Below are positions 1-64,000 of a stretch of 64,000 bases of DNA, piece by piece. The position numbers and the translations under genes are program-made. Under the pieces are notes generated by a model that searched no databases, was not told the origin of the DNA, and worked only from the letters and a program-made list of their open reading frames with translations. The stretch covers positions 62,001 to 126,000 of the forward strand of contig NZ_CYSR01000007.1 of the NCBI RefSeq assembly GCF_001458395.1, written 5' to 3'. Within the stretch, counting starts at the first letter, position 1, and the number at the start of each line of letters is the position of its first letter. Source of the stretch: Leisingera aquaemixtae. GTDB lineage: Bacteria > Pseudomonadota > Alphaproteobacteria > Rhodobacterales > Rhodobacteraceae.

Positions 1-2
1 AC

Positions 3-275
3 CAGACCGGCAAAAGCTTCGAAGGCTTCGAGATGTCGCTCGCCATTCTCGACGGCCAGGGGGTGATCGACCGGCTGCTGTCGATTGATGCCGCCCCGCT
101 GCCGGTCCAGCGCACCACCCTGAAACTGTTCGAGATTCCGGAAATCGCCTGCGGCAACATCTCCGAGATCCTGCTGCATGACATCACCTCCTGCCAGCCC
201 CAGAACGAGGAGCAGATCGACTGTTTCCCGATCCTCGACCTCGGCTCCCGCGCCGCCGCGCCGCTGGTGAAATAA
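3..275 (+). CDS. hypothetical protein, C-terminal part (cut by window start)
   Basis: The reading frame is open from the first bases of the window and stops 3 bases before the ExbB-like gene, so this is the C-terminal end (about 90 residues) of a protein that starts upstream. I do not recognise a family. The visible part is mixed, with three cysteines (in IACGN, TSCQP and QIDCF) and no membrane segment. Tight spacing to the next gene implies the same transcript as the ExbB/ExbD set, so a role in that envelope system is possible but only inferred. Confidence 0.6.
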   Translation, partial: QTGKSFEGFEMSLAILDGQGVIDRLLSIDAAPLPVQRTTLKLFEIPEIACGNISEILLHDITSCQPQNEEQIDCFPILDLGSRAAAPLVK

Positions 276-278
276 GCC

Positions 279-896
279 ATGAGCGGCACCTGGGATATGC
301 TCGGCACCGGCGGCCCGGTGATTGCGCTCCTGGCGCTGATGTCGCTGCTGTCGGTAACCGTGATCGCGGTGAAGCTGATCCAGCTCTGGCCGGTGCGTTC
401 CGGCGCGGCGGCCCGCGAACAGGCCCTGAACCTGTGGCGGGACGGCGACCGCACACGTGCTCAGCAAAGCATCGGGACCGACCCATCCCCCGCCGGCCGG
501 GTGATGGGTTATGCCATGCAGGCACTGCAGGACGGCCTGCGCGGCCCGCTGCTGCAGGATGAGCTGCAACGCCGCGGCAATGAGGAGGTGAGCCGGATGA
601 ACTCGCTGATCCGCCTCTTGGAGCTGATCGCCATGGTTGCCCCGCTGCTGGGGCTGCTCGGCACCGTTCTGGGCATGATCCAATCGTTTCAGGAACTGGA
701 GCTGGCGCAAGGCGCCGCCAACGCCTCGGTGCTTGCCGGCGGCATCTGGCAGGCGCTGCTGACCACCGCCGCGGGCCTGCTGGTCGCCATCCCGGCCGCC
801 GTCGCCGCCGGCCTGTTCGCCGCCCGCATCGACGCCGCCGCGCAAGCCATCGAAAGCGCCGCCGGCCGCCTGCTGCTGATCGACGGGTCGCGTTAA
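279..896 (+). CDS. exbB: MotA/TolQ/ExbB proton channel family protein
   Basis: This 205-aa inner-membrane protein belongs to the ExbB/TolQ/MotA family, which forms the proton-conducting motor scaffold with ExbD/TolR. It has an N-terminal membrane segment (about residues 13-35), a cytoplasmic loop, and two C-terminal membrane segments. The typical signature, ending LLGLLGTVLGMI, lies at about residues 120-131 and is followed by a second hydrophobic stretch (ALLTTAAGLLVAIPAAVAAG). It is followed by two exbD-like genes and a TonB-position gene. The order ExbB-ExbD-ExbD-TonB-like supports an energised envelope complex; the cargo is unknown. Symbol is by family only. Confidence 0.85.
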   Translation: MSGTWDMLGTGGPVIALLALMSLLSVTVIAVKLIQLWPVRSGAAAREQALNLWRDGDRTRAQQSIGTDPSPAGRVMGYAMQALQDGLRGPLLQDELQRRGNEEVSRMNSLIRLLELIAMVAPLLGLLGTVLGMIQSFQELELAQGAANASVLAGGIWQALLTTAAGLLVAIPAAVAAGLFAARIDAAAQAIESAAGRLLLIDGSR

Positions 897-1041
897 AGAT
901 GGCCTCTTGCTCTCAGTCAATTCTTCACCGGACCGCTTGCGGCCCGGTTCGCGCCCGGCCCCGCCCCCTAGGGCGGGCGCGAATGCGCCCCCCCTCGGAA
1001 CCGGGCGCGAACCTCCGTAGGGGAATGGTTTCGAGGGCGGC
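897..1041 (+). repeat. palindromic repeats between exbB and exbD
   Basis: The gap inside the operon is filled with GC-rich inverted repeats. TTCGCGCCCG (948-957) pairs with CGGGCGCGAA (974-983), and a further copy of the right arm, ACCGGGCGCGAA, lies at 1000-1011. An upstream stem, ACCGG with CCGGT, sits around 927-948. There is no open reading frame. These could be REP-like elements or an mRNA stabiliser/attenuator between the channel subunits. The function is inferred. Confidence 0.5.
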
Positions 1042-1452
1042 ATGACCCTCAACCGGCCCGCCCGCCCCCGCGCCCTGATCTCGCTGGTTCCGATGATCGA
1101 CGTAATGCTGATCCTGCTGGTGTTCTTCATGGTGACGTCCACCTACCTGAACCTCGACATGATCCCGGCGGTGAAACCCTCCAAAGGCGCTGCGGGCACT
1201 CCCCAATCCCCGGCAGGCACCCTGATGATCCGCCTCGGCGCCGCCGGCGTGCCGGTACTGCGCGGCACCGCGCTGGACGCGGAAACCCTGCAAGCCGCCC
1301 TCGCCGCCGCCGTGGCCGGGGAACCGCTGACCCAGGTGGTGATCCTGCCCTCCGGTGCGGCGCAGACCCAGGCGCTGATCACGGTGATGGACAGCGCCGC
1401 CCTGGCCGGCGTCACCCGCCTGCGCGTGCTCCGGCTGGAGGCGGCGCCATGA
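1042..1452 (+). CDS. exbD: ExbD/TolR-family biopolymer transport protein (first copy)
   Basis: A 136-aa protein with a short cytoplasmic N-terminus, one membrane segment and a periplasmic domain, as in ExbD/TolR. The segment begins with the family signature LVPMIDVMLILLVFFMVTS (about residues 15-33). Its Asp (in MIDVM) is the conserved proton-carrying residue of the family. The stop overlaps the start of the second exbD-like gene by 4 bases (ATGA), so the two are translationally coupled. Two different ExbD proteins probably form a heteromeric stator element with the ExbB-like protein upstream. Confidence 0.85.
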   Translation: MTLNRPARPRALISLVPMIDVMLILLVFFMVTSTYLNLDMIPAVKPSKGAAGTPQSPAGTLMIRLGAAGVPVLRGTALDAETLQAALAAAVAGEPLTQVVILPSGAAQTQALITVMDSAALAGVTRLRVLRLEAAP

Positions 1453-1856
1453 AGCTCAACCGCCCGGCCCGCAACCCGCATTCGGAAACCATCATCGCGC
1501 TGATCGACGTGGTGTTCTTCCTGCTGGTCTTCTTCATGCTGATCGGCCGGATGGACGCAACCGCCCCGTTTGACGTCCGCCCCGCCACCGCCGTCACCGG
1601 CCGCGATATGCCCTCGGGCGGCGTCACCCTGGCCATCTCCGCCCAAGGCGCCCTGGCGCTCGACGGGGAGGCGATCGCCCGCAGCGCCCTCTCCCCTGCC
1701 CTCTCCGCCCTGCTGGCAGACGATCCGGAGCTGCGCCTGCGCATCAACGCCCACCGCGCGGCTGAACTGCGCAAAGTGCTGCCGCTGGTGGCTGAGGGCG
1801 AGGCGCTGGGATTCCGCGAGGTGGTGCTGGTCGTCACCCCGGAAACAGACGGGTGA
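1449..1856 (+). CDS. exbD: ExbD/TolR-family biopolymer transport protein (second copy)
   Basis: A 135-aa ExbD-like protein with the segment IIALIDVVFFLLVFFMLIG near residues 15-33, carrying the conserved Asp. The rest is a small periplasmic domain ending in a strand-rich stretch (FREVVLVVTPET). It overlaps both the preceding exbD and the following TonB-position gene by 4 bases each, so the four-gene set is a tight operon. It is clearly diverged from the first copy, so it is not a recent duplication. Confidence 0.85.
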   Translation: MKLNRPARNPHSETIIALIDVVFFLLVFFMLIGRMDATAPFDVRPATAVTGRDMPSGGVTLAISAQGALALDGEAIARSALSPALSALLADDPELRLRINAHRAAELRKVLPLVAEGEALGFREVVLVVTPETDG

Positions 1857-3406
1857 TGCGCACCCCGGCCATATGGGTGCTGGGGCTTGCGGCCTCCGCC
1901 CTGGTCCACGCTGGCGGCGCCGCCGCGCTGCTGATCTCGCTCTCTCCTGATCCGCTGCCGCAGCAGCCCGCACCGGAAAGCGCCCTCAACCTGCAGGCCC
2001 ACCGCATCCCGCGGTCCGAGGCCGTGCCGCAGGCGGCGAAAGGCAAGCAAGCCCCTGAATCCCAAGCACAAAGCCAAGGCCTCAGCGCAGGCAGCATCCC
2101 GCTGTCCAAAGCGCATTCGAAGGCTCCCGCAGCCAGCCGCCTCGCCTCTGCCGCCCCGCCAGCAACCAGCCTTGCACCCGCTGCCGCTCAGGCCGCTGCG
2201 GCATTCCCTGCACAGGCTCTGCCGGACAAGCTCGTCAGCACCTCCGCGCCTGCCGCCAGCCTGCCTGACGTCCGCCCGTCTGTCCTGGCCGCCGTGGCAA
2301 CTGAACCGCGATCCGCCCAGGCGGCCCCCGCCGCGGTAGCGGTGCAACCGGCCGCTGCCGCCGCCGCGGCCCCCGTCCTGCTGGCCGCCGCACCAGAAAC
2401 CGCCATCGCGCTGGCTGACACGCCCGCGCCGCGGGCCGCCGCCGCAACGGTCCGGCCAAACGCGGCGGCCCTGCCGCAGGCGCCTCCAGCCAGCCAGCCC
2501 AGCCCCGAGGCGCAGCCCGCATCCGCGCCGCTGGCGCAGACTGCGCTGCCCGCCCGGCAAACGCCCGCGGCCCTCCCGGACCCGCCCCGCATCAAGGCCA
2601 CACTGGCCTTCCAGGGCGGATCCGGCGGTATCGACCCGGTCTCCCTCGCCGCTTTTCAGTCCTTCATGCAGCCCGGCGATGCCGTGGCCGGTGGCGATCC
2701 CTTGCGCGACGGCATCTCCGGCATCCTCGCCGCTGTCCCCTGCTCCCGCCTGCAAGCCGCGTTTGTTCCTGAAACCGCCACGCTGGAGCTGCGCGGCCAC
2801 TTGCCCGAGGACGGGCTGCGCAGCCCCATCCTGGCCGCGCTGCAAGCGCAGATGGGCGCCGATATCACCGTCTCCGACCAGATGCGCCTGCTGCCGCGCC
2901 CGCAATGCGGCGCGCTGGCGGGGATCTCCCGCGTCGGCCTGCCGCAAAGCACCGACCAGATCACCAACCCGCTGCTGGTCGGCGCGGACGCTCATGCCCG
3001 GGTGCTCGACTATTCCGGCGGCGAGCGGCTGTTCTTCGACCTCACCGCCCCGGACTATCCGGCTTATGTGTATGTCGACTATTTCGACGCCGGCGGCGCG
3101 GTGCTGCACCTCAGCCCCAACGATCTGGCGCCGCTGGCAAAAGCCGCCCCTGGAAGCGCCCTGCGCGTGGGCGCCAAGGGTCCGGGAGACGCCGGCCTGC
3201 ACATCACCGTCGGCCCGCCCTACGGCCAGGAAATCGCCGTCGCCTTCGCCGCCTCGCACCCGCTGTATGAAGGCACCCGCCCGCTCAGCGAACCTGCCGC
3301 GCCCTACCTGGATTTCCTGCGCGCCCAGGTGGCAACGGCCCGCGTCCAACACCCTGATTTCAAAGGTGAATGGGTCTATTTCCTGATCACAACCCACGCC
3401 CCCTGA
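1853..3406 (+). CDS. TonB-position transducer-like protein with DUF4384-like C-terminus
   Basis: A 517-aa protein with one N-terminal membrane segment (about residues 4-27), then about 230 residues of Ala/Pro-rich linker, as in TonB. It ends in a globular part of about 270 residues rather than the usual TonB C-terminal fold. Residues about 290-360 look like a small domain with one conserved-looking Cys at each end (VPCSRLQ ... RPQCGAL). The last 140 residues (from DAHARVLDYSGGERLFFDLTAP, including YPAYVYVDYFDAGGAVLHLSPND) resemble DUF4384, a domain often found beside caspase-like and kinase proteins. Position directly after two exbD genes with a 4-base overlap suggests it is driven by the ExbBD motor. 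Function is unproven. Confidence 0.65.
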   Translation: MMRTPAIWVLGLAASALVHAGGAAALLISLSPDPLPQQPAPESALNLQAHRIPRSEAVPQAAKGKQAPESQAQSQGLSAGSIPLSKAHSKAPAASRLASAAPPATSLAPAAAQAAAAFPAQALPDKLVSTSAPAASLPDVRPSVLAAVATEPRSAQAAPAAVAVQPAAAAAAAPVLLAAAPETAIALADTPAPRAAAATVRPNAAALPQAPPASQPSPEAQPASAPLAQTALPARQTPAALPDPPRIKATLAFQGGSGGIDPVSLAAFQSFMQPGDAVAGGDPLRDGISGILAAVPCSRLQAAFVPETATLELRGHLPEDGLRSPILAALQAQMGADITVSDQMRLLPRPQCGALAGISRVGLPQSTDQITNPLLVGADAHARVLDYSGGERLFFDLTAPDYPAYVYVDYFDAGGAVLHLSPNDLAPLAKAAPGSALRVGAKGPGDAGLHITVGPPYGQEIAVAFAASHPLYEGTRPLSEPAAPYLDFLRAQVATARVQHPDFKGEWVYFLITTHAP

Positions 3407-3730
3407 CACCGTCCGGACGCGGGGACCTCCCGCGCCCGCAGGCCCGCGGCTGACGCCGCCAGGCCTTGGCGGCCTTGGGCCCGGCGCTGCGCTGACGCGC
3501 AGCGCGCCACCCCTCAAGGGCGGACGAAGGCGGCATAGACCTTAGCATCTGCCCAAAGCGCCACTCAGCAACGACGCCCTAAAAGCCATTCAGCGAATGC
3601 GCTGCCTTTCCGAAGGTTCGCCCCGCGCTGTGCGCAGCACAGCGCCACGCCCAACCGGGACGGTGCATTTTCAAATGCGCCTGCACGGGCGGGAGCCCTA
3701 CCCTGCCCTGCTGGATCAAAGCCCGCAAAC
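3407..3730. repeat. intergenic region with two perfect hairpins
   Basis: This 324-base gap separates the converging TonB-like and caspase-like genes, and I see no credible gene in it. It holds two similar hairpins. The first is GCGCTGCGC (3484-3492) with GCGCAGCGC (3497-3505). The second is GCGCTGTGC (3625-3633) with GCACAGCGC (3637-3645). Neither is followed by a T-run, so they look more like REP-type elements than classical terminators, although they may end transcription from both sides. Confidence 0.5.
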
Positions 3731-5257
3731 CTACTGGCAGCCGCCCGCCGCCCAGCTTTTCAGCGCCTGTTTCAGCGCGCCGCCAAAGGGGTGCTGCTTG
3801 CCAAGCGAGCGCTGCATGTTGAGGCTCAGGTACGTGTTTCCTTGCGTGCACAGCCGCTCCCGCGTCCATTGATGGCAGCTGCTGCAGGACTGGTCCTTCC
3901 AATAGCTTTCCGGCAGCCCGTCGACCGGCGGGAAGGACGGCGAGCGGGTCACCGCCTCGGCCAGTGTCAGGCCGGAGATCGCCGCCGCATCAGTATCCAG
4001 CGGGCTGGCAAAGGTGATCGGCCCGGTTTCCGCCAGCGCCACCGCTGCAGGCGCGTCCTCAGCCGCTGCTGGCGGGGCCTCCGTGCCTGCCTGCGGGTCC
4101 TGGCCTGCCCCGGCGGCCAGCGCCGCAACCTCGGCGGCGGCCATTTCGGCAAACCGGCCCTCAGGGTAGGCCATCAGATAGGCCTCATAGGCCGCCTTGC
4201 TGCCATCGCCCTGCGCCGCCTGGAACATCGCCGTCTCGGCATCCGCCGCCGCAGCAGCGGGCGCAGGCGCAGGCTCCGCCGGAGCGGCCGGTGCGGCCGC
4301 AACCGCAGCACCTGTGCCGCCGTGCAGCTCCTCTTCCATCAGGCTGGCCAGCAGCGCCCGCGCCTCATCCGCATATTTGCCGCTGCCGTAGCCGCGCAGG
4401 AACAGCATGATCTGCATCGCGTCGCGCGACGCCTTGACCGAACGCCAGATCTGCGCCTCCTCGACCTCCACGGCGCTCATCACCGCTTCCGGCTCTGCCG
4501 CGGCAAAGGTGAAGTCACTCACCAGCGAGGACGTGTCCCAGGGCGTCTGGCCGCCGCCGCTCTGCTCCAGCACCGCCCGGCGCACCTGTTTGAACACCTG
4601 CTCCACCGGCGCCCCGGGCACCAAGATCTCGCGCGCCAGCGCCTCGGTGAACGGGCTGTTCCCGCCCTCGCCGTCCAGCGCCACCTCCCCCGGTGCCGTG
4701 GCATAGGCCAAAAATGTCCCGGTCGGCGCCTTCATCTCCGCCAGGCCGCTTTCGTTCAGGTCCGCCACCGCCTTAAACGGGTTGTTGCGGCAGGCATCCA
4801 GGATCACGATATTTGTGCGGTTGCGGGCCGAGGCCATCTGCCGCAAGACCGACTGCGCCTCCACCGCCATCAGGTCCAGATCGGCGGCATCCGCCAGCGC
4901 CACATCGACAGGCAGCAGGTAGTTGCTGCCAAAGCTCTGCACCCCGTGGCCGGCATAGTAGAACAGGCCCGTCGCATCCTCCCCTGCCCCGCGCAGCTTG
5001 CGTCCGAACCGGGCGATGGCGCGCTTCATCTCAAGCTGCGGCGCATCCACCGCCAGGGTGACGTCAAAGCCCAGCCGCTCCAGCGTCTCAGCCATCAGCC
5101 GGGCGTCGCGCCCCGGGTTGTCCAGCGGCTGCACCGACCCGTAGGCCGAATTGCCGATCACCAGCGCCAGCCGTTCCTCCGCCCAGGCGGCCCTGGCAAG
5201 GCCCAGCACCGCGGCGGCCAGCACAGCCAGCCGGATCCACATCCCGAAAATTCGCAC
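3731..5257 (-). CDS. secreted caspase-like (peptidase C14) protein with C-terminal CxxCH motif
   Basis: This protein has a signal peptide (RLAVLAAAVLGLARAAWA) followed by a caspase/metacaspase p20-like domain (LALVIGNSAYG). The catalytic His is in YYAGHGVQ and the catalytic Cys in LDACRNNPF. An Ala/Pro-rich linker, a short repeat-like helical part (KAAYEAYLMAYPEGRFAEMAAAE) and a cysteine-rich tail follow. The tail contains CSSCH in a WKDQSCSSCHQW context and two more Cys. CxxCH is the haem c attachment motif, but a structural or metal role is possible. I chose a GTG start at 5257 because GGAG lies 7 bases before it; an ATG at 5242 gives the same mature protein. It converges on the Exb operon and is divergent from the YceI-OmpA gene. 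Confidence 0.8.
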   Translation of the reverse strand: MRIFGMWIRLAVLAAAVLGLARAAWAEERLALVIGNSAYGSVQPLDNPGRDARLMAETLERLGFDVTLAVDAPQLEMKRAIARFGRKLRGAGEDATGLFYYAGHGVQSFGSNYLLPVDVALADAADLDLMAVEAQSVLRQMASARNRTNIVILDACRNNPFKAVADLNESGLAEMKAPTGTFLAYATAPGEVALDGEGGNSPFTEALAREILVPGAPVEQVFKQVRRAVLEQSGGGQTPWDTSSLVSDFTFAAAEPEAVMSAVEVEEAQIWRSVKASRDAMQIMLFLRGYGSGKYADEARALLASLMEEELHGGTGAAVAAAPAAPAEPAPAPAAAAADAETAMFQAAQGDGSKAAYEAYLMAYPEGRFAEMAAAEVAALAAGAGQDPQAGTEAPPAAAEDAPAAVALAETGPITFASPLDTDAAAISGLTLAEAVTRSPSFPPVDGLPESYWKDQSCSSCHQWTRERLCTQGNTYLSLNMQRSLGKQHPFGGALKQALKSWAAGGCQ

Positions 5258-5445
5258 GCACCTGCTCCACTTCCATGCCCCGGCATCCGTCACCGGCAGC
5301 AGCTTCCCAATTATTAAGGGTATTTCGTTACCAAACTATCGCGTCCCTTGCACCCGGCAGCAACCCTGCTGTTAGACTGCAAGGACATCTTCCGACCCTG
5401 CCCGCGGGCCGGGACTCCACGTCCGCCAACCCGAATGGATCGCGC

Positions 5446-6486
5446 ATGCTCCGCTTAACCCTTTCAATATTAACAGTTTTTCTCCTATTCCTCCGTCCAG
5501 CCCTGGCCTCCGGCCCGTTTGAGCACGGCTGGCAGCTCAACGCGGAATCCTCCGCCATCCGCTTCATATCCATTAAAAAAGGCAGTATTGCGGAATCGAG
5601 CCGCTTCGCCGCCTTCTCCGGCAGCATCTCCGAACAGGGCGACGCCGAAATCCGCATCGCGCTGGATTCCGTCGACACGTCCATCGACCTGCGCAACGTG
5701 CGGATGCGGTTCCTGTTCTTTGAAACCTTCACCTACCCCGAGGCCACCATTACCGCCCGCATCGGCCCGGACCAGATCGCCGACCTTTCTGCAGTGCAGC
5801 GGAAACAGATCGACCTGCCGGTCACCCTGTCGCTGCACGGGATCGAGGCGCAGCTGACGGTGCCGGTGGCGGTAACGCTGCTGGGCAATGACCGCGTTGC
5901 CGTGGCCACCGTGCAGCCGGTCATCCTCAAGCTGGAAGACTTCGCGCTGAACCCCGGACGCGAAAAGCTGGAGGAAGCCGCGGGCGTCACCATCACCCCC
6001 GTGGGCCTGGTCAGCCTGGACCTAATGTTTGACCGCACCGCGCCCGGCACCGCTTCTGTCCCCGCGGGGACAGTGACCGCAGGCGCCGCCGCCGCGCTGG
6101 AGGCCAGCGGCGATTTCAGCCGCGTGGCCTGCACCGGACGGTTCGAAATTCTGTCGCAGGGCCGCAGCGTCAACTTCGCCCCTTCTACGGCCCGGCTCGA
6201 CGCCAGCTCCCGCGACTTCCTCTACAGCCTGTCGGACATCATCCGCCGCTGCCCGGGCATGATTGTCGAGGTCGGCGGCCACACCGACAGCCAGGGCAAA
6301 GCAGCCTGGAACATGCAGCTGAGCGAGAAACGCGCGGCGGCCGTCAACAGCTATCTGCTAACCACCGGCATCCCGGCAGAGCGCCTGGTGGCCGTCGGCT
6401 ATGGCGAGACCACGCCGCTGGTGCCCAATAACACCGCGCAGAACCGGGCCAAGAACCGGCGGATCGAATTCAAGGTGCTGAACTGA
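5446..6486 (+). CDS. YceI-like / OmpA C-terminal domain fusion protein
   Basis: A 346-aa exported protein. Residues 1-22 form a signal peptide (LTLSILTVFLLFLRPALASG). Residues about 25-190 resemble YceI-like lipocalin-type domains (WQLNAESSAIRFISIKKG, then DSVDTSIDLRNVRMRFLFFETFTYPEATI). Residues about 230-346 are an OmpA-type peptidoglycan-binding domain (VEVGGHTDSQGKAAWNMQLSEKRAAAVNSYL and the NRRIEFKV end). The linker (VPAGTVTAG) is encoded by one perfect copy of the partition palindrome. The upstream ATG at 5275 was rejected because the signal peptide starts at 5446. It probably anchors a lipid- or quinone-like ligand-binding domain to the cell wall; the ligand is unknown. Confidence 0.75.
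   Translation: MLRLTLSILTVFLLFLRPALASGPFEHGWQLNAESSAIRFISIKKGSIAESSRFAAFSGSISEQGDAEIRIALDSVDTSIDLRNVRMRFLFFETFTYPEATITARIGPDQIADLSAVQRKQIDLPVTLSLHGIEAQLTVPVAVTLLGNDRVAVATVQPVILKLEDFALNPGREKLEEAAGVTITPVGLVSLDLMFDRTAPGTASVPAGTVTAGAAAALEASGDFSRVACTGRFEILSQGRSVNFAPSTARLDASSRDFLYSLSDIIRRCPGMIVEVGGHTDSQGKAAWNMQLSEKRAAAVNSYLLTTGIPAERLVAVGYGETTPLVPNNTAQNRAKNRRIEFKVLN
6057..6072. promoter_or_regulatory. parS-like palindrome inside the YceI-OmpA gene
   Basis: A perfect copy of TGTCCCCGCGGGGACA within coding sequence, read in frame as V-P-A-G-T in the interdomain linker. It is the most distant copy on the left side of the partition region. It is presumed to be a ParB binding site because the same palindrome clusters around parB and parA. 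Confidence 0.7.
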
Positions 6487-6549
6487 CCGGGCGCTGACCC
6501 GGGCCAGCGCCGCCCTGTCCCCGCGGGGACAGCCTCTGAAAACACCCAC

Positions 6550-6580
6550 GGCCCGGCCCTCCTGCCGGGCCTTTTCTTTT
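6550..6580 (+). terminator. rho-independent terminator after the YceI-OmpA gene
   Basis: Stem GGCCCGGC (6550-6557) pairs with GCCGGGCC (6564-6571) and is followed by TTTTCTTTT. It sits 64 bases after the stop codon. Confidence 0.8.
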
Positions 6581-7011
6581 GCCGCCCCGGTTCCGGCGGA
6601 AAAATCTGTGCCTGTTCCTGCGGGGACAGCTCCGGGTTCGGGCGTTACACAGCGGTCACCTGACCCGCCCGGAGGGTCCGCGCCAAAGCGCTGGAGGGGC
6701 TGTTCCGTCCGCTGCCGCCGCAAGCCGCGCCGCCTGTCCCCGCGGGGACAGGCGCACATTTTGGTGACGCGGCGCCTGGTTTCATCTTGCTGTCCCCGCG
6801 GGGACAGGTGGCGCCCGCGGCCCTGAAACGCATGAAAATCAGCGGGCCTTGGCGCCTGCGCGCCGGTTTGTCCCCGCGGGGACAGGGACGCAAAAGACGA
6901 TCGTAATCCCCTGATCAGCCCCTGCTCTGCGGGCTGCGGCGGGCCGTGCCGCCGGCGCTGTCCCCGCGGGGACAGCGCGCGGAAACCTCCCGCAACTGCG
7001 CACGCGGATAT

Positions 7012-7041
7012 AAAAAGGGCCCGGCATTTCTGCCGGGCCCC
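7012..7041 (-). terminator. rho-independent terminator after parB
   Basis: Reading the minus strand, GGGCCCGGCA pairs with TGCCGGGCCC and is followed by TTTTTAT. It lies about 40 bases after the parB stop, so it ends the parAB transcript. One parS-like copy (7058-7073) lies between the stop and the stem. Confidence 0.8.
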
Positions 7042-7079
7042 TGTTGTTTTCGGCACCTGTCCCCGCGGGGACAAACCGG

Positions 7080-8207
7080 TCAGGACGGGTCTTCCAGCGC
7101 CGCAAAGAAGGCTGCAATGGCATCTTCCAGCTTGTGCCGGTCGATTTCCGAGAAGTCGCGCTCCATTGCCATTTCGATCTTGCCGTCGCGCGCCTGACAG
7201 CGGACTGTCCCCGCGGGGACAGTGCAGCGCAGGGTGGTCTTGGCGACGCCGGCGCGCGGCGCAGCGGGGGTGCGGGGGGCGTTCTTGCGCTTGCCCTCGG
7301 CAAAGCTGCGCAGCACCTCCAGCTCTGCCTCTTCGTTCTGCGGCTTCACCCGCGCCAGCGCGTCGCGCAGCACCTGGGCGTTCATCGCATCGGCCTCCAG
7401 GCGTTTCTTCAGGTCCAGCCCCAGCGCCCGCGGGATGGCCTCCGGGTGTTTCAGTGCATCCCCCACGGCCTTCAGCACCTGGGCAAAATGGCGGATGTAG
7501 ATCCGCTTCTGCCGGCCCGCAGAGGCGTAAAGGTCGTTCACCGCATCCTCGATGGTCTCCGCGCCGGTGCCGGTGTCCTCGGCATAGCGCAGCGCCAGCT
7601 GTGCCATTTCGGCAAAGGAGATGTCGCGGCGCACCAGGTTCTCATCCACCATCCGCCGGTAAAGGCTCTGCAGACTGTCGCCCTTGGCCACCAAACCCGC
7701 GGGGATATGGCTGTAGATGTCGTCGCCCGTTTCACTGAGCAGTTCCAGATAGGCCCGCATCCGGCGGTAGCCCTGGATCAGCTCATAGGTGCCGTCTTCG
7801 TTTTCCTCGACCCGGATCGGGTTCGACAGGCCAATGGATTTGATGGAGGCCTTCAGCTCATCCAGCTCCGGATCGCGCCCTTCCTTGCGGTCGCGGACCA
7901 GCTTCTGCATGCCGATCCGGCCAATCGGAATCCGGTCGACCACCAGGCCCAGCTTCTTCAGCCGCACGAACTCATGCGCCAGCCGGTCGTTCTCAGCGCG
8001 GATCTTCATTTCCGCCTCGGCACGGGTGCGCAACGCATCGGCGTTCTCGGAGATCGCGGTGGCCATCGGCCCGCGGCGCGATTCAGACGGTTTGCGCATC
8101 CGCTGGTCCGGCTTCTGGACGGCGGTCTCCGCGGGGACGGATTTTGGTTCAGAGGGGGTGTTCGGTTCAGTCGGGAAGTCGATGTCGAAGACTCTGCGTT
8201 TGCTCAT
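7080..8207 (-). CDS. parB: plasmid partition protein ParB
   Basis: A 375-aa centromere-binding protein. After a basic N-terminus it has a ParB/sulfiredoxin-type domain at about residues 85-175 (VDRIPIGRIGMQKLVRD, DELKASIKSIGLSNPIRVEENEDGTYELIQGYRRMRAY, where GYRR is the conserved CTP/DNA-linked motif). A helical HTH region with the family's FAEMAQLALRYAEDTG stretch follows. Its start overlaps the parA stop by 4 bases (ATGA), so parA-parB is an operon. The gene contains a perfect palindrome copy (7206-7221) and a degenerate copy (8124-8139), which may let ParB load on its own gene. It partitions the replicon with ParA. Confidence 0.9.
   Translation of the reverse strand: MSKRRVFDIDFPTEPNTPSEPKSVPAETAVQKPDQRMRKPSESRRGPMATAISENADALRTRAEAEMKIRAENDRLAHEFVRLKKLGLVVDRIPIGRIGMQKLVRDRKEGRDPELDELKASIKSIGLSNPIRVEENEDGTYELIQGYRRMRAYLELLSETGDDIYSHIPAGLVAKGDSLQSLYRRMVDENLVRRDISFAEMAQLALRYAEDTGTGAETIEDAVNDLYASAGRQKRIYIRHFAQVLKAVGDALKHPEAIPRALGLDLKKRLEADAMNAQVLRDALARVKPQNEEAELEVLRSFAEGKRKNAPRTPAAPRAGVAKTTLRCTVPAGTVRCQARDGKIEMAMERDFSEIDRHKLEDAIAAFFAALEDPS
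7206..7221. promoter_or_regulatory. parS-like palindrome inside parB
   Basis: A perfect TGTCCCCGCGGGGACA copy in the 3' part of parB, in frame as V-P-A-G-T (context RCTVPAGTVRCQ). A degenerate copy at 8124-8139 in the 5' part reads S-V-P-A-E-T in the same frame. Confidence 0.7.
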
Positions 8208-9508
8208 GCCTCATCCTCCAGATTTTCCCAGGCTTCCAGCGCGTAGGCCTTGAATTCATCGTAGGCCTGATCAAACGACGCCCGCGCACGGCGCCAGGTT
8301 TCGCGTGTCATTTCCCGGTAATCGATTTCGTAGATGGAACTCAGGAAGCGGCCCGATTGCTCGACTGCGCGGGTCATCTCGATCGGGTGCTCGGTCATTC
8401 TGCCCTCGAACACCTTCATAAATGCCGAACGCATCGCACGGTGCAAATCGTTACCGCTTTCGTAACGGGTGAGGAGGAAGCGGACGTCCTGGAAAACCTT
8501 CGGCAGGGCAAATGTCCCCGCGGGGACAACGCCGTTAAACGCCGACAGATCCTCCAGCGCCTCGGACAGCTGGCCGATGAAGGAGGTGGTTGAGTCATAC
8601 TCCCAGTAGCCGGGGCCGGAGGGGATATAGAGCATGTCGGCAGCAAAGACCGCGTTCATCGACTGGTAGCCGATGGCAGGCGGGCAGTCGAAGATCATCA
8701 GGTCGTAGTCTTCCGCGGGCAGCTGGTCGAGGTAGCGGGAGACCGCGGCGAAGAACGACCATTCCGGGTTCAGGTGGCGGTACTGGGCGGAGGCGAATTC
8801 CACAAAGGCCGCATTGGCGCAGGAGGGGATGATGTCGATGGTCGGCCAGCTGGTCGGCTTGACGAAATCGCTGACCCGCAGGTCCTGCAGCCCCATGCCG
8901 GTGATCGCGTCGGGCAGCTGGCGCTGGGGCAGGGCGGTGCCGGACTCGGCGCCCTGCGACACCGCGTTCATCCGTTCCGTCTCGCGCACCAGGTCGCGGG
9001 CCATGATGCCCCAGACGGTGTAATCCTCAGTGACGTCGCTGAGGCCCATGGAGTGCGACAGGGTGGCCTGCGGGTCGAAGTCGACGCACAGCACCCGGTA
9101 GCCGTCCAGCGCTGCGGCATGGGCGAAGTGCAGGGCGACGGTGGATTTGCCGGCGCCGCCCTTGAAGTTGGAGATCGCCACCCGCAGCGCCCGTTTGCCC
9201 GCGGGGCGCTTGGGCAGCAGGGATTTGCGGTTGATCTTGATGCGGCGGCGCAGCTCATTGATCTCCTCCAGCGAATACCAGCGCTGGCGGCCGTCCTCCT
9301 CGACATGGCCCTGGGGCAGCGAGGGGTCGGTGGCGAGCCGTCCCCGCAGGGTCGACTGGTTGACGCGGAAGATCAGCTCCGCCACCTCCCAGGAGGAGAA
9401 CCGGCGCAGGGTCTTTTCCATTTCGGGGGAGAAGGTCTGCTGGCGGATCCAGCTTTGCATCTTGAGAGATTGGGCCTGCATCTTGGACAGGTCTTCGTGC
9501 GTAAACAT
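8204..9508 (-). CDS. parA: plasmid partition ATPase ParA
   Basis: A 434-aa ParA of the large type with an N-terminal DNA-binding region. Residues about 1-105 include a MerR/HTH-like part (WEVAELIFRVNQSTLRGRLA). The deviant Walker A motif is at about residues 113-125 (NFKGGAGKSTVAL) and is followed by RVLCVDFDPQATLS. The Walker B region is YDLMIFDCPPAIGYQSM. AAGGAG precedes the ATG at good distance. It is the first gene of the parAB operon and transcribes away from the replicase. The N-terminal HTH suggests it represses its own promoter, as known for this ParA type. A parS-like copy lies in the coding region at 8513. Confidence 0.92.
   Translation of the reverse strand: MFTHEDLSKMQAQSLKMQSWIRQQTFSPEMEKTLRRFSSWEVAELIFRVNQSTLRGRLATDPSLPQGHVEEDGRQRWYSLEEINELRRRIKINRKSLLPKRPAGKRALRVAISNFKGGAGKSTVALHFAHAAALDGYRVLCVDFDPQATLSHSMGLSDVTEDYTVWGIMARDLVRETERMNAVSQGAESGTALPQRQLPDAITGMGLQDLRVSDFVKPTSWPTIDIIPSCANAAFVEFASAQYRHLNPEWSFFAAVSRYLDQLPAEDYDLMIFDCPPAIGYQSMNAVFAADMLYIPSGPGYWEYDSTTSFIGQLSEALEDLSAFNGVVPAGTFALPKVFQDVRFLLTRYESGNDLHRAMRSAFMKVFEGRMTEHPIEMTRAVEQSGRFLSSIYEIDYREMTRETWRRARASFDQAYDEFKAYALEAWENLEDEA
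8513..8528. promoter_or_regulatory. parS-like palindrome inside parA
   Basis: A perfect TGTCCCCGCGGGGACA copy, in frame as V-P-A-G-T (context FNGVVPAGTFAL). It sits late in the parA gene. Confidence 0.7.
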
Positions 9509-9640
9509 CGCTGCTCCTTAGCCTCACACGGTGTTGTTTTTTACAGCGCCCATTTTTTGCGGACGCTAATTCAGCCTCAATATCCATTTACGCCGAATTT
9601 GCAAAAAACGCAAAAGCTAATATGGTTGCGAAGAGCGTCC

Positions 9641-9656
9641 TGTCCCCGCGGGGACA
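9641..9656. promoter_or_regulatory. parS-like palindrome upstream of parA
   Basis: A perfect TGTCCCCGCGGGGACA copy 130 bases upstream of the parA start. It is the right-most copy of the set, so the ten copies span about 3.6 kb from the YceI-OmpA gene to the origin region. Confidence 0.75.
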
Positions 9657-9750
9657 CATTTGCAAAAGGCCCAGCAGCACAAGGGCCTGGGCGATTCGGA
9701 AGGCCCCGGCCAAACGATTCGTTTCATTGGGTTTTTCTGGGGTTCTGACG

Positions 9751-9836
9751 CCAGATTTAGGGGGACACCCCAGGCCGGAACACTGCAGATTGGGGGACAT
9801 TTCTGCCAGAATAGGGGACACTCAAGATGTCCCCCC
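9751..9836. repeat. iteron-like GGGGACA repeats upstream of the replicase
   Basis: Three direct repeats share CAGA(A/T)T-G(n)-ACA: CCAGATTTAGGGGGACA (9751-9767), GCAGATTGGGGGACA (9785-9799) and GCCAGAATAGGGGACA (9805-9820). An inverted TGTCCCCCC lies at 9828-9836. The GGGGACA cores are 32 and 21 bases apart, close to three and two helical turns, which suggests binding on one DNA face. They resemble half of the parS palindrome but with different flanks. They are candidate binding sites for the replicase encoded downstream. Confidence 0.5.
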
Positions 9837-10060
9837 ATACCATTGATACCAATTTTTCTTTCGAAAAAGGGATTGGGTCTGAATTCAATTCCCGCCGGCG
9901 CTTGACAGAATCGGAATTCCGGACGCAAATCGGGTACAACAAACGAATAGCGTTGAGTTCGGAGCCAAACCGGCCAGCGTAATTCCCGGCAAACCATCCG
10001 GGAGCACTTGAGGCAGCACATCCCGGCCCAGGAGGGCAGGGGGGAGAAACGGGGGCAGCA

Positions 10061-10744
10061 ATGCTTGCCAAACGGCCTGCGGGGCGCAACGCCTCTGCGC
10101 TGAAATATGACATCCTCACGGCGATGGGGGCTTATGCGCTTGGCCAGGGCAAGGGGGCGCAGAAGCTGGTTCTGCGTTTCATGACACTGATGACCGCGCG
10201 CTACAACTGGCAGCGCGATGAGCTGGCCGTCGGGCAGCGGGAGATTGCCCGGCTGTGGGATGTCGATGAGCGCACGGTGAAGCGCGAGATGGCCAAGCTG
10301 CGGGGCTGGGGCTGGCTGGTGGTGAAACGCCAGGGCGCGCGCGGGCGGGTGACGGAATACGGGATTGATCTGGAGCGGCTGCTGGCCGACACCGAAGAGC
10401 GCTGGGGGGCGGTCGGACCGGACTTTGAGCACCGGATGCAAGGGGCGGACGAGCCGGCGCCGAATGTGGTGCCGCTGCGCCCCGGCGCGGTGCCGCCTGC
10501 GCCGGATGTGTCGGACGGCAGCGAATGGAGCCTGGCCAAGGCAGTGCTGCATGCGGAGGATCCGGCGAATTATGCCTCCTGGGTGCAGGGACTGGAGCGC
10601 GCGGGCCGGGCAGGCGGCAGGCTGGTGCTGAAGGCGCCGAGCCGGTTCCATGCGAATTACGTGATGTCGCATCTGATGCCGCGCTTGCTGGCCGCCTGCC
10701 GCGATGTGGATGGCGAAGTCTCCGCCATTGTTGTGGAGGCGTGA
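10061..10744 (+). CDS. DnaA-like plasmid replication initiator
   Basis: A 227-aa protein with two visible parts. Residues about 20-110 form a winged-helix-like DNA-binding region (QREIARLWDVDERTVKREMAKLRGWGWLVVKRQGARGRVTEYGIDLERL). Residues about 155-227 resemble DnaA domain I (WSLAKAVLHAEDPANYASWVQGLERA ... LVLKAPSRFHANYVMSHLMPRLLAAC). No AAA+ ATPase domain is present. This matches the DnaA-like replicase type described for Rhodobacterales plasmids that sits next to parAB. Purine-rich GGGGGCAGCA precedes the ATG. It probably binds the repeats just upstream and recruits the host replication machinery through its DnaA-I-like part. Confidence 0.75.
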   Translation: MLAKRPAGRNASALKYDILTAMGAYALGQGKGAQKLVLRFMTLMTARYNWQRDELAVGQREIARLWDVDERTVKREMAKLRGWGWLVVKRQGARGRVTEYGIDLERLLADTEERWGAVGPDFEHRMQGADEPAPNVVPLRPGAVPPAPDVSDGSEWSLAKAVLHAEDPANYASWVQGLERAGRAGGRLVLKAPSRFHANYVMSHLMPRLLAACRDVDGEVSAIVVEA

Positions 10745-10849
10745 GGCCGAAACTTGGCCCATATGGTTGAACCCCTTGGGGGCAGGGGCTTATGTGGGCG
10801 GGCAGGGGGCCTGGCACGAACGGCCCCGCGGAACAAGGAGCAGCCCGGA

Positions 10850-12124
10850 ATGAACGGCGCGCAGGACAGGATCTGTATCATCGGCCTTGGCTATGTGGGG
10901 CTGCCGCTGGCGGCGGCGTTCGGGCAGCACCGCGAGGTCATCGGGTTCGACATTGATCCGGGCCGCATCGCGGAGCTGCGCCGGGGCGAGGACCGCACCC
11001 GAGAGCTGGAGCCGCAGGACTTGGCTGCTGCGGAGTTTCTGAAATTCACGTCGGACCCGGCGGAGATTGCGGATTGCTCCATTTACATTGTCACCGTGCC
11101 GACGCCGGTGGACGCCAGCCACCGGCCCGATCTGCGCCCGCTGCTGGCGGCGTCGGCCATTGTTGGCGGGGTGCTCAGAGCCGGCGACCTGGTGATATAT
11201 GAATCCACCGTCTATCCCGGCGCCACCGAGGAAGACTGCGTGCCGGTGCTGGAGGCGCGGTCGGGTTTGAAATTCAACGTGGATTTCTTTGCCGGCTACA
11301 GCCCGGAGCGGATCAACCCCGGCGACAAGCAGCGGCGGCTAAAGGATGTGGTGAAAGTCACCTCCGGCTCCACACCCGAGGTGGCGGAGCGGGTGGATGC
11401 GCTCTACCGCGAGGTGGTGGCGGCGGGCACCCACAAGGCCGCCAGCATACGTGTGGCAGAGGCCGCGAAGGTGATCGAGAACAGCCAGCGGGATATCAAC
11501 ATTGCGCTGGTGAATGAGCTGGCCAAGATCTTCAACAAGATGGGGATCGACACTCAGGCGGTTCTGGAAGCCGCTGGGACAAAATGGAACTTCCTGCCGT
11601 TCCGCCCCGGACTGGTGGGCGGTCACTGCATCGGGGTGGACCCCTATTACCTGACCCACAAGGCGGAGCAGCTGGGCTACCACCCGGAGATCCTTCTGGC
11701 GGGCCGCCGTCTGAACGATGGCATGGGCGCCTATGTGGCGGGCGAGATGGTGAAAGCGATGCTGAAACGCGGCCTGCCGGTGGCGGGCGCGCGGCTGCTG
11801 GTGATGGGGCTGACGTTCAAGGAGAACTGCCCGGACCTGCGCAACACGCGGGTGATCGACGTGGTGCGGGAGCTGCAGCAGTACGGGGCTGTGGTGGACG
11901 TGCATGATCCCCATGCCGACCCGGCAGAGGCGCAGGAGGAATATGGCATATCGCTGCTGGCCGAGCCGGGGCAGGGGGCCTATGCAGGGATTGTGCTGGC
12001 CGTCGCGCATTCGGAGTTCCGCGCGATGGGCGCGGGTGCGGTTCGTGCCCTGGGGGCCGAGGGCGCGCTGGTCTATGACCTGAAATACGTGCTGGCGCCG
12101 GAAGAGGCAGATTTGCGGCTCTAA
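10850..12124 (+). CDS. nucleotide-sugar dehydrogenase (UDP-HexNAc 6-dehydrogenase type)
   Basis: A 424-aa NAD-dependent dehydrogenase that oxidises C6 of a UDP-sugar to a uronate for surface polysaccharide synthesis. The Rossmann motif is [18 protein letters not shown] (residues 8-25). The catalytic Cys lies in [12 protein letters not shown] (about residue 263), and the C-terminal UDP-binding domain contains [16 protein letters not shown]. The sequence style ([20 protein letters not shown]) fits the TviB/WbpO/VipA group, which acts on UDP-GlcNAc or UDP-GalNAc, better than UDP-glucose dehydrogenase. The ATG at 10850 has AAGGAG upstream and gives the usual N-terminus; the ATG at 10754 would add 32 unlike residues. 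No other polysaccharide genes are adjacent. Confidence 0.88.
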
Positions 12125-12191
12125 CCCGGGCGGAACCTCCCTTTGAGACCCGAATTGCTGTAGCCTTGGCGCATCGGCAAGGAGGTCTGTG

Positions 12192-12626
12192 ATGAGTGAC
12201 GTTCTGGAAGGCCGCTGCCTGTGCGGCGCGGTGAAGATCCAAGTGAAGGGGAGGTATGACCCGCGTGCAGGCGCTTGCCATTGCCGCATGTGCCAGCGCT
12301 GGACCGGCGGGCTTTTCCTGTGTTTCGAGGCGGCCGCGGAGGCGGTGACGGTCGAGGGGCCGGTGACCCGGTATCCCTCCACCGCCTTTGCCGAGCGGGC
12401 GTTTTGCAGTACCTGCGGATCACATCTGTGGATGCGGGACACGGACAGGGAAGACACTGGCTATGATTTGATGCCGGGGCTGTTTGATGAAGCGCTGGCG
12501 TGGCCGCTGCGGTCGGAGATCTACGCCGACCGTGCGATGGCGGCGGTGCGGCTGGAGGGCGATCACAAGCGGACCACACGGGACGAGTATGAGGCGCAGA
12601 ACCCGTTTATTGACGGGGACGTTTGA
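12192..12626 (+). CDS. GFA/CENP-V family zinc-binding protein
   Basis: A 144-aa protein of the glutathione-dependent formaldehyde-activating (GFA) fold. The zinc-binding cysteines are visible: GRCLCGAVKI near the start, ACHCRMCQRWTGG, and FCSTCGSHLW at about residues 74-83. Family members bind two zinc ions; most are not proven formaldehyde enzymes, so the activity here is open. GGAGGT lies 5 bases before the ATG at 12192, which decides against the GTG three bases earlier. Confidence 0.85.
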   Translation: MSDVLEGRCLCGAVKIQVKGRYDPRAGACHCRMCQRWTGGLFLCFEAAAEAVTVEGPVTRYPSTAFAERAFCSTCGSHLWMRDTDREDTGYDLMPGLFDEALAWPLRSEIYADRAMAAVRLEGDHKRTTRDEYEAQNPFIDGDV

Positions 12627-12635
12627 GGGGAGTGA

Positions 12636-13547
12636 TCAGCCCCCGACCCGCGGCAGTTTCGGGCCGCTCCAATAGGCGCCGCTGTCCTGGCGCAGGGCGT
12701 CGTAGGCTTCGATCCGGCGCCGGGCGTCTTCGCCGCCGGCTGCGATCAGATGGGTGAGCAGGCATTCCAGCACGGCCATTGCACCGCCGATAGCCCCGAA
12801 GGGATGCAGCGAGTTGGCAGCGACGGCCAGCACGTGATCGGTGCGGATGCCGGGGGCAATCACCTCGCTGTCGGAGATCAGGATCACCGATGCGCCGCGC
12901 TCCCCCGCCAGCCGCAGCGCCTGGATGGTGCCGGCGGAGTAGGGGGCGAAGGTGATGGCGATCAGGCAGTCCTCGGGGCCAATGTCGAGAAAGTCATCCA
13001 GCGCCGCCCCCATGTGGCGGGGGACGAGGTCCAGTGAGGGCAAGGCCATGCGGCCGACGTAGTGGAAATAGTAGGCCAGCGCGTAGGATGACCGGGTGGC
13101 GGTGACATAGCTGCGGCGGGCGGTGGTGAGGGTGCCGACGATGGCTTGCGTCCGCTCGGCCGTCATCAGCCGCAGCGAGCGGGAGGTGATGTTGAGCTGG
13201 TTGCGCGCCGCCGCCGCCTGCAGCGCGCCTGCGGGGCCTGCGCCGGCCATGCGCTCCAGCCAGTCCTGGCCAAGGTCTGCCTCATGCGCGGTGGTGAGGG
13301 CGGCGCGGAAGGGGGCGCGGAAGGCCTCGAACGTGTCATAGCCCAGGTGCTGGGCGAGGCGGACAAAGCCGTTGGCGCTGATGCCGGTCCTTTGGGCCGA
13401 GGTGCGCACGGTGTCGAGGCCGAAGTCGCCGGGGTTGTCGATCACGTATTTCGCCGCCGCCTTCAGCTTGGGCGGAAGCTGCTCCATCTGGTCCTTCAGA
13501 TGCTGGATCAGCCGGGCGGTTTTCCGGGGGTCGAGATGCGGGTCCAT
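12636..13547 (-). CDS. MurR/RpiR family transcriptional regulator
   Basis: A 303-aa regulator with an N-terminal RpiR-type HTH (residues about 10-85; LPPKLKAAAKYVIDNPGDFGLDTVRTSAQRTGISANGFVRLAQHLGYDTFEAFRAPFR). A C-terminal SIS sugar-phosphate-binding domain follows (about 130-260; EDCLIAITFAPYSAGTIQALRLAGERGASVILISDSEVIAPG). Such regulators sense phosphosugars or amino-acid-derived ligands. It converges on the GFA gene, and no obvious target operon is beside it, so its regulon cannot be read from the window. Confidence 0.88.
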   Translation of the reverse strand: MDPHLDPRKTARLIQHLKDQMEQLPPKLKAAAKYVIDNPGDFGLDTVRTSAQRTGISANGFVRLAQHLGYDTFEAFRAPFRAALTTAHEADLGQDWLERMAGAGPAGALQAAAARNQLNITSRSLRLMTAERTQAIVGTLTTARRSYVTATRSSYALAYYFHYVGRMALPSLDLVPRHMGAALDDFLDIGPEDCLIAITFAPYSAGTIQALRLAGERGASVILISDSEVIAPGIRTDHVLAVAANSLHPFGAIGGAMAVLECLLTHLIAAGGEDARRRIEAYDALRQDSGAYWSGPKLPRVGG

Positions 13548-13596
13548 GCGCCATATCAGAGCAGATGTGCGGAAAATGGCAAGGCCGGAACGGATG

Positions 13597-13899
13597 TTAC
13601 TCCGAGAGGAACGCCATCAGGTCCTGACGGGCGTGCAGGATGCGGAGGATCTCGGGGCGGCCCTGCTCCAGCCGGTAGACCACCAGATGCGCGCCTGAGG
13701 GGTGGATGCGGACCGGCGGGGTGAACTCAGCCCGTTCGCGGGCCATTTCGGGGAAGTCCGCCAGCAGGTCGAACAGGGCAAACAGGCTGTCGGCATAGGC
13801 GTCGGCCTGCGCCGCGCCCCAGGTTTCCATGCCATAGCGCCAGATCGCGGCAAGGTCGTCGCGTGCGGCGGGGTGGATCCGCCAGCGCGGCTCAGCCAT
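13597..13899 (-). CDS. parE: ParE-family toxin of a type II toxin-antitoxin system
   Basis: A 100-aa RelE/ParE-fold protein (RIHPAARDDLAAIWRYGMETWG at the start; IHPSGAHLVVYRLEQGRPEILRILHARQDLMAFL at the end). Its start overlaps the antitoxin stop by 8 bases, the standard arrangement with antitoxin first. ParE toxins poison DNA gyrase. On this replicon the pair probably stabilises inheritance near the partition module. Confidence 0.88.
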   Translation of the reverse strand: MAEPRWRIHPAARDDLAAIWRYGMETWGAAQADAYADSLFALFDLLADFPEMARERAEFTPPVRIHPSGAHLVVYRLEQGRPEILRILHARQDLMAFLSE

Positions 13900-14128
13900 T
13901 GCGGCGCATGGCGGCCTTGAAATCTTCGGCGCTCAGCACCTCCGCCGGGCCGCTGGAAAGGCCCGCGTCGATGGCGGATTGCAGTTCAGCAATGGCCGCT
14001 GTGCGGGCCTGGTCGCGGCGGATCAGGTCGCGGACATAGTCGCTGGAATTGGCATAGGTGCCGGTGCGGGCCTGTTCCTCGACCCAGTCCTTCATCTGGT
14101 CCGGCAGAGATACATTCATGGTGGCCAT
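13892..14128 (-). CDS. parD: ParD-family antitoxin
   Basis: A 78-aa ribbon-helix-helix antitoxin. The N-terminal DNA-binding strand and helices are visible (MNVSLPDQMKDWVEEQARTGTYANSSDYVRDLIRRDQ), followed by a C-terminal toxin-binding tail. I start at 14128 (MATMNVSLP) because the upstream extension to 14173 does not resemble the family; GGAACC precedes the ATG. ParD usually represses the parDE promoter together with ParE. Confidence 0.88.
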   Translation of the reverse strand: MATMNVSLPDQMKDWVEEQARTGTYANSSDYVRDLIRRDQARTAAIAELQSAIDAGLSSGPAEVLSAEDFKAAMRRNG

Positions 14129-14230
14129 GGGCGGGTTCCTTTCGCTGCAACAGAATATGGCAATCTTTGCCAAGCTTGCAAGAGGTGAGGCGGAAAGGGC
14201 AGCGCCCGGGCCTGGGAGGGCAATAAGATT

Positions 14231-14269
14231 AAAAAAGCCCCCGCTGCCGTGTGGTGCGGGGGCTTTTGC
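14231..14269 (-). terminator. terminator for the rhodanese-YidC-phosphotransferase gene
   Basis: AAGCCCCCGC (14235-14244) pairs with GCGGGGGCTT (14256-14265). On the minus strand the stem is followed by a T-run and on the plus strand by TTTTGCTTT, so it can work in both directions. It lies just after the stop of the 1355-aa gene. Confidence 0.85.
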
Positions 14270-14286
14270 TTTCGTTGCTGCCGTCG

Positions 14287-17200
14287 TCAGGCGGAGGCGG
14301 CCTTCAGGCCCTTTTCCTCCAGCGGCTGGATGGAGCCGTCTTCGCTGACGGTCACCTGTTCGCCGTGGCTCAGGCTGTCGAGACCCTTGCAGGCGACCAG
14401 CATCAGGACGTCCTTTTCGCGGGCGACGATGGCCATATGGCTGAGCCAGCCGCCGACCTCGGACAGCACCGCGCCGGAGCGCTGGACGTATGGCAGCCAG
14501 GCCGGGTTGACCATCCGGCAGACCAGGATGTCGCCGTCCTGGAAGTCTGCAAAGGCCGCGGGGTCGATGCAGCTGTCGTCTTCCATCCAGAACACCCGGG
14601 CGGTGGCGCTGCCGCTGCCCGCCACGCAGGTGCCGCCCATGGTGCCGTCACCGGCCTGGGCCTGGGCACCGAGCGACAAAAGCTCGCAGTCGCGCAGGGT
14701 GAGGGAGACCGCGGTGGGAGCGGATTTCTTGCGCAGCTCCTCCCTGGCGGCGCGCGCCTCTGCCAGTTCGCGCAGCTGTGCGGGGTCGGTCCAGTTGCCG
14801 GACAGCACCTCGTCGAAGGTGAGGCTGAACACCAGATCCCCCAGCCCGCTGATCTGCCCCAGCGCCAAGAGGGCGCGGCGCAGTTCGGCGACGACGCGCA
14901 GGGCCTCGTGCTTGGCCTGCTCCTTCAGGTCCTGATAGGCGATGGCGATGCCGATGGTATCGTCCAGCTCATCCGGCAGGTTGGCCGGAACCGGGACGGA
15001 CCCGATCGGCTCCACCGTGTTGCTGAGCAGCGATTCCAGCAGCGCCGGCGCCTCTCTGTAGCGGGGCGAGGACAGCTCATAGTCGAAGATCGAGCGGTGC
15101 CCCATCAGCTGCGTGGCGCGGGCCTGGGCATCCCTGCCGGTGCAGGAGGCCAGCAGGCTGGAAGGCGCGTTGGGCAGTTCCGCGTGCATCAGGTGCGCAC
15201 GCAGGGCCGGATCGCCAGCCGCTGCCGTGCCGGCCTCGCCCATGGTGAAGCCTGCCAGGATGTTGATCTTTTCGGCCTCCAAATAGACCTCGCGGATGAA
15301 CATGTCCTTGAGGGTGGAGATCGCCTCCAAGAGCTTGTCCTGGGGCAGGGCGGCGTAATCCACCGCCTGCCAGATCGCCAGCTTGTTCTTCAGCTCCGGC
15401 ATCACCTTGCCGCGGAAGCGGGTGATCATCGGATGCGCCTGCTTGCGCAGCTGCTTGGCCTTGGCGGCGGTGAGCTTGAGCGTCATGCCCTGTTTCAGCG
15501 CCACATCGACGTAGGTCTTGCCGAACAGGTTGACCAGATGGCCGTCGCGCCCCTCAGGCAGGCCATAGGGCACGCCCAGTTCGCGGCAGGCGAGGTCAAC
15601 GCTGCCGCCCGGCGCCCACAGCTCGCTCATCAGCGAGAAGGAGAGCGGGGTGGGGCGGGGCAGGACCTCTGACATCTCGTCCTGTTCCAGGATGGTCTGG
15701 TCCGGGTCGGCAGCGGCATAGCGGTCCAGCAGATCGCGCCATTCGGCCAGGCGGGTCTGTTCCTGCTCGGTGCCCAAGGACAGCGTGGTGATGTCGCGGC
15801 TTTGGACGATCTGGAACTGGCCGTTTGCATAGGCCCATTCCACGTCCTGCGGGCAGCCGAAGGTCTCCTCGATCTGACGCCCAAGGGCCAGCAGCGGTGC
15901 CATGTCCAGGGTCTGGTCCTGATCGGCATCCGCCGGCAGGCCGGTGTAGCGGCCAAAGCGCAGGCTGGTGGGGGTGACGCGGCCGGACACCAGATCCTCG
16001 CCGCAGCCCTCGACCCATTCGATCATGCACATGCCGGGGGCCATCGGGTCCTGGGTGAAAAGGACGCCGGCGTATTCGGCCTGCACCATTTCCTGCACCA
16101 CGATGTTGCCCTGATCGGTGCTGTCGCCCTCGCCGGAGTAGCTGGCGGCACGCTCGGACGAGAAGCTGGTCACCACTTCGTCCAGTGCGGTGCGCATGGT
16201 GTCAGCGGTCACGTCGAGCACGGATTCAAAGACGCCTGCGAAGCTTTGATCGTGGCCGTCCTCGTTGCTGGCGGAGGAGCGCACGGCGACCGGCTTGCCG
16301 CCTGCAAGGGCAAAGACCCTGGCGGCAAAGGCGTCTTTTTTCGCGTCCGTCATTTCGCGGTAGTCGTGGATTGCATCGGAGCGCACGATCACGCCGCCGG
16401 GCACCGGCAGGCCGGCGTTGCGCAGGATCGACAGGCGCAGGGCCTTGTTGCCGGCATGCTCCAGCTCTTCGGTGTAGCCCATCGGGATCACGCCGCGCGG
16501 CAGCTTGGCAAGGCGGCGCTTGTGGGCGCGCAGCGACAGCGCTTCAGCCAGCGTGCGGTGCATGCCGGTGACATAGGCGCGCTGCACCAGCAGGAGCGTC
16601 AGGCTGAAGCAGAGATAGGCATTGGCGGCCGCGGTCAGGCTGAACACCATGGCGAACAGCGCAGGCATGCCCAGAACCATCCACAGCAGTTTCTGGCGCG
16701 GGGTCTTGGCCACGGCCCACAGCAGGTAGACGGCGGCGAGCGCACAGAACAGCACCGGCAGGATGAACAGCGGATCGGGCGCACCAAGGTCAGCCATCCA
16801 CAGGAACGGGGTCTGCAGCGAGGCGCTGGCCTCTTGCGCGGCGGAGACGCCCAGCATCATCACCGGCAGGAACAGCAGCGCGGTGAGGTTCTTCATCGGG
16901 GTCAGGCCCTTGTCCTTATAGAACGCCTGCACCGCGCGCGCCTTGCGCACCGGGTCATGGGCCAATTTCGCCTTCAGCGCCTTCATCTCATCCGCGGTCT
17001 CGTTGGTGATGATCTGATCGCGTTCGGATTTCAGCGCCACCGGCAGCACCAGGATGCGGGTCACGATCGACAACGCCAAAAGGCCCAGCAGGATATGGCT
17101 GCGCTCATGCACCCACAGCAGCGCGGCGGCCAGCGCCGAGATCGCCTTGTCCCAGAGGCCGGTCTGCTGGTCGGCCAGCCACGCCTGCACATGCGGCTTC

Positions 17201-18354
17201 GGCTTGGGTGCGACAAAATATTCCCACGGCAGGGTATAGCGGCCGCGGAAGTCGATGCCCTGCTGCGACAGCTCCAGCCCCAGCACCTGGCTCATGAAGC
17301 AGCTGCGGCGGTCATAGCAGGCGGCGATGGTGGGTTTGCCGGGGTCCAGTTCCGCGATGCGGTCCATCAGGTCGGCGGTCGTCATCTTGCGGATCGGGAT
17401 GTTGACGGCACCCGGCAGGTGGCCGGATTCAAAGTCGCCGGGATAGCGGGTGTCGACGATCTGCAGATCCTCGGTGGTCAGCAGGTTGGTGAAATCATCA
17501 GTGCTGAGCAGCACGTCCTTGCCCGGGTAGTCCGGGATTGCCCGCAGGTCGGAGAGGGTTTTCACGTCCTTGTCGGAGAACGCGCGCCCCTCGACGATCC
17601 ATTTCTCGATGCCGCCGGCGATGAAGCTGCAGTCGATGCCCATCGCCGCCAGCTTGGCGCAGGTTTCCGAGGAGCGGTTGCCGTTGTGGCAGAACAGAAC
17701 GACCTTCTGGCCCGGCTTGACCGGCTGGCTCTGGACGAAGTCCGGGAAGCGGATGTGGGTGGCGCCGGGCAGGGTGCCCATGGCGTTCTCGCCGGTTTCG
17801 CGGATGTCGTAGAACAGGGTGGAGCCGTCTTCCAGCGCCGCCGCGGCATCGGCGGTGCTCATCGCCAGCGGATGGTCCTCCTGCTTGGTGAAGCTGGTCT
17901 CCTTGAGCGCGGCATCCTTGATGGTGGTGCCGTCAAACTGCGCCGGCCGGGTCAGGGTGGCCTGCAGTCTTGCCAGTTCTTGCTGCGCATGCGAGGAATA
18001 CTGCCAATAGTTACCAGCCGCCAGCGCAATGGCCGCGAGAACGAGCACAGAAATCAGCTTGACCGGGTACCGCCGCGGAGATCCGCCCGGTTTGGGGGTA
18101 AAACCAAGTTTTGCCGCAACGACAGCGCCGAGGCCGGAAATCATGGCAATTCCAACCGCCAGCACCTGCGACAGCGAAGACACCGAGCCGATCACCAGCT
18201 CCGGCGAAGGGATGGCCAGGGCCGCGACCGGGACTGCTGAAAAAAGTGCCGTCAGCACAGTGATTTGCACTGAGCGGTGGCGGGACCCTGAGGTTCTTTG
18301 GGGCAAGGTGGTATTCTTCACGGCGTTTCCTGTTGAGCCAGTTCTAGCGGGCAT
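14287..18354 (-). CDS. rhodanese-rhodanese-YidC-like-dikinase/phosphotransferase fusion protein
   Basis: A 1355-aa membrane protein with an unusual domain order. Hydrophobic segments lie at about residues 28-48, 57-82 and 98-114. Rhodanese 1 (about 165-255) has its active Cys in LFCHNGNRSS (about 222). Rhodanese 2 (about 280-385) has a Cys in AACYDRRSC (about 346). A YidC/Oxa1-like membrane region spans about 400-600 (TRILVLPVALKSERDQ, RKARAVQAFYKDKGLTPMKNLTALLFLPVMM). A PPDK/PEP-synthase-type ATP-grasp domain spans about 620-860 (GNKALRLSILRNAGLPVPGG; VAVRSSASNEDG). A helical middle part follows, then a C-terminal swivelling domain whose phospho-His is in GGWLSHMAIVARE (about 1306). There is no PEP-binding barrel, so the last half resembles rifampin phosphotransferase architecture rather than PEP synthase. 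The substrate is unknown. Confidence 0.85.
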   Translation of the reverse strand: MPARTGSTGNAVKNTTLPQRTSGSRHRSVQITVLTALFSAVPVAALAIPSPELVIGSVSSLSQVLAVGIAMISGLGAVVAAKLGFTPKPGGSPRRYPVKLISVLVLAAIALAAGNYWQYSSHAQQELARLQATLTRPAQFDGTTIKDAALKETSFTKQEDHPLAMSTADAAAALEDGSTLFYDIRETGENAMGTLPGATHIRFPDFVQSQPVKPGQKVVLFCHNGNRSSETCAKLAAMGIDCSFIAGGIEKWIVEGRAFSDKDVKTLSDLRAIPDYPGKDVLLSTDDFTNLLTTEDLQIVDTRYPGDFESGHLPGAVNIPIRKMTTADLMDRIAELDPGKPTIAACYDRRSCFMSQVLGLELSQQGIDFRGRYTLPWEYFVAPKPKPHVQAWLADQQTGLWDKAISALAAALLWVHERSHILLGLLALSIVTRILVLPVALKSERDQIITNETADEMKALKAKLAHDPVRKARAVQAFYKDKGLTPMKNLTALLFLPVMMLGVSAAQEASASLQTPFLWMADLGAPDPLFILPVLFCALAAVYLLWAVAKTPRQKLLWMVLGMPALFAMVFSLTAAANAYLCFSLTLLLVQRAYVTGMHRTLAEALSLRAHKRRLAKLPRGVIPMGYTEELEHAGNKALRLSILRNAGLPVPGGVIVRSDAIHDYREMTDAKKDAFAARVFALAGGKPVAVRSSASNEDGHDQSFAGVFESVLDVTADTMRTALDEVVTSFSSERAASYSGEGDSTDQGNIVVQEMVQAEYAGVLFTQDPMAPGMCMIEWVEGCGEDLVSGRVTPTSLRFGRYTGLPADADQDQTLDMAPLLALGRQIEETFGCPQDVEWAYANGQFQIVQSRDITTLSLGTEQEQTRLAEWRDLLDRYAAADPDQTILEQDEMSEVLPRPTPLSFSLMSELWAPGGSVDLACRELGVPYGLPEGRDGHLVNLFGKTYVDVALKQGMTLKLTAAKAKQLRKQAHPMITRFRGKVMPELKNKLAIWQAVDYAALPQDKLLEAISTLKDMFIREVYLEAEKINILAGFTMGEAGTAAAGDPALRAHLMHAELPNAPSSLLASCTGRDAQARATQLMGHRSIFDYELSSPRYREAPALLESLLSNTVEPIGSVPVPANLPDELDDTIGIAIAYQDLKEQAKHEALRVVAELRRALLALGQISGLGDLVFSLTFDEVLSGNWTDPAQLRELAEARAAREELRKKSAPTAVSLTLRDCELLSLGAQAQAGDGTMGGTCVAGSGSATARVFWMEDDSCIDPAAFADFQDGDILVCRMVNPAWLPYVQRSGAVLSEVGGWLSHMAIVAREKDVLMLVACKGLDSLSHGEQVTVSEDGSIQPLEEKGLKAASA

Positions 18355-18554
18355 TCTGAATTGTGGCGAATTTGCCTAAAAGATTACGAAAATCTTACTG
18401 AACCGTTAATATAGAGGGCGGAGAATAAAAGAACCGCAAAATTTTTCCAAGAATTGGAGGCGCGTTAACATTGTATTCTTAACCATGTGGCATGTAACGA
18501 GGGTGGAAAGGCCCGCCCGCTGTGCCAGCCGATGTCAGTCAGGAGGCTAAAGCC
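18355..18554. promoter_or_regulatory. divergent promoter region with AT-rich core
   Basis: About 200 bases between two divergent genes. The stretch from about 18360 to 18485 is clearly AT-rich relative to the window (AAAAGATTACGAAAATCTTAC contains the inverted repeat AAGATT/AATCTT around 18378-18393). No gene is seen. It probably contains both promoters, but I cannot assign exact -35/-10 boxes. Confidence 0.4.
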
Positions 18555-19451
18555 GTGAAGTTGTTTGAGTGGACTATTGGTATCATTAAGCTTTTCCTGA
18601 GGCCGCTGCGGGCGGCGGCACCGGCCGCTGTCCTGTCCGCGTGCCTTGCAGCGTTTGTTCCGGCGCCAGGCCAGGCCGGGATTGAGCTGGTTTTTGGTAC
18701 CTATGCGGCGGATAAACCTACTGCAACGGTTAAAAAGTACCAGCCGTTTCTCTCCTTCCTGGCCGGACGCATGAGCGAAGAGCTGGGCGAGCCGGTGTCG
18801 ATCCGCCTGAAGGTCGCCAAGGAGTACGGCGAGGGGATCCGCCAGCTGGCCAGCGGCGAGGTGGATTTCGCCCGCTTCGGCCCGGCGTCTTACGTCCATG
18901 TGATGAAGGAAAACCCGGGTATCCGGATTGTCGCGATGGAATCCAAGAACGGCCGCAAGCGGTTCAAGGGGGTGATCGTGGTGCACAAGGACAGCAGCGT
19001 GCAGGTGATGGAGGATCTGGCCGGTCTCAGCTTTGCCTTCGGGGATGAACTGTCGACCATCGGCCGCTATCTGGCGCAGGAATACCTCCTGAACGCCGGT
19101 ATCAGCAGCGCCGATCTCTATGAGTTTGCCTATCTCGGGCGCCATGACCTGGTCGGGGAGGCGGTAGGCGCGGGCCGGTATTCCGCAGGCGCGCTGAAAG
19201 AGAGCACTTATAAGAAGCTGGTCGCCAAGGGCGTGCCGATCCGGGTGCTGGCCTCGTTTGACAATGTCACCAAGCCCTGGCTGGCGTCGTCGCAGATGCC
19301 GGAAAACGTGCTGGAGGCCATGCGCAAGGTCATGTTGTCCTCGGAGAACGAGGAGATCGTGCGCCGGATTTCGAAGAACGGGTTCCTGCTGGGGGCCGAT
19401 CAGGATTATGACATTATCCGCCGGGCAATGGAGCGCAGCCTGGCATTTTAA
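18555..19451 (+). CDS. PhnD-like phosphate/phosphonate-family periplasmic binding protein
   Basis: A 298-aa periplasmic solute-binding protein of the PhnD/SsuA2 type. An N-terminal signal segment (AAAPAAVLSACLAAFVPAPGQAG) is followed by ELVFGTYAADKPTATVKKYQPFLSFLAGRMSEELGEPVSIRLKVAKEYGEGIRQLASGEVDFARFGPASYV, the classic PhnD opening. AGGAGG at 18541-18546, 8 bases before a GTG at 18555, decides the start. No ABC permease or ATPase follows. The next gene, 18 bases on, is a hybrid sensor kinase, so this protein more likely serves as the kinase's periplasmic sensor than as a transporter component. Confidence 0.8.
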   Translation: MKLFEWTIGIIKLFLRPLRAAAPAAVLSACLAAFVPAPGQAGIELVFGTYAADKPTATVKKYQPFLSFLAGRMSEELGEPVSIRLKVAKEYGEGIRQLASGEVDFARFGPASYVHVMKENPGIRIVAMESKNGRKRFKGVIVVHKDSSVQVMEDLAGLSFAFGDELSTIGRYLAQEYLLNAGISSADLYEFAYLGRHDLVGEAVGAGRYSAGALKESTYKKLVAKGVPIRVLASFDNVTKPWLASSQMPENVLEAMRKVMLSSENEEIVRRISKNGFLLGADQDYDIIRRAMERSLAF

Positions 19452-19469
19452 AGGCGCCGCATTGAAGTC

Positions 19470-21755
19470 ATGAAACGAACGGGCATCCTCTTTCAGATCG
19501 TACTGTCGCTGCTGCTGGCCGCCTCCGCGGTCGGCTTTGCGGTTGGCAATCTGGCGCAGCGCCAGGAGGTGCAGCGGCTGGAGCAGCAGCTGACCGAGCA
19601 GGCGGACCTGACGGTCTCGCTGCTGAGCGGGCTGATGCTGGAAGCGATCATCGTGGAGGATGTGCCGGTGCTGGAAACCGGCCTGTACGAGGCGGTGGCG
19701 CGCAAGCCGCAGATTGTGTCGATCCAGATCCGCAACCCGTCGGGCAAGCTGCTGGCCTCGGCACAGGCGCCCGAAGCGCTGCAGGACGACGGCCATGTGA
19801 TCTACGAACGGCCGATCGAGCTGGAGGGGGCCTCCTTCGGCACCATGCTGGTGAAATGGTCGACGCGCGACGGCCAGGCGCTGGTGCGCGAGAAGGTGCG
19901 CCAGATCATCATCTGGACGGTGGTGCCGGTGCTGGCGCTGTCGCTGCTGGTTTTGCTGCTGGTGCATGTGCTGGCGCTGCGCCCGCTGCAGATGATTCAC
20001 AAGCGGATGTCGGATGCGATTGCCGGCCTGCGCAGCCCGCTGCGGCCGCTGCCCTGGTACGCCTCGCGGGAGTTCCGGGCGCTGGACTTCTCGGTCGGGG
20101 TGCTGGAGGAAACCTTTGCCGAACGCGATGAGCGCGAGTTTGCGATGGAGCAGGCCCGCGAGGCCGCGGATATCGCCAACCGCGCCAAGTCGGAATTCCT
20201 CGCCAACATGAGCCACGAGATCCGCACCCCGATGAACGGGGTGATTGGCATGGCGGAGCTGTTGCAGGAAACCCGGCTGGACGACGACCAGCGGATGTAT
20301 GCGGAGACCATCGGCAAATCCGGCTCGGCGCTGCTGACGATCATCAACGACATCCTCAACTTCTCCAAGATCGAGGCCGGCAAGCTGGAGCTCAGCTGCG
20401 CCCCGTTCAATCTGCAGACGGCGGTCGAGGATGTGGTGACCCTGCTGTCGCCCAAGGCGGCGGAAAAGGGGGTGGAGGTCACCATGCGCTATGACCCCGC
20501 CCTGCCGGAACTGTTCGAGGGCGATGCCGGGCGGATCCGCCAGGTGATCACCAATATCGCAGGCAATGCCGTCAAGTTCACCAGCCAGGGCTATGTCTTT
20601 ATCGAAGTAACCGGCCGCGCGCAGCCCGGCGGCGGCCTGCTGGTCAGGCTGCAGGTGACCGATACCGGGATCGGCATCGCGCAGGACCGGATCGGCCGGA
20701 TCTTCCGTGCCTTTGAGCAGGCCGACAATGCGGCCACCCGCAATTTCGAAGGCACCGGCCTGGGGCTGGCGATCTCGGCGCGGCTGCTGGAGCTGATGGG
20801 CGGCTCGGTGGAGGTGCAGTCGCAGACGGGCAAAGGCTCTGTGTTCACGATCCAGATCCCGCTGCGGGCCTCTGACAAGACCGTGCCGGGACAGGGCAGC
20901 GGCGGGCGCAGCTTTGCCGGGCTCAGCGCGCTGCTGGTCGATGACCTGGAACTGAACCGGGTGATCCTGTCGGAACGGCTCAGCACTTGGGGCGTGGCCT
21001 GCACGCAGGCGGCTTCGGCGCATGAGGGGCTGGAAATCCTGTCGGATGCGCAGCTGGACGGGCGGCGGTTCGATGTTATTCTGCTGGATTACCAGATGCC
21101 TGCGATGGACGGGCATGAGCTGGCGGCCAGGATCCGGGCGATGCCCGGCTTTGAAACCGTGCCGCTGATCATCCTGTCCTCGGTCGACAATGCCCTGTGC
21201 CGGGCCGATTGCGATGCCCTTGGCGCCTGCGAGTTTGCGCTGAAGCCGGTGCGGGCGGTGCAACTGCGCCAGGTGATGAGCCGGCTGCTGAGCAGGCCGG
21301 TGCAGAAACCGGCGGACGCCGCCGGGGCGCCGGCCGGGCTGCAGCCGGAGGGGCGGCTGCTGAAAGTGCTGCTGGCAGAGGACAACCGCACCAACCAGAT
21401 GGTGGTGACCAAGATGCTGAAGGACGCGCCGCTGGTGATCAGCATCGCCGGCAACGGCGCCGAGGCGGTTGCCCGCTTCCGGGCCGAACGTCCCGATATC
21501 GTGCTGATGGACATGATGATGCCGGAAATGGACGGGATCGAAGCCACCGCCGAAATGCGCCGGATCGAGGCCGAGACCGGCCGCGGCAAATGCCCGATCG
21601 TGGCGCTCACCGCCAATGCGCTGCAGACCCACCGGGAAAAATGCCTGCAGGCGGGGATGGATGACTTCCTGAGCAAGCCGATCAACAAGAAGGCGCTGAC
21701 CGAGGCGATCGGCAAATGGGCGGGCAGCCCGGATCTGCAGAAAACCGGCAGCTGA
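19470..21755 (+). CDS. hybrid sensor histidine kinase with two receiver domains
   Basis: A 761-aa kinase. Membrane segments lie at about residues 7-27 and 147-170 around a roughly 120-residue periplasmic loop. A linker of about 70 residues precedes HisKA with phospho-His249 ([15 protein letters not shown]). The HATPase has an N box ([10 protein letters not shown]), G1 (DTGIGIAQD) and G2 (GTGLGLAIS). Receiver 1 has its Asp in [13 protein letters not shown], and receiver 2 in [13 protein letters not shown]. It lacks an Hpt domain, so phosphotransfer must involve another protein. The upstream PhnD-like protein probably docks on the periplasmic loop, as in TorT-TorS-type signalling. No dedicated output gene is adjacent. 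Confidence 0.9.
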
Positions 21756-21807
21756 GTCTGCCGCGGCGGGCCGCCAGGCCAGGCTGACGGCGCTGGCTGC
21801 GGCAGGC

Positions 21808-22614
21808 TCAGCCGCGGCGGCGGTGCAGCAGCAGCCCGGTCAGGCTGGAGGCGGCAAACAGCGCCGCGGCCAGGCAGACAATGCTGGGTCCGGCCGGGGT
21901 ATCCAGCGCGAAGGCCAGCTGCAAACCGCCGGTGGCCGACAGCATTCCCAGCAGCGCGGCAATGGCGGCCATCCGCTCCGGCGTGGCGGCAAAGGGGCGG
22001 GCGGCGGCAGCCGGGATCAGCAGCATCGCCGCGATCAGCAGCACGCCCACCACCTTGATCGCCACGGCAACCACCAGCGCCAGCGCAATGGTCAGCACCA
22101 TCTGCTCGCGCCGCGGATCAATGCCGGCGGCATGGGCCAGGTCCGGGTTCAGCGTTGCGGTCAGCAAGGCAGACCAGCGCCACCACAACAGCGCCAGCAC
22201 CAGCGCCTCGCCGCCCCAGATCACCGCCAGATCGGCGCGGCCCACGGCGAGGATGTCGCCGAACAGATAGGCCATCAGGTCGATCCGCACCCCCTGCAGG
22301 AAAGAAACGGCAACCAGGCCGAAGGCGAGCGAGGAATGCGCCAGCACCCCCAGGAGCGTGTCCATCGCATAGCCGCGCCCGGCCAGCGCCGACACGGTGG
22401 TGGCCATCGCCAGCGCGGTGGCCAGAACGCCGGCAAAGACCGAGACGTCAAAGCTGAGCGCCAGCGCCACCCCCAGGATCGAGGCATGGGCGGTGGCATC
22501 GCCGAAATAGGCCATCCGGCGCCAGACCACGAAACAGCCCAGGGGCGCGGCGGCCAGCGCCACGCCGATGCCGGCCAGCGCGGCGCGGATCAGGAAATCG
22601 TCGAGAAAGGTCAT
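21808..22614 (-). CDS. znuB: zinc ABC transporter permease ZnuB
   Basis: A 268-aa multi-pass membrane protein of the ABC-3 metal permease family (YFGDATAHASILGVALALSFDVSVFAGVLAT; IDLMAYLFGDILAV; VGVLLIAAMLLIPAAAARPFA). Its start overlaps the znuC stop by 4 bases (ATGA). With ZnuC and the divergent ZnuA it imports Zn(II) across the inner membrane. Confidence 0.92.
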   Translation of the reverse strand: MTFLDDFLIRAALAGIGVALAAAPLGCFVVWRRMAYFGDATAHASILGVALALSFDVSVFAGVLATALAMATTVSALAGRGYAMDTLLGVLAHSSLAFGLVAVSFLQGVRIDLMAYLFGDILAVGRADLAVIWGGEALVLALLWWRWSALLTATLNPDLAHAAGIDPRREQMVLTIALALVVAVAIKVVGVLLIAAMLLIPAAAARPFAATPERMAAIAALLGMLSATGGLQLAFALDTPAGPSIVCLAAALFAASSLTGLLLHRRRG

Positions 22615-23372
22615 TCTGCGGCCTCGTGAGGGTGGTCGTGCCCGTTCCCGTGGGCGCAGTCGTGGTCGTGGCTGTGGTTGTGCTCATGCCGGTAGAGCGC
22701 CAGCGCGCCTTGGGTGCCGGTGCCGAACAGCGCCCGGTATTCCGGGGCGGAGGCGACATGCTCCGGCGCGCCTTCGCAGCAGACATGGCCGTTCAGGCAG
22801 ATCACCCGGTCGGAGGCCGCCATCACCACATGCAGCTCGTGGCTGACCATCAGCACCGCGCAACCCAGCTCCTGGCGGACCTTCTCGATGCGCTGGTAAA
22901 AGGCGGCGGAGCCGGGCTGGTCGAGGCCCTGGGTGGCTTCATCCAGGATCAGCAGTTGCGGGTTGCACAGAAGCGCGCGGGCCAGCAGCACCCGCTGGAA
23001 CTGGCCGCCGGAGAGGCCCGACATCTGCCGCGCCGCCAGATCGCCGGCCCCGGCCTGCTCCAGTGCCTCGGCGGCGCGGGCGTCGGACACCCGCTGCGGC
23101 AGGCTGAGGAAGCGGCGCACCGTCAGCGGCAGGGTGGGGTCGATGTGCAGTTTCTGCGGCACATAGCCGATGCGCAGCCCCGGCGCCCGGGTGACGGTCC
23201 CGCGCGCAGGTTTTTGCGCACCGATCACGCTGCGCAGCAGGGTGGACTTGCCGGAACCATTGGGGCCGACCACGGTGACGATTTCCCCCGGCTCAATGGT
23301 CAGGCTGACGCCGGACAGGACCGTATTGCCGCCGTGCCGGACCGACAGGTTGTTCAGGGCGATCAGGCTCAT
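22611..23372 (-). CDS. znuC: zinc ABC transporter ATP-binding protein ZnuC
   Basis: A 253-aa ATPase. Walker A is GPNGSGKST, the signature LSGGQFQRVLLARAL and Walker B LLILDEATQGLD. The C-terminus carries a His/Asp tail (HEHNHSHDHDCAHGNGHDH), which is not needed for the ATPase fold and may bind zinc as a buffer or sensor. I place the start at 23372 (MSLIALNNLSVRHGG), overlapping the zur stop by 4 bases; the ATG at 23402 lies inside zur and adds ten unlike residues. Confidence 0.92.
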   Translation of the reverse strand: MSLIALNNLSVRHGGNTVLSGVSLTIEPGEIVTVVGPNGSGKSTLLRSVIGAQKPARGTVTRAPGLRIGYVPQKLHIDPTLPLTVRRFLSLPQRVSDARAAEALEQAGAGDLAARQMSGLSGGQFQRVLLARALLCNPQLLILDEATQGLDQPGSAAFYQRIEKVRQELGCAVLMVSHELHVVMAASDRVICLNGHVCCEGAPEHVASAPEYRALFGTGTQGALALYRHEHNHSHDHDCAHGNGHDHPHEAAE

Positions 23373-23851
23373 GCGGCGGCGGCTTTCTGGCATTTGGGGC
23401 ATAGGCCCTCGGCCTCGATCACCGCGCGTTCGATCACGAAACCGGCGTCGCGGGCGGCCTGGCCCAGCTGGCCCTGGGTGGGTTCACGCTGTGCCTCCGC
23501 CACGGCGTCGCAGGCGCGGCAGATCAGGAAAACCGGAGCGTGGGTCTCGCCCGGATGGGAGCAGGCGATGAAGGCGTTGAGCCGCTCGATCTTGTGGGCG
23601 AAACCGTTTTTCACCAGGAAATCCAAGGCGCGGTAGGCCACCGGCGGCTGCGAGCCGAGGCCCTCTTCGCGCAGGCGGTCGAGAATTTCATAGGCCCCCA
23701 GCGCGCGGTGCTCTTGCAGCAGAATTTCCAGCACCCGGCGGCGCACGGGGGTGAATTGCAGCCCCTCTGCCCGGCAGTGGGCGTCCACTGCCGCGATGCA
23801 GTCCTGAATGCAGCTGCTGTGGTCGTGCGGCTCAAAACCGATGGAGTCCAT
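23369..23851 (-). CDS. zur: zinc uptake regulator Zur (Fur family)
   Basis: A 160-aa Fur-family repressor. The N-terminal winged helix is visible (LQFTPVRRRVLEILLQEHRALGAYEILDRLREEG). The metal-binding and dimerisation part has CSHPGETHAPVFLICRACDAV and a C-terminal CPKC; the two CxxC pairs are the structural zinc site. It is the first gene of zur-znuC-znuB, divergent from znuA, so it should repress both directions when zinc is plentiful. Confidence 0.9.
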   Translation of the reverse strand: MDSIGFEPHDHSSCIQDCIAAVDAHCRAEGLQFTPVRRRVLEILLQEHRALGAYEILDRLREEGLGSQPPVAYRALDFLVKNGFAHKIERLNAFIACSHPGETHAPVFLICRACDAVAEAQREPTQGQLGQAARDAGFVIERAVIEAEGLCPKCQKAAAA

Positions 23852-23885
23852 TTGGCGGGTCCTTTGAGGGGCGGGTGATTTGTCT

Positions 23886-23940
23886 CTTGATATGTTATGT
23901 TATGACGTTTATCAACTGCGTGATGTTATAAGATTACATG
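23886..23940. promoter_or_regulatory. candidate Zur operator between zur and znuA
   Basis: The short divergent region is AT-rich and carries repeated GTTAT motifs: GATATGTTATGTTATGAC (23889-23906) and TGATGTTATAAGATTACA (23921-23938). Such GTTAT-containing imperfect palindromes fit known alphaproteobacterial Zur boxes in style. Placement just before both genes supports a shared operator. The exact boundaries are uncertain. Confidence 0.45.
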
Positions 23941-24966
23941 GGGCTTGATATGCGGAACTCTAGCGTGTGGAAAAGCGGTGCGGCGGCGCTGGCCGTGCTG
24001 GCCGGGGCAGGCGGGGCCTGGGCCGGGGTGCCGAAGGTGGCGGCGGATATCACCCCTGTGCACGGGCTGGTGGCGCGGGTGATGCAGGGGCTGGGCGCGC
24101 CGGCCCTGGTGGTGCCGCCGGGGGCGTCGCCGCATGGCTATGCGATGCGTCCGTCCGAGGCGCAGGCGCTGGACCAGGCGGATCTGGTGTTCTGGATGGG
24201 CGAGGCGCTGACCCCCTGGCTGGAAGGCCCGCTGGAGGAGCTGGCGGGCGATGCGCGCCGGGTGGAGCTGCTGGCGGCGGAAGGCACCGAAGTGCTGGCG
24301 TTCCGCGAAGGGGCCCGGTTTGAGGCGCATGGGCATGACGAGGATCATGGCGATCATGAGGATCACGAGGATCACGCAGGCCATGAGGATCATGCAGACC
24401 ATGACAGCCGCGAGGACGATGGCGATCACGCGGATGCGCACGGGCACAGCCATGCGGGCGCCGATCCGCACGCCTGGCTGCTGCCGGCCAATGCACAGGC
24501 TTGGCTGGACGTGATCGCAGCAGAGCTGGCAGAGCACGACCCGGACAATGCCGCAGCTTACAAAGCCAATGCAGAGGCCGGAAAGCAAGAGATTGCGGAC
24601 GCTGCCGCCAGTATCTCGGCGTCGCTGGAACCGTTCCGGGCCAAGCAGTTCATCGTCTTCCACGACGCCTATCAGTATTTCGAGCGCGGTTTCGGCCTGA
24701 ACGCGGCTGGTGCGATTTCACTGGGGGATGCGGTCAAGCCGAGCCCGGCGCGGATTGCCGAAGTGCGCGGCGTTGTGGCGGATCTCGAAGTGTCCTGCGT
24801 GTTCTCGGAGCCGCAGTTCAATCCGGGGGTGGTTGCCACCGTTCTGGACGGCACCGGAGCAGGCACCGCGCTGCTGGATCCGCTGGGCGCCAAACTGGAG
24901 CCGGGGCCGCAGTTTTACCCCGCGCTTCTGCGGGATATCGGCAGCGCGATTGCCGGTTGCGAATGA
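23938..24966 (+). CDS. znuA: zinc ABC transporter periplasmic binding protein ZnuA
   Basis: A 342-aa cluster A-I binding protein with a signal peptide ending GGAWA. Zinc ligands are expected at the His in VHGLVARV (near residue 45), the His in ASPHGYAMRP, the His in FHDAYQYFE and a C-terminal Asp. Between them is a long His/Asp/Glu-rich loop (about residues 136-178, with repeated HEDHEDH), typical of ZnuA. A second possible start, the ATG at 23950 with GGGG upstream, gives a 338-aa form with the same signal peptide. Confidence 0.92.
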   Translation: MGLDMRNSSVWKSGAAALAVLAGAGGAWAGVPKVAADITPVHGLVARVMQGLGAPALVVPPGASPHGYAMRPSEAQALDQADLVFWMGEALTPWLEGPLEELAGDARRVELLAAEGTEVLAFREGARFEAHGHDEDHGDHEDHEDHAGHEDHADHDSREDDGDHADAHGHSHAGADPHAWLLPANAQAWLDVIAAELAEHDPDNAAAYKANAEAGKQEIADAAASISASLEPFRAKQFIVFHDAYQYFERGFGLNAAGAISLGDAVKPSPARIAEVRGVVADLEVSCVFSEPQFNPGVVATVLDGTGAGTALLDPLGAKLEPGPQFYPALLRDIGSAIAGCE

Positions 24967-24972
24967 GTGAAG

Positions 24973-24998
24973 GGCGGGCCGGGGCGGCCCGTCTTTTT
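24973..24998 (+). terminator. rho-independent terminator after znuA
   Basis: GGGCCG (24976-24981) pairs with CGGCCC (24985-24990) and is followed by GTCTTTTT. It also abuts the end of the converging FAD oxidase gene. Confidence 0.75.
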
Positions 24999-26287
24999 CA
25001 TCTGTCGCTGACCAGATGGGTGAGTGTAGCGCCGGCTTCATAGTAGGCGCTGCGCAGGCCCGCGAAGGGAATCGCGTGATCCTTGGCAGGCGGGACGGGC
25101 AGGCGGGCGCTGTCGCCGGTCAGCAGCGCCTCGGCCATGGCGGCGCCGAACAGGGTGCCGGGGCCGATGCCGCGGCCTGAATAGCCGAAACAGGCATAGC
25201 CGCCCTGCAGGTCCAGGATCTTGGGCAGATGCTCGGTGGTCATGGCGATGCGGCCGTGCCAGTGGCTGCGGAGCCGCGCGTCCTTCAGCTCCGGATACAG
25301 CGCCGCCAGCTTGCGGGGCAGCCAGCTGCGGTGCAGGGCGCTGCCGGCATGGTTGAGCGCGCCCATGCCGCCGATCACCAGCCGCCCGGCTTGGTCGAGC
25401 CGCCACGACGACATCACCAGTGCGGTGTCCCAGCAGCCTTCCTTGTTTGGCAGGATTTTCTCCAGCAGCGCGGCGGGCAGCGGATCGGTGGCGGCCTGGA
25501 AGTAATGGACCGGAATCACCGAAGGCGCCTCGTAGCCGGAAATGCCGCGCGCATAGGCGTTGGTCGCCATGATCAGGTGGCGCGCGCGCAGGCTGCCCTT
25601 GGGCGTCGCCACTTGCCAGCTGCTGCCGTCGCGGCGGATGGCGGTGGCCGGAGAGCGGGTGTGCAGCTGCGCGCCCGCCGCGGCGGCGGCGCGGGCGAGG
25701 CCGCGGGCGTAGGCCAGCGGCTGGATGGTGCCTGCGCGCGGGTCGAACAACGCGCCGTGCACGGCGTTGGACCCGGTGCGCTGCACGGTTTCCTCGCGGG
25801 ATAGCAGCTCCACCGGCGCGCCGATGGCCGTAAGCTGGGCATGGCGGCGCTGCAGGTCTTTCAGCCCGGACGGCGCATGGGCGCAATGCAGGGTGCCTTT
25901 GCGCTCCGGCTCGCATTGGATGGCGTGTTTTGCGATCAGTTGGAACACAATCTGCGGCGCGCCGGCCAGCAGGGCCGACAGGCGGCTGCCGGCCTCTGTA
26001 CCCAGTGCGGCGTTGATGTCCTCCGGCGGCAGCCAGAGGCCGGCATTGGCCAGCCCCACGTTGCGGCCGGAGCCGCCGCTGCCGGTGTCCTCCGCCTCGA
26101 TCAGGCGGACAGAGGCGCCCAGTTCGGCGGCCTTCAAAGCGGCGGAGCAGCCGGTGTAGCCGCCGCCGATCACCACGAGGTCGGCCTCCGCCTCCCCGGA
26201 GAATTCCGGGAAGGCTGGGGTTTCCTGGCAGGTTTGATGCCAGAGGCCGGACGCCAGATCAGATGTCAAACTTGATCCCCTGAGCAA
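24998..26287 (-). CDS. amaA: FAD-dependent amine/amino-acid oxidase, probable L-pipecolate oxidase (AmaA-like)
   Basis: A 429-aa DAO-family flavoprotein. The FAD-binding motif is DLVVIGGGYTGCSAALKAAELG (about residues 36-57), with the typical EAEDTGSGGSGRNVGLANAGLW region after it. A C-terminal FGYSGRGIGPGTLFG closes the FAD site. It overlaps the upstream aldehyde dehydrogenase gene by 29 bases. The pairing with an ALDH7-type semialdehyde dehydrogenase is the AmaA-AmaB arrangement for lysine breakdown through pipecolate, which is why I favour L-pipecolate oxidase. Other secondary-amine substrates such as sarcosine-like compounds cannot be excluded. Confidence 0.7.
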   Translation of the reverse strand: MLRGSSLTSDLASGLWHQTCQETPAFPEFSGEAEADLVVIGGGYTGCSAALKAAELGASVRLIEAEDTGSGGSGRNVGLANAGLWLPPEDINAALGTEAGSRLSALLAGAPQIVFQLIAKHAIQCEPERKGTLHCAHAPSGLKDLQRRHAQLTAIGAPVELLSREETVQRTGSNAVHGALFDPRAGTIQPLAYARGLARAAAAAGAQLHTRSPATAIRRDGSSWQVATPKGSLRARHLIMATNAYARGISGYEAPSVIPVHYFQAATDPLPAALLEKILPNKEGCWDTALVMSSWRLDQAGRLVIGGMGALNHAGSALHRSWLPRKLAALYPELKDARLRSHWHGRIAMTTEHLPKILDLQGGYACFGYSGRGIGPGTLFGAAMAEALLTGDSARLPVPPAKDHAIPFAGLRSAYYEAGATLTHLVSDR

Positions 26288-27761
26288 GCGGCAGCGCGCG
26301 TGAGTAGTTCACGGTGTTGGTCTGCCGGCGCATGTATCCTTTCCAGGCGTCTGAACCGCTTTCGCGGCCGCCGCCCGTCTCCTTCTCACCCCCGAAAGCT
26401 CCGCCGATTTCCGCGCCGGAGGGGCCGATGTTCACATTGGCAATACCGCAGTCGGAGCCCGCTGCCGAGAGGAAATATTCGGTTTCGCGCACGTCGGTGG
26501 AGAAGATGCAGGAGGACAAACCTTGCGGCACTTCGTTCTGCATTTCAATGGCTTGGTCCAGATCGGAATACTTCACCACATAGAGGATCGGGGCGAAGGT
26601 TTCGGTGTGCATAATGGCGGTCTGGGCAGGCATCTCGACAATCGCGGGGTGGACATAGGCGGCGTCCGCGTGGCTGTCCGCCAGCGCGCGGGCGCCGCCA
26701 TGCACGGTGCCGCCCTCGGATTTCGCCCGTTCCAGTGCGCTGCTCATCGCATCCAGCGCGGCGGCGTCGATCAGCGGGCCGACCAGGGTGCCATTGGCCA
26801 GCGGGTCGCCGATCGGCAGGCCCTCATAGGCCTTGATGAGGCGCGGGATCAGCGCGTCATAGATGTCTTCATGAACGATCAGGCGGCGCAGGCTGGTGCA
26901 GCGCTGGCCGGCGGTGCCGACGGCGGAGAACACGATGGCGCGCAGGGCCATTTCCAGATCGGCGGAGGGTGCGACGATCATCGCGTTGTTGCCGCCCAGC
27001 TCCAGAATGGTGCGGCCGAGGCGTTTCGACATATCGGCGGATACCGCCTTGCCCATCGGCACCGATCCGGTGGCGGAGATGATGGCGACGTCCTTGGAGG
27101 CGGTCAGCACCTCGCCCAGGTCGCGCTCGCCGATCAGCACCTGAATGAGGCCCCCGGGGGCGTCCCCGCCGAACGCCGCCATGGCGCGGTCGCAGATTTT
27201 CTGCACGGCGAGGGCGGTGAGCGGGGTTTTTTCCGACGGTTTCCAGATCACCGGATCGCCGCAGACCAGCGCCAGGGCTGCGTTCCAGCACCAGGGGGCG
27301 ACGGGGAAGTTGAAGGCGGTGATGATGCCGCAGGTGCCCATCGGGTGCCAGGTTTCGCGCATCGCATGGCCAGGGCGTTCGGACGCGATGGTGAGCCCGT
27401 AGAGCTGGCGCGAGAGGCCAACGGCGAAGTCGCAGATGTCGATCATCTCCTGCACTTCACCCAAGCCCTCCTGGTAGATCTTGCCGCATTCCAGGGTGAC
27501 GAGGCGGCCGAGGTTTTCCTTTTCACGGCGCAGTTCCTCGCCCAAGAGGCGCACCAGCTCGCCGCGGCGCGGGGCCGGCACCAGGCGCCAGGATTTGAAG
27601 GCGGATTTGGCAGCGGCGATCTGCGCTTCGGCCTCCGCCATGCTGTGGGTCTTCAGCCGGGCGATTTCGCTGCCGTCCACCGGCGTGGTGACGGAAAGGC
27701 TGCCGCCGGTCAGTTCGGCTTGCGTGAGGCCGGCAGCGGCGAGAATGTCGGAATGGGGCAT
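26259..27761 (-). CDS. amaB: ALDH7-type aldehyde dehydrogenase, probable piperideine-6-carboxylate/aminoadipate-semialdehyde dehydrogenase
   Basis: A 500-aa NAD(P)-dependent aldehyde dehydrogenase. The catalytic Glu is in LELGGNNAMIV and the nucleophile Cys in VGTAGQRCTSLRR. The N-terminal WHPMGTCGIITAFNFPVAPWCWNAALALVCGDPVIWKPSEKTPL and the end GGGRESGSDAWKGYMRRQTNTVNYS are typical of antiquitin/AmaB enzymes, which oxidise 2-aminoadipate semialdehyde to 2-aminoadipate. It leads a two-gene operon with the FAD oxidase and is divergent from two LysR genes likely to control it. Confidence 0.82.
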   Translation of the reverse strand: MPHSDILAAAGLTQAELTGGSLSVTTPVDGSEIARLKTHSMAEAEAQIAAAKSAFKSWRLVPAPRRGELVRLLGEELRREKENLGRLVTLECGKIYQEGLGEVQEMIDICDFAVGLSRQLYGLTIASERPGHAMRETWHPMGTCGIITAFNFPVAPWCWNAALALVCGDPVIWKPSEKTPLTALAVQKICDRAMAAFGGDAPGGLIQVLIGERDLGEVLTASKDVAIISATGSVPMGKAVSADMSKRLGRTILELGGNNAMIVAPSADLEMALRAIVFSAVGTAGQRCTSLRRLIVHEDIYDALIPRLIKAYEGLPIGDPLANGTLVGPLIDAAALDAMSSALERAKSEGGTVHGGARALADSHADAAYVHPAIVEMPAQTAIMHTETFAPILYVVKYSDLDQAIEMQNEVPQGLSSCIFSTDVRETEYFLSAAGSDCGIANVNIGPSGAEIGGAFGGEKETGGGRESGSDAWKGYMRRQTNTVNYSRALPLAQGIKFDI

Positions 27762-27914
27762 ATCGGAATCCTTTGGATGCGAGGGCAGGGCATGAGCAAA
27801 ACTTTAGCCTGCTTTGCGCTAATGTCCCGCCGGGCGTCGGTCTGATATAGAAATTGCACCGCCGGGCGCGGATTGCTATTGAAACTAAATCGTGAAGCTA
27901 TGAGCTAAGATCAT

Positions 27915-28805
27915 ATGATTGCCCCGCGCCGCTTTTTGCCCTCGATCCCGTCTCTCTTGGCGCTGGAGGCGGTTGACCGGCTGGGCAGCGCCTCGGCGGC
28001 GGCGGAGGATCTGTCGCTGACGCAAAGCGCCGTCAGCCGCCAGCTGAAACAGCTGGAAGAGCAGATGGGGGTCGATCTGATCGCCCGTGACCAAATGCGG
28101 ATGCAGCTGACGCCGGCAGGCGCAGGCTTTGCCAAGGAGGCGCGTGCGATCCTGACCCGGCTGGCGCAGGCCTCGGTTAAGCTGCGCGCGAACCCGGATG
28201 GCGGCAGTTTCACCCTGTCGATCCTGCCGTCCTTTGGCCTCCATTGGCTGGCGCCGCGGCTGAAAGGGTTTGCCGCCAGCCATCCCGGCATCACCGTGAA
28301 CCTGCACACCCACAATCTGCCGTTTAGTTTTGATACGGGCAGTGCGCAGGCGGCGATCCATTACGGCACCCGGGACTGGCCGGGGGTGGAGTATCTGCCT
28401 CTGATGCCGAAACATGTGCTGCCGGTCTGCGCGCCCGGGCTGATGGAGGGGCCGGTGGCCCGCCCGGCGGAGCTGCTGGACTATCCGCTGCTGCATCTGG
28501 AGACGCATCCCGATTGCTGGGAGCAGTGGTTTCACCTGCATGATGTGCCGGCGGCCAAGCTTCGGGGGATGCTGTTTGACCAGTCGTCGGCGATGACACA
28601 GGGGGCGGTGCACGGGCTGGGGGTTGCGCTGCTGCCGGATTTTCTGGCGGAGAATGAGATTGCGCAAGGCCGGCTGGCGCTGGCGATGGAAGGCGAAGCT
28701 GTGAGTCTGGGCGAATACTTCCTGGTCTGGCCTGCGGATCAGGCGGAGGAGTATCCGCTGATCAAGTTTCGCGAGTGGCTGCTGGCGCAGCTGGAGGAGA
28801 AATGA
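27915..28805 (+). CDS. LysR-family regulator (GcvA-like), first of a tandem pair
   Basis: A 296-aa LysR protein with the N-terminal HTH (residues about 14-72; SLLALEAVDRLGSASAAAEDLSLTQSAVSRQLKQLEEQMGVDLIARD) and a substrate-binding domain of GcvA style (SFGLHWLAPRLKGFAASHPGITVNL; MTQGAVHGLGVALLPDFL). It is divergent from amaB, so the catabolic pair is the likely target. The next LysR gene begins one base after its stop. Confidence 0.88.
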   Translation: MIAPRRFLPSIPSLLALEAVDRLGSASAAAEDLSLTQSAVSRQLKQLEEQMGVDLIARDQMRMQLTPAGAGFAKEARAILTRLAQASVKLRANPDGGSFTLSILPSFGLHWLAPRLKGFAASHPGITVNLHTHNLPFSFDTGSAQAAIHYGTRDWPGVEYLPLMPKHVLPVCAPGLMEGPVARPAELLDYPLLHLETHPDCWEQWFHLHDVPAAKLRGMLFDQSSAMTQGAVHGLGVALLPDFLAENEIAQGRLALAMEGEAVSLGEYFLVWPADQAEEYPLIKFREWLLAQLEEK

Positions 28806-28806
28806 C

Positions 28807-29694
28807 ATGCGGCTGCCGAGCCTGACCCATCTGCGCTGTTTCGAAAGTGCCGCGCGGCACCAGAGCTTCACCGCTGCGGGGGAGGAGCTGGGGCTGACCC
28901 AGAGCGCGGTCAGCAAGAAGGTGAAGGAACTGGAGGCGGATCTCGGCTTCGACCTGTTCCAGCGGGCGGGCCGGGGCGTGGTGCTGACGCCGGCGGGGCA
29001 GGGGCTGGCGGCGGGTCTGGAACTGGATCTGGCAGGCTTGCGTGCCACCCTGCAGAAGGCCGCCGCTGCCGGGGCCGGGCGGTCGGCCCTGCGGATTGCG
29101 GTGCTGCCGGGTTTTGCCAACCTCTGGCTGATCCCGCGGCTGCCGGATTTCTTTGCCCGCCACCCGGAGGTGGAACTGAGCTTCTCCACCCGGCTGGAGC
29201 CGTTTGATTTTGCGCGGGAAAACTTCGACTTGGCGGTGCATTACGGGCTGGATAACTGGCCCGGCACCCATATGGCCCCCTTGTTCGGGGAGGAGATGGT
29301 GCCGGTCTGCGCGCCAGGGTTTCATGCCGCGCATCAGCTGGAGCGGACGGACAATCTGGCGCAGGCGCCGCTGTTGCATCTGGAAAGCCGAGCGGGCACC
29401 TGGGCGGAGTGGTTCGAGCGCGCAGGATTGCCGGGCGCACCGCGGCAGGACGGGCGCTATTTCGATCAGCATTCGATGGTGATTGCCGCCGCCACGGCGG
29501 GGCTGGGGGCGGCCATTGTGCCCTATGACATGGTGGCGCGGGAGATCGCGGCAGGGGATCTGCTGCGGATACCCGGTCCGGCGCTGGTTTCGCGCAAGCG
29601 CTATTACCTGGCCCGCCCGCACGGGGTGGTGCCGGAGGCGGTGCAGAAACTGGAACGATGGCTGAAGAAGCAGTTGCATTCGAAGTCAAATTGA
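28807..29694 (+). CDS. LysR-family regulator (GcvA-like), second of a tandem pair
   Basis: A 295-aa LysR protein with HTH residues about 6-64 (LTHLRCFESAARHQSFTAAGEELGLTQSAVSKKVKELEADLGFDLFQRAG). Its ligand domain (FANLWLIPRLPDFFARHPEVELSFSTRLEPFDFARENFDLAVHYG) is closely similar to that of the upstream LysR. The two probably arose by duplication and are co-transcribed. They may act as a heteromeric pair or sense two related amines; that is inference. Confidence 0.88.
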   Translation: MRLPSLTHLRCFESAARHQSFTAAGEELGLTQSAVSKKVKELEADLGFDLFQRAGRGVVLTPAGQGLAAGLELDLAGLRATLQKAAAAGAGRSALRIAVLPGFANLWLIPRLPDFFARHPEVELSFSTRLEPFDFARENFDLAVHYGLDNWPGTHMAPLFGEEMVPVCAPGFHAAHQLERTDNLAQAPLLHLESRAGTWAEWFERAGLPGAPRQDGRYFDQHSMVIAAATAGLGAAIVPYDMVAREIAAGDLLRIPGPALVSRKRYYLARPHGVVPEAVQKLERWLKKQLHSKSN

Positions 29695-29701
29695 GACCTT
29701 T

Positions 29702-29723
29702 TGCCCGGCCGGCAGGCCGGGCT
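29702..29723 (+). terminator. hairpin after the tandem LysR genes
   Basis: GCCCGGCC pairs with GGCCGGGC just after the stop codon of the second LysR gene. Only a weak T-rich flank is seen, so it may be a terminator or a stabilising stem. Further short hairpins (GGTGCATTCGCACC near 29773) follow before the aminotransferase. Confidence 0.45.
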
Positions 29724-29926
29724 GTACCTGCCTGCCCGTCAAAGCCGAGGTTTGCCTCCGGCAAAACGGACAGGTGCATTCGCACCTACCCAGGCAGGCG
29801 CAGCCCTGCGCGGCAGAAACGGGACCAATGCCGAACCGGAATGGGTTGTGTCGTAAAGCGACGGTTTTCCGAAGTGCAGTTTTCGTTTCAAGCTGGCTTT
29901 GCCAATACCAGCAGGGAGCCTTTGCC

Positions 29927-31135
29927 ATGGCCCAATTCCGCCGCGCCGCCCGTCTTGACCCGATCGAGGTCTCGGAGATCCTGACCATCGGCGCCAAGGC
30001 GGCAGAGATGAAGCGCGAAGGCGCGCCGGTGATCATCCTGGGCGCGGGCGAGCCGGATTTCGACACGCCAGAGCACATCAAGGAGGCCGCCGCCGCCGCG
30101 ATGCGGGCGGGGGAGACCAAATACACCGCGCTTGGCGGCACGCTGGCGCTGCGACAGGCCATCCAGGCCAAGTTCCAGCGCGACAATGGGCTGGACTACA
30201 CGCTGGACGAGATCGTCGCGGGCACTGGCGCAAAGGAAATCCTGTTTGACGCTTTCATGGCCAGCCTTAACCCCGGCGATGAGGTGATCGTGCCCACACC
30301 TTACTGGACCTCTTATTCCGATATCATCCGCATTTCCGGCGGCGAACCGGTGCTGGTGCCTTGCGGGGATGACACCGGGTTCCGGCTGACGGCGGACAGG
30401 CTGGAAGCGGCGATCACCCCGCGCACCCGCTGGCTGCTGCTGAATTCGCCCTCGAACCCGGCAGGCGCTGCGTACGGCGCCGCGGATTACCAGCCGCTGC
30501 TGGAGGTGCTGCTGCGGCATCCGGATGTCTGGCTGATGGCCGATGACATGTATGAGCACATCACCTATGGCAGCTTTGAATTCGCAACACCTGCACAGGT
30601 GGAGCCGCGGCTGAAGGACCGGGTGCTGACGGTCAACGGCGTCTCCAAGGCTTATGCGATGACCGGCTGGCGGCTGGGCTATGCGGGCGGGCCGAAGGCG
30701 CTGATCGACGCGATGAAGGTGGTGCAGTCGCAATCGACCTCCCATCCGTCCTCGATCTCGCAGGCGGCGGCGGTGGCGGCGCTGAACGGCCCGCAGGATG
30801 TGCTGGCCGGGCGGCGGGCCAGTTTCCAGGCGCGGCGCGACCTGGTGGTGAAGGCACTGAACGCCATGGAGGGGATCACCTGCCCGGTGCCGGAGGGGGC
30901 GTTTTACACATTCGCCAATTGCGCTGGCGTGCTGGGCAAGCGCACGCCTGAGGGCAGCGTTCTGGAGACGGATGCGGATTTCTGCGCCTATCTGCTGGAC
31001 CAGCACCATGTGGCGGTGGTGCCGGGCCGTGCCTTTGGCATCTCGCCCTATTTCCGGATTTCTTATGCCACCTCCGAGGCAGAGCTGCGGGAAGCGCTGA
31101 GCCGGATCGGCGGGGCGGTGGCGGCGCTCAGCTAG
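29927..31135 (+). CDS. class I/II PLP aminotransferase (aspartate/aromatic type)
   Basis: A 402-aa fold-type I aminotransferase. Visible motifs are VIILGAGEPDFDTPEHIKEAA, the PLP-contact AGTGAKEILFDAF, the substrate/PLP loop NSPSNPAGAAYG, the PLP Lys in VNGVSKAYAMTGWRLGY (about residue 236) and a C-terminal Arg in SPYFRISYAT. This fits the subgroup I-gamma aspartate aminotransferases of alphaproteobacteria; the amino donor is not certain. The start at 29927 has GGGAG 8 bases upstream and matches the family N-terminus; a start at 29774 would add 51 unrelated residues. It could take amino groups from the adjoining lysine pathway, but no operon link is visible. Confidence 0.88.
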   Translation: MAQFRRAARLDPIEVSEILTIGAKAAEMKREGAPVIILGAGEPDFDTPEHIKEAAAAAMRAGETKYTALGGTLALRQAIQAKFQRDNGLDYTLDEIVAGTGAKEILFDAFMASLNPGDEVIVPTPYWTSYSDIIRISGGEPVLVPCGDDTGFRLTADRLEAAITPRTRWLLLNSPSNPAGAAYGAADYQPLLEVLLRHPDVWLMADDMYEHITYGSFEFATPAQVEPRLKDRVLTVNGVSKAYAMTGWRLGYAGGPKALIDAMKVVQSQSTSHPSSISQAAAVAALNGPQDVLAGRRASFQARRDLVVKALNAMEGITCPVPEGAFYTFANCAGVLGKRTPEGSVLETDADFCAYLLDQHHVAVVPGRAFGISPYFRISYATSEAELREALSRIGGAVAALS

Positions 31136-33672
31136 GCTTCGGCCATGGCCTGTTCCGGGCGGTTGCGCGCGTTGGACCAGGCCTGCACCAGCTGGCGCTG
31201 AAGCGCGGCGGCGGCAAGGCCCAGGGCGATGCCGCCGAAGATGGCCAGTGCATCGTTCAGCGGGCTGCGGCCCTCCAGCCCGATCATCGGCATCAAGAGC
31301 TCCGGCACGAAGCGGTGCAGCAGGTAGATCGGGAAGGCCGCCTGCGCCAGCCGCATCAGCGGGCGGGCGGCAAAGCGCGGCACCGGCAGGCGGCTGATGA
31401 ACAGCAGCCCGGCAACCATCGCCAGGAGCCACATGTATTTGATCCAGCCGCCGTACCAGTTGCCGCCGAGATAGGCGGCGGCGGGCATGATCACGCAGGC
31501 CGCCCCCAGCACCAGCAGCCGCTGCCCCAGTGTATTGGCCGCGGTGATGCACCAGCCGAGGGCAAACAGGTAGAAAACCCACGGCACGGTGAACTGCGCG
31601 CGGCCGCCGATCTGCCAGATTTCCGGCGCGATCAGCCGGATGGCGACGGCAAACCCCAGGAAGCAGAGGCCGGTGCGGAACGCGCCCTGCTGCACCAGCC
31701 AGCGCCGCACCGGCGGCAGGGCAAACGGCAGCGCCGCCAGCAGGGACATCTGCAGATAAGCCTCGATGAACCAGTAGAGATAGGGCAGCATCAGGTGGGT
31801 TTCGGGGGTGGTCACGGCGAAGTTGCCGGCCAGGAAGACCGAGGCCCAGGGCACCTGCTCCCAGGCCACGGCATAGCCGGCCAGGATCAGGTAATAGGGG
31901 ATCAGCACCGCTGCCACCGGTTTGAAGAAGCTGCGCATGCTGCCGGATTTCAGCGCGTCCCAGCGGAAGCCTGCAACGCTCATCCCCATCAGGATCACCA
32001 TTGCGGCCGCACCGCCGTAGACCGGCCAGAAGGTCTGGTGCGCAGTGACCACCGCGAGGATGGCAACCACCCGGGCCACAAGGTCAAAGGGCAGGCTGGC
32101 AGAGGGTGCCGGGGCCGCCTGCTCCAGATCCTTGACCGGCATGTCTTCCCAGCCGGCCGGGGCGCCGCCCAGGGCCTCGTCCAGCGCCAGTGACAGCTCC
32201 ACATGGCGCAGCGAGTCGCCGCCCAGCGAGGCGAAACTGTCGTTGCGGCCCACGGTCTGCGGTGCAAAGGCGGCCTGATAGGCGGCCAGAACGCCCTTGG
32301 CCGGTTTCGGCTTGGCGCACTGCGCCTTAAGCGCCGGATAGTCGATCTTGCCATTGGCGCGGCGCGGCAGGGAGGTGCGCGGGATCACGGTGAAATGCTG
32401 CTGGCCGACGCCGGTCAGCCGGGCCGCCAGCGCGGCGATGCCGTCCTGCGGCCCGCAGACGACGATGGAGATGCGGGCGTCGTCGCCCCAGACCGCGGCC
32501 TCGTGCCCCTGGGCGGCCAGGGCGCGCTCGATGGCGTCATGGCCGATGCGCAGGCCCGCGATCTTGGACATCCGCGACAGCCGCCCGGTGATGTGGTAGA
32601 GCCCGTTTGCATCGCGCCGGGCCAGGTCGCCGGTGGCCAGTTCGCTGAGCTCCGCGCCCCTGGCCAGACCGGCGCTGTCTTCGGCATAGCCCATCATCAC
32701 GTTCGGGCCTTGGTAGGTCAGCTCGCCCTCGCCTTCGGGCGCGGTGATTTCCCGGCCGCCGGCATCGCGCAGCAGCAGGCGGCCGCCGGGGATCGCCCGG
32801 CCTGCGGCACCGGGGTTTGCCAGGGCCTCTTCCGGCGGCAGATAGCTGATCCGGGCGGTGGCCTCTGTCTGGCCGTACATGACAAAGAACCGCCCGGCGC
32901 GGGCCTGCATCCGGCCGGCCCAGGCGCTGACCTGATCCGGCTCCATGGCCCCTCCCGCCACGGTGAGGGTCTTGAGGCTTTCGGGCAGGGCGTGGGACAG
33001 GCCTGCGCTCTCCAGCAGCCGGAAGTGGTGCGGCACACCGGCCAGGCTGGTGGCGCCGGAGGCCTCCAGCGCGGTGGCGAAACCGGCCTCCAGCACCGAG
33101 CCGGGCGCGAGCCAGAGACTGGCGCCGGCCGCCAGATGCGAGTGCAGCACTGAGAGACCGTAGGAATAATGCAGCGGCAGGATCAGCGCGGCACGGTCTT
33201 TGGGCTGGATCTGGAGGTATTCCGCGATGGCGCGGGCATTGGCGTCCACGGCGGCGCGGGACAGCCGCACGCCGCGGCCATGGCCGGTGCTGCCGGAGGT
33301 TTGCAGGAGCAGCGCCAGCTCCGGATGGATGGCGGCTGGTTCATGCGCATGGCCCAGCAGCTGCCAGCTGCCGCCAATCCGGCGGAAACTGGCGGCGGGG
33401 CGGAAGCGTTCCTCCAGCCGGGCGGCGGTTGCTTCCTCCCCGGCGGGCAGCGGCATCACGGCGTGGCCCGCCGCCAGAACGCCGAGATAGGCGGTAATGG
33501 CCTCGGGATCGGCGGCGGCCTCTACCGCAATCAGCTGCCGGTCCTGCGGCAGCAGGGCGGCAAACTGCGCTGCGGCATCGGCCAGTGCGGCGTAGGACAG
33601 CCGGGCTCCTTCCGCCGTTATAAGGCAGGGTCGGGGGCCGAAAGCGCGCAAATTCTCGAGGTCAAAAAACAT
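31132..33672 (-). CDS. adenylation - acyl carrier - acyltransferase-3 fusion protein
   Basis: An 846-aa three-part protein. Residues 1-450 are an AMP-forming adenylation domain (P-loop LLLQTSGSTGHGRG about 121-134; VMYGQTEATARISYL; ATGDLARRD; C-terminal catalytic Lys in RRANGKIDY, about 442). Residues about 460-515 are a carrier domain whose phosphopantetheine Ser is in GGDSLRHVEL (about 487). Residues about 525-846 are a hydrophobic acyltransferase-3-like membrane domain with about ten segments. It probably activates an acyl or amino acid, holds it as a thioester and passes it to a sugar or lipid at the membrane. AAGGAG precedes the ATG at 33672; the longer frame to 33864 lacks support. It shares 4 bases with the converging aminotransferase end. 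Confidence 0.82.
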   Translation of the reverse strand: MFFDLENLRAFGPRPCLITAEGARLSYAALADAAAQFAALLPQDRQLIAVEAAADPEAITAYLGVLAAGHAVMPLPAGEEATAARLEERFRPAASFRRIGGSWQLLGHAHEPAAIHPELALLLQTSGSTGHGRGVRLSRAAVDANARAIAEYLQIQPKDRAALILPLHYSYGLSVLHSHLAAGASLWLAPGSVLEAGFATALEASGATSLAGVPHHFRLLESAGLSHALPESLKTLTVAGGAMEPDQVSAWAGRMQARAGRFFVMYGQTEATARISYLPPEEALANPGAAGRAIPGGRLLLRDAGGREITAPEGEGELTYQGPNVMMGYAEDSAGLARGAELSELATGDLARRDANGLYHITGRLSRMSKIAGLRIGHDAIERALAAQGHEAAVWGDDARISIVVCGPQDGIAALAARLTGVGQQHFTVIPRTSLPRRANGKIDYPALKAQCAKPKPAKGVLAAYQAAFAPQTVGRNDSFASLGGDSLRHVELSLALDEALGGAPAGWEDMPVKDLEQAAPAPSASLPFDLVARVVAILAVVTAHQTFWPVYGGAAAMVILMGMSVAGFRWDALKSGSMRSFFKPVAAVLIPYYLILAGYAVAWEQVPWASVFLAGNFAVTTPETHLMLPYLYWFIEAYLQMSLLAALPFALPPVRRWLVQQGAFRTGLCFLGFAVAIRLIAPEIWQIGGRAQFTVPWVFYLFALGWCITAANTLGQRLLVLGAACVIMPAAAYLGGNWYGGWIKYMWLLAMVAGLLFISRLPVPRFAARPLMRLAQAAFPIYLLHRFVPELLMPMIGLEGRSPLNDALAIFGGIALGLAAAALQRQLVQAWSNARNRPEQAMAEA

Positions 33673-33907
33673 CCGCAACTCCTTCGAGGGGGGCGGGTAA
33701 GATAATTTACTAATTTTGTCAATTATTGATGCGGGGCGGCCGCGCTGTACTTTTTCACGCCCTGGTGCGGAGCCCGTATGAAGTGTGTAATCAACATTAT
33801 GGTAAGAATGGATTGACCCGTGACAGCAGTGGTTGGCGCCGCCTGGCTGAATCCATGCGGACACCCCCGCCGGCAGCCCGGCAGGGGTGCGAAGGCGGCG
33901 CAGGGGA

Positions 33908-35023
33908 TCAAGTTTCCTGACCGGAGCGGTCGCCCAGGGTCACGTCCAGCGTCAGCGCCTTGCCCTGGCGCAGCACCTCGATCTGTGCGGACTCACCGGG
34001 GGCATTCATCGCCACTGCCGCGGTCAGATCGCGCAGCTCGTCAATTTCGGCACCGTCAAAGCGCAGCACCACATCGCCGGGCTTCAGGCCCGCCTTGGCA
34101 GCCGGGCTGCCGGCCTGCACGCTTTCGATCACCACGCCCTTGCCGGCCTCGCGGCCCAGCACGCTGGCGGCGTCCTCCGACAGCGGCTTGATCTGCACGC
34201 CCAGCCAGCCGCGGGTGATTTCGCCGTCATCTTCCAGATCGGCAACGATTTTCTGCACCATGTCCGAGGGCACCGCAAAGCCGATGCCGACGGAGCCGCC
34301 GCCCGGCGAATAGATCGCGGTGTTCACCCCCACGACCTCGCCTTCGGCGTTGAACAGCGGCCCGCCGGAGTTGCCCCGGTTGATCGCCGCGTCGGTCTGG
34401 ATGAAATCGTCGAACGGGCCGGAGTTGATGTTGCGCGAGGTGGCCGAGACGATGCCGGAGGTCACCGTTCCCGACAGACCGAACGGGCTGCCCATGGCGA
34501 TGACCTCATCGCCCACCCGCAGCTCCCCGGATGAGCCGAATTCCACCACCGGCAGCGGCGCGTCCGCCGCCACCTTCAGCAGCGCGATGTCGGTCAGCGG
34601 GTCTGTGCCGACAACGGCGGCGTCATGCTTGCTGCCGTCGGCCAGGGTCACGGTCACCGTCTGGGCGTTTTCGATCACGTGGTTATTGGTGACGATCAGC
34701 CCCTCCTCGGCAATCACAAAGCCGGAGCCTGCACCTTTCATCTGGCGGCTGTCCGGCTGCTGCGGCAGGCGGCCCCCGAAGCGGCGCATGAATTCCTCCA
34801 TCAGCGGGTCATTGGGCATCGCCTGGTGGTCCGACACGGGCTGTGCCTTGCCAGTCACCTCGACATAGACAACCGCGGGCGCGACGGTTTCGACCAGATC
34901 GGCATAGCCGCCGGCAGGCACCGCCAGCGCAGGGGCCGGGGTCATTGCAAACAAGGCGGCGGCCGATGCGGCGGCGGTCAGGCCAAAGGCAAATCTCTTG
35001 GGGGCGGTGGCAGGATTGGACAT
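33908..35023 (-). CDS. HtrA/DegP-type periplasmic serine protease
   Basis: A 371-aa protease with a signal peptide (AAASAAALFAMTPAPALA). The trypsin-like domain has its catalytic triad in VTNNHVIENA (His), LTDIALLKV (Asp) and RGNSGGPLFN (Ser). One PDZ domain follows (RGWLGVQIKPLSEDAASVLG ... SPAAKAGLKPGDVVLRFDG). DegP has two PDZ domains, so this is closer to DegS or single-PDZ HtrA forms, although it appears to be exported rather than membrane-anchored. The ATG at 35023 was chosen because it begins the signal peptide. It is divergent from a two-component system that may respond to envelope stress and control it, as CpxRA does degP elsewhere. Confidence 0.88.
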   Translation of the reverse strand: MSNPATAPKRFAFGLTAAASAAALFAMTPAPALAVPAGGYADLVETVAPAVVYVEVTGKAQPVSDHQAMPNDPLMEEFMRRFGGRLPQQPDSRQMKGAGSGFVIAEEGLIVTNNHVIENAQTVTVTLADGSKHDAAVVGTDPLTDIALLKVAADAPLPVVEFGSSGELRVGDEVIAMGSPFGLSGTVTSGIVSATSRNINSGPFDDFIQTDAAINRGNSGGPLFNAEGEVVGVNTAIYSPGGGSVGIGFAVPSDMVQKIVADLEDDGEITRGWLGVQIKPLSEDAASVLGREAGKGVVIESVQAGSPAAKAGLKPGDVVLRFDGAEIDELRDLTAAVAMNAPGESAQIEVLRQGKALTLDVTLGDRSGQET

Positions 35024-35168
35024 CTTCGTTTCCTTGCGTTGAAGTGATGAAAGCCAGATGGAGGGCCCGGATTTCAACCGCCTGACGCCTTCTATACAGA
35101 TCTGTAATGTGCGCCGCGCCGCGCCGGGGTGTATCACCGGCGCGGTTGAAACACGGGAGGGGCAGGCC

Positions 35169-35840
35169 TTGAAAATCCTGGTGATCGAAGATGACGCCAC
35201 CACTGGCCCCTATGTTCAGGCGGGGCTGCGCGAGGAAGGGCATACCGCCGACCTCGTCACCGACGGGCGCGAGGGGCTGCTGCAGGCCACCGCGGCGGAG
35301 TATGATGTGCTGATCATCGACCGGATGCTGCCCGGTCTCGACGGGCTGAGCCTGATAAAGACCCTGCGCGGCGCCGGCGTGCGCACGCCCGCCATCATGC
35401 TGACGGCGCTGAGCGGGGTGAACGACCGGATCGACGGGCTGGAAGCCGGGGCGGATGACTATCTGGTCAAACCCTTTGCCTTTGGCGAGCTGGCCGCCCG
35501 GGTGGCCGCGCTGGCCCGCCGCCCGGGCCTGCAGGAGCAGGAGACGGTGCTGCGGGCGGGGGATCTGGAGATGGACCTGATCCGCCGCAGGGTGACGCGC
35601 GCGGGCCAGGAGATCGACCTCCTGCCCCGCGAGTTCCGCCTGCTGGAGCATCTGCTGCGCCGCAAGGGCCGGGTGCAGACCCGCACCATGCTGCTGGAAG
35701 CGGTCTGGGACATCAGTTTCGACCCGCAGACCAATGTGGTGGAGACCCATATCTCGCGGCTGCGGGCCAAGGTCGACAAGCCGTTCGGCACCGAACTGAT
35801 CGAAACCGTGCGCGGTGCGGGGTACCGGATTGCCGGCTGA
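35169..35840 (+). CDS. OmpR/PhoB-family response regulator
   Basis: A 223-aa regulator with a receiver domain (KILVIEDD, phospho-Asp51 in LIIDRMLPGLDG, Lys in YLVKPF) and a C-terminal winged helix (LPREFRLLEHLLRRKGRVQTRTMLLEAVW ... VVETHISRLRAKVDK ... IETVRGAGYRI). The start is a TTG at 35169 with GGGAGGGG just upstream; the ATG at 35058 would add 37 residues that do not belong to the fold. It overlaps the following kinase gene by 26 bases. Confidence 0.9.
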   Translation: MKILVIEDDATTGPYVQAGLREEGHTADLVTDGREGLLQATAAEYDVLIIDRMLPGLDGLSLIKTLRGAGVRTPAIMLTALSGVNDRIDGLEAGADDYLVKPFAFGELAARVAALARRPGLQEQETVLRAGDLEMDLIRRRVTRAGQEIDLLPREFRLLEHLLRRKGRVQTRTMLLEAVWDISFDPQTNVVETHISRLRAKVDKPFGTELIETVRGAGYRIAG

Positions 35841-37194
35841 CCTGCTCCGCCGGGCGCGGGTGCTGCTGCGCTCCTCGCCGATGCAGCAGTCGCTGTGGCT
35901 GTCGCTGCTGTTTGTCGCGGCCAGCTCGCTCAGCCTTGGCATCACCTATTACGTGGCGCACGGCGCCCAGCGGCAGGCGATCGAGCAGAGCCTGACACAG
36001 GATATGGCGGGCTTTCGCGCCGCGCCCTCCGCCGCGGCGCTGGCGGCGCTGGTCAATGCCGAAACGCGCGAGACCGACCCGCAGCGCCGCCTGCTCAGCT
36101 ACCGCCGCCCCGGCGGGCGGGTGGTGGCCGGCAATGCCGCGATCATGCAGCAGCAGGCGGGGTTCCGGGTGGTGGCTCTGGGGCCGGAACCGGTGGAGAT
36201 CTCGGGCCGGTTCATCTCGCTCAGCGAATACATCCACGGCGGGTTGCTGACCGTGGCGCAAAGCGCCAAGCCGCTGGATGACCTGCGCCAGACGTTCCTG
36301 TGGGTGTTCCTGTTCAGCCTGCTGCCCGCGACGGCCCTGGCGATGCTGGGCGGCGTGCTGCTGGCGCGGCGCTCAGCCCGCTCTCTCAGGGGGATCGAGC
36401 GCACGCTGTCGGCGCTCACCTCCGGAGACCTTGGCGCGCGGGTGCCGCAGGCCGGGCAGGCGCAGGGCGATATCACCCGCATCGGCCGCAGCGTGAACCG
36501 CATGGCGCAGGCCCAGCAGCAGGCCACCGAGGCGCTGCGGCAGGTCTCGGCGGACATTGCGCATGATCTGAAAACGCCGATCCAGCGGGTGGCGGTGCAG
36601 CTGTCGCGGCTGCAGGAGATGCCCGACCTGCCGCAAGAGGCGCAGGCGCTGGCGGACAAGGCGCTGGAGGAGACCCGCGGCATCACCAGCACCTTCCAGG
36701 CGCTGCTGCAAATCGCCCAGCTGGAGGACGGCACGCCGCGGTCGCGGTTCGAAGCCGTCGACCTGCGCGAGGTCGCCGCCACCTTTGCCGAAATCTATGA
36801 ACCGGCGGCGGAGGAGCAGAACCGCACCCTCAGCCTCAGCCTGCCGGAGGCGCCGGTCAGCGTCACCGGCGACCGCGCCCTGCTGGGCCAGCTGCTGGCG
36901 AACCTCATCGAAAACGCGCTGCGCCATACTCCCGAAGGCACCGGCATCAGCCTGTCGCTGCGCCGCGACGGGGCGGTCGCGGTCCTGTCTGTGCGAGACC
37001 ATGGCCCCGGCATCCCAGAGGCGGAACACCAGAAGGTTCTGCGCCGCCTCTACCGGCTGGAGCGGAGCCGGACCACGCCGGGCAGCGGCCTGGGGCTGAG
37101 CCTGGTGGCGGCGATTGCCGGCCTGCACGGGGCCGAGCTGCGCCTGTCCGATGCAAAACCCGGCCTGCGGGTGGAAGTGCGATTCGCAACGTAG
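35815..37194 (+). CDS. sensor histidine kinase
   Basis: A 459-aa kinase with membrane segments at about residues 24-46 and 162-184, HAMP at about 185-238 (RSLRGIERTLSALTSGDLGARVP), HisKA with phospho-His250 (IAHDLKTPIQRVAVQ), and HATPase with N box (NLIENALRHTPEG), G1 (VRDHGPGIPE) and G2 (PGSGLGLSLVAA). It starts with GTG inside the regulator gene, so the pair is translationally coupled; an ATG at 35881 is an alternative. The cognate signal is unknown, and the divergent HtrA gene hints at envelope stress. Confidence 0.88.
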   Translation: MRGTGLPADLLRRARVLLRSSPMQQSLWLSLLFVAASSLSLGITYYVAHGAQRQAIEQSLTQDMAGFRAAPSAAALAALVNAETRETDPQRRLLSYRRPGGRVVAGNAAIMQQQAGFRVVALGPEPVEISGRFISLSEYIHGGLLTVAQSAKPLDDLRQTFLWVFLFSLLPATALAMLGGVLLARRSARSLRGIERTLSALTSGDLGARVPQAGQAQGDITRIGRSVNRMAQAQQQATEALRQVSADIAHDLKTPIQRVAVQLSRLQEMPDLPQEAQALADKALEETRGITSTFQALLQIAQLEDGTPRSRFEAVDLREVAATFAEIYEPAAEEQNRTLSLSLPEAPVSVTGDRALLGQLLANLIENALRHTPEGTGISLSLRRDGAVAVLSVRDHGPGIPEAEHQKVLRRLYRLERSRTTPGSGLGLSLVAAIAGLHGAELRLSDAKPGLRVEVRFAT

Positions 37195-37250
37195 CCTGCC
37201 GCGGCCAGCCCCTTCGGCCCTTCCAGACGTCCCGCCCGGCCCGGTCCTGA

Positions 37251-37274
37251 CCGTTTTCCGCTGCCGGAAAACGG
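37251..37274. terminator. perfect 10-bp hairpin between convergent genes
   Basis: CCGTTTTCCG (37251-37260) and CGGAAAACGG (37265-37274) form a perfect stem with a 4-base loop, between the ends of the sensor kinase and the guanine deaminase gene. The A/T-containing stem could terminate in both directions, although no separate T-run follows. Confidence 0.45.
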
Positions 37275-37337
37275 CACCGGGATCCGCCGCAGCCTGGACG
37301 CCTCAGCCCGGCGCGGCGGAGCCTGACGGTTCCGGCC

Positions 37338-38642
37338 CTATGCCGCCGGTTTCATCGGCTTGCCGGCCGCATAGGTCTGCGCGATGGAGCGGTCGTCGCC
37401 CAGGGTCTGCAGGATGAACAGCTCCTCCGACAGGGTCTCCGCCCGCTGCATCCGCAGGTCCATTGCCGGGGTGGCGCGGGAATCGAGCACCACGATATCG
37501 GCCTCGGTGCCCGCCTCCAGCGTGCCGATCTTGTCCTCCAGCCCCAGCGCCACCGCATTGCCGCGGGTGATCCAGTGGAAGGCGCGCAAGGGGTGCAGCT
37601 TCTGGTTCTGCAATTGCAGGACCTTGTAGCCTTCGTTCAGGGTCTGCAGCATCGAATAGCTGGTGCCGGCGCCGATGTCGGTGGCAATCGCATTGGTGAT
37701 GCCGCGGCTGCGCAGGCCTGCGTCGTCAAACAGCCCGCTGCCCAGGAACAGGTTGGAGGTCGGGCAGAACACCGGCTTGGCCTTGGTCTCCGCCAGCGCG
37801 TCGATCTCGCGCGGCTGCAGGTGGATCGAATGGCCCAGCAGCATCTTTTCCGTCAGCAGCCCGTAGGACTGATAGACGTCCAGATAGTCGCGCGCCTGCG
37901 GGTAAAGCTCGGCGGTGAAGGCGATCTCGTCGTGGTTTTCCGACAGGTGGGTCTGCACGTAGCACTCCGGGTGTTCCTGCACCAGCGCGCCGGCCATTTC
38001 CATCTGGCCGGGGGTGGAGGTGATGGCAAAGCGCGGGGTGATCGCATACAGCCCGCGGCCCTTGCCGTGGTATTTCGCGATCAGCTCCTTGGTGTCGTCA
38101 TAGCCGCTGACCGGCGTGTCCAGCAGGCCCTCGGGCGCGTTGCGGTCCATCAGCACCTTGCCGCCGATCATCCGCATGTTGCGGCGGGCGGCCTCGGTGA
38201 AATAAGCCTCGGCGGAGGTCTTGTGGGCCGAGCAGTAGGCGACGGCGGTGGTGGTGCCGTGGCTGGTCAGCAGGTCAAAGAAATGCCCGGCCATCTCGGC
38301 ACTGTGGCCAGCGTCGGCAAAACGGACCTCCTCGGGGAAGGTATAGTTGTTCAGCCACTCCAAGAGCTGTGAGCCCCAGGAGGCGATCACCTGCACCTGC
38401 GGGAAATGCAGGTGGGTGTCGATGAAGCCTGCCATCAGGATATGCGGGCGGTGGTCGATCACCTCGGCGCCTGCGGCCTGCGGGGCCAGCGCCTCATAGC
38501 TGCCTTTAGCCTGGATCATGCCGTCCGCGACCAGCAGCGCGCCGTCCTCGATGAACTCATAGGCGCTGGTGTCTTCGGGGCCTTGCGGTTCGGCGGTGAA
38601 GGAAAGAACCCGCCCGCGCAGCAGCGTCTGTTTCGATGTCAT
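37338..38642 (-). CDS. guaD: guanine deaminase
   Basis: A 434-aa amidohydrolase that turns guanine into xanthine and ammonia, feeding the xanthine dehydrogenase encoded nearby. The metal-binding motif is GFIDTHLHFPQVQVIASWGSQLLEWLNNYTFPEE (about residues 73-106), which is specific for guanine deaminases. Further ligands are expected in YVQTHLSENHDEI (His) and TDIGAGTSYSML (Asp). It sits downstream of a nucleobase permease and xdhABC on the same strand, in line with a purine-degradation unit. Confidence 0.93.
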   Translation of the reverse strand: MTSKQTLLRGRVLSFTAEPQGPEDTSAYEFIEDGALLVADGMIQAKGSYEALAPQAAGAEVIDHRPHILMAGFIDTHLHFPQVQVIASWGSQLLEWLNNYTFPEEVRFADAGHSAEMAGHFFDLLTSHGTTTAVAYCSAHKTSAEAYFTEAARRNMRMIGGKVLMDRNAPEGLLDTPVSGYDDTKELIAKYHGKGRGLYAITPRFAITSTPGQMEMAGALVQEHPECYVQTHLSENHDEIAFTAELYPQARDYLDVYQSYGLLTEKMLLGHSIHLQPREIDALAETKAKPVFCPTSNLFLGSGLFDDAGLRSRGITNAIATDIGAGTSYSMLQTLNEGYKVLQLQNQKLHPLRAFHWITRGNAVALGLEDKIGTLEAGTEADIVVLDSRATPAMDLRMQRAETLSEELFILQTLGDDRSIAQTYAAGKPMKPAA

Positions 38643-38718
38643 GTCTTTTGGTGTCCTTGGTTCGCAGGCAGGGGACGCGCTGGCCCCCTGCCCATTATTA
38701 TTTGGGTGTCATTTGGGA

Positions 38719-40314
38719 TTATTCGCCCGCCGGCAGATGCGGCACGTGGGGTTTCACACCGTCCTCTGCCGCTTCCTCATGCTCCTCCGCCTTGTGGAAG
38801 ATCGGGTAGATGTAAAGGAAGGCCGCAGCGATCAGGTAGCCCATGGCGACACCGCTGAACTCCGGCCAATGCAGGCTGGCAGAGTGGATGATGCCGACCA
38901 GCGACATCAGTGCCGCCGCCAGGGCAAAGCCGCCCGCGTTGCGGAAGTCGCCGTCGATCACGCTGGCCACGATGGCGCCCCAGATCAGGCCGGTCAGGAT
39001 CGCACCCTGGCTGAGCGCCAGATGGCCTTCGTAATGCGCGCCCTGCTGCAGCAGCGCCGCTGTCAGTTCCGGATCGCCCAGCTGCGCCATGCCGGTGGCA
39101 CCCAGTGCGCCCAATGCGCCGGCCAGTGCCCCCCATTTGATCACCAGGAAGGCCGACACATGCGGCATCATCGCGATGGTCACCGCGGCGATGTGGTCGG
39201 TCTTCACCGAATGCGCAGTGTTCGTGACCAGGCTCAGTGCCACGAACACCAGAACCGGCGCGGCAGCCGCCACGGGGATCAGGTTGTTGAGGAAAGCCAG
39301 GAGGCCAAAGAAGGCGGCAAAGGGGATCACCAGCCCGACGCCGATGATGTAGCCGGAGCGCGCGCCCATCCGCTTATACGCCGGGTGGCCGATATAGGCG
39401 GTGGTCGGGAACGGCGAGCCGAAGACCGCGCCGATCATGGTGCCAACGCCATCGGTCACCTGGCAAACGGCAACCGGGTAGTGGTCGCCCGCGGCTTCGG
39501 CGCTTTCGACGTTGTTCATGGTTTCGATGAAGTTGTAGATCTGCACTGGCACCAGCACCAGGAACAGCTCCGGGTTGGCGAACAGATGCTGGATGCCCGC
39601 GATCAGGTCGCCGAAGTACGGGACCGGCAGGTAGACGCCGACGCCCTCGAAGGAGACCGAGGCCTCGCCCATGCCGAGCGCCACAACGGTGCCCACGATC
39701 AGCGCCAAGAGACCGGCGGGGATGTTGAACGGCAGCCGGTGGCGGCCCACCAGACCCCACAGGATGATGATCATCGAGGCAAAGCCGATGAACGGATTTT
39801 CAAAGATCGTCGCCAGCGGCACGGTGCCGATGAACACCAGCGCAATGCCGCAGAGCGTGCCCAGCATCCCGGCGCGCGGGGTCACGCGCTTGAGCCAGGG
39901 GCCGACGATCGCGCCAAGGCCGGCGACGATGCCGCCCATGAAGCCCGCGCCGATGCCCACCTGCCAGGCCAGCATGGCGTCATTGGTGGACCAGTAGATC
40001 GGTCCGATCACCCCGAACAGATAGACGAACATCACCGGGGTCGAGATGCCATAGGGCAGCGCGGTCACGTCGCGCCCTTCCTTCTCGGCAATGTGCTTGG
40101 CCAGCCAGGTGTAGACCGCGATACCGGCCAGGATCGCCACCGCGGCGCCCGGCACGATGCGGCCGAACACGATCTCGGCCGGCATGTTGAAGACAAACTG
40201 ACAGATGCCCGAAAGCACGATCAGGTTGATCAGGTTGTCGGTGAACAGCGCCCAGAATGCACTGAAGTCATTCCGCGCGAACAGTTTGTACGTATAGCTC
40301 CGCCCTGTGGTCAT
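38719..40314 (-). CDS. purine/nucleobase permease (AzgA-like / NCS2-related)
   Basis: A 531-aa protein with about 12 membrane segments. Motifs include ALPYGISTPVMFVYLFGVIGPIYW and VPVQIYNFIETMNNVESAEAAGDHYPV, seen in the xanthine/uracil/hypoxanthine permease superfamily. The exact substrate cannot be read from sequence. It lies between guaD and xdhC on the same strand, which points to guanine, hypoxanthine or xanthine uptake. Confidence 0.78.
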   Translation of the reverse strand: MTTGRSYTYKLFARNDFSAFWALFTDNLINLIVLSGICQFVFNMPAEIVFGRIVPGAAVAILAGIAVYTWLAKHIAEKEGRDVTALPYGISTPVMFVYLFGVIGPIYWSTNDAMLAWQVGIGAGFMGGIVAGLGAIVGPWLKRVTPRAGMLGTLCGIALVFIGTVPLATIFENPFIGFASMIIILWGLVGRHRLPFNIPAGLLALIVGTVVALGMGEASVSFEGVGVYLPVPYFGDLIAGIQHLFANPELFLVLVPVQIYNFIETMNNVESAEAAGDHYPVAVCQVTDGVGTMIGAVFGSPFPTTAYIGHPAYKRMGARSGYIIGVGLVIPFAAFFGLLAFLNNLIPVAAAAPVLVFVALSLVTNTAHSVKTDHIAAVTIAMMPHVSAFLVIKWGALAGALGALGATGMAQLGDPELTAALLQQGAHYEGHLALSQGAILTGLIWGAIVASVIDGDFRNAGGFALAAALMSLVGIIHSASLHWPEFSGVAMGYLIAAAFLYIYPIFHKAEEHEEAAEDGVKPHVPHLPAGE

Positions 40315-40345
40315 GGCGGCCTCCTCCTATCAGAGGACGCAGTCC

Positions 40346-41353
40346 TTAACGGCTGAATGCTCCAGCCGTGTCTCCCTCTGCGTCCGGTTGCTTGCCCGTT
40401 TGGGGCAATTCCTTGCTCCGTGCTGGAGCGGACGCGGCAGTTTCAGAGGTCAAATCAGCGATCACTTCCGCTGCCACGAAGGCTGCGATGACGCTGGGCC
40501 GCTTGTCGCGGCTGCCGCCTGCCCCGATGGGGCAGATGAGACGGTCGGTTCCCAGACCGTCGCAATGGTCCCGGCACCAGCGGCGGAACTTCTCCCGCTT
40601 GGTGGCCGATCCGATCAGCCCGACATAGCCCGCGTCGCCGCGCTGCAGGGCAGCGGAGGCAAGCAGGAAGTCGAGCGCGTGATCGTGGGTGAGAATGATA
40701 AAGGCGCTGCCCGCAGGGGCGGCGGCAATGTCGATCTCAGGGATAGCGCTTTGGCGAATTTCCACATCCGCGTTGCAAAGGGCCAGCTCTTCGGCGCGCT
40801 GGTCGATCAGGATGCAGCGCACCGGCATGTGCTGGAAGAGATCCGCCAGGGCCCGGCCCACGTGGCCTGCGCCCATCACATAGACATGCGGCAGCGCCTG
40901 CTCTCCGGCCTGTTCGCGTGCGATGGCGTCGTCACGGCCGGCCTGAAACATCCACTTTAGCGTCATTTCGACCCGTCCGCCGCAGCACTGACCGATCTCC
41001 GGGCCCAAAGGCACGTCGAGCGTTTCACACAGTGCTGAGGGCAGTGCCTGACCCTGGGTGGGTGCGTTAGCGCCCTCCCGTGGGGAGGGTCGGGCGCTGC
41101 CCGGCCTATCGGCCGGGCGATTCAGGCTCTCGACGGAACGCAAAGCGCGATCCTGCTTCAGCATCCGCCGCGCGTGGTCGATGGCGATATATTCCAGCTG
41201 GCCGCCGCCGATGGTCCCCCAGAGGCCCTCTGCCGCCACAAACATGCAGGTGCCGGCTTCGCGCGGGGAGGACCCGCGGACGCGGGTCAGCGCGACCTGC
41301 ACCACATGTTCGTGGCGGGACAGAAAGTCCTGGAGGGAAAGGCGGCGGGCCAT
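40346..41353 (-). CDS. xdhC: xanthine dehydrogenase accessory protein XdhC
   Basis: A 335-aa XdhC-family protein, needed for insertion of the sulfurated molybdenum cofactor into xanthine dehydrogenase. The N-terminal domain has RVRGSSPREAGTCMFVAAEGLWGTIGGGQLEY and GPEIGQCCGGRVEM. The C-terminal Rossmann domain has HVYVMGAGHVGRALADLF and HDHALDFLLASAALQRGDAGYVGLIGSATKREKF. Between them, residues about 79-95 (ADRPGSARPSPREGANA) are encoded by a palindromic element listed separately, so the linker is longer and odder than usual. It lies 3 bases after xdhB. Confidence 0.9.
   Translation of the reverse strand: MARRLSLQDFLSRHEHVVQVALTRVRGSSPREAGTCMFVAAEGLWGTIGGGQLEYIAIDHARRMLKQDRALRSVESLNRPADRPGSARPSPREGANAPTQGQALPSALCETLDVPLGPEIGQCCGGRVEMTLKWMFQAGRDDAIAREQAGEQALPHVYVMGAGHVGRALADLFQHMPVRCILIDQRAEELALCNADVEIRQSAIPEIDIAAAPAGSAFIILTHDHALDFLLASAALQRGDAGYVGLIGSATKREKFRRWCRDHCDGLGTDRLICPIGAGGSRDKRPSVIAAFVAAEVIADLTSETAASAPARSKELPQTGKQPDAEGDTAGAFSR
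41069..41118. repeat. palindromic element inside the xdhC coding region
   Basis: Two adjacent stems lie in frame in xdhC. AGCGCCC (41069-41075) pairs with GGGCGCT (41092-41098), with an inner CTCCC/GGGAG. GCCCGGCC (41099-41106) pairs with GGCCGGGC (41111-41118). The element adds about 17 residues to a linker and resembles the intergenic GC palindromes at 930-1011 and 3484-3645 in style. Confidence 0.55.
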
Positions 41354-41356
41354 GGC

Positions 41357-43675
41357 TCAGCCCTGCCCCTTGAGGGTTTCGATCGCCATCAGCACGCGCT
41401 CCGGCGTGGCCGGCGCATCCAGGCGCGGGCAGACCTTGTAATCCGCGGTGCTGGCAACCGCCATCGACAGCGCCTCGAACACCGAGATGCCCAGCATGAA
41501 CGGCGGCTCGCCTACAGCTTTGGAACGCTTGATGGTACGCTTCTTGTTCACCGACCATTCGGCCAGCTGCGTGTTGAAGATGCGCGGCCGGTCAGAGGCC
41601 AGCGGGATCTTGTAGGTCGAGGGCGCATGGGTGCGCAGGCGGCCCTCGCCGTCCCACCACAGCTCCTCGGTGGTGAGCCAGCCCATGCCCTGAATGAACG
41701 CACCCTCCACCTGTCCCTTGTCCAGGACCGGGTTCAGCGAACGGCCCACGTCATGCAGGATGTCGGTGCGCTCGACCCGGTATTCGCCGGTCAGCGTGTC
41801 GACGGACACTTCCGAGCAGGACGCGCCATAGGCGTAGTAGAAGAACGGCTGCCCCTTGCCCGCCGCGCGGTCCCAGTGGATTTCCGGTGTCTTGTAGCAG
41901 CCGGCCGCCGACAGGTGGACCCGGGCCATGTAGGCCTCCTTCACCAGCCTGTCGAAGGGGATCTCCTCGCTGCCGACGCGCAAGCGGTTGGGCAGGAATT
42001 CGACCTCCGCCTCGGACACTTCATACTTCTCGGCGGCAAACTTGGTCAGCCGGGCAATGATCTGCTCCGCCGCATCCAGCGCCGCCATACCGTTGAGGTC
42101 CGAGCCCGAAGAGGCCGCGGTGGCGGAGGTGTTCGGCACCTTCTCGGTGGTGGTCTTGGTGATCTTGATGCGCTCGAAATCCACCTGGAAGGCATCGGCC
42201 ACAACCTGCGCCACCTTGGTGTTGAGGCCCTGCCCCATCTCGGTGCCGCCGTGGTTCAGGTGGATCGAGCCGTCGTTGTAGACATGGATCAGCGAACCCG
42301 CCTGATTGTACCAGGTCGCGGTGAAGGAGATGCCGAATTTCACCGGGGTGAGCGCAATGCCCTTCTTGATGATCTTCGAGTCCTTGTTGAAGGCGATGAT
42401 CTCTTCCCGGCGCTTGCGGTACTCGGCGCTCTCTTCCAGCTCCTCGATCAGCCGGTCGAGGATATTGTCCTCCACCTTCTGATGGTAGGGCGTCAGGTCG
42501 CGGCCTTCCTCGCCATAGAAGTTGGCCTTGCGCACATCCAGCGGATCCTTGCCCAGGGCATAGGCGATCTCTTCGATCATCCGCTCCGCCGCAACCACAC
42601 CCTGCGGGCCGCCAAAGCCGCGGAATGCGGTGTTGGAGACGGTGTTGGTCTTCATCGGGCGGCTTTTCAGCAGCACGTTCGGATAGAAATAGGCGTTATC
42701 CGCGTGGAACAGCGCCCGGTCGGTGACCGGCCCCGACAGGTCCGAGGAATAGCCGCAGCGCGCGGCAAAGCCGCCCTCGACCGCCTGAATGCGGCCCGCA
42801 TCGTCAAAGGCTACGTCATAGTCGATCACGAAGTCATGGCGTTTGCCGGTGGCGGTCATGTCCTGATCGCGGTCCGGGCGGATCTTCACCGGGCGGTTAT
42901 GCTTCTTCGCGGCAATGGCAGCCACCGCGCAGAACAGGTTCATCTGGCTTTCCTTACCGCCAAAACCGCCGCCCATGCGGCGCACGTTGACGGTGACGGC
43001 GTTGTTCGCAACGCCCAGAACATGCGCCACCATATGCTGCGCCTCGCTCGGGTGCTGGGTGGAACAATGCACGGTCACATCTTCATCTTCGCCGGGAATG
43101 GCAAAGGCGATGTGGCCCTCCAGATACATGTGGTCCTGGCCGCCGACGGTCATCTGCGCCTGGATGCGGTGGGGGGCGCCCTTGCGGCCTTGCTCCACAT
43201 CGCCGCGCTCCAGCTTCAGCGGGTCGGTGATCATCGGATAGCCGGCTTCCTGCGCCTGGACCGGGTCCAGCGCGTGCGGCAGCACCTGGTAATCCACCTG
43301 TGCCAGTTCGGCGGCCCGGCGGGCAGCGCCGCGGGTCTCGGCGATCACCGCAAACATTGGCTGGCCGTGGAATTCGACCTTCTCCGTCGGGAACACCGGC
43401 TCGTCATGCTTGCCGGTGGGGCTGATGTCGTTGACGCCGGGGATGTCCTCGGCGGTCAGCACATCCACCACACCGGGCGCGGCGCGCACGGCACTGAGGT
43501 TGATGCCCTTGATATTGGCGTGGGCGACGGTGGAGACACCCAAGTAAGCGTGCAGCGTGCCATAGGGCTCGGCGATATCGTCAGTGTATTCGGCGCGGCC
43601 CGTCACATGTTTGATCGCGCTGTCGTGCTGGCGGTCATGGTGCACGGCGCCGCTGATGGTCTGATGGTCTTTCAT
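41357..43675 (-). CDS. xdhB: xanthine dehydrogenase molybdopterin-binding subunit XdhB
   Basis: A 772-aa molybdenum hydroxylase large subunit. It oxidises hypoxanthine and xanthine to urate. Motifs include GGGFGGKESQ (Moco binding), AFRGFGGPQGVV, and near the C-terminus KAVGEPPFMLGISVF, where the Glu (GEPP) is the catalytic base. AGGAGG precedes the ATG at 43675, so the start at 43732 inside xdhA is not used. Gene order xdhA-xdhB-xdhC on the minus strand is the standard operon. Confidence 0.95.
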   Translation of the reverse strand: MKDHQTISGAVHHDRQHDSAIKHVTGRAEYTDDIAEPYGTLHAYLGVSTVAHANIKGINLSAVRAAPGVVDVLTAEDIPGVNDISPTGKHDEPVFPTEKVEFHGQPMFAVIAETRGAARRAAELAQVDYQVLPHALDPVQAQEAGYPMITDPLKLERGDVEQGRKGAPHRIQAQMTVGGQDHMYLEGHIAFAIPGEDEDVTVHCSTQHPSEAQHMVAHVLGVANNAVTVNVRRMGGGFGGKESQMNLFCAVAAIAAKKHNRPVKIRPDRDQDMTATGKRHDFVIDYDVAFDDAGRIQAVEGGFAARCGYSSDLSGPVTDRALFHADNAYFYPNVLLKSRPMKTNTVSNTAFRGFGGPQGVVAAERMIEEIAYALGKDPLDVRKANFYGEEGRDLTPYHQKVEDNILDRLIEELEESAEYRKRREEIIAFNKDSKIIKKGIALTPVKFGISFTATWYNQAGSLIHVYNDGSIHLNHGGTEMGQGLNTKVAQVVADAFQVDFERIKITKTTTEKVPNTSATAASSGSDLNGMAALDAAEQIIARLTKFAAEKYEVSEAEVEFLPNRLRVGSEEIPFDRLVKEAYMARVHLSAAGCYKTPEIHWDRAAGKGQPFFYYAYGASCSEVSVDTLTGEYRVERTDILHDVGRSLNPVLDKGQVEGAFIQGMGWLTTEELWWDGEGRLRTHAPSTYKIPLASDRPRIFNTQLAEWSVNKKRTIKRSKAVGEPPFMLGISVFEALSMAVASTADYKVCPRLDAPATPERVLMAIETLKGQG

Positions 43676-43688
43676 CTCAAAATCCTCC

Positions 43689-45152
43689 TCAGGCGACGGC
43701 CAGCCGGACAGCACCGGCGGTTCCCGCGTCATGTTCCAGGTAGAAGCGGCGCAGCAGGTTGCAGGCCGTCAGCGCGCGGTACTCCGCAGAGGCGCGCCAG
43801 TCGCTGAGCGGAGTGAAGTCCTGCTTCACCGCTTCCGCTGCCGCGTCAAACGCGGCCTCGCTCCAGGGCTGGCCCACCAGCGCGGCCTCGGCACCAGCAG
43901 CGCGCTTGGGCGTCGCCGCCATGCCGCCGAATGCGATCCGGGCAGAGGTGATCACGCCGTCCTTCACGGTGACGCTGACCCCAGCTGCAACCGAGGAAAT
44001 ATCCTCATCCCGGCGCTTGGAAATCTTGTAGGCGGCGTCGATCTGGCCCTGCGCCGGGCGCGGAATACGGATCGAGGCGACGAAATCGCCCGGCTCTCGG
44101 TCCTGCTTGCCGTAGTCGATAAAGAACTCCTCCAGTGGCAGCGTGCGCGAACCGCCCTTCTTCTGCAGAGTCACCTCAGCCCCCAGCGAGATCAGCACCG
44201 GCGGGGTGTCCCCGATGGGGGAGCCGTTGGCGATATTGCCGCCGATGGTGCCCATGTTGCGCACCTGCCATCCGGCGATGCGGTTCCAGTAGGCGCTCAG
44301 ATGCGGGAAAGCATCGCGGATCGCCGCTTCGCTTTCGGTATAGGTGACGCCGGCACCGATGGTCAGCGCCTCGTCGGTCAGTTCAACCGCCTTCAGCTCC
44401 TCCAGGTGGGCGACAAACACCACCGGAGAGATCGGTTTCATGAACTTGGTCACCCACAGGCCCACATCGGTGGAGCCTGCGACGATGGTCGCCTTGGGGT
44501 TCTCAGCCAGAACCTCTGCCAGATCCGCCGCATCCAGCGGCAGGATGGCGCGGTCATCTTCGGGGCCGGTCACAACACGGGCTTGCGGCTGGATCGCCTT
44601 CAGCTTGGCGGTCAGGCTCTCACGCTCGGTGGTCAGATAGTCATTGGCCGGGGTGCCGTACTGGTTCACCGCAAGTGCTGCCTTCACAATCGGCTCATAG
44701 CCGGTGCAGCGGCAGAGGTTGCCCTGCACGGCAGTTTCCACCTGCGTCTCGGTCGGCTGCGGGTTCTCCATCCACAGCGCATAGAGCGACATCACGAAAC
44801 CCGGGGTGCAGAAGCCGCACTGGCTGCCGTGGTATTCGACCATGGCCTGCTGCACCGGGTGCAGACGGCCTTTGGGGCCGGACAGATGCTCAACCGTCAC
44901 TACGTGGCAGCCATTGAGCGACGCCAGGAAACGGATGCAGGCGTTCACCGCCTCATAGCGCAGCGCGCCATTGTGCAAACGGCCCACCAGCACGGTGCAG
45001 GCACCGCAGTCGCCCTCGGCGCAGCCTTCCTTGGTGCCGGTCAGGCGCTGCTCCAGCCGGAGGAAATCCAACAGGGTCGTGGTCGCCTTCACGTCCTTGA
45101 CCGAAAGCTCCCGCCCGTTCAGCAGAAAGCGAATGTCGTTTTGATGTTCCAT
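43689..45152 (-). CDS. xdhA: xanthine dehydrogenase FeS/FAD subunit XdhA
   Basis: A 487-aa subunit. The first [2Fe-2S] site is CAEGDCGACTVLVG (about residues 43-56) and the second is in CGFCTPGFVMS and CRCTGYEPI. A FAD-binding domain follows (TIVAGSTDVGLWVTKFMKP; NMGTIGGNIANGSPIGDTPPVL). It accepts electrons from the Moco subunit and passes them to NAD. I start at 45152 (MEHQNDIRFLLNGRE). It leads the operon and is divergent from a LysR gene that probably controls it. Confidence 0.95.
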   Translation of the reverse strand: MEHQNDIRFLLNGRELSVKDVKATTTLLDFLRLEQRLTGTKEGCAEGDCGACTVLVGRLHNGALRYEAVNACIRFLASLNGCHVVTVEHLSGPKGRLHPVQQAMVEYHGSQCGFCTPGFVMSLYALWMENPQPTETQVETAVQGNLCRCTGYEPIVKAALAVNQYGTPANDYLTTERESLTAKLKAIQPQARVVTGPEDDRAILPLDAADLAEVLAENPKATIVAGSTDVGLWVTKFMKPISPVVFVAHLEELKAVELTDEALTIGAGVTYTESEAAIRDAFPHLSAYWNRIAGWQVRNMGTIGGNIANGSPIGDTPPVLISLGAEVTLQKKGGSRTLPLEEFFIDYGKQDREPGDFVASIRIPRPAQGQIDAAYKISKRRDEDISSVAAGVSVTVKDGVITSARIAFGGMAATPKRAAGAEAALVGQPWSEAAFDAAAEAVKQDFTPLSDWRASAEYRALTACNLLRRFYLEHDAGTAGAVRLAVA

Positions 45153-45359
45153 CTGGCCTCCAAGTAGTCGCTGGACAGCTTCTAATTCTGTTGCGTCATT
45201 TTTACCTTGTCCGACTGCCTCGGTTAACGGCTGCAATCGCGAAAGGCTTTCAACACCCTGTTGAAAATGGTTAGGCTAATAGGTGCCGGAACCGGCGTGT
45301 CTGCCGCCTGCCGAGGGAAAGGGCAAGCGGCAGATGCGCCCCGTAAAGGTCTGTGAACC

Positions 45360-46277
45360 ATGTCTTATCTGGAATCCCTGCGGGTCTTTACCCGAGTCGT
45401 CGAACTGGGCAGCATCACCTCTGGCGGGCGGGACCTGCGGCTGACTCCCGCCGTGGCCAGCAAACGGATCAAGGAGCTTGAAAAGCACCTTGGCGTCCGC
45501 CTGTTCAACCGTACCACGAGATCGCTGACCCCGACCGAGGTCGGACAGCTGTTTTATACCGAGGCCAAGAAGGTGCTCGAATCGATTGAGGACGCCGAGG
45601 CGGTGGTCTCTCAGTTCTCTGAGGCGCCGCGCGGGGTCATCCGGGTGACCGCACCGCTGGGTGTCGGCCGCCGCATCATCGCACCGCTGGTGCCGGGATT
45701 TGTCGAGGACTACCCCGCCACCGAAATCCGGATGCGGATGTCCGACCGCAAGGTCGACATTCTGGCCGACGGGCTGGATGTCGCGTTCTTTATCGGCACG
45801 CCGCACGATTCCACCCTGAAGATGCGCAAGATCGCCGATTGCACCCGGGTGCTGTGTGCCGCGCCGGACTATCTGGAGCGGCACGGAACGCCGCAGGTGC
45901 CGGAGGATCTTTTGACCGGCCACAATTGCCTGCTGCTGCGCTACCCGCGCTCGCCCGAATATTACTGGACGCTGTCCACACCGGAGGGACCGCGCAAGCT
46001 GGAGGTTTCAGGCAAGTATGATGCCGATGACAGCGACGTGCTGACCGGCTGGGCGCTGGACGGGCGCGGCATCGTCAACAAGCCGCGTTTCGACGTGGCC
46101 GCGCATCTGCGCAGCGGCGCGCTGGTCGAGGTGCTGCCGGACACTCCGCCGGAGCCGACGATCTTCGGCTGCCTTTACCCGCACCGGAAATTGCAGGACC
46201 CCAAGATCCGCCTGTTTGTCGACTACGCGGTGAAACAGGGTCTGGCCGCCTTCCGGCACAGCGAGACCGGCAAATAG
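45360..46277 (+). CDS. LysR-family regulator divergent from xdhABC
   Basis: A 305-aa LysR protein with HTH residues 1-60 (MSYLESLRVFTRVVELGSITSGGRDLRLTPAVASKRIKELEKHLGVRLFNRTTR) and a CrgA-type ligand domain (RGVIRVTAPLGVGRRIIAPLVPGFVEDYP; GWALDGRGIVNKPRFDVAAHL). It is closely similar to the LysR at 48221, and the two flank the urate hydroxylase gene. Its position opposite xdhA suggests control of purine genes, perhaps with a purine or urate as ligand. Confidence 0.88.
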   Translation: MSYLESLRVFTRVVELGSITSGGRDLRLTPAVASKRIKELEKHLGVRLFNRTTRSLTPTEVGQLFYTEAKKVLESIEDAEAVVSQFSEAPRGVIRVTAPLGVGRRIIAPLVPGFVEDYPATEIRMRMSDRKVDILADGLDVAFFIGTPHDSTLKMRKIADCTRVLCAAPDYLERHGTPQVPEDLLTGHNCLLLRYPRSPEYYWTLSTPEGPRKLEVSGKYDADDSDVLTGWALDGRGIVNKPRFDVAAHLRSGALVEVLPDTPPEPTIFGCLYPHRKLQDPKIRLFVDYAVKQGLAAFRHSETGK

Positions 46278-46286
46278 ACTTTACGC

Positions 46287-46317
46287 CAAAGAAAAGGCGG
46301 GCACCGGTGGCCCGCCT
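46287..46317 (-). terminator. terminator for the small lipoprotein gene
   Basis: AGGCGGGC (46296-46303) pairs with GCCCGCCT (46310-46317). On the minus strand the stem is followed by TTTTCTTT, so it ends transcription of the small lipoprotein gene; it also lies just after the LysR stop. Confidence 0.7.
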
Positions 46318-46339
46318 GATGTGGAATATGAAACCTGCC

Positions 46340-46543
46340 TTAGCAGCGGTGCGGGTTTTCCTGGCAGTAAAGCAGGTTTGCTGCGGCCCCCACTGCGGCG
46401 CCCGCGGCCACATTGCCGTCCAGAACCGCCGCGCCGGCGGCCCCGGCGCCCGCGCCGTAGACCAGCCGCTCGCCAGTGGTGTCACCGCAGGCGGCCAAGG
46501 TGGTGCAGAGTGCAAATCCTATAGCGAAAGTCTTCTTAAACAT
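46340..46543 (-). CDS. small lipoprotein of unknown function
   Basis: A 67-aa protein with a lipoprotein signal peptide (MFKKTFAIGFALCTTLAAC; lipobox LAAC). A short Gly/Ala-rich stretch (YGAGAGAAGAAVLDGNVAAGAAVGAAANLL) follows, then a tail with two Cys (YCQENPHRC). The glycine-zipper-like middle resembles small outer-membrane lipoproteins common in Rhodobacteraceae. AGGAGG precedes the ATG. The role is unknown. Confidence 0.75.
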   Translation of the reverse strand: MFKKTFAIGFALCTTLAACGDTTGERLVYGAGAGAAGAAVLDGNVAAGAAVGAAANLLYCQENPHRC

Positions 46544-46798
46544 CACATTTCCTCCTTCACGCCCAAACCCCGCAGTGTTGCCGCGGTCCCAAACGGCCAG
46601 CTCCCGGCGTTTTCCGCCGGGAAAAAGGGTGCCCGAAAGGGATTGGCGCTGTGGCAGAACAGGCCGGAAAGCCCCGGGTTTCCGGCACAATTGGGCAAAC
46701 CCCGTGGCAGTATAACACACGGCGGCGCAGTTTGGTTCCAGCGTCTTGCAGCATCGGGGGTGCACAGGCGGTGCACGGATGGTGCACGCCGGGTGCCC

Positions 46799-46833
46799 GA
46801 AAAAAAGGGCCCCGCCACAGGGGGCGGGGCCAT
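46799..46833 (-). terminator. rho-independent terminator after puuD
   Basis: On the minus strand GGCCCCGCC pairs with GGCGGGGCC around a short loop and is followed by TTTTTT. It lies about 25 bases after the puuD stop. Confidence 0.82.
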
Positions 46834-46856
46834 TGGGCTTGTCAGGCGGGTCTGCT

Positions 46857-48116
46857 TCAGTTCGCGGCCAGCGCGAAGGGCAGATCTTTGGAGGCGCTGC
46901 CGTACCAGCGGCGGATCAGGGCGCGCTCCTCGTTCTCCATGAAGGTGACGTTTGCGGGCGGCATCGCATGGGTGGCACCGGCCTGGAGGTAGATCTCCTT
47001 GGCGTATTTCGCCACATCCGCCGGGGTTTCCAGCAGCACGTTCTTGGGCGCGCGGCGGATGCCGTCATAGTAGGGCTCCCGCGCGTGGCACATGGCGCAG
47101 CGGCCCGGTACCACATTCATCACCTCCTCGAAGTGCTGGTTGCTGGCAAACACCTGTTCGGATTTGGTCAGTTCCCGCGCCTCGGACTCCTCAACGGTGT
47201 CCTGTTGCAGCGGCGCCTGGCTGAGGATCATGATGCCGATGAACAGGATGGCGGTCACCGGCCAGGTCCAGGTCGGGTTGCTGGTGCCTGCGTGGTTGCT
47301 GTTGAAGTAATGGCGGATGGTCACGCCCATCAGGAACACCAGCGCCGCGATCAGCCAGTTGTACTCGGTGGCGAAGGCCAGCGGGTAGTGGTTGGACAGC
47401 ATCAGGAACACAACCGGCAGCGTCAGGTAGTTGTTGTGGGTCGAGCGCAGCTTGGCGATCTTGCCGTATTTTGCGTCCGGCGTGCGGCCTTCCTGCAGGT
47501 CTTTCACCACGATGCGCTGGTTCGGCATGATGATGAAAAACACGTTTGCCGTCATGATGGTCGCGGTGAAGGCGCCCAGATGCAGCATCACGGCGCGGCC
47601 GGTGAAGATCTGGTTGTAGCCCCAGCCCATGATGACCAGCAGGATGAACAGCAGCACCATCAGGAAGGTCGGCTTTTCCCCCAGCGGCGATTTGCACAAG
47701 GCATCATAGACCAGCCAGCCGATGCTGAGTGATGCGCCGGAGATCAGGATACCCTGCCACAGGGCCAGGTCAGCCTTGCTGGAGTCGATCAGGTACAGCT
47801 CTCCGCCCGCCCAGTAGACGATCATCAGCAGCCCCGCGCCTGACAGCCAGGTGGCGTAGCTCTCCCATTTGAACCAGATCAGATGATCCGGCATGTTCTC
47901 CGGCGCCACCAGGTATTTCTGGATGTGATAAAAACCGCCGCCGTGGACCTGCCATTCCTCGCCATGCGCGCCGACCGGCAGATGCGGAACCTTCCGCAGG
48001 CCAAGGTCCAGCGCGACGAAGTAGAAGGACGATCCGATCCAGGCAATGGCGGTGATGACGTGAAGCCAGCGGACCGCAAAGCCCAGCCAGTCCCACATGA
48101 TCACAAGCTCTTCCAT
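46857..48116 (-). CDS. puuD: membrane urate hydroxylase PuuD with C-terminal cytochrome c domain
   Basis: A 419-aa membrane protein that replaces soluble uricase: it oxidises urate to 5-hydroxyisourate and passes electrons to the respiratory chain. The N-terminal part (about 310 residues) holds about eight membrane segments with conserved His (RWLHVITAIAWIGSSFYFVALDLGLR). The C-terminal part has a c-type haem motif, RCAMCHAREPYYDG (about residue 340), with a distal Met in HAMPPANVTFM. This architecture (DUF989 plus cytochrome c) is the one known as PuuD. It lies between two similar LysR genes. Confidence 0.92.
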   Translation of the reverse strand: MEELVIMWDWLGFAVRWLHVITAIAWIGSSFYFVALDLGLRKVPHLPVGAHGEEWQVHGGGFYHIQKYLVAPENMPDHLIWFKWESYATWLSGAGLLMIVYWAGGELYLIDSSKADLALWQGILISGASLSIGWLVYDALCKSPLGEKPTFLMVLLFILLVIMGWGYNQIFTGRAVMLHLGAFTATIMTANVFFIIMPNQRIVVKDLQEGRTPDAKYGKIAKLRSTHNNYLTLPVVFLMLSNHYPLAFATEYNWLIAALVFLMGVTIRHYFNSNHAGTSNPTWTWPVTAILFIGIMILSQAPLQQDTVEESEARELTKSEQVFASNQHFEEVMNVVPGRCAMCHAREPYYDGIRRAPKNVLLETPADVAKYAKEIYLQAGATHAMPPANVTFMENEERALIRRWYGSASKDLPFALAAN

Positions 48117-48220
48117 TGTTCTCTCCTCATAAGCTTTGACCCGAGACTAGAGCATGGTGTTATTTTCATGTATTAGGTAAAAAATCCAAGCTGTTTCAAA
48201 ATAACACAAAGAATACGTGA

Positions 48221-49129
48221 ATGGCCTATCTCGACAACATCCGCACCTTTGTCCGTGTCTATGAACTTGGCAACATGTCTGCCGCGGCGCGGGACATGCG
48301 GATCTCGGCCGCGGTGGCGTCGTCGCGGATTTCGCAGCTGGAGGATCACCTGAACGTGCGGCTGTTCCAGCGCACCACCCGGCTGCTCAATCCGACCGAA
48401 CAGGGCAATCTGTTCTATCACGGGGCGGTCAAGATTTTGGAAGCGGTTGACGAGGCGGAGGCCGATATCAGCAGCGTCACCCAAACCCCGCGCGGAACGC
48501 TTTATGTGGCGGCGCCCTTGGGTCTGGGGCAGCACCTGATTGCGCCGGCGGTGCCGAAATTCAAGGAAGCCTATCCGCTGATCTCGATCCGGCTACGGCT
48601 GTCGGACCGCAAGCTGGACCTGGCGGCGGAGGGGCTGGATGCGGCGTTTTTCCTCGGCGTGCCGGAGGATTCAAACCTGCGCATCCGCAAGATCGCCGAT
48701 TGCCCGCGGGTGCTGTGCGCGGCGCCGGAGTACATCAAGCGGCGCGGCCAGCCGAACAACAGCGAGGAGCTGAAGACGGACGCGCATGACTGCCTGAACC
48801 TGCGCTATCCCGGCGCGCCGGAGTTCCAATGGCCGCTGCGCAGCCAGGATGGGGTTAAGCGGGTGACGGTCACGGGGCCGTTTGAATCGGACCACGGCGA
48901 CGTGCTGACCAGCTGGGCGCTGGACGGGCATGGGATCATCCTGAAGCCGGTGTTCGAAATATCGGAACACCTCGCCTCCGGCCGGCTGGTGCCGGTGCTG
49001 GCGGAGGAGCCGCCGATCCCGATCCAGATGGCGTGCCTTTATGTCCACCGCCGCCACCAGGACCCCAAGGTGCGGCTGTTCATGGATTTCATGGTGGATC
49101 ACATTCAGGCGTCCCTCCCCCCAGAATGA
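48221..49129 (+). CDS. LysR-family regulator divergent from puuD
   Basis: A 302-aa LysR protein (HTH: MAYLDNIRTFVRVYELGNMSAAARDMRISAAVASSRISQLEDHLNVRLFQRTTR). It is strongly similar along its length to the LysR at 45360 (shared APLGLGQHLIAPAVPKF, MSDRK/LSDRK, ADC-RVLCAAP, TSWALDGHGI). The ATG at 48221 is 105 bases from the divergent puuD start, so puuD is the likely target. Confidence 0.88.
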   Translation: MAYLDNIRTFVRVYELGNMSAAARDMRISAAVASSRISQLEDHLNVRLFQRTTRLLNPTEQGNLFYHGAVKILEAVDEAEADISSVTQTPRGTLYVAAPLGLGQHLIAPAVPKFKEAYPLISIRLRLSDRKLDLAAEGLDAAFFLGVPEDSNLRIRKIADCPRVLCAAPEYIKRRGQPNNSEELKTDAHDCLNLRYPGAPEFQWPLRSQDGVKRVTVTGPFESDHGDVLTSWALDGHGIILKPVFEISEHLASGRLVPVLAEEPPIPIQMACLYVHRRHQDPKVRLFMDFMVDHIQASLPPE

Positions 49130-49158
49130 AAAAGCCCGCCCCAGTTTCCTGAGGCGGG
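49129..49158 (-). terminator. terminator after uraH
   Basis: On the minus strand CCCGCC (49158-49153) pairs with GGCGGG (49140-49135) and is followed by CTTTTTC. It lies between the converging uraH and LysR genes. Confidence 0.7.
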
Positions 49159-49208
49159 AACCGCCGGCAGATGCCAAGCGGGAGGAGAGGTTTCTTGGGG
49201 TGTGCGGC

Positions 49209-49565
49209 TCAGCTGCCGCGGTAGGTGGAATAGCCATAGGGCGACAGCAGCAGCGGCACGTGGTAGTGGCTGTCTGCCTCGCTCATGCCGAAACGCAGCG
49301 GCACCTCGTCCAGGAACAGCGGGTCCGCCCCAGCCTGGCCGGTGGCGCGCAGATAGCCGCCTGCGTGGAACACCAGCTCATAGGTGCCGGTGGCGAATTC
49401 GCCTTCGGGCAGGATCTGTTCGTCAGTGCGCCCGTCGTCATTGGTGGTCAGGCTGCGCAGATGGATGCGCTCTTTGCCTTCGATCCGGTACAGGTCGATC
49501 TTCAGCCCTTCCGCCGGGCAGCCGCGGGCGGTGTCCAGCACGTGGGTGGTCAGAAATCCGGCCAT
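49209..49565 (-). CDS. uraH: 5-hydroxyisourate hydrolase
   Basis: A 118-aa transthyretin-related protein that hydrolyses 5-hydroxyisourate to OHCU. The N-terminal [22 protein letters not shown] carries the active-site His, an Arg follows in the middle, and the C-terminal signature [19 protein letters not shown] is diagnostic for HIU hydrolase rather than transthyretin. It is divergent from the PuuE-UraD fusion, which acts on the next steps. Confidence 0.95.
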
Positions 49566-49714
49566 GACAGCCTCCTTTCAATTCCGTTTCCCTAGGTATG
49601 CTTGGTTCAGCCCGCCCCATACAGCGGGAAGAGTCAAAAAGTTCTTTCAAAAATATACTGAAAGCCGAAGCAGATTATCTGTTCTATACATAATAAAAAG
49701 ACAGGAGACCTGAC
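49566..49714. promoter_or_regulatory. divergent promoter region of uraH and the puuE-uraD gene
   Basis: A 149-base region with an AT-rich half towards puuE (AAAAATATACTGAAAG near 49650, TATACATAATAAAAAG near 49683-49698), followed by AGGAG 6 bases before the ATG. TATACATAAT is a plausible -10 region for the puuE-allA-permease operon. No operator is assigned. Confidence 0.4.
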
Positions 49715-51130
49715 ATGACGCGCTATCCTCGTGACCTGCGCGGATACGGTGCTGCCGCACCCGACCCGCAGTGGCCCAATGGGGCCAAAGCCGCCGTGCA
49801 ATTTGTTCTGAACTATGAAGAAGGCGGCGAGAACTGCATCCTGCATGGGGATGCGGCCTCGGAAGCTTTCTTGTCCGACATTCCCGGTGCCGCGCAATGG
49901 CCGGGCCAGCGCCATTGGAACATGGAGTCGATCTATGAATACGGGAGCCGCGCCGGGTTCTGGCGGCTGCACCGGCTGTTCACCGGCGCGGGCATCCCGC
50001 TGACCATCTATGGCGTGGCGACCGCGCTGGCCCGCAGCCCTGAACAGGTGCAGGCGATGAAGGACGCGGGTTGGGAGATCGCCAGCCACGGCCTGAAGTG
50101 GGTCGAGCATAAGGACATGGCCGAGGAGGAGGAGCGCGCCGCAATTGCCGAAGCCGTGCGGCTGCATACCGAAGTGACCGGCACCCGCCCGCGCGGCTGG
50201 TACACCGGCCGCTGCAGCGCCAACACCGTGCGGCTGGTGGCCGAGGAAGGCGGGTTCGATTACATCTCCGACACCTATGACGACGACCTGCCCTATTGGC
50301 TGGAAACCGGCGGGCGCGATCAGCTGATCATCCCCTACACGCTGGAAGCCAACGACATGCGGTTCGCCAATTCGCCGGGCTGGATCACGGGCGAGCATTT
50401 CTTCCAGTATCTGAAGGATGCCTTCGACGTGATCTATGCCGAGGGCGAGGCAGGTGCTGCGAAGATGATGACCATCGGCCTGCATTGCCGTCTGGTCGGG
50501 CGTCCGGGCAAGATCGCCGGCCTTAAGCGCTTTATCGATTACATCCAGGGGTTCGAGGGCGTCTGGTGCCCGCGCCGGATCGACATTGCCGAGCATTGGG
50601 CCGAAACCCACCCGCCGGTGAAGCGCGAGCGCCCCAGCCAAATGCACCGCGAGGCGTTTGTCGCCAAGTTCGGCTCGATCTTCGAGCATTCGCCGTGGAT
50701 CGCCGACCGCGCCTTTGATCTGGAGCTGGGCCCGGCGCATGACTGCGCTGCGGGCGTCCACAATGCACTGTGCCGGATCTTCCGCACCGCCAGCGAGGAT
50801 GAGCGTCTGGGCGTTCTGACCGCGCACCCGGATCTGGCGGGCAAACTGGCCGCTGCGGGGCGGCTGACCGCCGAGAGCACCTCGGAACAGTCCAGTGCCG
50901 GCCTTGATATGCTGACCGATGAGGAGCGCGAGACCTTCACCCGGCTCAATACCGAGTACGTGGAGAAGCACGGCTTCCCCTTCATCATTGCGGTGCGCGA
51001 CCATAACAAGGCGTCAATCATGGAGGCGTTCCACCGCCGCATCCACAACGACCGGGCGACCGAGTTCGATGAGGCCTGCCGCCAGGTTGAGCGCATTGCC
51101 CAGTTCCGCCTGCAGGACATGCTGCCGTGA
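49715..51130 (+). CDS. bifunctional allantoinase PuuE / OHCU decarboxylase UraD
   Basis: A 471-aa fusion. Residues 1 to about 305 are a polysaccharide-deacetylase-type allantoinase (PuuE): QFVLNYEEGGENCILHGD, GWEIASHGLKWVEH and TIGLHCRLVGRPGKIAGLKRF match this cofactor-independent family. Residues about 315-471 are OHCU decarboxylase: FVAKFGSIFEHSPWIADRAFD, catalytic His in AHPDLAGKLA, ESTSEQSSAGL and FPFIIAVRDHNKASIMEAFHRRIHND. The protein therefore makes S-allantoin from OHCU and opens it to allantoate. Its stop overlaps the allA start by 4 bases (GTGA). Confidence 0.92.
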   Translation: MTRYPRDLRGYGAAAPDPQWPNGAKAAVQFVLNYEEGGENCILHGDAASEAFLSDIPGAAQWPGQRHWNMESIYEYGSRAGFWRLHRLFTGAGIPLTIYGVATALARSPEQVQAMKDAGWEIASHGLKWVEHKDMAEEEERAAIAEAVRLHTEVTGTRPRGWYTGRCSANTVRLVAEEGGFDYISDTYDDDLPYWLETGGRDQLIIPYTLEANDMRFANSPGWITGEHFFQYLKDAFDVIYAEGEAGAAKMMTIGLHCRLVGRPGKIAGLKRFIDYIQGFEGVWCPRRIDIAEHWAETHPPVKRERPSQMHREAFVAKFGSIFEHSPWIADRAFDLELGPAHDCAAGVHNALCRIFRTASEDERLGVLTAHPDLAGKLAAAGRLTAESTSEQSSAGLDMLTDEERETFTRLNTEYVEKHGFPFIIAVRDHNKASIMEAFHRRIHNDRATEFDEACRQVERIAQFRLQDMLP

Positions 51131-51618
51131 GCGGCCGGCTGACAGCGAAGCCGCTGACCGCAGCGGCTTTTGCGCCCTATGGCGACGTGATCGAGGTTGC
51201 GGGCGCTCCGGACAAGATGATCAATCAGGGCATGTGCGGCCGTCACCACGACCGCGCGGTCCTGGATTTCGGCCCGGACGGCCGGGCCGGCATCAGCCTG
51301 TTTGACGCCAAGGCCCGCCACCTGCCGCATAAGGTGGACATGGTGGAGCGCCACCCCGAGGGCAGCCAGGCCTTTGTGCCAGTGAGCGGCGTGCCGATGC
51401 TGGTGGTGGTGGCGGATGACGACGGCGGTGTGCCGGTCAACCCGCAGGCTTTCATCAGCCAGCCGGGCCAGTCCATCAACCTGCACCGCGGCATCTGGCA
51501 CGGGGTGCTCGCGCCCCTTGGCGCGCCCGGCCAATACATCGTTGTTGACCGGATCGGCACCTCACCCAATCTCGAAGAACACTGGTTCAAGGAGCCTTTT
51601 ACCGTGGTCGCGGACTGA
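51127..51618 (+). CDS. allA: ureidoglycolate lyase
   Basis: A 163-aa AllA cupin-fold enzyme that splits ureidoglycolate into glyoxylate and urea. Family features are LTAKPLTAAAFAPYGDVIEV, RHLPHKVDMVERHPEGSQAFVP and NLHRGIWHGVLAPLG. It starts with GTG inside the stop of the preceding gene, so the two are coupled. It is the step that makes glyoxylate for the bhc genes downstream. Confidence 0.93.
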   Translation: MSGRLTAKPLTAAAFAPYGDVIEVAGAPDKMINQGMCGRHHDRAVLDFGPDGRAGISLFDAKARHLPHKVDMVERHPEGSQAFVPVSGVPMLVVVADDDGGVPVNPQAFISQPGQSINLHRGIWHGVLAPLGAPGQYIVVDRIGTSPNLEEHWFKEPFTVVAD

Positions 51619-51687
51619 CCACAGCCCGAAGCCGCCAGCAAAAACAAGAAGCGGCAAGATCCCCATGACCGACAGGAGATACCTTTC

Positions 51688-53124
51688 ATGGCTGACACTT
51701 CCATCGGGACGCCGGCGCAGCTGCGCGACCCCAATTACACGCCGCCCCTGCATAAGGCGGTGCCGCTCGGCATCCAGCATGTGCTGGCGATGTTCGTCTC
51801 AAACGTGACGCCCGCCATCATCGTGGCCGGGGCCGCCGGTTTCGGTTTCGGCTCCAACTCGCCCGATTTCCCGGAACTGCTCTATCTCATTCAGATGTCG
51901 ATGCTGTTTGCCGGCATCGCCACCCTGCTGCAGACCATCACCCTGGGTCCGGTTGGCGCCGCGCTGCCGATTGTGCAGGGCACCTCCTTTGCCTTTCTGC
52001 CGATCATGATCCCGCTGGTTGCGGGCAAGGGCGTGGACGGGCTGGCTGCGCTGTTCACCGGCGTCATTATTGGCGGTATCTTCCACGGGCTGCTGGGCAC
52101 GGTGATCGGCAGGATCCGCTTTGCCCTGCCGCCGCTGGTGACGGGCCTGGTGGTGACGATGATCGGCCTCGCGCTGGTCAAGGTGGGCATCCAGTATGCC
52201 GCAGGCGGTGTGCCCGCCATCGGCACGCCGGAATACGGCTCCCTCCTCAACTGGTCTGCGGCGCTGGTGGTGATCCTTGTGACCCTGGGCCTCAAGTTCT
52301 TCACCCGGGGGATGCTGTCGGTTTCTGCCGTTCTGCTCGGACTGATCGCGGGCTACATCTATGCGCTGATGACCGGCATGCTGACGCTCGAGGCGGTCTC
52401 CGGCTCCTGGTCGCAAGCCGCGGGTTTTGCCCTGCCGCAGCCGTTCAAATACGGGGTGGAGTTTTCTGCCGCGGCCATCATCGGTTTCTGCCTGATGAGC
52501 TTTGTCTCTGCGGTGGAGACCGTCGGCGACGTCTCTGGCGTGACCAAGGGCGGCGCGGGCCGTGAGGCCACCGAGGAGGAGATCGCCGGTGCGACCTATG
52601 CCGATGGTATCGGCACCGCCATGGCGGGCTTTTTCGGTGCCTTCCCCAACACGTCGTTTTCCCAGAACGTCGGCCTGATCGCCATGACCGGGGTAATGAG
52701 CCGCCACGTTGTGACCTGCGGTGCCATCTTCCTGATTGTCTGCGGACTGGTGCCCAAGGTGGGCGCGGTGATCCGCACCGTGCCGATCGAGGTGCTGGGC
52801 GGCGGTGTCATCGTGATGTTCGGCATGGTGGTTGCGGCCGGTGTTTCGATGCTGTCGGATGTGGACTGGAACCGCCGCAACATGGTGATCTTTGCGATCT
52901 CCCTGTCCATCGGCCTGGGCCTGCAGCTGGAGCCCGGCGCGCTGCAGCACATGCCCGATACCGCGCGCATCCTGCTGACCAGCGGTCTGCTGCCGGCGGC
53001 CTTGATTGCCATCGTGCTGAACCTGGTGCTGCCGCAGGATCTGGCGGGAGAAGCGACCGAGGAAGTTTCTGGCGGGATGAGCGGCCACGGGCGCGGGTCG
53101 CTGCCGCATGAGGATCAAGCCTGA
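51688..53124 (+). CDS. NCS2-family urate/xanthine permease
   Basis: A 478-aa symporter with about 14 membrane segments. Typical NCS2 features are PLGIQHVLAMFVSNVTPAIIV and GAALPIVQGTSFAFLPIM. ESVGD-type positions are replaced by FVSAVETVGDVSGVTKG, and the motif SFSQNVGLIAMTGVMSRHV (QNxGxxxxT) follows. The QNVG motif and its place in the allA operon favour urate or xanthine uptake; the substrate is inferred. AGGAG lies upstream of the ATG. Confidence 0.88.
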   Translation: MADTSIGTPAQLRDPNYTPPLHKAVPLGIQHVLAMFVSNVTPAIIVAGAAGFGFGSNSPDFPELLYLIQMSMLFAGIATLLQTITLGPVGAALPIVQGTSFAFLPIMIPLVAGKGVDGLAALFTGVIIGGIFHGLLGTVIGRIRFALPPLVTGLVVTMIGLALVKVGIQYAAGGVPAIGTPEYGSLLNWSAALVVILVTLGLKFFTRGMLSVSAVLLGLIAGYIYALMTGMLTLEAVSGSWSQAAGFALPQPFKYGVEFSAAAIIGFCLMSFVSAVETVGDVSGVTKGGAGREATEEEIAGATYADGIGTAMAGFFGAFPNTSFSQNVGLIAMTGVMSRHVVTCGAIFLIVCGLVPKVGAVIRTVPIEVLGGGVIVMFGMVVAAGVSMLSDVDWNRRNMVIFAISLSIGLGLQLEPGALQHMPDTARILLTSGLLPAALIAIVLNLVLPQDLAGEATEEVSGGMSGHGRGSLPHEDQA

Positions 53125-53147
53125 GGCAACCGCCTGTAGCTAAATCA

Positions 53148-53177
53148 ACGGCCGGCCCGCAAAGGGCCGGCTTTTTT
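53148..53177 (+). terminator. rho-independent terminator of the puuE-allA-permease operon
   Basis: GCCGGCCC (53151-53158) pairs with GGGCCGGC (53164-53171) and is followed by TTTTTT. It also abuts the stop of the converging AmiS/UreI-like gene. Confidence 0.88.
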
Positions 53178-53181
53178 GCTC

Positions 53182-53694
53182 TCAGCCGGCCAGCCCGTGC
53201 AAGACCGCCAGCCCCGGAAGCCAGCCGGTGAAGATCCCGCACAGCAGTGTTGCCGCGGCAGTCAGCCGCGGGCTGCCGCGCCGGAGCGCGAGGTTCAGGA
53301 AGTAGAGGAACCACAGCCCGGACCAGGCCGCCCAGCAGCCCGCCAGCCAGACATCGAACAGACCATCCCCCTGCGCCAGCACCCGCAGCACCATGGGCGC
53401 GGCGGTCAGCGCCACAAAGCCGCTGAACCAGCCCAGCCCCGCGCCGCTGGACGCAAAGATGCGGTTATAAGCCACCCAGAGGTAGGTGGTGCCGAACAAG
53501 AGCGTCATGCCTGCATCCAGCAGGTCCGCCGGCTGCCGCGCGGCCAGCGCGATCAGCAGCACCACGGCAAAGAACACCAGCGCCGCAACGGCGTTGATCA
53601 GGATGATCTCGCGGTCCTCGATCCGGCCCATCTGCCAGACGCCGTTCAGGCACAGCACCACGCCGACCACCAGCAGGCTCAATCCCAGAAACAT
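53182..53694 (-). CDS. AmiS/UreI-family channel-like membrane protein
   Basis: A 170-aa protein with about six membrane segments. The start (MFLGLSLLVVGVVLCLNGVWQMGRIEDREIILINAVAAL) and TTYLWVAYNRIFASSGAGLGWFSGFVAL match the AmiS/UreI family, whose members conduct urea or short amides. Given that AllA next door releases urea, it could carry urea in or out. No urease genes are in the window. Confidence 0.78.
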   Translation of the reverse strand: MFLGLSLLVVGVVLCLNGVWQMGRIEDREIILINAVAALVFFAVVLLIALAARQPADLLDAGMTLLFGTTYLWVAYNRIFASSGAGLGWFSGFVALTAAPMVLRVLAQGDGLFDVWLAGCWAAWSGLWFLYFLNLALRRGSPRLTAAATLLCGIFTGWLPGLAVLHGLAG

Positions 53695-53788
53695 TCTTTC
53701 AGTCCCTCAATGAAAAACAGGAGAGAGGTACACCTCTCTCCTGCCGCTCCGCTATGCGGATATTCGCAGAATGTGTTTCTGGCTGTGC

Positions 53789-54754
53789 TTAGAAATCGAC
53801 CTCGATGGCGATGCCCTTTTCGACTGCCACTTCCACGACGGAGGCCGCGACGGCCAGATCCTGCAGGCCGACGCCGGTGCCGTCGAACAGGGTGATCTGA
53901 TCGTCCGAGGTGCGGCCAGGGTTGGTGCCGTTGATCACCGCGCCGAGCTGGGCGACATCAGACTCCTGGATCAAGCCCTGCGCCACCGCGTGCTGCGCCT
54001 CGCCGATGGTGATGGACTGCGCCACCTCGTCGGTGAACACAGTTGACTTGACCAGCAATGCGGCCTCGACCTCCTGCTTGCCCTTGGTGTCGGTGCCCAT
54101 GCAGGCGACGTGGGTGCCGGGGCTGACGTGATCTGCCATCAGCGAAGGCGCAAAGGCCGAGGTGATGGAGATGATCACATCCGCGTCGCGCATGCCGGGG
54201 AGGTCCACCGCCTCAAACGGCACGCCCGCTTCCGCGGCGACCTTTTCGATGTTGGGCAGCATGTCCGGGTGGAAGTTCCAGCCGATGACCTTCTCGAAAT
54301 TGCGTTGCTCCAACGCCGCGCGCAGCTGGAACTTGGCCTGGTGGCCGGCGCCGATCATGCCGATCACCTTGGCGTCCTGGCGGGCCAGATGCTTGATCGA
54401 TACCGAGGAGGCCGCGGCGGTGCGCAGCGCGGTCAGCAGGTTGCCGCCCACCATCGCCTTCACCTTGCCGGTGTCCGGGTCGAACAGGAAGACGGTGGAC
54501 TGGTGGTTGATCAGCCCGCGCTTTTCCAGGTTGTTCGGCCAGTAGCCGCCGGCCTTGAGGCCAAGTGTAAGACCAGCCCGGTCAAAGCCGCCCTTGAAGC
54601 CGTAGAGCGCATCCTCATGGCCGATCGCCTCGCGCACCACGGGGAAGTTGTAGGCATCCCCCGACGCCATGGCGGCAAAGACCTTCTCGACCGCATCGAA
54701 CGAGGCTTCGCGGGTCACCAGGTCCGCAACCGCCTTTTCCGGAACGATATACAT
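53789..54754 (-). CDS. bhcD: iminosuccinate reductase BhcD (ornithine cyclodeaminase family)
   Basis: A 321-aa member of the ornithine cyclodeaminase/mu-crystallin family, with NAD-binding features (DAKVIGMIGAGHQAKFQLRAAL) and the family core GFDRAGLTLGLKAGGYWPNN. In the beta-hydroxyaspartate cycle BhcD reduces iminosuccinate to aspartate. The call rests mainly on its place as the last gene of a four-gene cluster with bhcA, bhcB and bhcC; alone it could be called an ornithine cyclodeaminase or alanine dehydrogenase. Confidence 0.88.
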   Translation of the reverse strand: MYIVPEKAVADLVTREASFDAVEKVFAAMASGDAYNFPVVREAIGHEDALYGFKGGFDRAGLTLGLKAGGYWPNNLEKRGLINHQSTVFLFDPDTGKVKAMVGGNLLTALRTAAASSVSIKHLARQDAKVIGMIGAGHQAKFQLRAALEQRNFEKVIGWNFHPDMLPNIEKVAAEAGVPFEAVDLPGMRDADVIISITSAFAPSLMADHVSPGTHVACMGTDTKGKQEVEAALLVKSTVFTDEVAQSITIGEAQHAVAQGLIQESDVAQLGAVINGTNPGRTSDDQITLFDGTGVGLQDLAVAASVVEVAVEKGIAIEVDF

Positions 54755-54826
54755 GTCTGTTTCTCCTCAGCAAAAAAGCCGGCGGAGGGCGGCATGCGCA
54801 CCTCCGCCAGTTTGGGGATGGATCGG

Positions 54827-55990
54827 TTAGTAGGCTTTGCCGCGGGCCGAGACGGGCCAAACGGTTTCGACCTTGCCGTTGCGCACGCCGACGTACCAGT
54901 CATGCACGTTGGCGGTCGGGTCGCAGTGGCCCGGCACCAGGCGCAGCTTGTCGCCCACTTTCAGCGCGCCGTCAGGGTCCGAGACCACGCCGTGCTCGTC
55001 CGAGCATTTGATGTATTCCACGTCATCGCGGCCAAAGATGAAGGGCAGGCCGCTGTCGACCGACTGCGCCTTGAGGCCCGCGTCCACGATGGCCTTGTCG
55101 GCCTTGGCGTGGCTCATCACCTGGGTCAGCAGGAAGAAAGCGTTCTCCCACTCGCCCTGGTCGATCCGGTTGCCGTCCTTGTCCAGGATGCGGCCGTAGT
55201 CCGCGTCCATGAAGGCGTAGGAGCCGCACTGCAACTCGTTGTACACGCCCGAGTTCGATTCAAAGTAGTAGGAGCCGGTGCCGCCGCCGGAGACCAGCTC
55301 GCACGCGATGCCTTCGGCCTTCAGGCCTTCGACCGCATCGGCGACCTGGGCGATGGCAATGTCCAGCTTGGCCTTGCGGTCCTCGTAGCTGTCCATGTGC
55401 TGCATCGCGCCCTGATAGGCCTGAATGCCGGAGAACTTGAGGTTCTCTGCCGCGTTCACCGCCTTGGCGATCTCGACCACCGCCTCAGTCGTGGTCACGC
55501 CGCAGCGGCCGGCGCCGCAGTCGATCTCAACGAAGACTTCCAGCTCGGTGCCGTGCTTTTGCGCCGCTGCCGAAAGGTCAGCCACGTTGTCTAGGTCGTC
55601 AACGCAGACGATGGTGCGGGCACCCAGTTTGGGCAGGCGGGCCAGACGGTCGATCTTTTGCGGGTCGCGGACCTGGTTGGAGACCAAGATGTCCTTGATG
55701 CCGCCGCGGGCAAAGACCTCGGCCTCGGAGACCTTCTGGCAGCAGACGCCAACCGCGCCGCCCAGTTCTTCCTGCAGCTTCGCCACATCCACCGACTTGT
55801 GCATCTTGCCGTGCACCCGGTGGCGCATGCCATGCGCCTTGGCATAGTCGCCCATCTTCTTGATGTTGCGCTCCAGCGCGTCCAGGTCGAGGACCAGCGC
55901 CGGCGTCTGGATGTCAGCCTCGTCCATGCCCGGGACCGCCGGGACGTCATAGCCGACTTCGAGCTGATCAAAATTTGTCTGTGCGTTCAT
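54827..55990 (-). CDS. bhcC: beta-hydroxyaspartate aldolase BhcC
   Basis: A 387-aa PLP enzyme of the D-threonine-aldolase/DSD1 family (fold III). The N-terminal barrel has IQTPALVLDLDALERNIKKMGDYAKAHGMRHRVHGKMHKSVDVAKLQ (Lys for PLP in HGKMHKS). The C-terminal part has the metal-binding LVPGHCDPTANVHDWYVGVRNG (His, Cys). It joins glycine and glyoxylate to give erythro-beta-hydroxyaspartate. Its position between bhcB and bhcD fixes the assignment. Confidence 0.92.
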   Translation of the reverse strand: MNAQTNFDQLEVGYDVPAVPGMDEADIQTPALVLDLDALERNIKKMGDYAKAHGMRHRVHGKMHKSVDVAKLQEELGGAVGVCCQKVSEAEVFARGGIKDILVSNQVRDPQKIDRLARLPKLGARTIVCVDDLDNVADLSAAAQKHGTELEVFVEIDCGAGRCGVTTTEAVVEIAKAVNAAENLKFSGIQAYQGAMQHMDSYEDRKAKLDIAIAQVADAVEGLKAEGIACELVSGGGTGSYYFESNSGVYNELQCGSYAFMDADYGRILDKDGNRIDQGEWENAFFLLTQVMSHAKADKAIVDAGLKAQSVDSGLPFIFGRDDVEYIKCSDEHGVVSDPDGALKVGDKLRLVPGHCDPTANVHDWYVGVRNGKVETVWPVSARGKAY

Positions 55991-56006
55991 GGTTCTATTC
56001 CCCAGT

Positions 56007-56975
56007 TTAGCTGTTCATCCAAGGCAGTTTGTCGAGGTCGACATTGCCGCCGGTGACGATCAGGCCCACGCGTTTGCCCGCGAAGGCGTCCTTGTTTTTC
56101 AGAATGGTGGCGAGCGGCACCGCGGAGGACGGCTCCATCACGATGCGCAGGTGCTTCCAGATCAGCTTCATCGCGTCGATGATCTCGGCATCAGAGGCCG
56201 TGTAGATCTCGCTGACGTGGTTGCTGACGAAGTGCCAGGTCAGCTCCTTCAGCGGCACCAGCAGACCGTCGGCGATGGTCTTGGGCGCATCATCGGCGAT
56301 GATGTAGCCTGCCTTGAAACTGCGGTAGGCGTCATCGGCCTGCTCCGGCTCTGCCGCGATCACCTTGGTTTCCGGTGCCAGTGTCGACAGCGTGAGGCAG
56401 GTGCCCGAGATCATGCCGCCGCCGCCGATCGGGGCCACGACTACGTCGAGGCCATCGGTCTGCTCCACGAATTCCTTGGCGCAGGTGCCCTGCCCCGCGA
56501 TGACACGGTGGTCATTGTAGGGATGCACGAAATCGCCGCCGGTCTCGGCCTGCACCTTGGCAAAGGTCTCCTCGCGCGAACTGGTCGAGGGCTCGCATTC
56601 GGTGATCCGCCCGCCATAGCGGCGCACGGTGTCCTTCTTGGCCTGCGGCGCGGTGCGCGGCATGACCACGTTGCAGGGAATGCCGCGCAGCATTGCCGCG
56701 TAGGACAGGCAGGAGGCATGGTTGCCCGAGGAATGGGTGGCGACGCCCTTGGCGGCCTGCGCCTCGTCCAGCCCGAACACCGCGTTGGTTGCGCCGCGCA
56801 CCTTGAAGGCGCCCGGCTCCTGGAAGTTCTCGCACTTGAAGAACAGCTCCGCGCCGGTCAGTTCGTTGAGATAATCCGAGGTGCGCACCGGTGTGCGGCG
56901 GATGTGGGGCCGGATGCGCTCATGCGCAGCCAGCATGTCCTCATAGGTCGGGATATACATCGCGTTATCCTTCAT
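56007..56975 (-). CDS. bhcB: beta-hydroxyaspartate dehydratase BhcB
   Basis: A 322-aa fold-II PLP enzyme of the serine/threonine dehydratase family. The PLP Lys lies in FKCENFQEPGAFKVRGATNAV (about residue 60), and the phosphate loop in VVAPIGGGGMISG. It dehydrates beta-hydroxyaspartate to iminosuccinate. Its start overlaps the bhcA stop by one base (TGATG), so translation is coupled. Confidence 0.92.
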   Translation of the reverse strand: MKDNAMYIPTYEDMLAAHERIRPHIRRTPVRTSDYLNELTGAELFFKCENFQEPGAFKVRGATNAVFGLDEAQAAKGVATHSSGNHASCLSYAAMLRGIPCNVVMPRTAPQAKKDTVRRYGGRITECEPSTSSREETFAKVQAETGGDFVHPYNDHRVIAGQGTCAKEFVEQTDGLDVVVAPIGGGGMISGTCLTLSTLAPETKVIAAEPEQADDAYRSFKAGYIIADDAPKTIADGLLVPLKELTWHFVSNHVSEIYTASDAEIIDAMKLIWKHLRIVMEPSSAVPLATILKNKDAFAGKRVGLIVTGGNVDLDKLPWMNS

Positions 56976-58195
56976 CAGGCGGCGGCCTTGGCGCTGCTGG
57001 CGCTGTTGACGCGGTAGTAGTCCTGTGCCGCCGCCACGCCGGAGCCCAGTTTGATGTTCAGGCCCAGGTCGGCCATGACCATTTCGGCGGTCGCAATGCC
57101 GGACAGCGTCATCACGTCGGTCAGGCTGCCCAGATGGCCGATGCGGAACACCTTGCCCGCGACCTCACCCAGCCCGGTGCCAAAGGCGACGCCGTATTTC
57201 TCGGCCGCCAGGCTGACGAACGTGTTGGCGTCGAATCCGTCCGGCGTGCGGATCGCGCTGACGCTGTCTGAGTAGACCTCCGGCGACACCGCGCACAGCT
57301 CCAGCCCCCAGGCGCGGACCGCGGCGCGGACGCCCTCAGCAATCCGGTGGTGGCGGGCAAAGACATTCTCCAGCCCTTCGTCCAGCAGCATACCACAGGC
57401 CATGTTCAGACCGTTCAGCAGGCCAACGGAAGGCGTGTAGGGATAGGCGCTGTTGGCATAGCCATTCGCCATGTCCTTGATGTCAAAGAATGTGCGCGGC
57501 AGGGTCGCGGTCTCTGCCGCCTTCATCGCCTTGGGCGAGAAGCCAACGATGGCGAGGCCCGGCGGAAGCATGAAACCCTTTTGCGAGCCGGTGACGGCGA
57601 TATCGACGCCCCACTCATCCATGCGGAAGTCCATTGATGCGATCGAGGACACGCCGTCAACAAACAGCAGCGCCGGGTGGCCTGCGGCGTCCAGCGCGCG
57701 GCGGACGGCGGCGATGTCGGATTTGACTCCGGTTGCGGTCTCGTTGTGGGTCGCCAGAACCACTTTGATTTCATGTGCGGTGTCGGCGGTCAGGATTTCC
57801 TCGTAGCGGTCCGCAGGCAGGCCTTCACCCCAGGGGGTTTCGACAATCTGGACGTCGAGCCCGTGGCGCTGGCACATGTCGATCCAGCGGTGGCTGAACA
57901 TGCCGTTGCGCGCGGCCAGGATCTTGTCGCCTGCGTTCAGCGTGTTGGTGATTGCGGTCTCCCAGCCGCCGGTGCCGGTCGACGGAAAGACAAAGATCTC
58001 TGCGGTTTCGCTTTTCAGAACCTTCTTCACCCCAGCCAGTGCCGGGTGCAGGATCTGGCCGAACAGCGGCGAGCGGTGGTCCAGCGTCGGCATGTCCACC
58101 GCCTTGCGCAGCGCTTCGGGCATATTGGTCGGACCGGGGATGAAAACCGGATTTTGAAAGCTCATGTCGTGCCCTCCTGTGGCGATTTCCTTCAC
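56975..58195 (-). CDS. bhcA: aspartate-glyoxylate aminotransferase BhcA
   Basis: A 406-aa class V aminotransferase (AGXT-type). Visible are NPVFIPGPTNMPEALRKAVDMPTLDHRSPLFGQIL, VFPSTGTGGWETAITNTL and the PLP Lys in VDIAVTGSQKGFMLPPGLAIV. It transfers the amino group of aspartate to glyoxylate, giving oxaloacetate and glycine, and is the first gene of bhcABCD. The frame has an ATG at 58195 and a second at 58165 (MSFQNPVFIPGP) preceded by GGAGGG, so the real start may be 58165. Confidence 0.93.
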   Translation of the reverse strand: MKEIATGGHDMSFQNPVFIPGPTNMPEALRKAVDMPTLDHRSPLFGQILHPALAGVKKVLKSETAEIFVFPSTGTGGWETAITNTLNAGDKILAARNGMFSHRWIDMCQRHGLDVQIVETPWGEGLPADRYEEILTADTAHEIKVVLATHNETATGVKSDIAAVRRALDAAGHPALLFVDGVSSIASMDFRMDEWGVDIAVTGSQKGFMLPPGLAIVGFSPKAMKAAETATLPRTFFDIKDMANGYANSAYPYTPSVGLLNGLNMACGMLLDEGLENVFARHHRIAEGVRAAVRAWGLELCAVSPEVYSDSVSAIRTPDGFDANTFVSLAAEKYGVAFGTGLGEVAGKVFRIGHLGSLTDVMTLSGIATAEMVMADLGLNIKLGSGVAAAQDYYRVNSASSAKAAA

Positions 58196-58363
58196 TCTAA
58201 GGGGGCGGCGCGCGCGGGTAAATTTTTTTGAAAAAAGATTTCACAAATGGAAGAAGCGCTGAAAAAGCACAGTTTTACAAAGGGTTTGAGTTTTTCATTG
58301 TACAGAAGTGATTTTCAGAGGTATCAATAAGCTGCTGTTTGAATTGCCTTCGGAGGCTTAAAG
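58196..58363. promoter_or_regulatory. divergent bhcA-bhcR control region
   Basis: A 168-base region that is AT-rich against the window. Two similar stretches, TTTCACAAATGGAA (about 58239-58252) and TTTCATTGTACAGAA (about 58292-58306), share TTTCA near the start and GAA at the end and could be regulator sites. BhcR is known to bind the bhc promoter in Paracoccus, and glyoxylate reduces that binding. The boundaries given are my guess. Confidence 0.4.
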
Positions 58364-59197
58364 ATGCCGCAAGCACCGCGCCGCAAGGGCCGCCCCAAGA
58401 ACTTTGATTCCGCCAGCAACCCGCCCACGATCCAATCGCTCGACCGCGCGCTGGACGTGCTGGATGCGCTGGCCGGCGCCAGCGGCATGACGCTGACGGA
58501 ACTCTCCACCGCGCTGGATCAGTCGGCGGCCACCATGTACCGGGTGCTGGCCACGCTGGAGGCGCGCCAGATCGTCGAGATGGAGCCGCAGTCGCAGACC
58601 TGGCACATCGGCGCCATGGCCTTCCGCCTCGGCTCTGCTTTCCTGCGCCGCTCCAGCGTGATCGAGCGGGCGCGGCCGGTGATGCGGGAGCTGATGGAGG
58701 CAACCGGCGAAACCTCGAACCTCGGTATCGAACGCGGCGGCGACGTGATGTTTGTGAGCCAGGTGGAAACCTACGAGTCGATCCGCGCCTTCTTTCCGCC
58801 CGGCACCACTTCACCGATGCACGCGTCGGGTATCGGCAAGGCGCTGCTCAGCTGTTTCGGGGAGGACCAGCTGGCCCGCTTCCTGCGCGGGAGCGCGCTG
58901 CAGGACTTCACGGAGAAAACCCTGACCTCGGCAGACGCCTTGCGCGAAGATCTGGCGCAGATCCGCCGCCGCGGCTGGTCCTTCGACGACGAGGAGAAGG
59001 CGCCGGGCATGCGCTGTGTGGCAGCGCCGGTGTTCGGAATGCAGGGCGAGGTGCTGGCCGGGATCTCTGTCTCCGGGCCCACGTCCAGGATGCCGGACGC
59101 GCGCATCAGCGAAATCGGCGCCCTGGTCAGGGGCGCCGCAGAAAAACTGTCCTATGGGCTGGGCGCGCCGGCGGCGGATCAGGCCGCGCCCGGCTGA
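58364..59197 (+). CDS. bhcR: IclR-family regulator BhcR
   Basis: A 277-aa IclR protein with an N-terminal winged HTH (IQSLDRALDVLDALAGASGMTLTELSTALDQSAATMYRVLATLEARQIVEMEPQSQTWHIG) and a C-terminal effector domain (VMRELMEATGETSNLGIERGGDVMFVSQVE; FFPPGTTSPMHASGIGKALLS; GWSFDDEEKAPGMRCVAAPVFG). It is divergent from bhcA, as in the described cluster, where it senses glyoxylate. Confidence 0.92.
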   Translation: MPQAPRRKGRPKNFDSASNPPTIQSLDRALDVLDALAGASGMTLTELSTALDQSAATMYRVLATLEARQIVEMEPQSQTWHIGAMAFRLGSAFLRRSSVIERARPVMRELMEATGETSNLGIERGGDVMFVSQVETYESIRAFFPPGTTSPMHASGIGKALLSCFGEDQLARFLRGSALQDFTEKTLTSADALREDLAQIRRRGWSFDDEEKAPGMRCVAAPVFGMQGEVLAGISVSGPTSRMPDARISEIGALVRGAAEKLSYGLGAPAADQAAPG

Positions 59198-59207
59198 CCA
59201 GCCGGGC

Positions 59208-59238
59208 AGCGCCCGGGCACATTTTCGGGCCGGGCGCT
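59208..59238. terminator. convergent hairpin between bhcR and the ureidoglycine aminohydrolase gene
   Basis: AGCGCCCGG (59208-59216) pairs with CCGGGCGCT (59230-59238) around a 13-base loop containing TTTT. It lies between two converging genes and may stop both transcripts. Confidence 0.5.
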
Positions 59239-59248
59239 CCCCCCGCCG

Positions 59249-60079
59249 TCAGCGCAGCGGCGCCAGCGGCATATGCCGGTTCACGTCCTTGTACAGCAGA
59301 TAGCGGAACTTGCCCGGGCCGCCGGCATAGCAGGCCTGCGGGCAAAAGGCGCGCAGCCACATGTAATCGCCCGCCTCGACCTCGACCCAGTCCTGGTTCA
59401 GCCGGTAAACCGCCTTGCCCTCCAGCACATAGAGGCCATGCTCCATCACATGCGTTTCGGCAAAGGGGATCACCGCACCGGGTTCAAAGGTGACGATCGT
59501 CACATGCATGTCGTGGCGCAGGTCGTTCGGGTCGACAAAACGGCTCGTCGCCCATTTGCCCTCGGTCCCCGGCATCGGCGTCGGATCGACGCGGTTTTCG
59601 TTGGTGACAAAGGCTTCGGGCGCGTCCAGGCCTGCAACCGCCTGATACGCCTTGCGGATCCAGTGGAAGCGCACCGGCGCGCCGGAGTTGTTCCGCAGGC
59701 TCCAGCTGGCCTGCGGCGGCAGGAAGGCATAACCGCCCTCCTCCAACTCATGCGCGGTGCCGTCGATGGTCAGCGTCATGGCGCCCTGCACCACAAACAG
59801 AACCGCCTCGGTGCCGGGTTCGGTTTCCGGCTGGTCACTGCCGCCGCCGGGCTGCACCTCGGCGATATACTGGGAAAACGTCTCGGCAAAGCCCGACAGG
59901 GGCCGCGACAGCACCCAGAAGCGCGCCTTGTCCCAGAACGGCAGCAGGCTTGCCACGATATCGCTCATCGTGCCCTTGGGGATCACCGCATAGGCCTCGG
60001 TGAACATGGCCCGGTCGGTCAGCAACTGGGTCTGCGGCGGCAGCCCGCCTTCCGGTGCGTAATAGGATCGTTTGGTCAT
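59249..60079 (-). CDS. allE: (S)-ureidoglycine aminohydrolase (bicupin)
   Basis: A 276-aa two-cupin protein of the UGHY/AllE family, which converts S-ureidoglycine to S-ureidoglycolate and ammonia with Mn(II). Features include RSYYAPEGGLPPQTQLLTDRAMFTEAYAVIPKGTMSDIV and the second cupin ILVTFEPG-like VTIVTFEPGAVIPFAETHVMEHGLYVLEGKAVYRLNQDWVEVEAGDYMWLRAFCPQACYAGG (Glu, His, His and Gln metal ligands). I start at 60079 (MTKRSYYAPEGG), which has GAAAGG just upstream; the frame to 60265 adds unrelated residues. It supplies ureidoglycolate to AllA. Confidence 0.9.
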   Translation of the reverse strand: MTKRSYYAPEGGLPPQTQLLTDRAMFTEAYAVIPKGTMSDIVASLLPFWDKARFWVLSRPLSGFAETFSQYIAEVQPGGGSDQPETEPGTEAVLFVVQGAMTLTIDGTAHELEEGGYAFLPPQASWSLRNNSGAPVRFHWIRKAYQAVAGLDAPEAFVTNENRVDPTPMPGTEGKWATSRFVDPNDLRHDMHVTIVTFEPGAVIPFAETHVMEHGLYVLEGKAVYRLNQDWVEVEAGDYMWLRAFCPQACYAGGPGKFRYLLYKDVNRHMPLAPLR

Positions 60080-60204
60080 GGGCTGCCTTTCCTGCTGAAC
60101 TGCTGCCCCTATTGATACCCGCGCTGCGCCCGCAACCGAACTTATTTCCGTATCAAGATTACCTGAAGGATTGTTGCGGAATTTTTGAAAGCAGGCGGGG
60201 ACGC

Positions 60205-61296
60205 CTAGCCGCCGCTGCCGATATCCTCCGGCGCGATCGAGACGGTTTTGACCACGGCAAAGCAATTTGCCCCCGGTTCCAGCCCCAGCGCCTGCGCCGA
60301 GCGCCGGGTGACCCGGGCCAGCACCCGCCCTGCCGGCGTCCGCAGCGAGACCATGGCGCCAGGGCCGCTGCCGGTGCGGACATTCTCAACCGTGCCCGGC
60401 AGGATGTTGAGCGCTGACAGGCCTTCGGGGCGCTGGCGCGACAGGATCACCTCATGCGCCGAGATCCGCACCCGCACCTGGCTGCCCGGTGCCTTGGCGA
60501 TTTGCGGCAGGAACAGCGGCACGCCGCCCGCCTCCAGCTCTGTCAGCCCGTCCGGGTGGTGGCGGGCCACCCGTGCCTCCAGCAGGGCGCCGGCGGCGCG
60601 CACGCCTGCGGGCAGGACCGCCGGATCGCCCAGCACCTCTGCCGCGCTGCCCTGGCGCTGCACCTTGCCGTCCTGCAGTACCACAACCGTGGTCGCCAGC
60701 CGGGCCACTTCAGCGGCGGAATGGCTGACATAGAGCATCGGGATGCCGATCTCGTCCCTGAGCCGCTCGAAGTATGGCAGGATCTCCGCCTTGCGCGCTT
60801 CATCCAGCGCCGACAGCGGCTCATCCGCCAGGATCATCCGCGGCGCCGACAGCAGGGCCCGGCCAATCGCCACCCGCTGTTTCTCACCGCCTGACAGCCG
60901 CCCGGGCCGCCGCTGCAGCAGGGAACCGATGCCCAGCAGCTCCACCACCCGGTCCAGGCTCTCCCGCTTGGCGCTGCGCGGCGCAAACCATTGCCCGAAC
61001 AGCAGGTTCTGCCGCACGGTCAGATGCGGAAACAGCCGCCCCTCCTGAAACACATAGCCCATGCGGCGCTTGTGCGGCGGCAGCCAATGCCGCTGCGAGG
61101 TGTCAAACAGCACCTCTCCATTCAGCGTCACCCGCCCCTGATCGGGCCGCAGCAGGCCAGCAACCGCCTGGATCACCGTGGTCTTGCCGGTGCCCGACCG
61201 CCCGAACAGCACGGTGACGCCGGGCGGTGCCTCGAACTGCACATCCAGCCCGAACCCCGGCAGCGCATGTTGCAGCGAGACCGTCAGCATCAGCAC
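60205..61296 (-). CDS. modC: molybdate ABC transporter ATP-binding protein ModC
   Basis: A 363-aa ATPase. Walker A is GRSGTGKTT, the signature LSGGEKQRVAIGRAL and Walker B MILADEPLSALD. A C-terminal TOBE/Mop-like domain (about residues 290-360; PGTVENVRTGSGPGAMVSLRTPAGRVLARVTRRSAQALGLEPGANCFAVVKTVSI) binds molybdate. A second ATG two codons in (61290) is an equal alternative start. It is the last gene of modABC. Confidence 0.92.
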   Translation of the reverse strand: MLMLTVSLQHALPGFGLDVQFEAPPGVTVLFGRSGTGKTTVIQAVAGLLRPDQGRVTLNGEVLFDTSQRHWLPPHKRRMGYVFQEGRLFPHLTVRQNLLFGQWFAPRSAKRESLDRVVELLGIGSLLQRRPGRLSGGEKQRVAIGRALLSAPRMILADEPLSALDEARKAEILPYFERLRDEIGIPMLYVSHSAAEVARLATTVVVLQDGKVQRQGSAAEVLGDPAVLPAGVRAAGALLEARVARHHPDGLTELEAGGVPLFLPQIAKAPGSQVRVRISAHEVILSRQRPEGLSALNILPGTVENVRTGSGPGAMVSLRTPAGRVLARVTRRSAQALGLEPGANCFAVVKTVSIAPEDIGSGG

Positions 61297-61994
61297 CCCC
61301 CGGCCCGCTCAGCCGCGCGGCGTGCCAGTAGTTCGGAGAACAGCAGCGCGCTGAGGGCAATGGCAATCGACACCAGCGTCAGCCGCAACGCCGCCGCCTC
61401 CCCGCCTGGCACCTGCAGAAACGTGTAGATCGCCGAGGGCAGCGTCTGCGTCTGCCCTGGAATGCTTGAGACAAAGGTAATGGTCGCTCCGAATTCCCCC
61501 ATCGCCTTGGCAAAGCCCAGCACGGTGCCGGCAATCAGCCCCGGCAGGATCATCGGCAGGGTGACGGTGGCAAAGCACAGCACCCGCGAAGCGCCCAGGG
61601 TCGCCGCGGCCTGTTCCAGCTTCGGATCCACCGCCTCCACCGACAGCCGGATCGCCCGCACCATCAGCGGAAAGGCCATGATGGCCGCGGCCAGCGCCGC
61701 GCCGGTCCAGCGGAAGGCAAAGACGATGCCGATTTGCTGCAACGCACCGCCGACCGGCCCCTTGGTGCCGAACACCATCAGCAAAAGGTAGCCGGTCACC
61801 ACCGGCGGCAGGATCAGCGGCAGGTGCACCAGGCTGTTGACGATCTGCTTGCCGGGAAACCGCCAGCGCGCCAGCGCATAGGCCACAAAGACAGCCAGCG
61901 GCAGCGCCGCCAGCGTCGCCCAAAGAGAGACCCGCAGCGACAGCATAACCGCCTGCCATTCCTGCGGCCCCAGCCATGCCGTCTCAGCGCTCAC
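61290..61994 (-). CDS. modB: molybdate ABC transporter permease ModB
   Basis: A 234-aa permease with about five membrane segments (MLSLRVSLWATLAALPLAVFVAYALARWRFPG; LPLILPPVVTGYLLLMVFG) and the EAA-like loop EQAAATLGASRVLCFATVTLPMILPGLIAGTVLGFAKAMGEFGATITFVSSIPG. I start at a GTG (61994) that overlaps the modA stop as GTGA; the frame extending to 62285 is only a shadow of modA. Its stop overlaps the modC start. Confidence 0.92.
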   Translation of the reverse strand: MSAETAWLGPQEWQAVMLSLRVSLWATLAALPLAVFVAYALARWRFPGKQIVNSLVHLPLILPPVVTGYLLLMVFGTKGPVGGALQQIGIVFAFRWTGAALAAAIMAFPLMVRAIRLSVEAVDPKLEQAAATLGASRVLCFATVTLPMILPGLIAGTVLGFAKAMGEFGATITFVSSIPGQTQTLPSAIYTFLQVPGGEAAALRLTLVSIAIALSALLFSELLARRAAERAGGC

Positions 61995-62794
61995 TCCGCC
62001 AGCACCCCGAAACCGTGGCGCAGGAAGATGTCCCGTGCTTCGGGGCTGCGCAGATACTCCAGAAAAGCCAAGGCTTCTGCAGCGTTTCCGCCTGCGACGG
62101 CAGCGGCCGGATAAACGATCCGCGGGTGGCTTGCCTCCGGAAACACCGCGATCACCGAGACCTTGCTGTCCGCGCGGGCATCGGTCGCGTAGACAACGCC
62201 CATCGGCGCCTCGCCCGACGCCACCAGCGCCAGCGCTGCGCGCACATTGGCGGCCTGCGCCACCTTGGGCGCGACGGCGGTCCACTGCCCCAATGCCATA
62301 AGGGCGGCCTTGCCGTAGATGCCCGCAGGCACCGCATCGGTCAGCGCCATGGCCAGCCGGCCCTCGCCCAGCAGCCCGCCCAGATCCGCGGCTGACAGGT
62401 CCAGCGGCGCGGCGCCTTTCCCGTGCGCGATCAGCACCAGGCGGTTGGTCAGCAGGTCCAGGCGCGAGGCCGCATCCACAAGCCCCTCCTGCTGCAAAAC
62501 ATCCATCCAGCCGGGATTGGCGGAGAGGAACACATCCGCCGGCGCGCCCAGCTGGATCTGCCGCGCCAGCGCCGGGGAGCCGGCATAGGAAATGGTGACT
62601 GTCCGCGTGGTTGCAGACTGATAGGCGGCGGCGGCCTCATCCAGCGCTGTTTTGGTGCTGGCGGCGGCGAAGACCGTGATCTGCGCCTGCGCCATCGCTG
62701 CCATACCGCATATCAGCAGGACAGCCGCTGCCAGGACCCGCCGTAGGCCCGGCAAGATCTGAGACAGCGAAAATGAGGCCCGGTTTGTTCTCAT
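61991..62794 (-). CDS. modA: molybdate ABC transporter periplasmic binding protein ModA
   Basis: A 267-aa binding protein with a signal peptide (VLAAAVLLICGMAAMAQAQ). The opening ITVFAAASTKTALDEAAAAYQ and SYAGSPALARQIQLGAPADVFLSANPGWMDVL carry the typical Ser residues that hold the oxyanion. I prefer the ATG at 62794 to the one at 62833, because it begins the signal peptide. The transporter would supply molybdenum for the xanthine dehydrogenase cofactor. Confidence 0.92.
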   Translation of the reverse strand: MRTNRASFSLSQILPGLRRVLAAAVLLICGMAAMAQAQITVFAAASTKTALDEAAAAYQSATTRTVTISYAGSPALARQIQLGAPADVFLSANPGWMDVLQQEGLVDAASRLDLLTNRLVLIAHGKGAAPLDLSAADLGGLLGEGRLAMALTDAVPAGIYGKAALMALGQWTAVAPKVAQAANVRAALALVASGEAPMGVVYATDARADSKVSVIAVFPEASHPRIVYPAAAVAGGNAAEALAFLEYLRSPEARDIFLRHGFGVLAE

Positions 62795-62846
62795 AGCCCC
62801 TAAGGGACTACCGCTGTCGGCCAGCGCGGGCAAACGGTATTTGCCT

Positions 62847-62868
62847 CCGCCCGGTGCACACCGGGCGG
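62847..62868. terminator. perfect hairpin after cheD
   Basis: CCGCCCGGTG (62847-62856) and CACCGGGCGG (62859-62868) form a perfect 10-base stem with a very short loop. It lies between the cheD stop and the modA start. No T-run is visible, so termination is plausible but not certain. Confidence 0.4.
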
Positions 62869-62899
62869 CGCAGTCTTCTGCCTTTGCAGGGCCGGCCGG

Positions 62900-63463
62900 T
62901 CAGAACAGGGTCACAGCGCCCGGGCCGCCTGCCGCCGGTGCCGGTGCCGGAGCCGGGCGCGTTGCGGCACGCTGCTCCATTTCGCCGAGCTTGCGGTCGT
63001 CCTGGACATGGGTCTGCTGGGCCGCGCCGGAACAGGCGTGGAACCGCACCCTGCGGGCGGATGTGCCGCCAACGCTGGAGGAGATGCACGGGATGCCCTC
63101 ATCGCGCAGGAACCGCTGCACGAAGTCGGCATTGGACGCGCCGATATCCGACAGGTTTGCCGACATCTTGGCGCCGCCGAAGACCTTGGCCTTCAGGTTG
63201 GACCGCACGGCGCCCTTCTTCATGATTCCGTTGATCAGCAGCTCCATCGCGTGGATGCCGTACCGGGCGTTGGCCGCGCCGCCCTGGCGGGCATTCGCCA
63301 GCAGGAAATGGTTCATTCCGCCCACACCGTTCTCCGGATCGTAGATACACGCCGCGATGCACGAGCCAAGCACCGTGGAGAACACGATTTTCGGATCGGT
63401 GGTCACCCGGTATTCCCCCTGAAGAACCGTTACAGATTTCGAGTTGGCGAAAACAGTGGTCAA
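62900..63463 (-). CDS. cheD: chemoreceptor glutamine deamidase CheD
   Basis: A 187-aa CheD. The catalytic Cys is in TVLGSCIAACIYD (the Cys of GSC) and the His in GGMNHFLLAN; VFGGAKMSANLSDIGASNADFVQRFLRDEGIPCISSSVGG is also conserved. The C-terminus has an Ala/Pro tail of unclear use. I place the start at a TTG (63463) with AGGAAGGA upstream, because the frame up to 63568 does not resemble the family. It deamidates receptor glutamines and is directly downstream of cheB. Confidence 0.88.
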   Translation of the reverse strand: MTTVFANSKSVTVLQGEYRVTTDPKIVFSTVLGSCIAACIYDPENGVGGMNHFLLANARQGGAANARYGIHAMELLINGIMKKGAVRSNLKAKVFGGAKMSANLSDIGASNADFVQRFLRDEGIPCISSSVGGTSARRVRFHACSGAAQQTHVQDDRKLGEMEQRAATRPAPAPAPAAGGPGAVTLF

Positions 63464-63489
63464 GGCTTTGGTTCCTTCCTGCGGTATGT

Positions 63490-64000
63490 TCAGGCTTTGC
63501 TGGCCTGGAGTAGTGTGCTGGCCATCCGGGCCAGCGGCACCTGCTGCTGCGCGGCGCCGATATCCCAAGCCACTCTGGGCATTCCGTAAACGACCGAGGA
63601 CTTTTCATCCTGGGCAAAGGTCTTGGCGCCGGCCTTGCGCAGGTCCAGCAGCCCCCGGGCGCCGTCCTGGCCCATGCCGGTCAGGATGGTGGCAACAACG
63701 TCCTTTCCATATGGCACGGCAGAGGTGAACAGAGCGTCAACAGACGGCGTGTGGCCGGAAATATCCGGCCCTTCTTTCATCCGCAGCTGCAGCGGCTTGC
63801 GGTTGCTCAGCCCCATGTGGCGGCGCTGGCCGGCGGCGATGTAGACATAGCCCGGCTCCAGCGCCATGCCGTCCTCGGCCGCCCGCACCCGCGCCGGGCA
63901 GATCCGGTCCAGCAGCGACACCAGGCCGGAGCCGAAATTCTTGCCGGTGTGCTGCACGATCAGCGTTGGCGGGCAGTCGAACGGGAAGCCAACCAGAATG
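63490..64000 (-). CDS. cheB: chemotaxis methylesterase CheB, C-terminal part (cut by window end)
   Basis: The open frame runs to the window end and shows the CheB methylesterase domain (ILVGFPFDCPPTLIVQHTGKNFGSGLVSLLDR; ALEPGYVYIAAGQRRHMGL; SVDALFTSAVPYGKDVVATILTGMGQDGARGLLDLRKAGAKTFAQDEKSSVVYGMPRVAWDIGA). The catalytic His is in the QHTG motif and the Asp in GMGQDGA; the Ser and the receiver domain lie beyond the window. It removes methyl groups from chemoreceptors. Confidence 0.92.
   Translation of the reverse strand, partial: ILVGFPFDCPPTLIVQHTGKNFGSGLVSLLDRICPARVRAAEDGMALEPGYVYIAAGQRRHMGLSNRKPLQLRMKEGPDISGHTPSVDALFTSAVPYGKDVVATILTGMGQDGARGLLDLRKAGAKTFAQDEKSSVVYGMPRVAWDIGAAQQQVPLARMASTLLQASKA

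Follow-up and report, generated by a model that had tools for sequence, protein, structure and literature searches.

A predicted giant membrane protein conserved in marine roseobacters combines rhodanese domains, a YidC-type core and an ATP-driven dikinase

Results

Architecture of the fusion gene

The window, a 64,000-nucleotide stretch of Leisingera aquaemixtae DNA, contains an open frame of 1355 codons, whose place and length are as stated in the first-pass annotation, and next to it a divergently oriented pair of sensor genes (Table 1). The encoded chain runs rhodanese, rhodanese, YidC/Oxa1 core, PPDK-type ATP-grasp, central helical domain and C-terminal His swivel. This order had been proposed from the letters of the sequence and was borne out by Pfam (Rhodanese, 60KD_IMP, PPDK_N and PEP-utilizers, each scoring above its cut-off), and the active-site residues, previously described as intact, do not vary among 13 aligned sequences. 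Consistent with the earlier impression that the architecture was new to description, no account of a rhodanese-YidC-dikinase fusion appeared among the papers listed by our literature search.

Table 1. Coordinates of the fusion gene, its parts and the adjoining features (positions in the window)
Feature	Positions	Strand	Basis
Fusion gene, 1355 aa	14287..18354	-	Open frame, Pfam domains, orthologs
Signal-peptide-like hydrophobic stretch, aa 30-48, ahead of invariant AIPSPEL	18211..18267	-	Hydropathy, 13 aligned sequences
Pair of N-terminal membrane helices (aa 53-83, aa 96-114) joined by a positive loop	18013..18198	-	Hydropathy, aligned sequences
Rhodanese 1, aa 160-262, Cys222 in CHNGNRSSE	17569..17877	-	Pfam; Cys222 invariant in 13/13
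Rhodanese 2, aa 275-385, Cys346 and Cys352 in CYDRRSC (CX5C)	17200..17532	-	Pfam, hhalign; both Cys invariant in 13/13
YidC/Oxa1 core, aa 423-595, groove Arg433	16570..17088	-	Pfam, hydrophobic stretches, Foldseek
ATP-grasp (PPDK_N), aa 630-860, Lys637, Arg692, Glu839	15775..16467	-	Pfam, alignments
Central helical domain, aa 870-1240, K-[ED]-x-x-K at 1144-1148	14635..15747	-	Model, Foldseek, alignments
His swivel (PEP-utilizers), aa 1271-1336, His1306 in GGWLSHMAIVARE	14347..14544	-	Pfam, alignment
Conserved element TTAAC-N6-GTAA, divergent intergenic region	18395..18409	-	Sole match in window, 0.02 expected
Periplasmic binding protein (Phosphonate-bd)	18522..19451	+	Pfam, structure-database comparison, alignment
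Hybrid histidine kinase: HisKA, HATPase_c, two receiver domains	19470..21755	+	Pfam, alignment

The fusion is genuine, since full-length orthologs occur in many independent assemblies (from Leisingera, Phaeobacter, Parasedimentitalea and Tritonibacter) and the measured domains are under purifying selection, with dN/dS of 0.048-0.237 for 33 of the 35 comparisons made by domain; saturation of synonymous sites leaves two values undefined. That separate genes were joined by chance or by a sequencing error, the latter named in the first-pass annotation as a possible refutation, is excluded for all practical purposes by the orthologs and the purifying selection, and nothing was found in its favour.

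The rhodanese and YidC/Oxa1 domains

Pfam matches Rhodanese to the fusion in two stretches (E 3.2e-22), and the boundaries of the second domain were assigned by us. The two domains resemble each other (hhalign probability 93.7%), and a Foldseek search with a model of the N-terminal half retrieved the tandem rhodanese 6mxv (E 5.4e-6). Both show the fold and the catalytic Cys of the Rhodanese superfamily, an arrangement shared with tandem-domain rhodaneses, and MoeB-rhodanese models match rhodanese 1. Loop length separates sulfurtransferase rhodaneses from phosphatases of the Cdc25 type; with CHNGNR and CYDRRS, both Cys loops have the length typical of sulfurtransferases, and we do not favour a phosphatase role.

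Whether the following segment was of Oxa1/YidC type had been left for checking, and 60KD_IMP matches it at 56.7 bits against a cut-off of 35 (E 3.9e-15), although with TIGR03592, a stricter YidC model, the score of 56.4 bits falls short of the cut-off of 84.3. Its hydrophobic stretches can be interpreted as five helices, and Arg433 is present in 13 of 13 aligned sequences, so that the 60KD_IMP match, five helices and positive groove residue of the YidC/Oxa1 superfamily are all found while the TIGR03592 cut-off is missed. Foldseek linked the N-half model to YidC 3wo7 (E 2.8e-3) and the C-half model to rifampin phosphotransferase (RPH) 5hv3 (E 3.3e-18, 932 alignment columns). The AlphaFold models behind these links have low confidence, with a mean pLDDT of 51.7 for the N-half and 62.9 for the C-half, and the TM-scores are low, at most 0.26 for model length. 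A putative separate YidC-like protein of 600 aa, named from our reading of its sequence, is also encoded in the host genome.

Based on hydropathy across the 13 aligned sequences, the rhodaneses and the dikinase are predicted to lie on opposite membrane faces, the former periplasmic and the latter cytoplasmic.

The dikinase half

The C-terminal half carries matches to PPDK_N (E 4.1e-35) and PEP-utilizers (E 2.3e-14), and RPH entries head its comparisons. Lys637 and Arg692, equivalent to Lys22 and Arg117 of RPH, do not vary in any of the 13 aligned rows; in the alignment with 5hv2 the Arg117 stretch is significant and the Lys22 stretch weak. The central helical domain occupies the position of the rifampin-binding domain. 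Within it, the putative counterpart of block 9, which is Arg-Glu-x-x-Lys in the superfamily, is K-[ED]-x-x-K in each of 12 aligned rows; this motif is unaligned with RPH itself and is flanked by two RPH-aligned regions, the first of them not significant. The swivel His1306 follows the central domain at the C-terminal end, aligns with the RPH swivel and is kept in all 13 rows.

The database label of PEP synthase/PPDK was rejected because the C-terminal PEP/pyruvate-binding barrel (PEP_utilizers_C) is absent from the Pfam matches of the fusion at E up to 1, and the RPH-like layout preferred in the first-pass annotation therefore stands. Equally, the fusion is not RPH proper, scoring 128.7 bits where the curated RPH model has a cut-off of 999. 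Its biochemical class, a small-molecule dikinase of RPH type, is well supported.

Distribution and a split version

The fusion is found in 14 of 394 Rhodobacteraceae genomes, at identities down to 41%. The genome collection yielded 16 matched fusion loci, two of them (L014 and L020) cut by contig ends, and 81 plasmid records have one place spanning at least 80% of the fusion query. Phaeobacter inhibens DSM 17395 carries the cassette on a 262-kb plasmid, which is also described as bearing TDA genes. A link to TDA biosynthesis was rejected, as the cassette also occurs beyond Phaeobacter, once on a 4.6-Mb contig. Passages from papers on this plasmid and the other literature searched gave no phenotype for the cassette genes.

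Outside the family, searches at E <= 1e-60 of 385 class genomes and of 398 from the phylum brought up no full-length fusion, and neither did a C-half profile at E <= 1e-50 in 324 phylum genomes (these draws overlap). Two genomes of another class, however, carry a YidC-like gene immediately upstream of a gene homologous to the dikinase. The YidC naming rests on Pfam scores on either side of the cut-off of 35 (37.3 and 29.2 bits) and on a weak hhalign match to the whole fusion N-half (probability about 40%, E 3e-4). Pfam and hhalign recognised no rhodanese in the split pair, and the rhodaneses, which are also predicted to lie on the other membrane face from the dikinase, therefore look like an addition onto a YidC-dikinase core.

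The sensor pair and other neighbours

The sensor pair beside the fusion went unmentioned in the first-pass annotation. Every one of the 14 genomes with the fusion also encodes the binding protein, against 1 of the 380 other family genomes. In one genome (G019) the pair lies on a different contig from the fusion, and in another (G089) it is present and the fusion was not detected. The fusion, binding protein and kinase diverge in a correlated manner (r 0.88-0.90, 17 loci), and 10 of these 17 loci have TTAAC-N6-GTAA upstream of the fusion gene.

The nearest solved relatives of the binding protein are PtxB-type, followed by ArrX/AioX. The AioX/ArxX/ArrX-S-R systems for sensing arsenic oxyanions likewise place a PhnD-type binding protein beside a histidine kinase, but here the kinase is a hybrid. 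Arsenite sensing of the AioX type was rejected because Cys106, which AioX needs, is missing: across 11 aligned rows, the mature region of the binding protein shows no Cys column. The kinase keeps its receiver Asp columns in 11 rows and has no Hpt or DNA-binding domain among its Pfam matches; no separate response-regulator gene adjoins it in the annotated loci L021, L022 and L024.

Our neighbourhood survey of 19 loci covered homologs of the window's genes. Genes resembling znu, together with fur, adjoin the cassette in only 11 of these (about 8 kb per side in the more distant loci), so their adjacency is incidental or secondary, and zinc uptake was rejected as part of the system. None of the neighbours points to a substrate of the fusion.

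Discussion

The analysis describes a conserved giant membrane protein of marine roseobacters that, as predicted from sequence, unites sulfur-transfer domains, an insertase core and an ATP-driven phosphorylating enzyme. With RPH and the small-molecule dikinase superfamily, including the two-component HpeHI, it shares the ATP-grasp, central helical domain and C-terminal swivel His, and the pyruvate barrel is likewise not listed. Unlike RPH, it is joined to a membrane core and rhodaneses, and its putative block-9 motif has Lys in place of Arg. RPH-like proteins are described as widespread, and few of their substrates beyond rifampin as established (PMC4844700).

The insertase core retains the helix pattern, positive cytoplasmic loop and groove Arg of YidC/Oxa1 proteins. 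E. coli YidC carries a P1 domain; in the fusion the rhodaneses take its place and an enzyme replaces the C-terminal tail.

Starting from the domains, conserved residues and gene linkage observed for the cassette, we tentatively favour, at slightly below an even chance, a membrane-anchored RPH-type dikinase to which the YidC groove offers an amphiphilic substrate and which is controlled from the periplasm. The acceptor, the role of the groove, the direction of control and the way the activities are coupled are what we infer. The cytoplasmic ATP-grasp would charge His1306, and the swivel would ferry the phosphate to the central domain and then onto a hydroxyl of the acceptor. The YidC core would hold the dikinase at the membrane, its groove presenting or moving the acceptor; an amphiphile or a molecule linked to a lipid seems the likeliest candidate. 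The two rhodaneses, predicted to be periplasmic and the second with its CX5C pair, may carry out sulfane-sulfur chemistry or sensing. Together with the binding protein and hybrid kinase they could signal the presence of an anion in the periplasm and so regulate the enzyme or its expression. Counting against this reading are the Lys of the putative block-9 motif, the TIGR03592 score of the YidC core, the low confidence of the structure models, the lack of a neighbour that points to a substrate, and the genomes G089 and G019, with the sensor pair but no detected fusion and with the pair on another contig, respectively. A more specific version, which we consider rather unlikely, makes the insertase fold the substrate-presenting part of a transmembrane dikinase. 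Gated by sulfane sulfur and by the anion sensed in the periplasm, this enzyme would phosphorylate, at the cytoplasmic face, a lipid or amphiphile bound in the groove, and the YidC-dikinase pair would be the ancestral core.

The fusion might instead be a dedicated insertase and maturation factor, its YidC core inserting one membrane protein whose Cys residues the rhodaneses modify and which the dikinase phosphorylates on the cytoplasmic side. The retained groove Arg and helix pattern fit this idea, and the separate YidC-like protein in the host would leave the fusion free to specialise. We nevertheless judge it unlikely: no client gene is co-conserved among homologs of the window's genes, and the dikinase stands where the tail with which YidC contacts the ribosome would be. 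E. coli YibN, a membrane rhodanese said to interact with YidC (PMC12282094), cuts both ways, as its rhodanese is described as cytoplasmic, whereas those of the fusion are predicted to be periplasmic. The rhodaneses of the fusion also differ in being covalently joined to the YidC core and in the CX5C of the second domain.

A signalling device seems to us improbable. In it the hybrid kinase, for which two receiver domains but neither Hpt nor output domain are recognised, would find its missing partner in the fusion, and phosphate would be exchanged between the swivel His and one of the receivers. Co-occurrence with the sensor pair, the three-protein correlation, the conserved receiver Asp columns and the lack of Hpt among the kinase matches would all suit it. 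However, the swivel fold is no Hpt fold, and we know of no case in which a swivel of the PEPS/EI type hands phosphate to a receiver. The Hpt partner of a hybrid kinase is often encoded at a distant site, the correlated divergence may merely follow host phylogeny, and G089 has the kinase with no detected fusion.

Pairing of an activation domain with a rhodanese is known from ThiI and MOCS3, where adenylation is involved, and the invariant catalytic Cys of both rhodaneses and the MoeB-rhodanese matches recall such enzymes. The dikinase would then activate an acceptor from which rhodanese persulfide displaces the phosphate. This is very doubtful, as the predicted topology separates the two chemistries onto opposite membrane faces and the split pair has no recognisable rhodanese; the same two points leave without support the earlier proposal of a coupling between sulfane sulfur, membrane insertion and phosphorylation.

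Insertases of the YidC type are familiar as machines that insert proteins, and the fusion carries a conserved link to an ATP-driven phosphotransferase. That this link is covalent and conserved, and that a gene pair with the same partners occurs in another class, suggests that a YidC-type fold can serve an enzyme. As the dikinase of our preferred reading brings its own sensor genes, these offer a handle on the inducer, and the presence of the cassette in P. inhibens DSM 17395, a laboratory strain that can be cultured, opens it to a gene removal test.

Composition and authenticity of the fusion

The domain content proposed in the first-pass annotation, with two rhodaneses, a YidC-like core, an ATP-grasp domain and a His swivel in one chain, is borne out by Pfam, in which both rhodanese stretches, 60KD_IMP (residues 423-595), PPDK_N and PEP-utilizers (residues 1271-1336) all score above their curated cut-offs. 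The NCBIfam YidC model falls below its own (56.4 bits vs. 84.3), and among the best 25 of 52 NCBIfam families the PEP synthase-like and rifampin phosphotransferase (RPH)-like models give partial matches far below theirs. The component parts are known families. In the open-licence literature searched, no description was found of rhodaneses, an insertase core and a dikinase in combination, and we know of no described kind of system uniting an insertase core, a dikinase and a dedicated sensor pair. What appears to be new is the combination of the dikinase with the insertase core and this sensor pair; the C-terminal half would extend a proposed family.

The fusion is not an artefact. A sequencing error joining separate genes is ruled out by orthologs in other plasmids and genomes and by dN/dS values of 0.048-0.237 (five comparisons across seven domains, two N-terminal values being undefined). 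Among plasmid records, the closest come from Leisingera, at 99.4% identity, and from Phaeobacter, at about 83%; identity falls to 73% for Parasedimentitalea marina and 57% for Tritonibacter mobilis. Full-length matches occur in 14 of 394 family genomes (one per species, E <= 1e-100); the remotest of them shows 41% identity in the genome search and 38% in a 13-row alignment with rows picked for spread. The active-site residues, claimed to be intact, are indeed so in all 13 rows. Cys222, Cys232, Cys242, Cys346, Cys352, Arg433, Lys637, Arg692, Cys1279 and His1306 are invariant there, and these include the rhodanese Cys, two ATP-grasp residues and the swivel His. Cys1279 lies beside the swivel region and is Thr in a split dikinase (L043).

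Features of the fusion locus and its surroundings
Feature	Position	Strand	Remark
AAA-family ATPase, read as ParA	8204-9508	-	record annotation
DnaA N-domain protein	10061-10744	+	Pfam
ParE-type toxin gene (PF05016)	13597-13899	-	Pfam; between fusion and RpiR regulator
Fusion gene, 1355 aa	14287-18354	-	open frame
TTAAC-N6-GTAA, 15 bases	18395-18409	-	conserved element before fusion start
PhnD-type binding protein	18522-19451	+	adjoins fusion
Hybrid kinase	19470-21755	+	beside fusion
Zinc-uptake-like ABC genes and Fur-type regulator	21808-24966		adjoin cassette

Predicted topology and the split pair

Averaged hydropathy and charge point first to a signal-peptide-like stretch, then to two helices flanking a positive loop and to a soluble region of 297 residues that holds the rhodaneses. 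Next come hydrophobic stretches read as five helices, with the C-terminal half beyond the last of these. Positive loops fall on the expected cytoplasmic side (mean Lys/Arg 11.1 in loop 440-489, 0.5 in loop 509-530). Based on this pattern, the rhodaneses are predicted to be periplasmic and the dikinase cytoplasmic. In E. coli YidC, it is the P1 domain that sits where the fusion has its predicted periplasmic rhodaneses.

In 2 of 78 genomes of one order, belonging to another class of the phylum according to the kinship data of the collection, a gene of about 500 residues with a C-terminal YidC-like domain overlaps the start of a homologous dikinase gene by four bases. Contig ends interrupt the dikinase in one genome; the complete version (690 residues) and the C-terminal half of the fusion share an alignment of 645 columns (E 1.5e-48). 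The first gene, cut at its start by a contig end in both genomes, showed no recognisable rhodanese. The YidC-dikinase association thus appears to occur in unfused form too, perhaps with no rhodaneses. Named from sequence, the neighbours of the split dikinase include a MarR-like gene as well as genes for RND efflux and an outer-membrane factor (L069, 1173-6370).

Comparison with rifampin phosphotransferase

According to the RPH paper (PMC4844700), the first phosphotransfer of that enzyme involves Lys22, Arg117 and Thr136, the phosphate is borne by His825, and the second transfer uses Arg666-Glu667 together with Lys670. Alignment to RPH places counterparts of Arg117 and the swivel His in the fusion, with Ser or Thr in the Thr136 column and a weakly aligned Lys22 stretch. 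A K-[ED]-x-x-K motif, kept in 12 of 12 rows including the split version, lies between two regions aligned to RPH, the first not significantly, and may be equivalent to the Arg666-Glu667/Lys670 motif. Because the same paper already proposes a small-molecule dikinase family with diverged substrates, the C-terminal half can be placed there as a probable variant member. Dikinases of RPH type can be split, as in two-component HpeHI (PMC12167813).

The sensor cassette

The proposed survey of frequency and neighbour conservation shows a co-conserved sensor pair. Of 19 loci, this one counted and most near-identical Leisingera loci left out, 17 have the binding protein and hybrid kinase next to the fusion; one of the other two is truncated by a contig end within the kinase gene, and the second (L054) has neither gene on its contig. 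In L053, L055 and L056 the fusion and the kinase gene point towards each other; elsewhere binding protein and fusion diverge. The binding protein occurs in 15 of 394 family genomes (E <= 1e-30), namely all 14 with the fusion and G089, the two 394-genome samples being taken as the same since handles and counts agree. In G089 a contig (L059, 745-3947) carries binding protein and hybrid kinase, with no fusion detected. The three proteins diverge in step (r 0.88-0.90 between their pairwise distances over 17 loci), which may only reflect host phylogeny.

The nearest relatives of the binding protein are PtxB-type phosphite/phosphonate proteins, followed by HtxB, ArrX and AioX. The Arg of RFGPASY and that of RHD are invariant (11/11 rows), whereas the three best-matching solved sequences have YFGP and a residue other than Arg before HD. 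This difference suggests another anion as ligand, perhaps a more negative one.

Intergenic element and flanking genes

The TTAAC-N6-GTAA element lies 40 bases before the fusion start, and 10 of the 17 loci compared for pairwise distance have it upstream of their fusion gene. It is the sole match in the window (0.02 expected, a figure that understates the search since the element was found by eye in an alignment), and it resembles the CtrA box TTAA-N7-TTAA, with one mismatch. Searching the other 18 of the 19 loci at E <= 1e-15 found no counterpart of the ParE-type gene; a ParD antitoxin is annotated beside it in the matching R2C4 record. The DnaA N-domain protein and ParA-like ATPase are likely plasmid replication and partition genes. 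The zinc-uptake-like genes and Fur-type regulator stand next to the cassette in 11 of the 19 loci.
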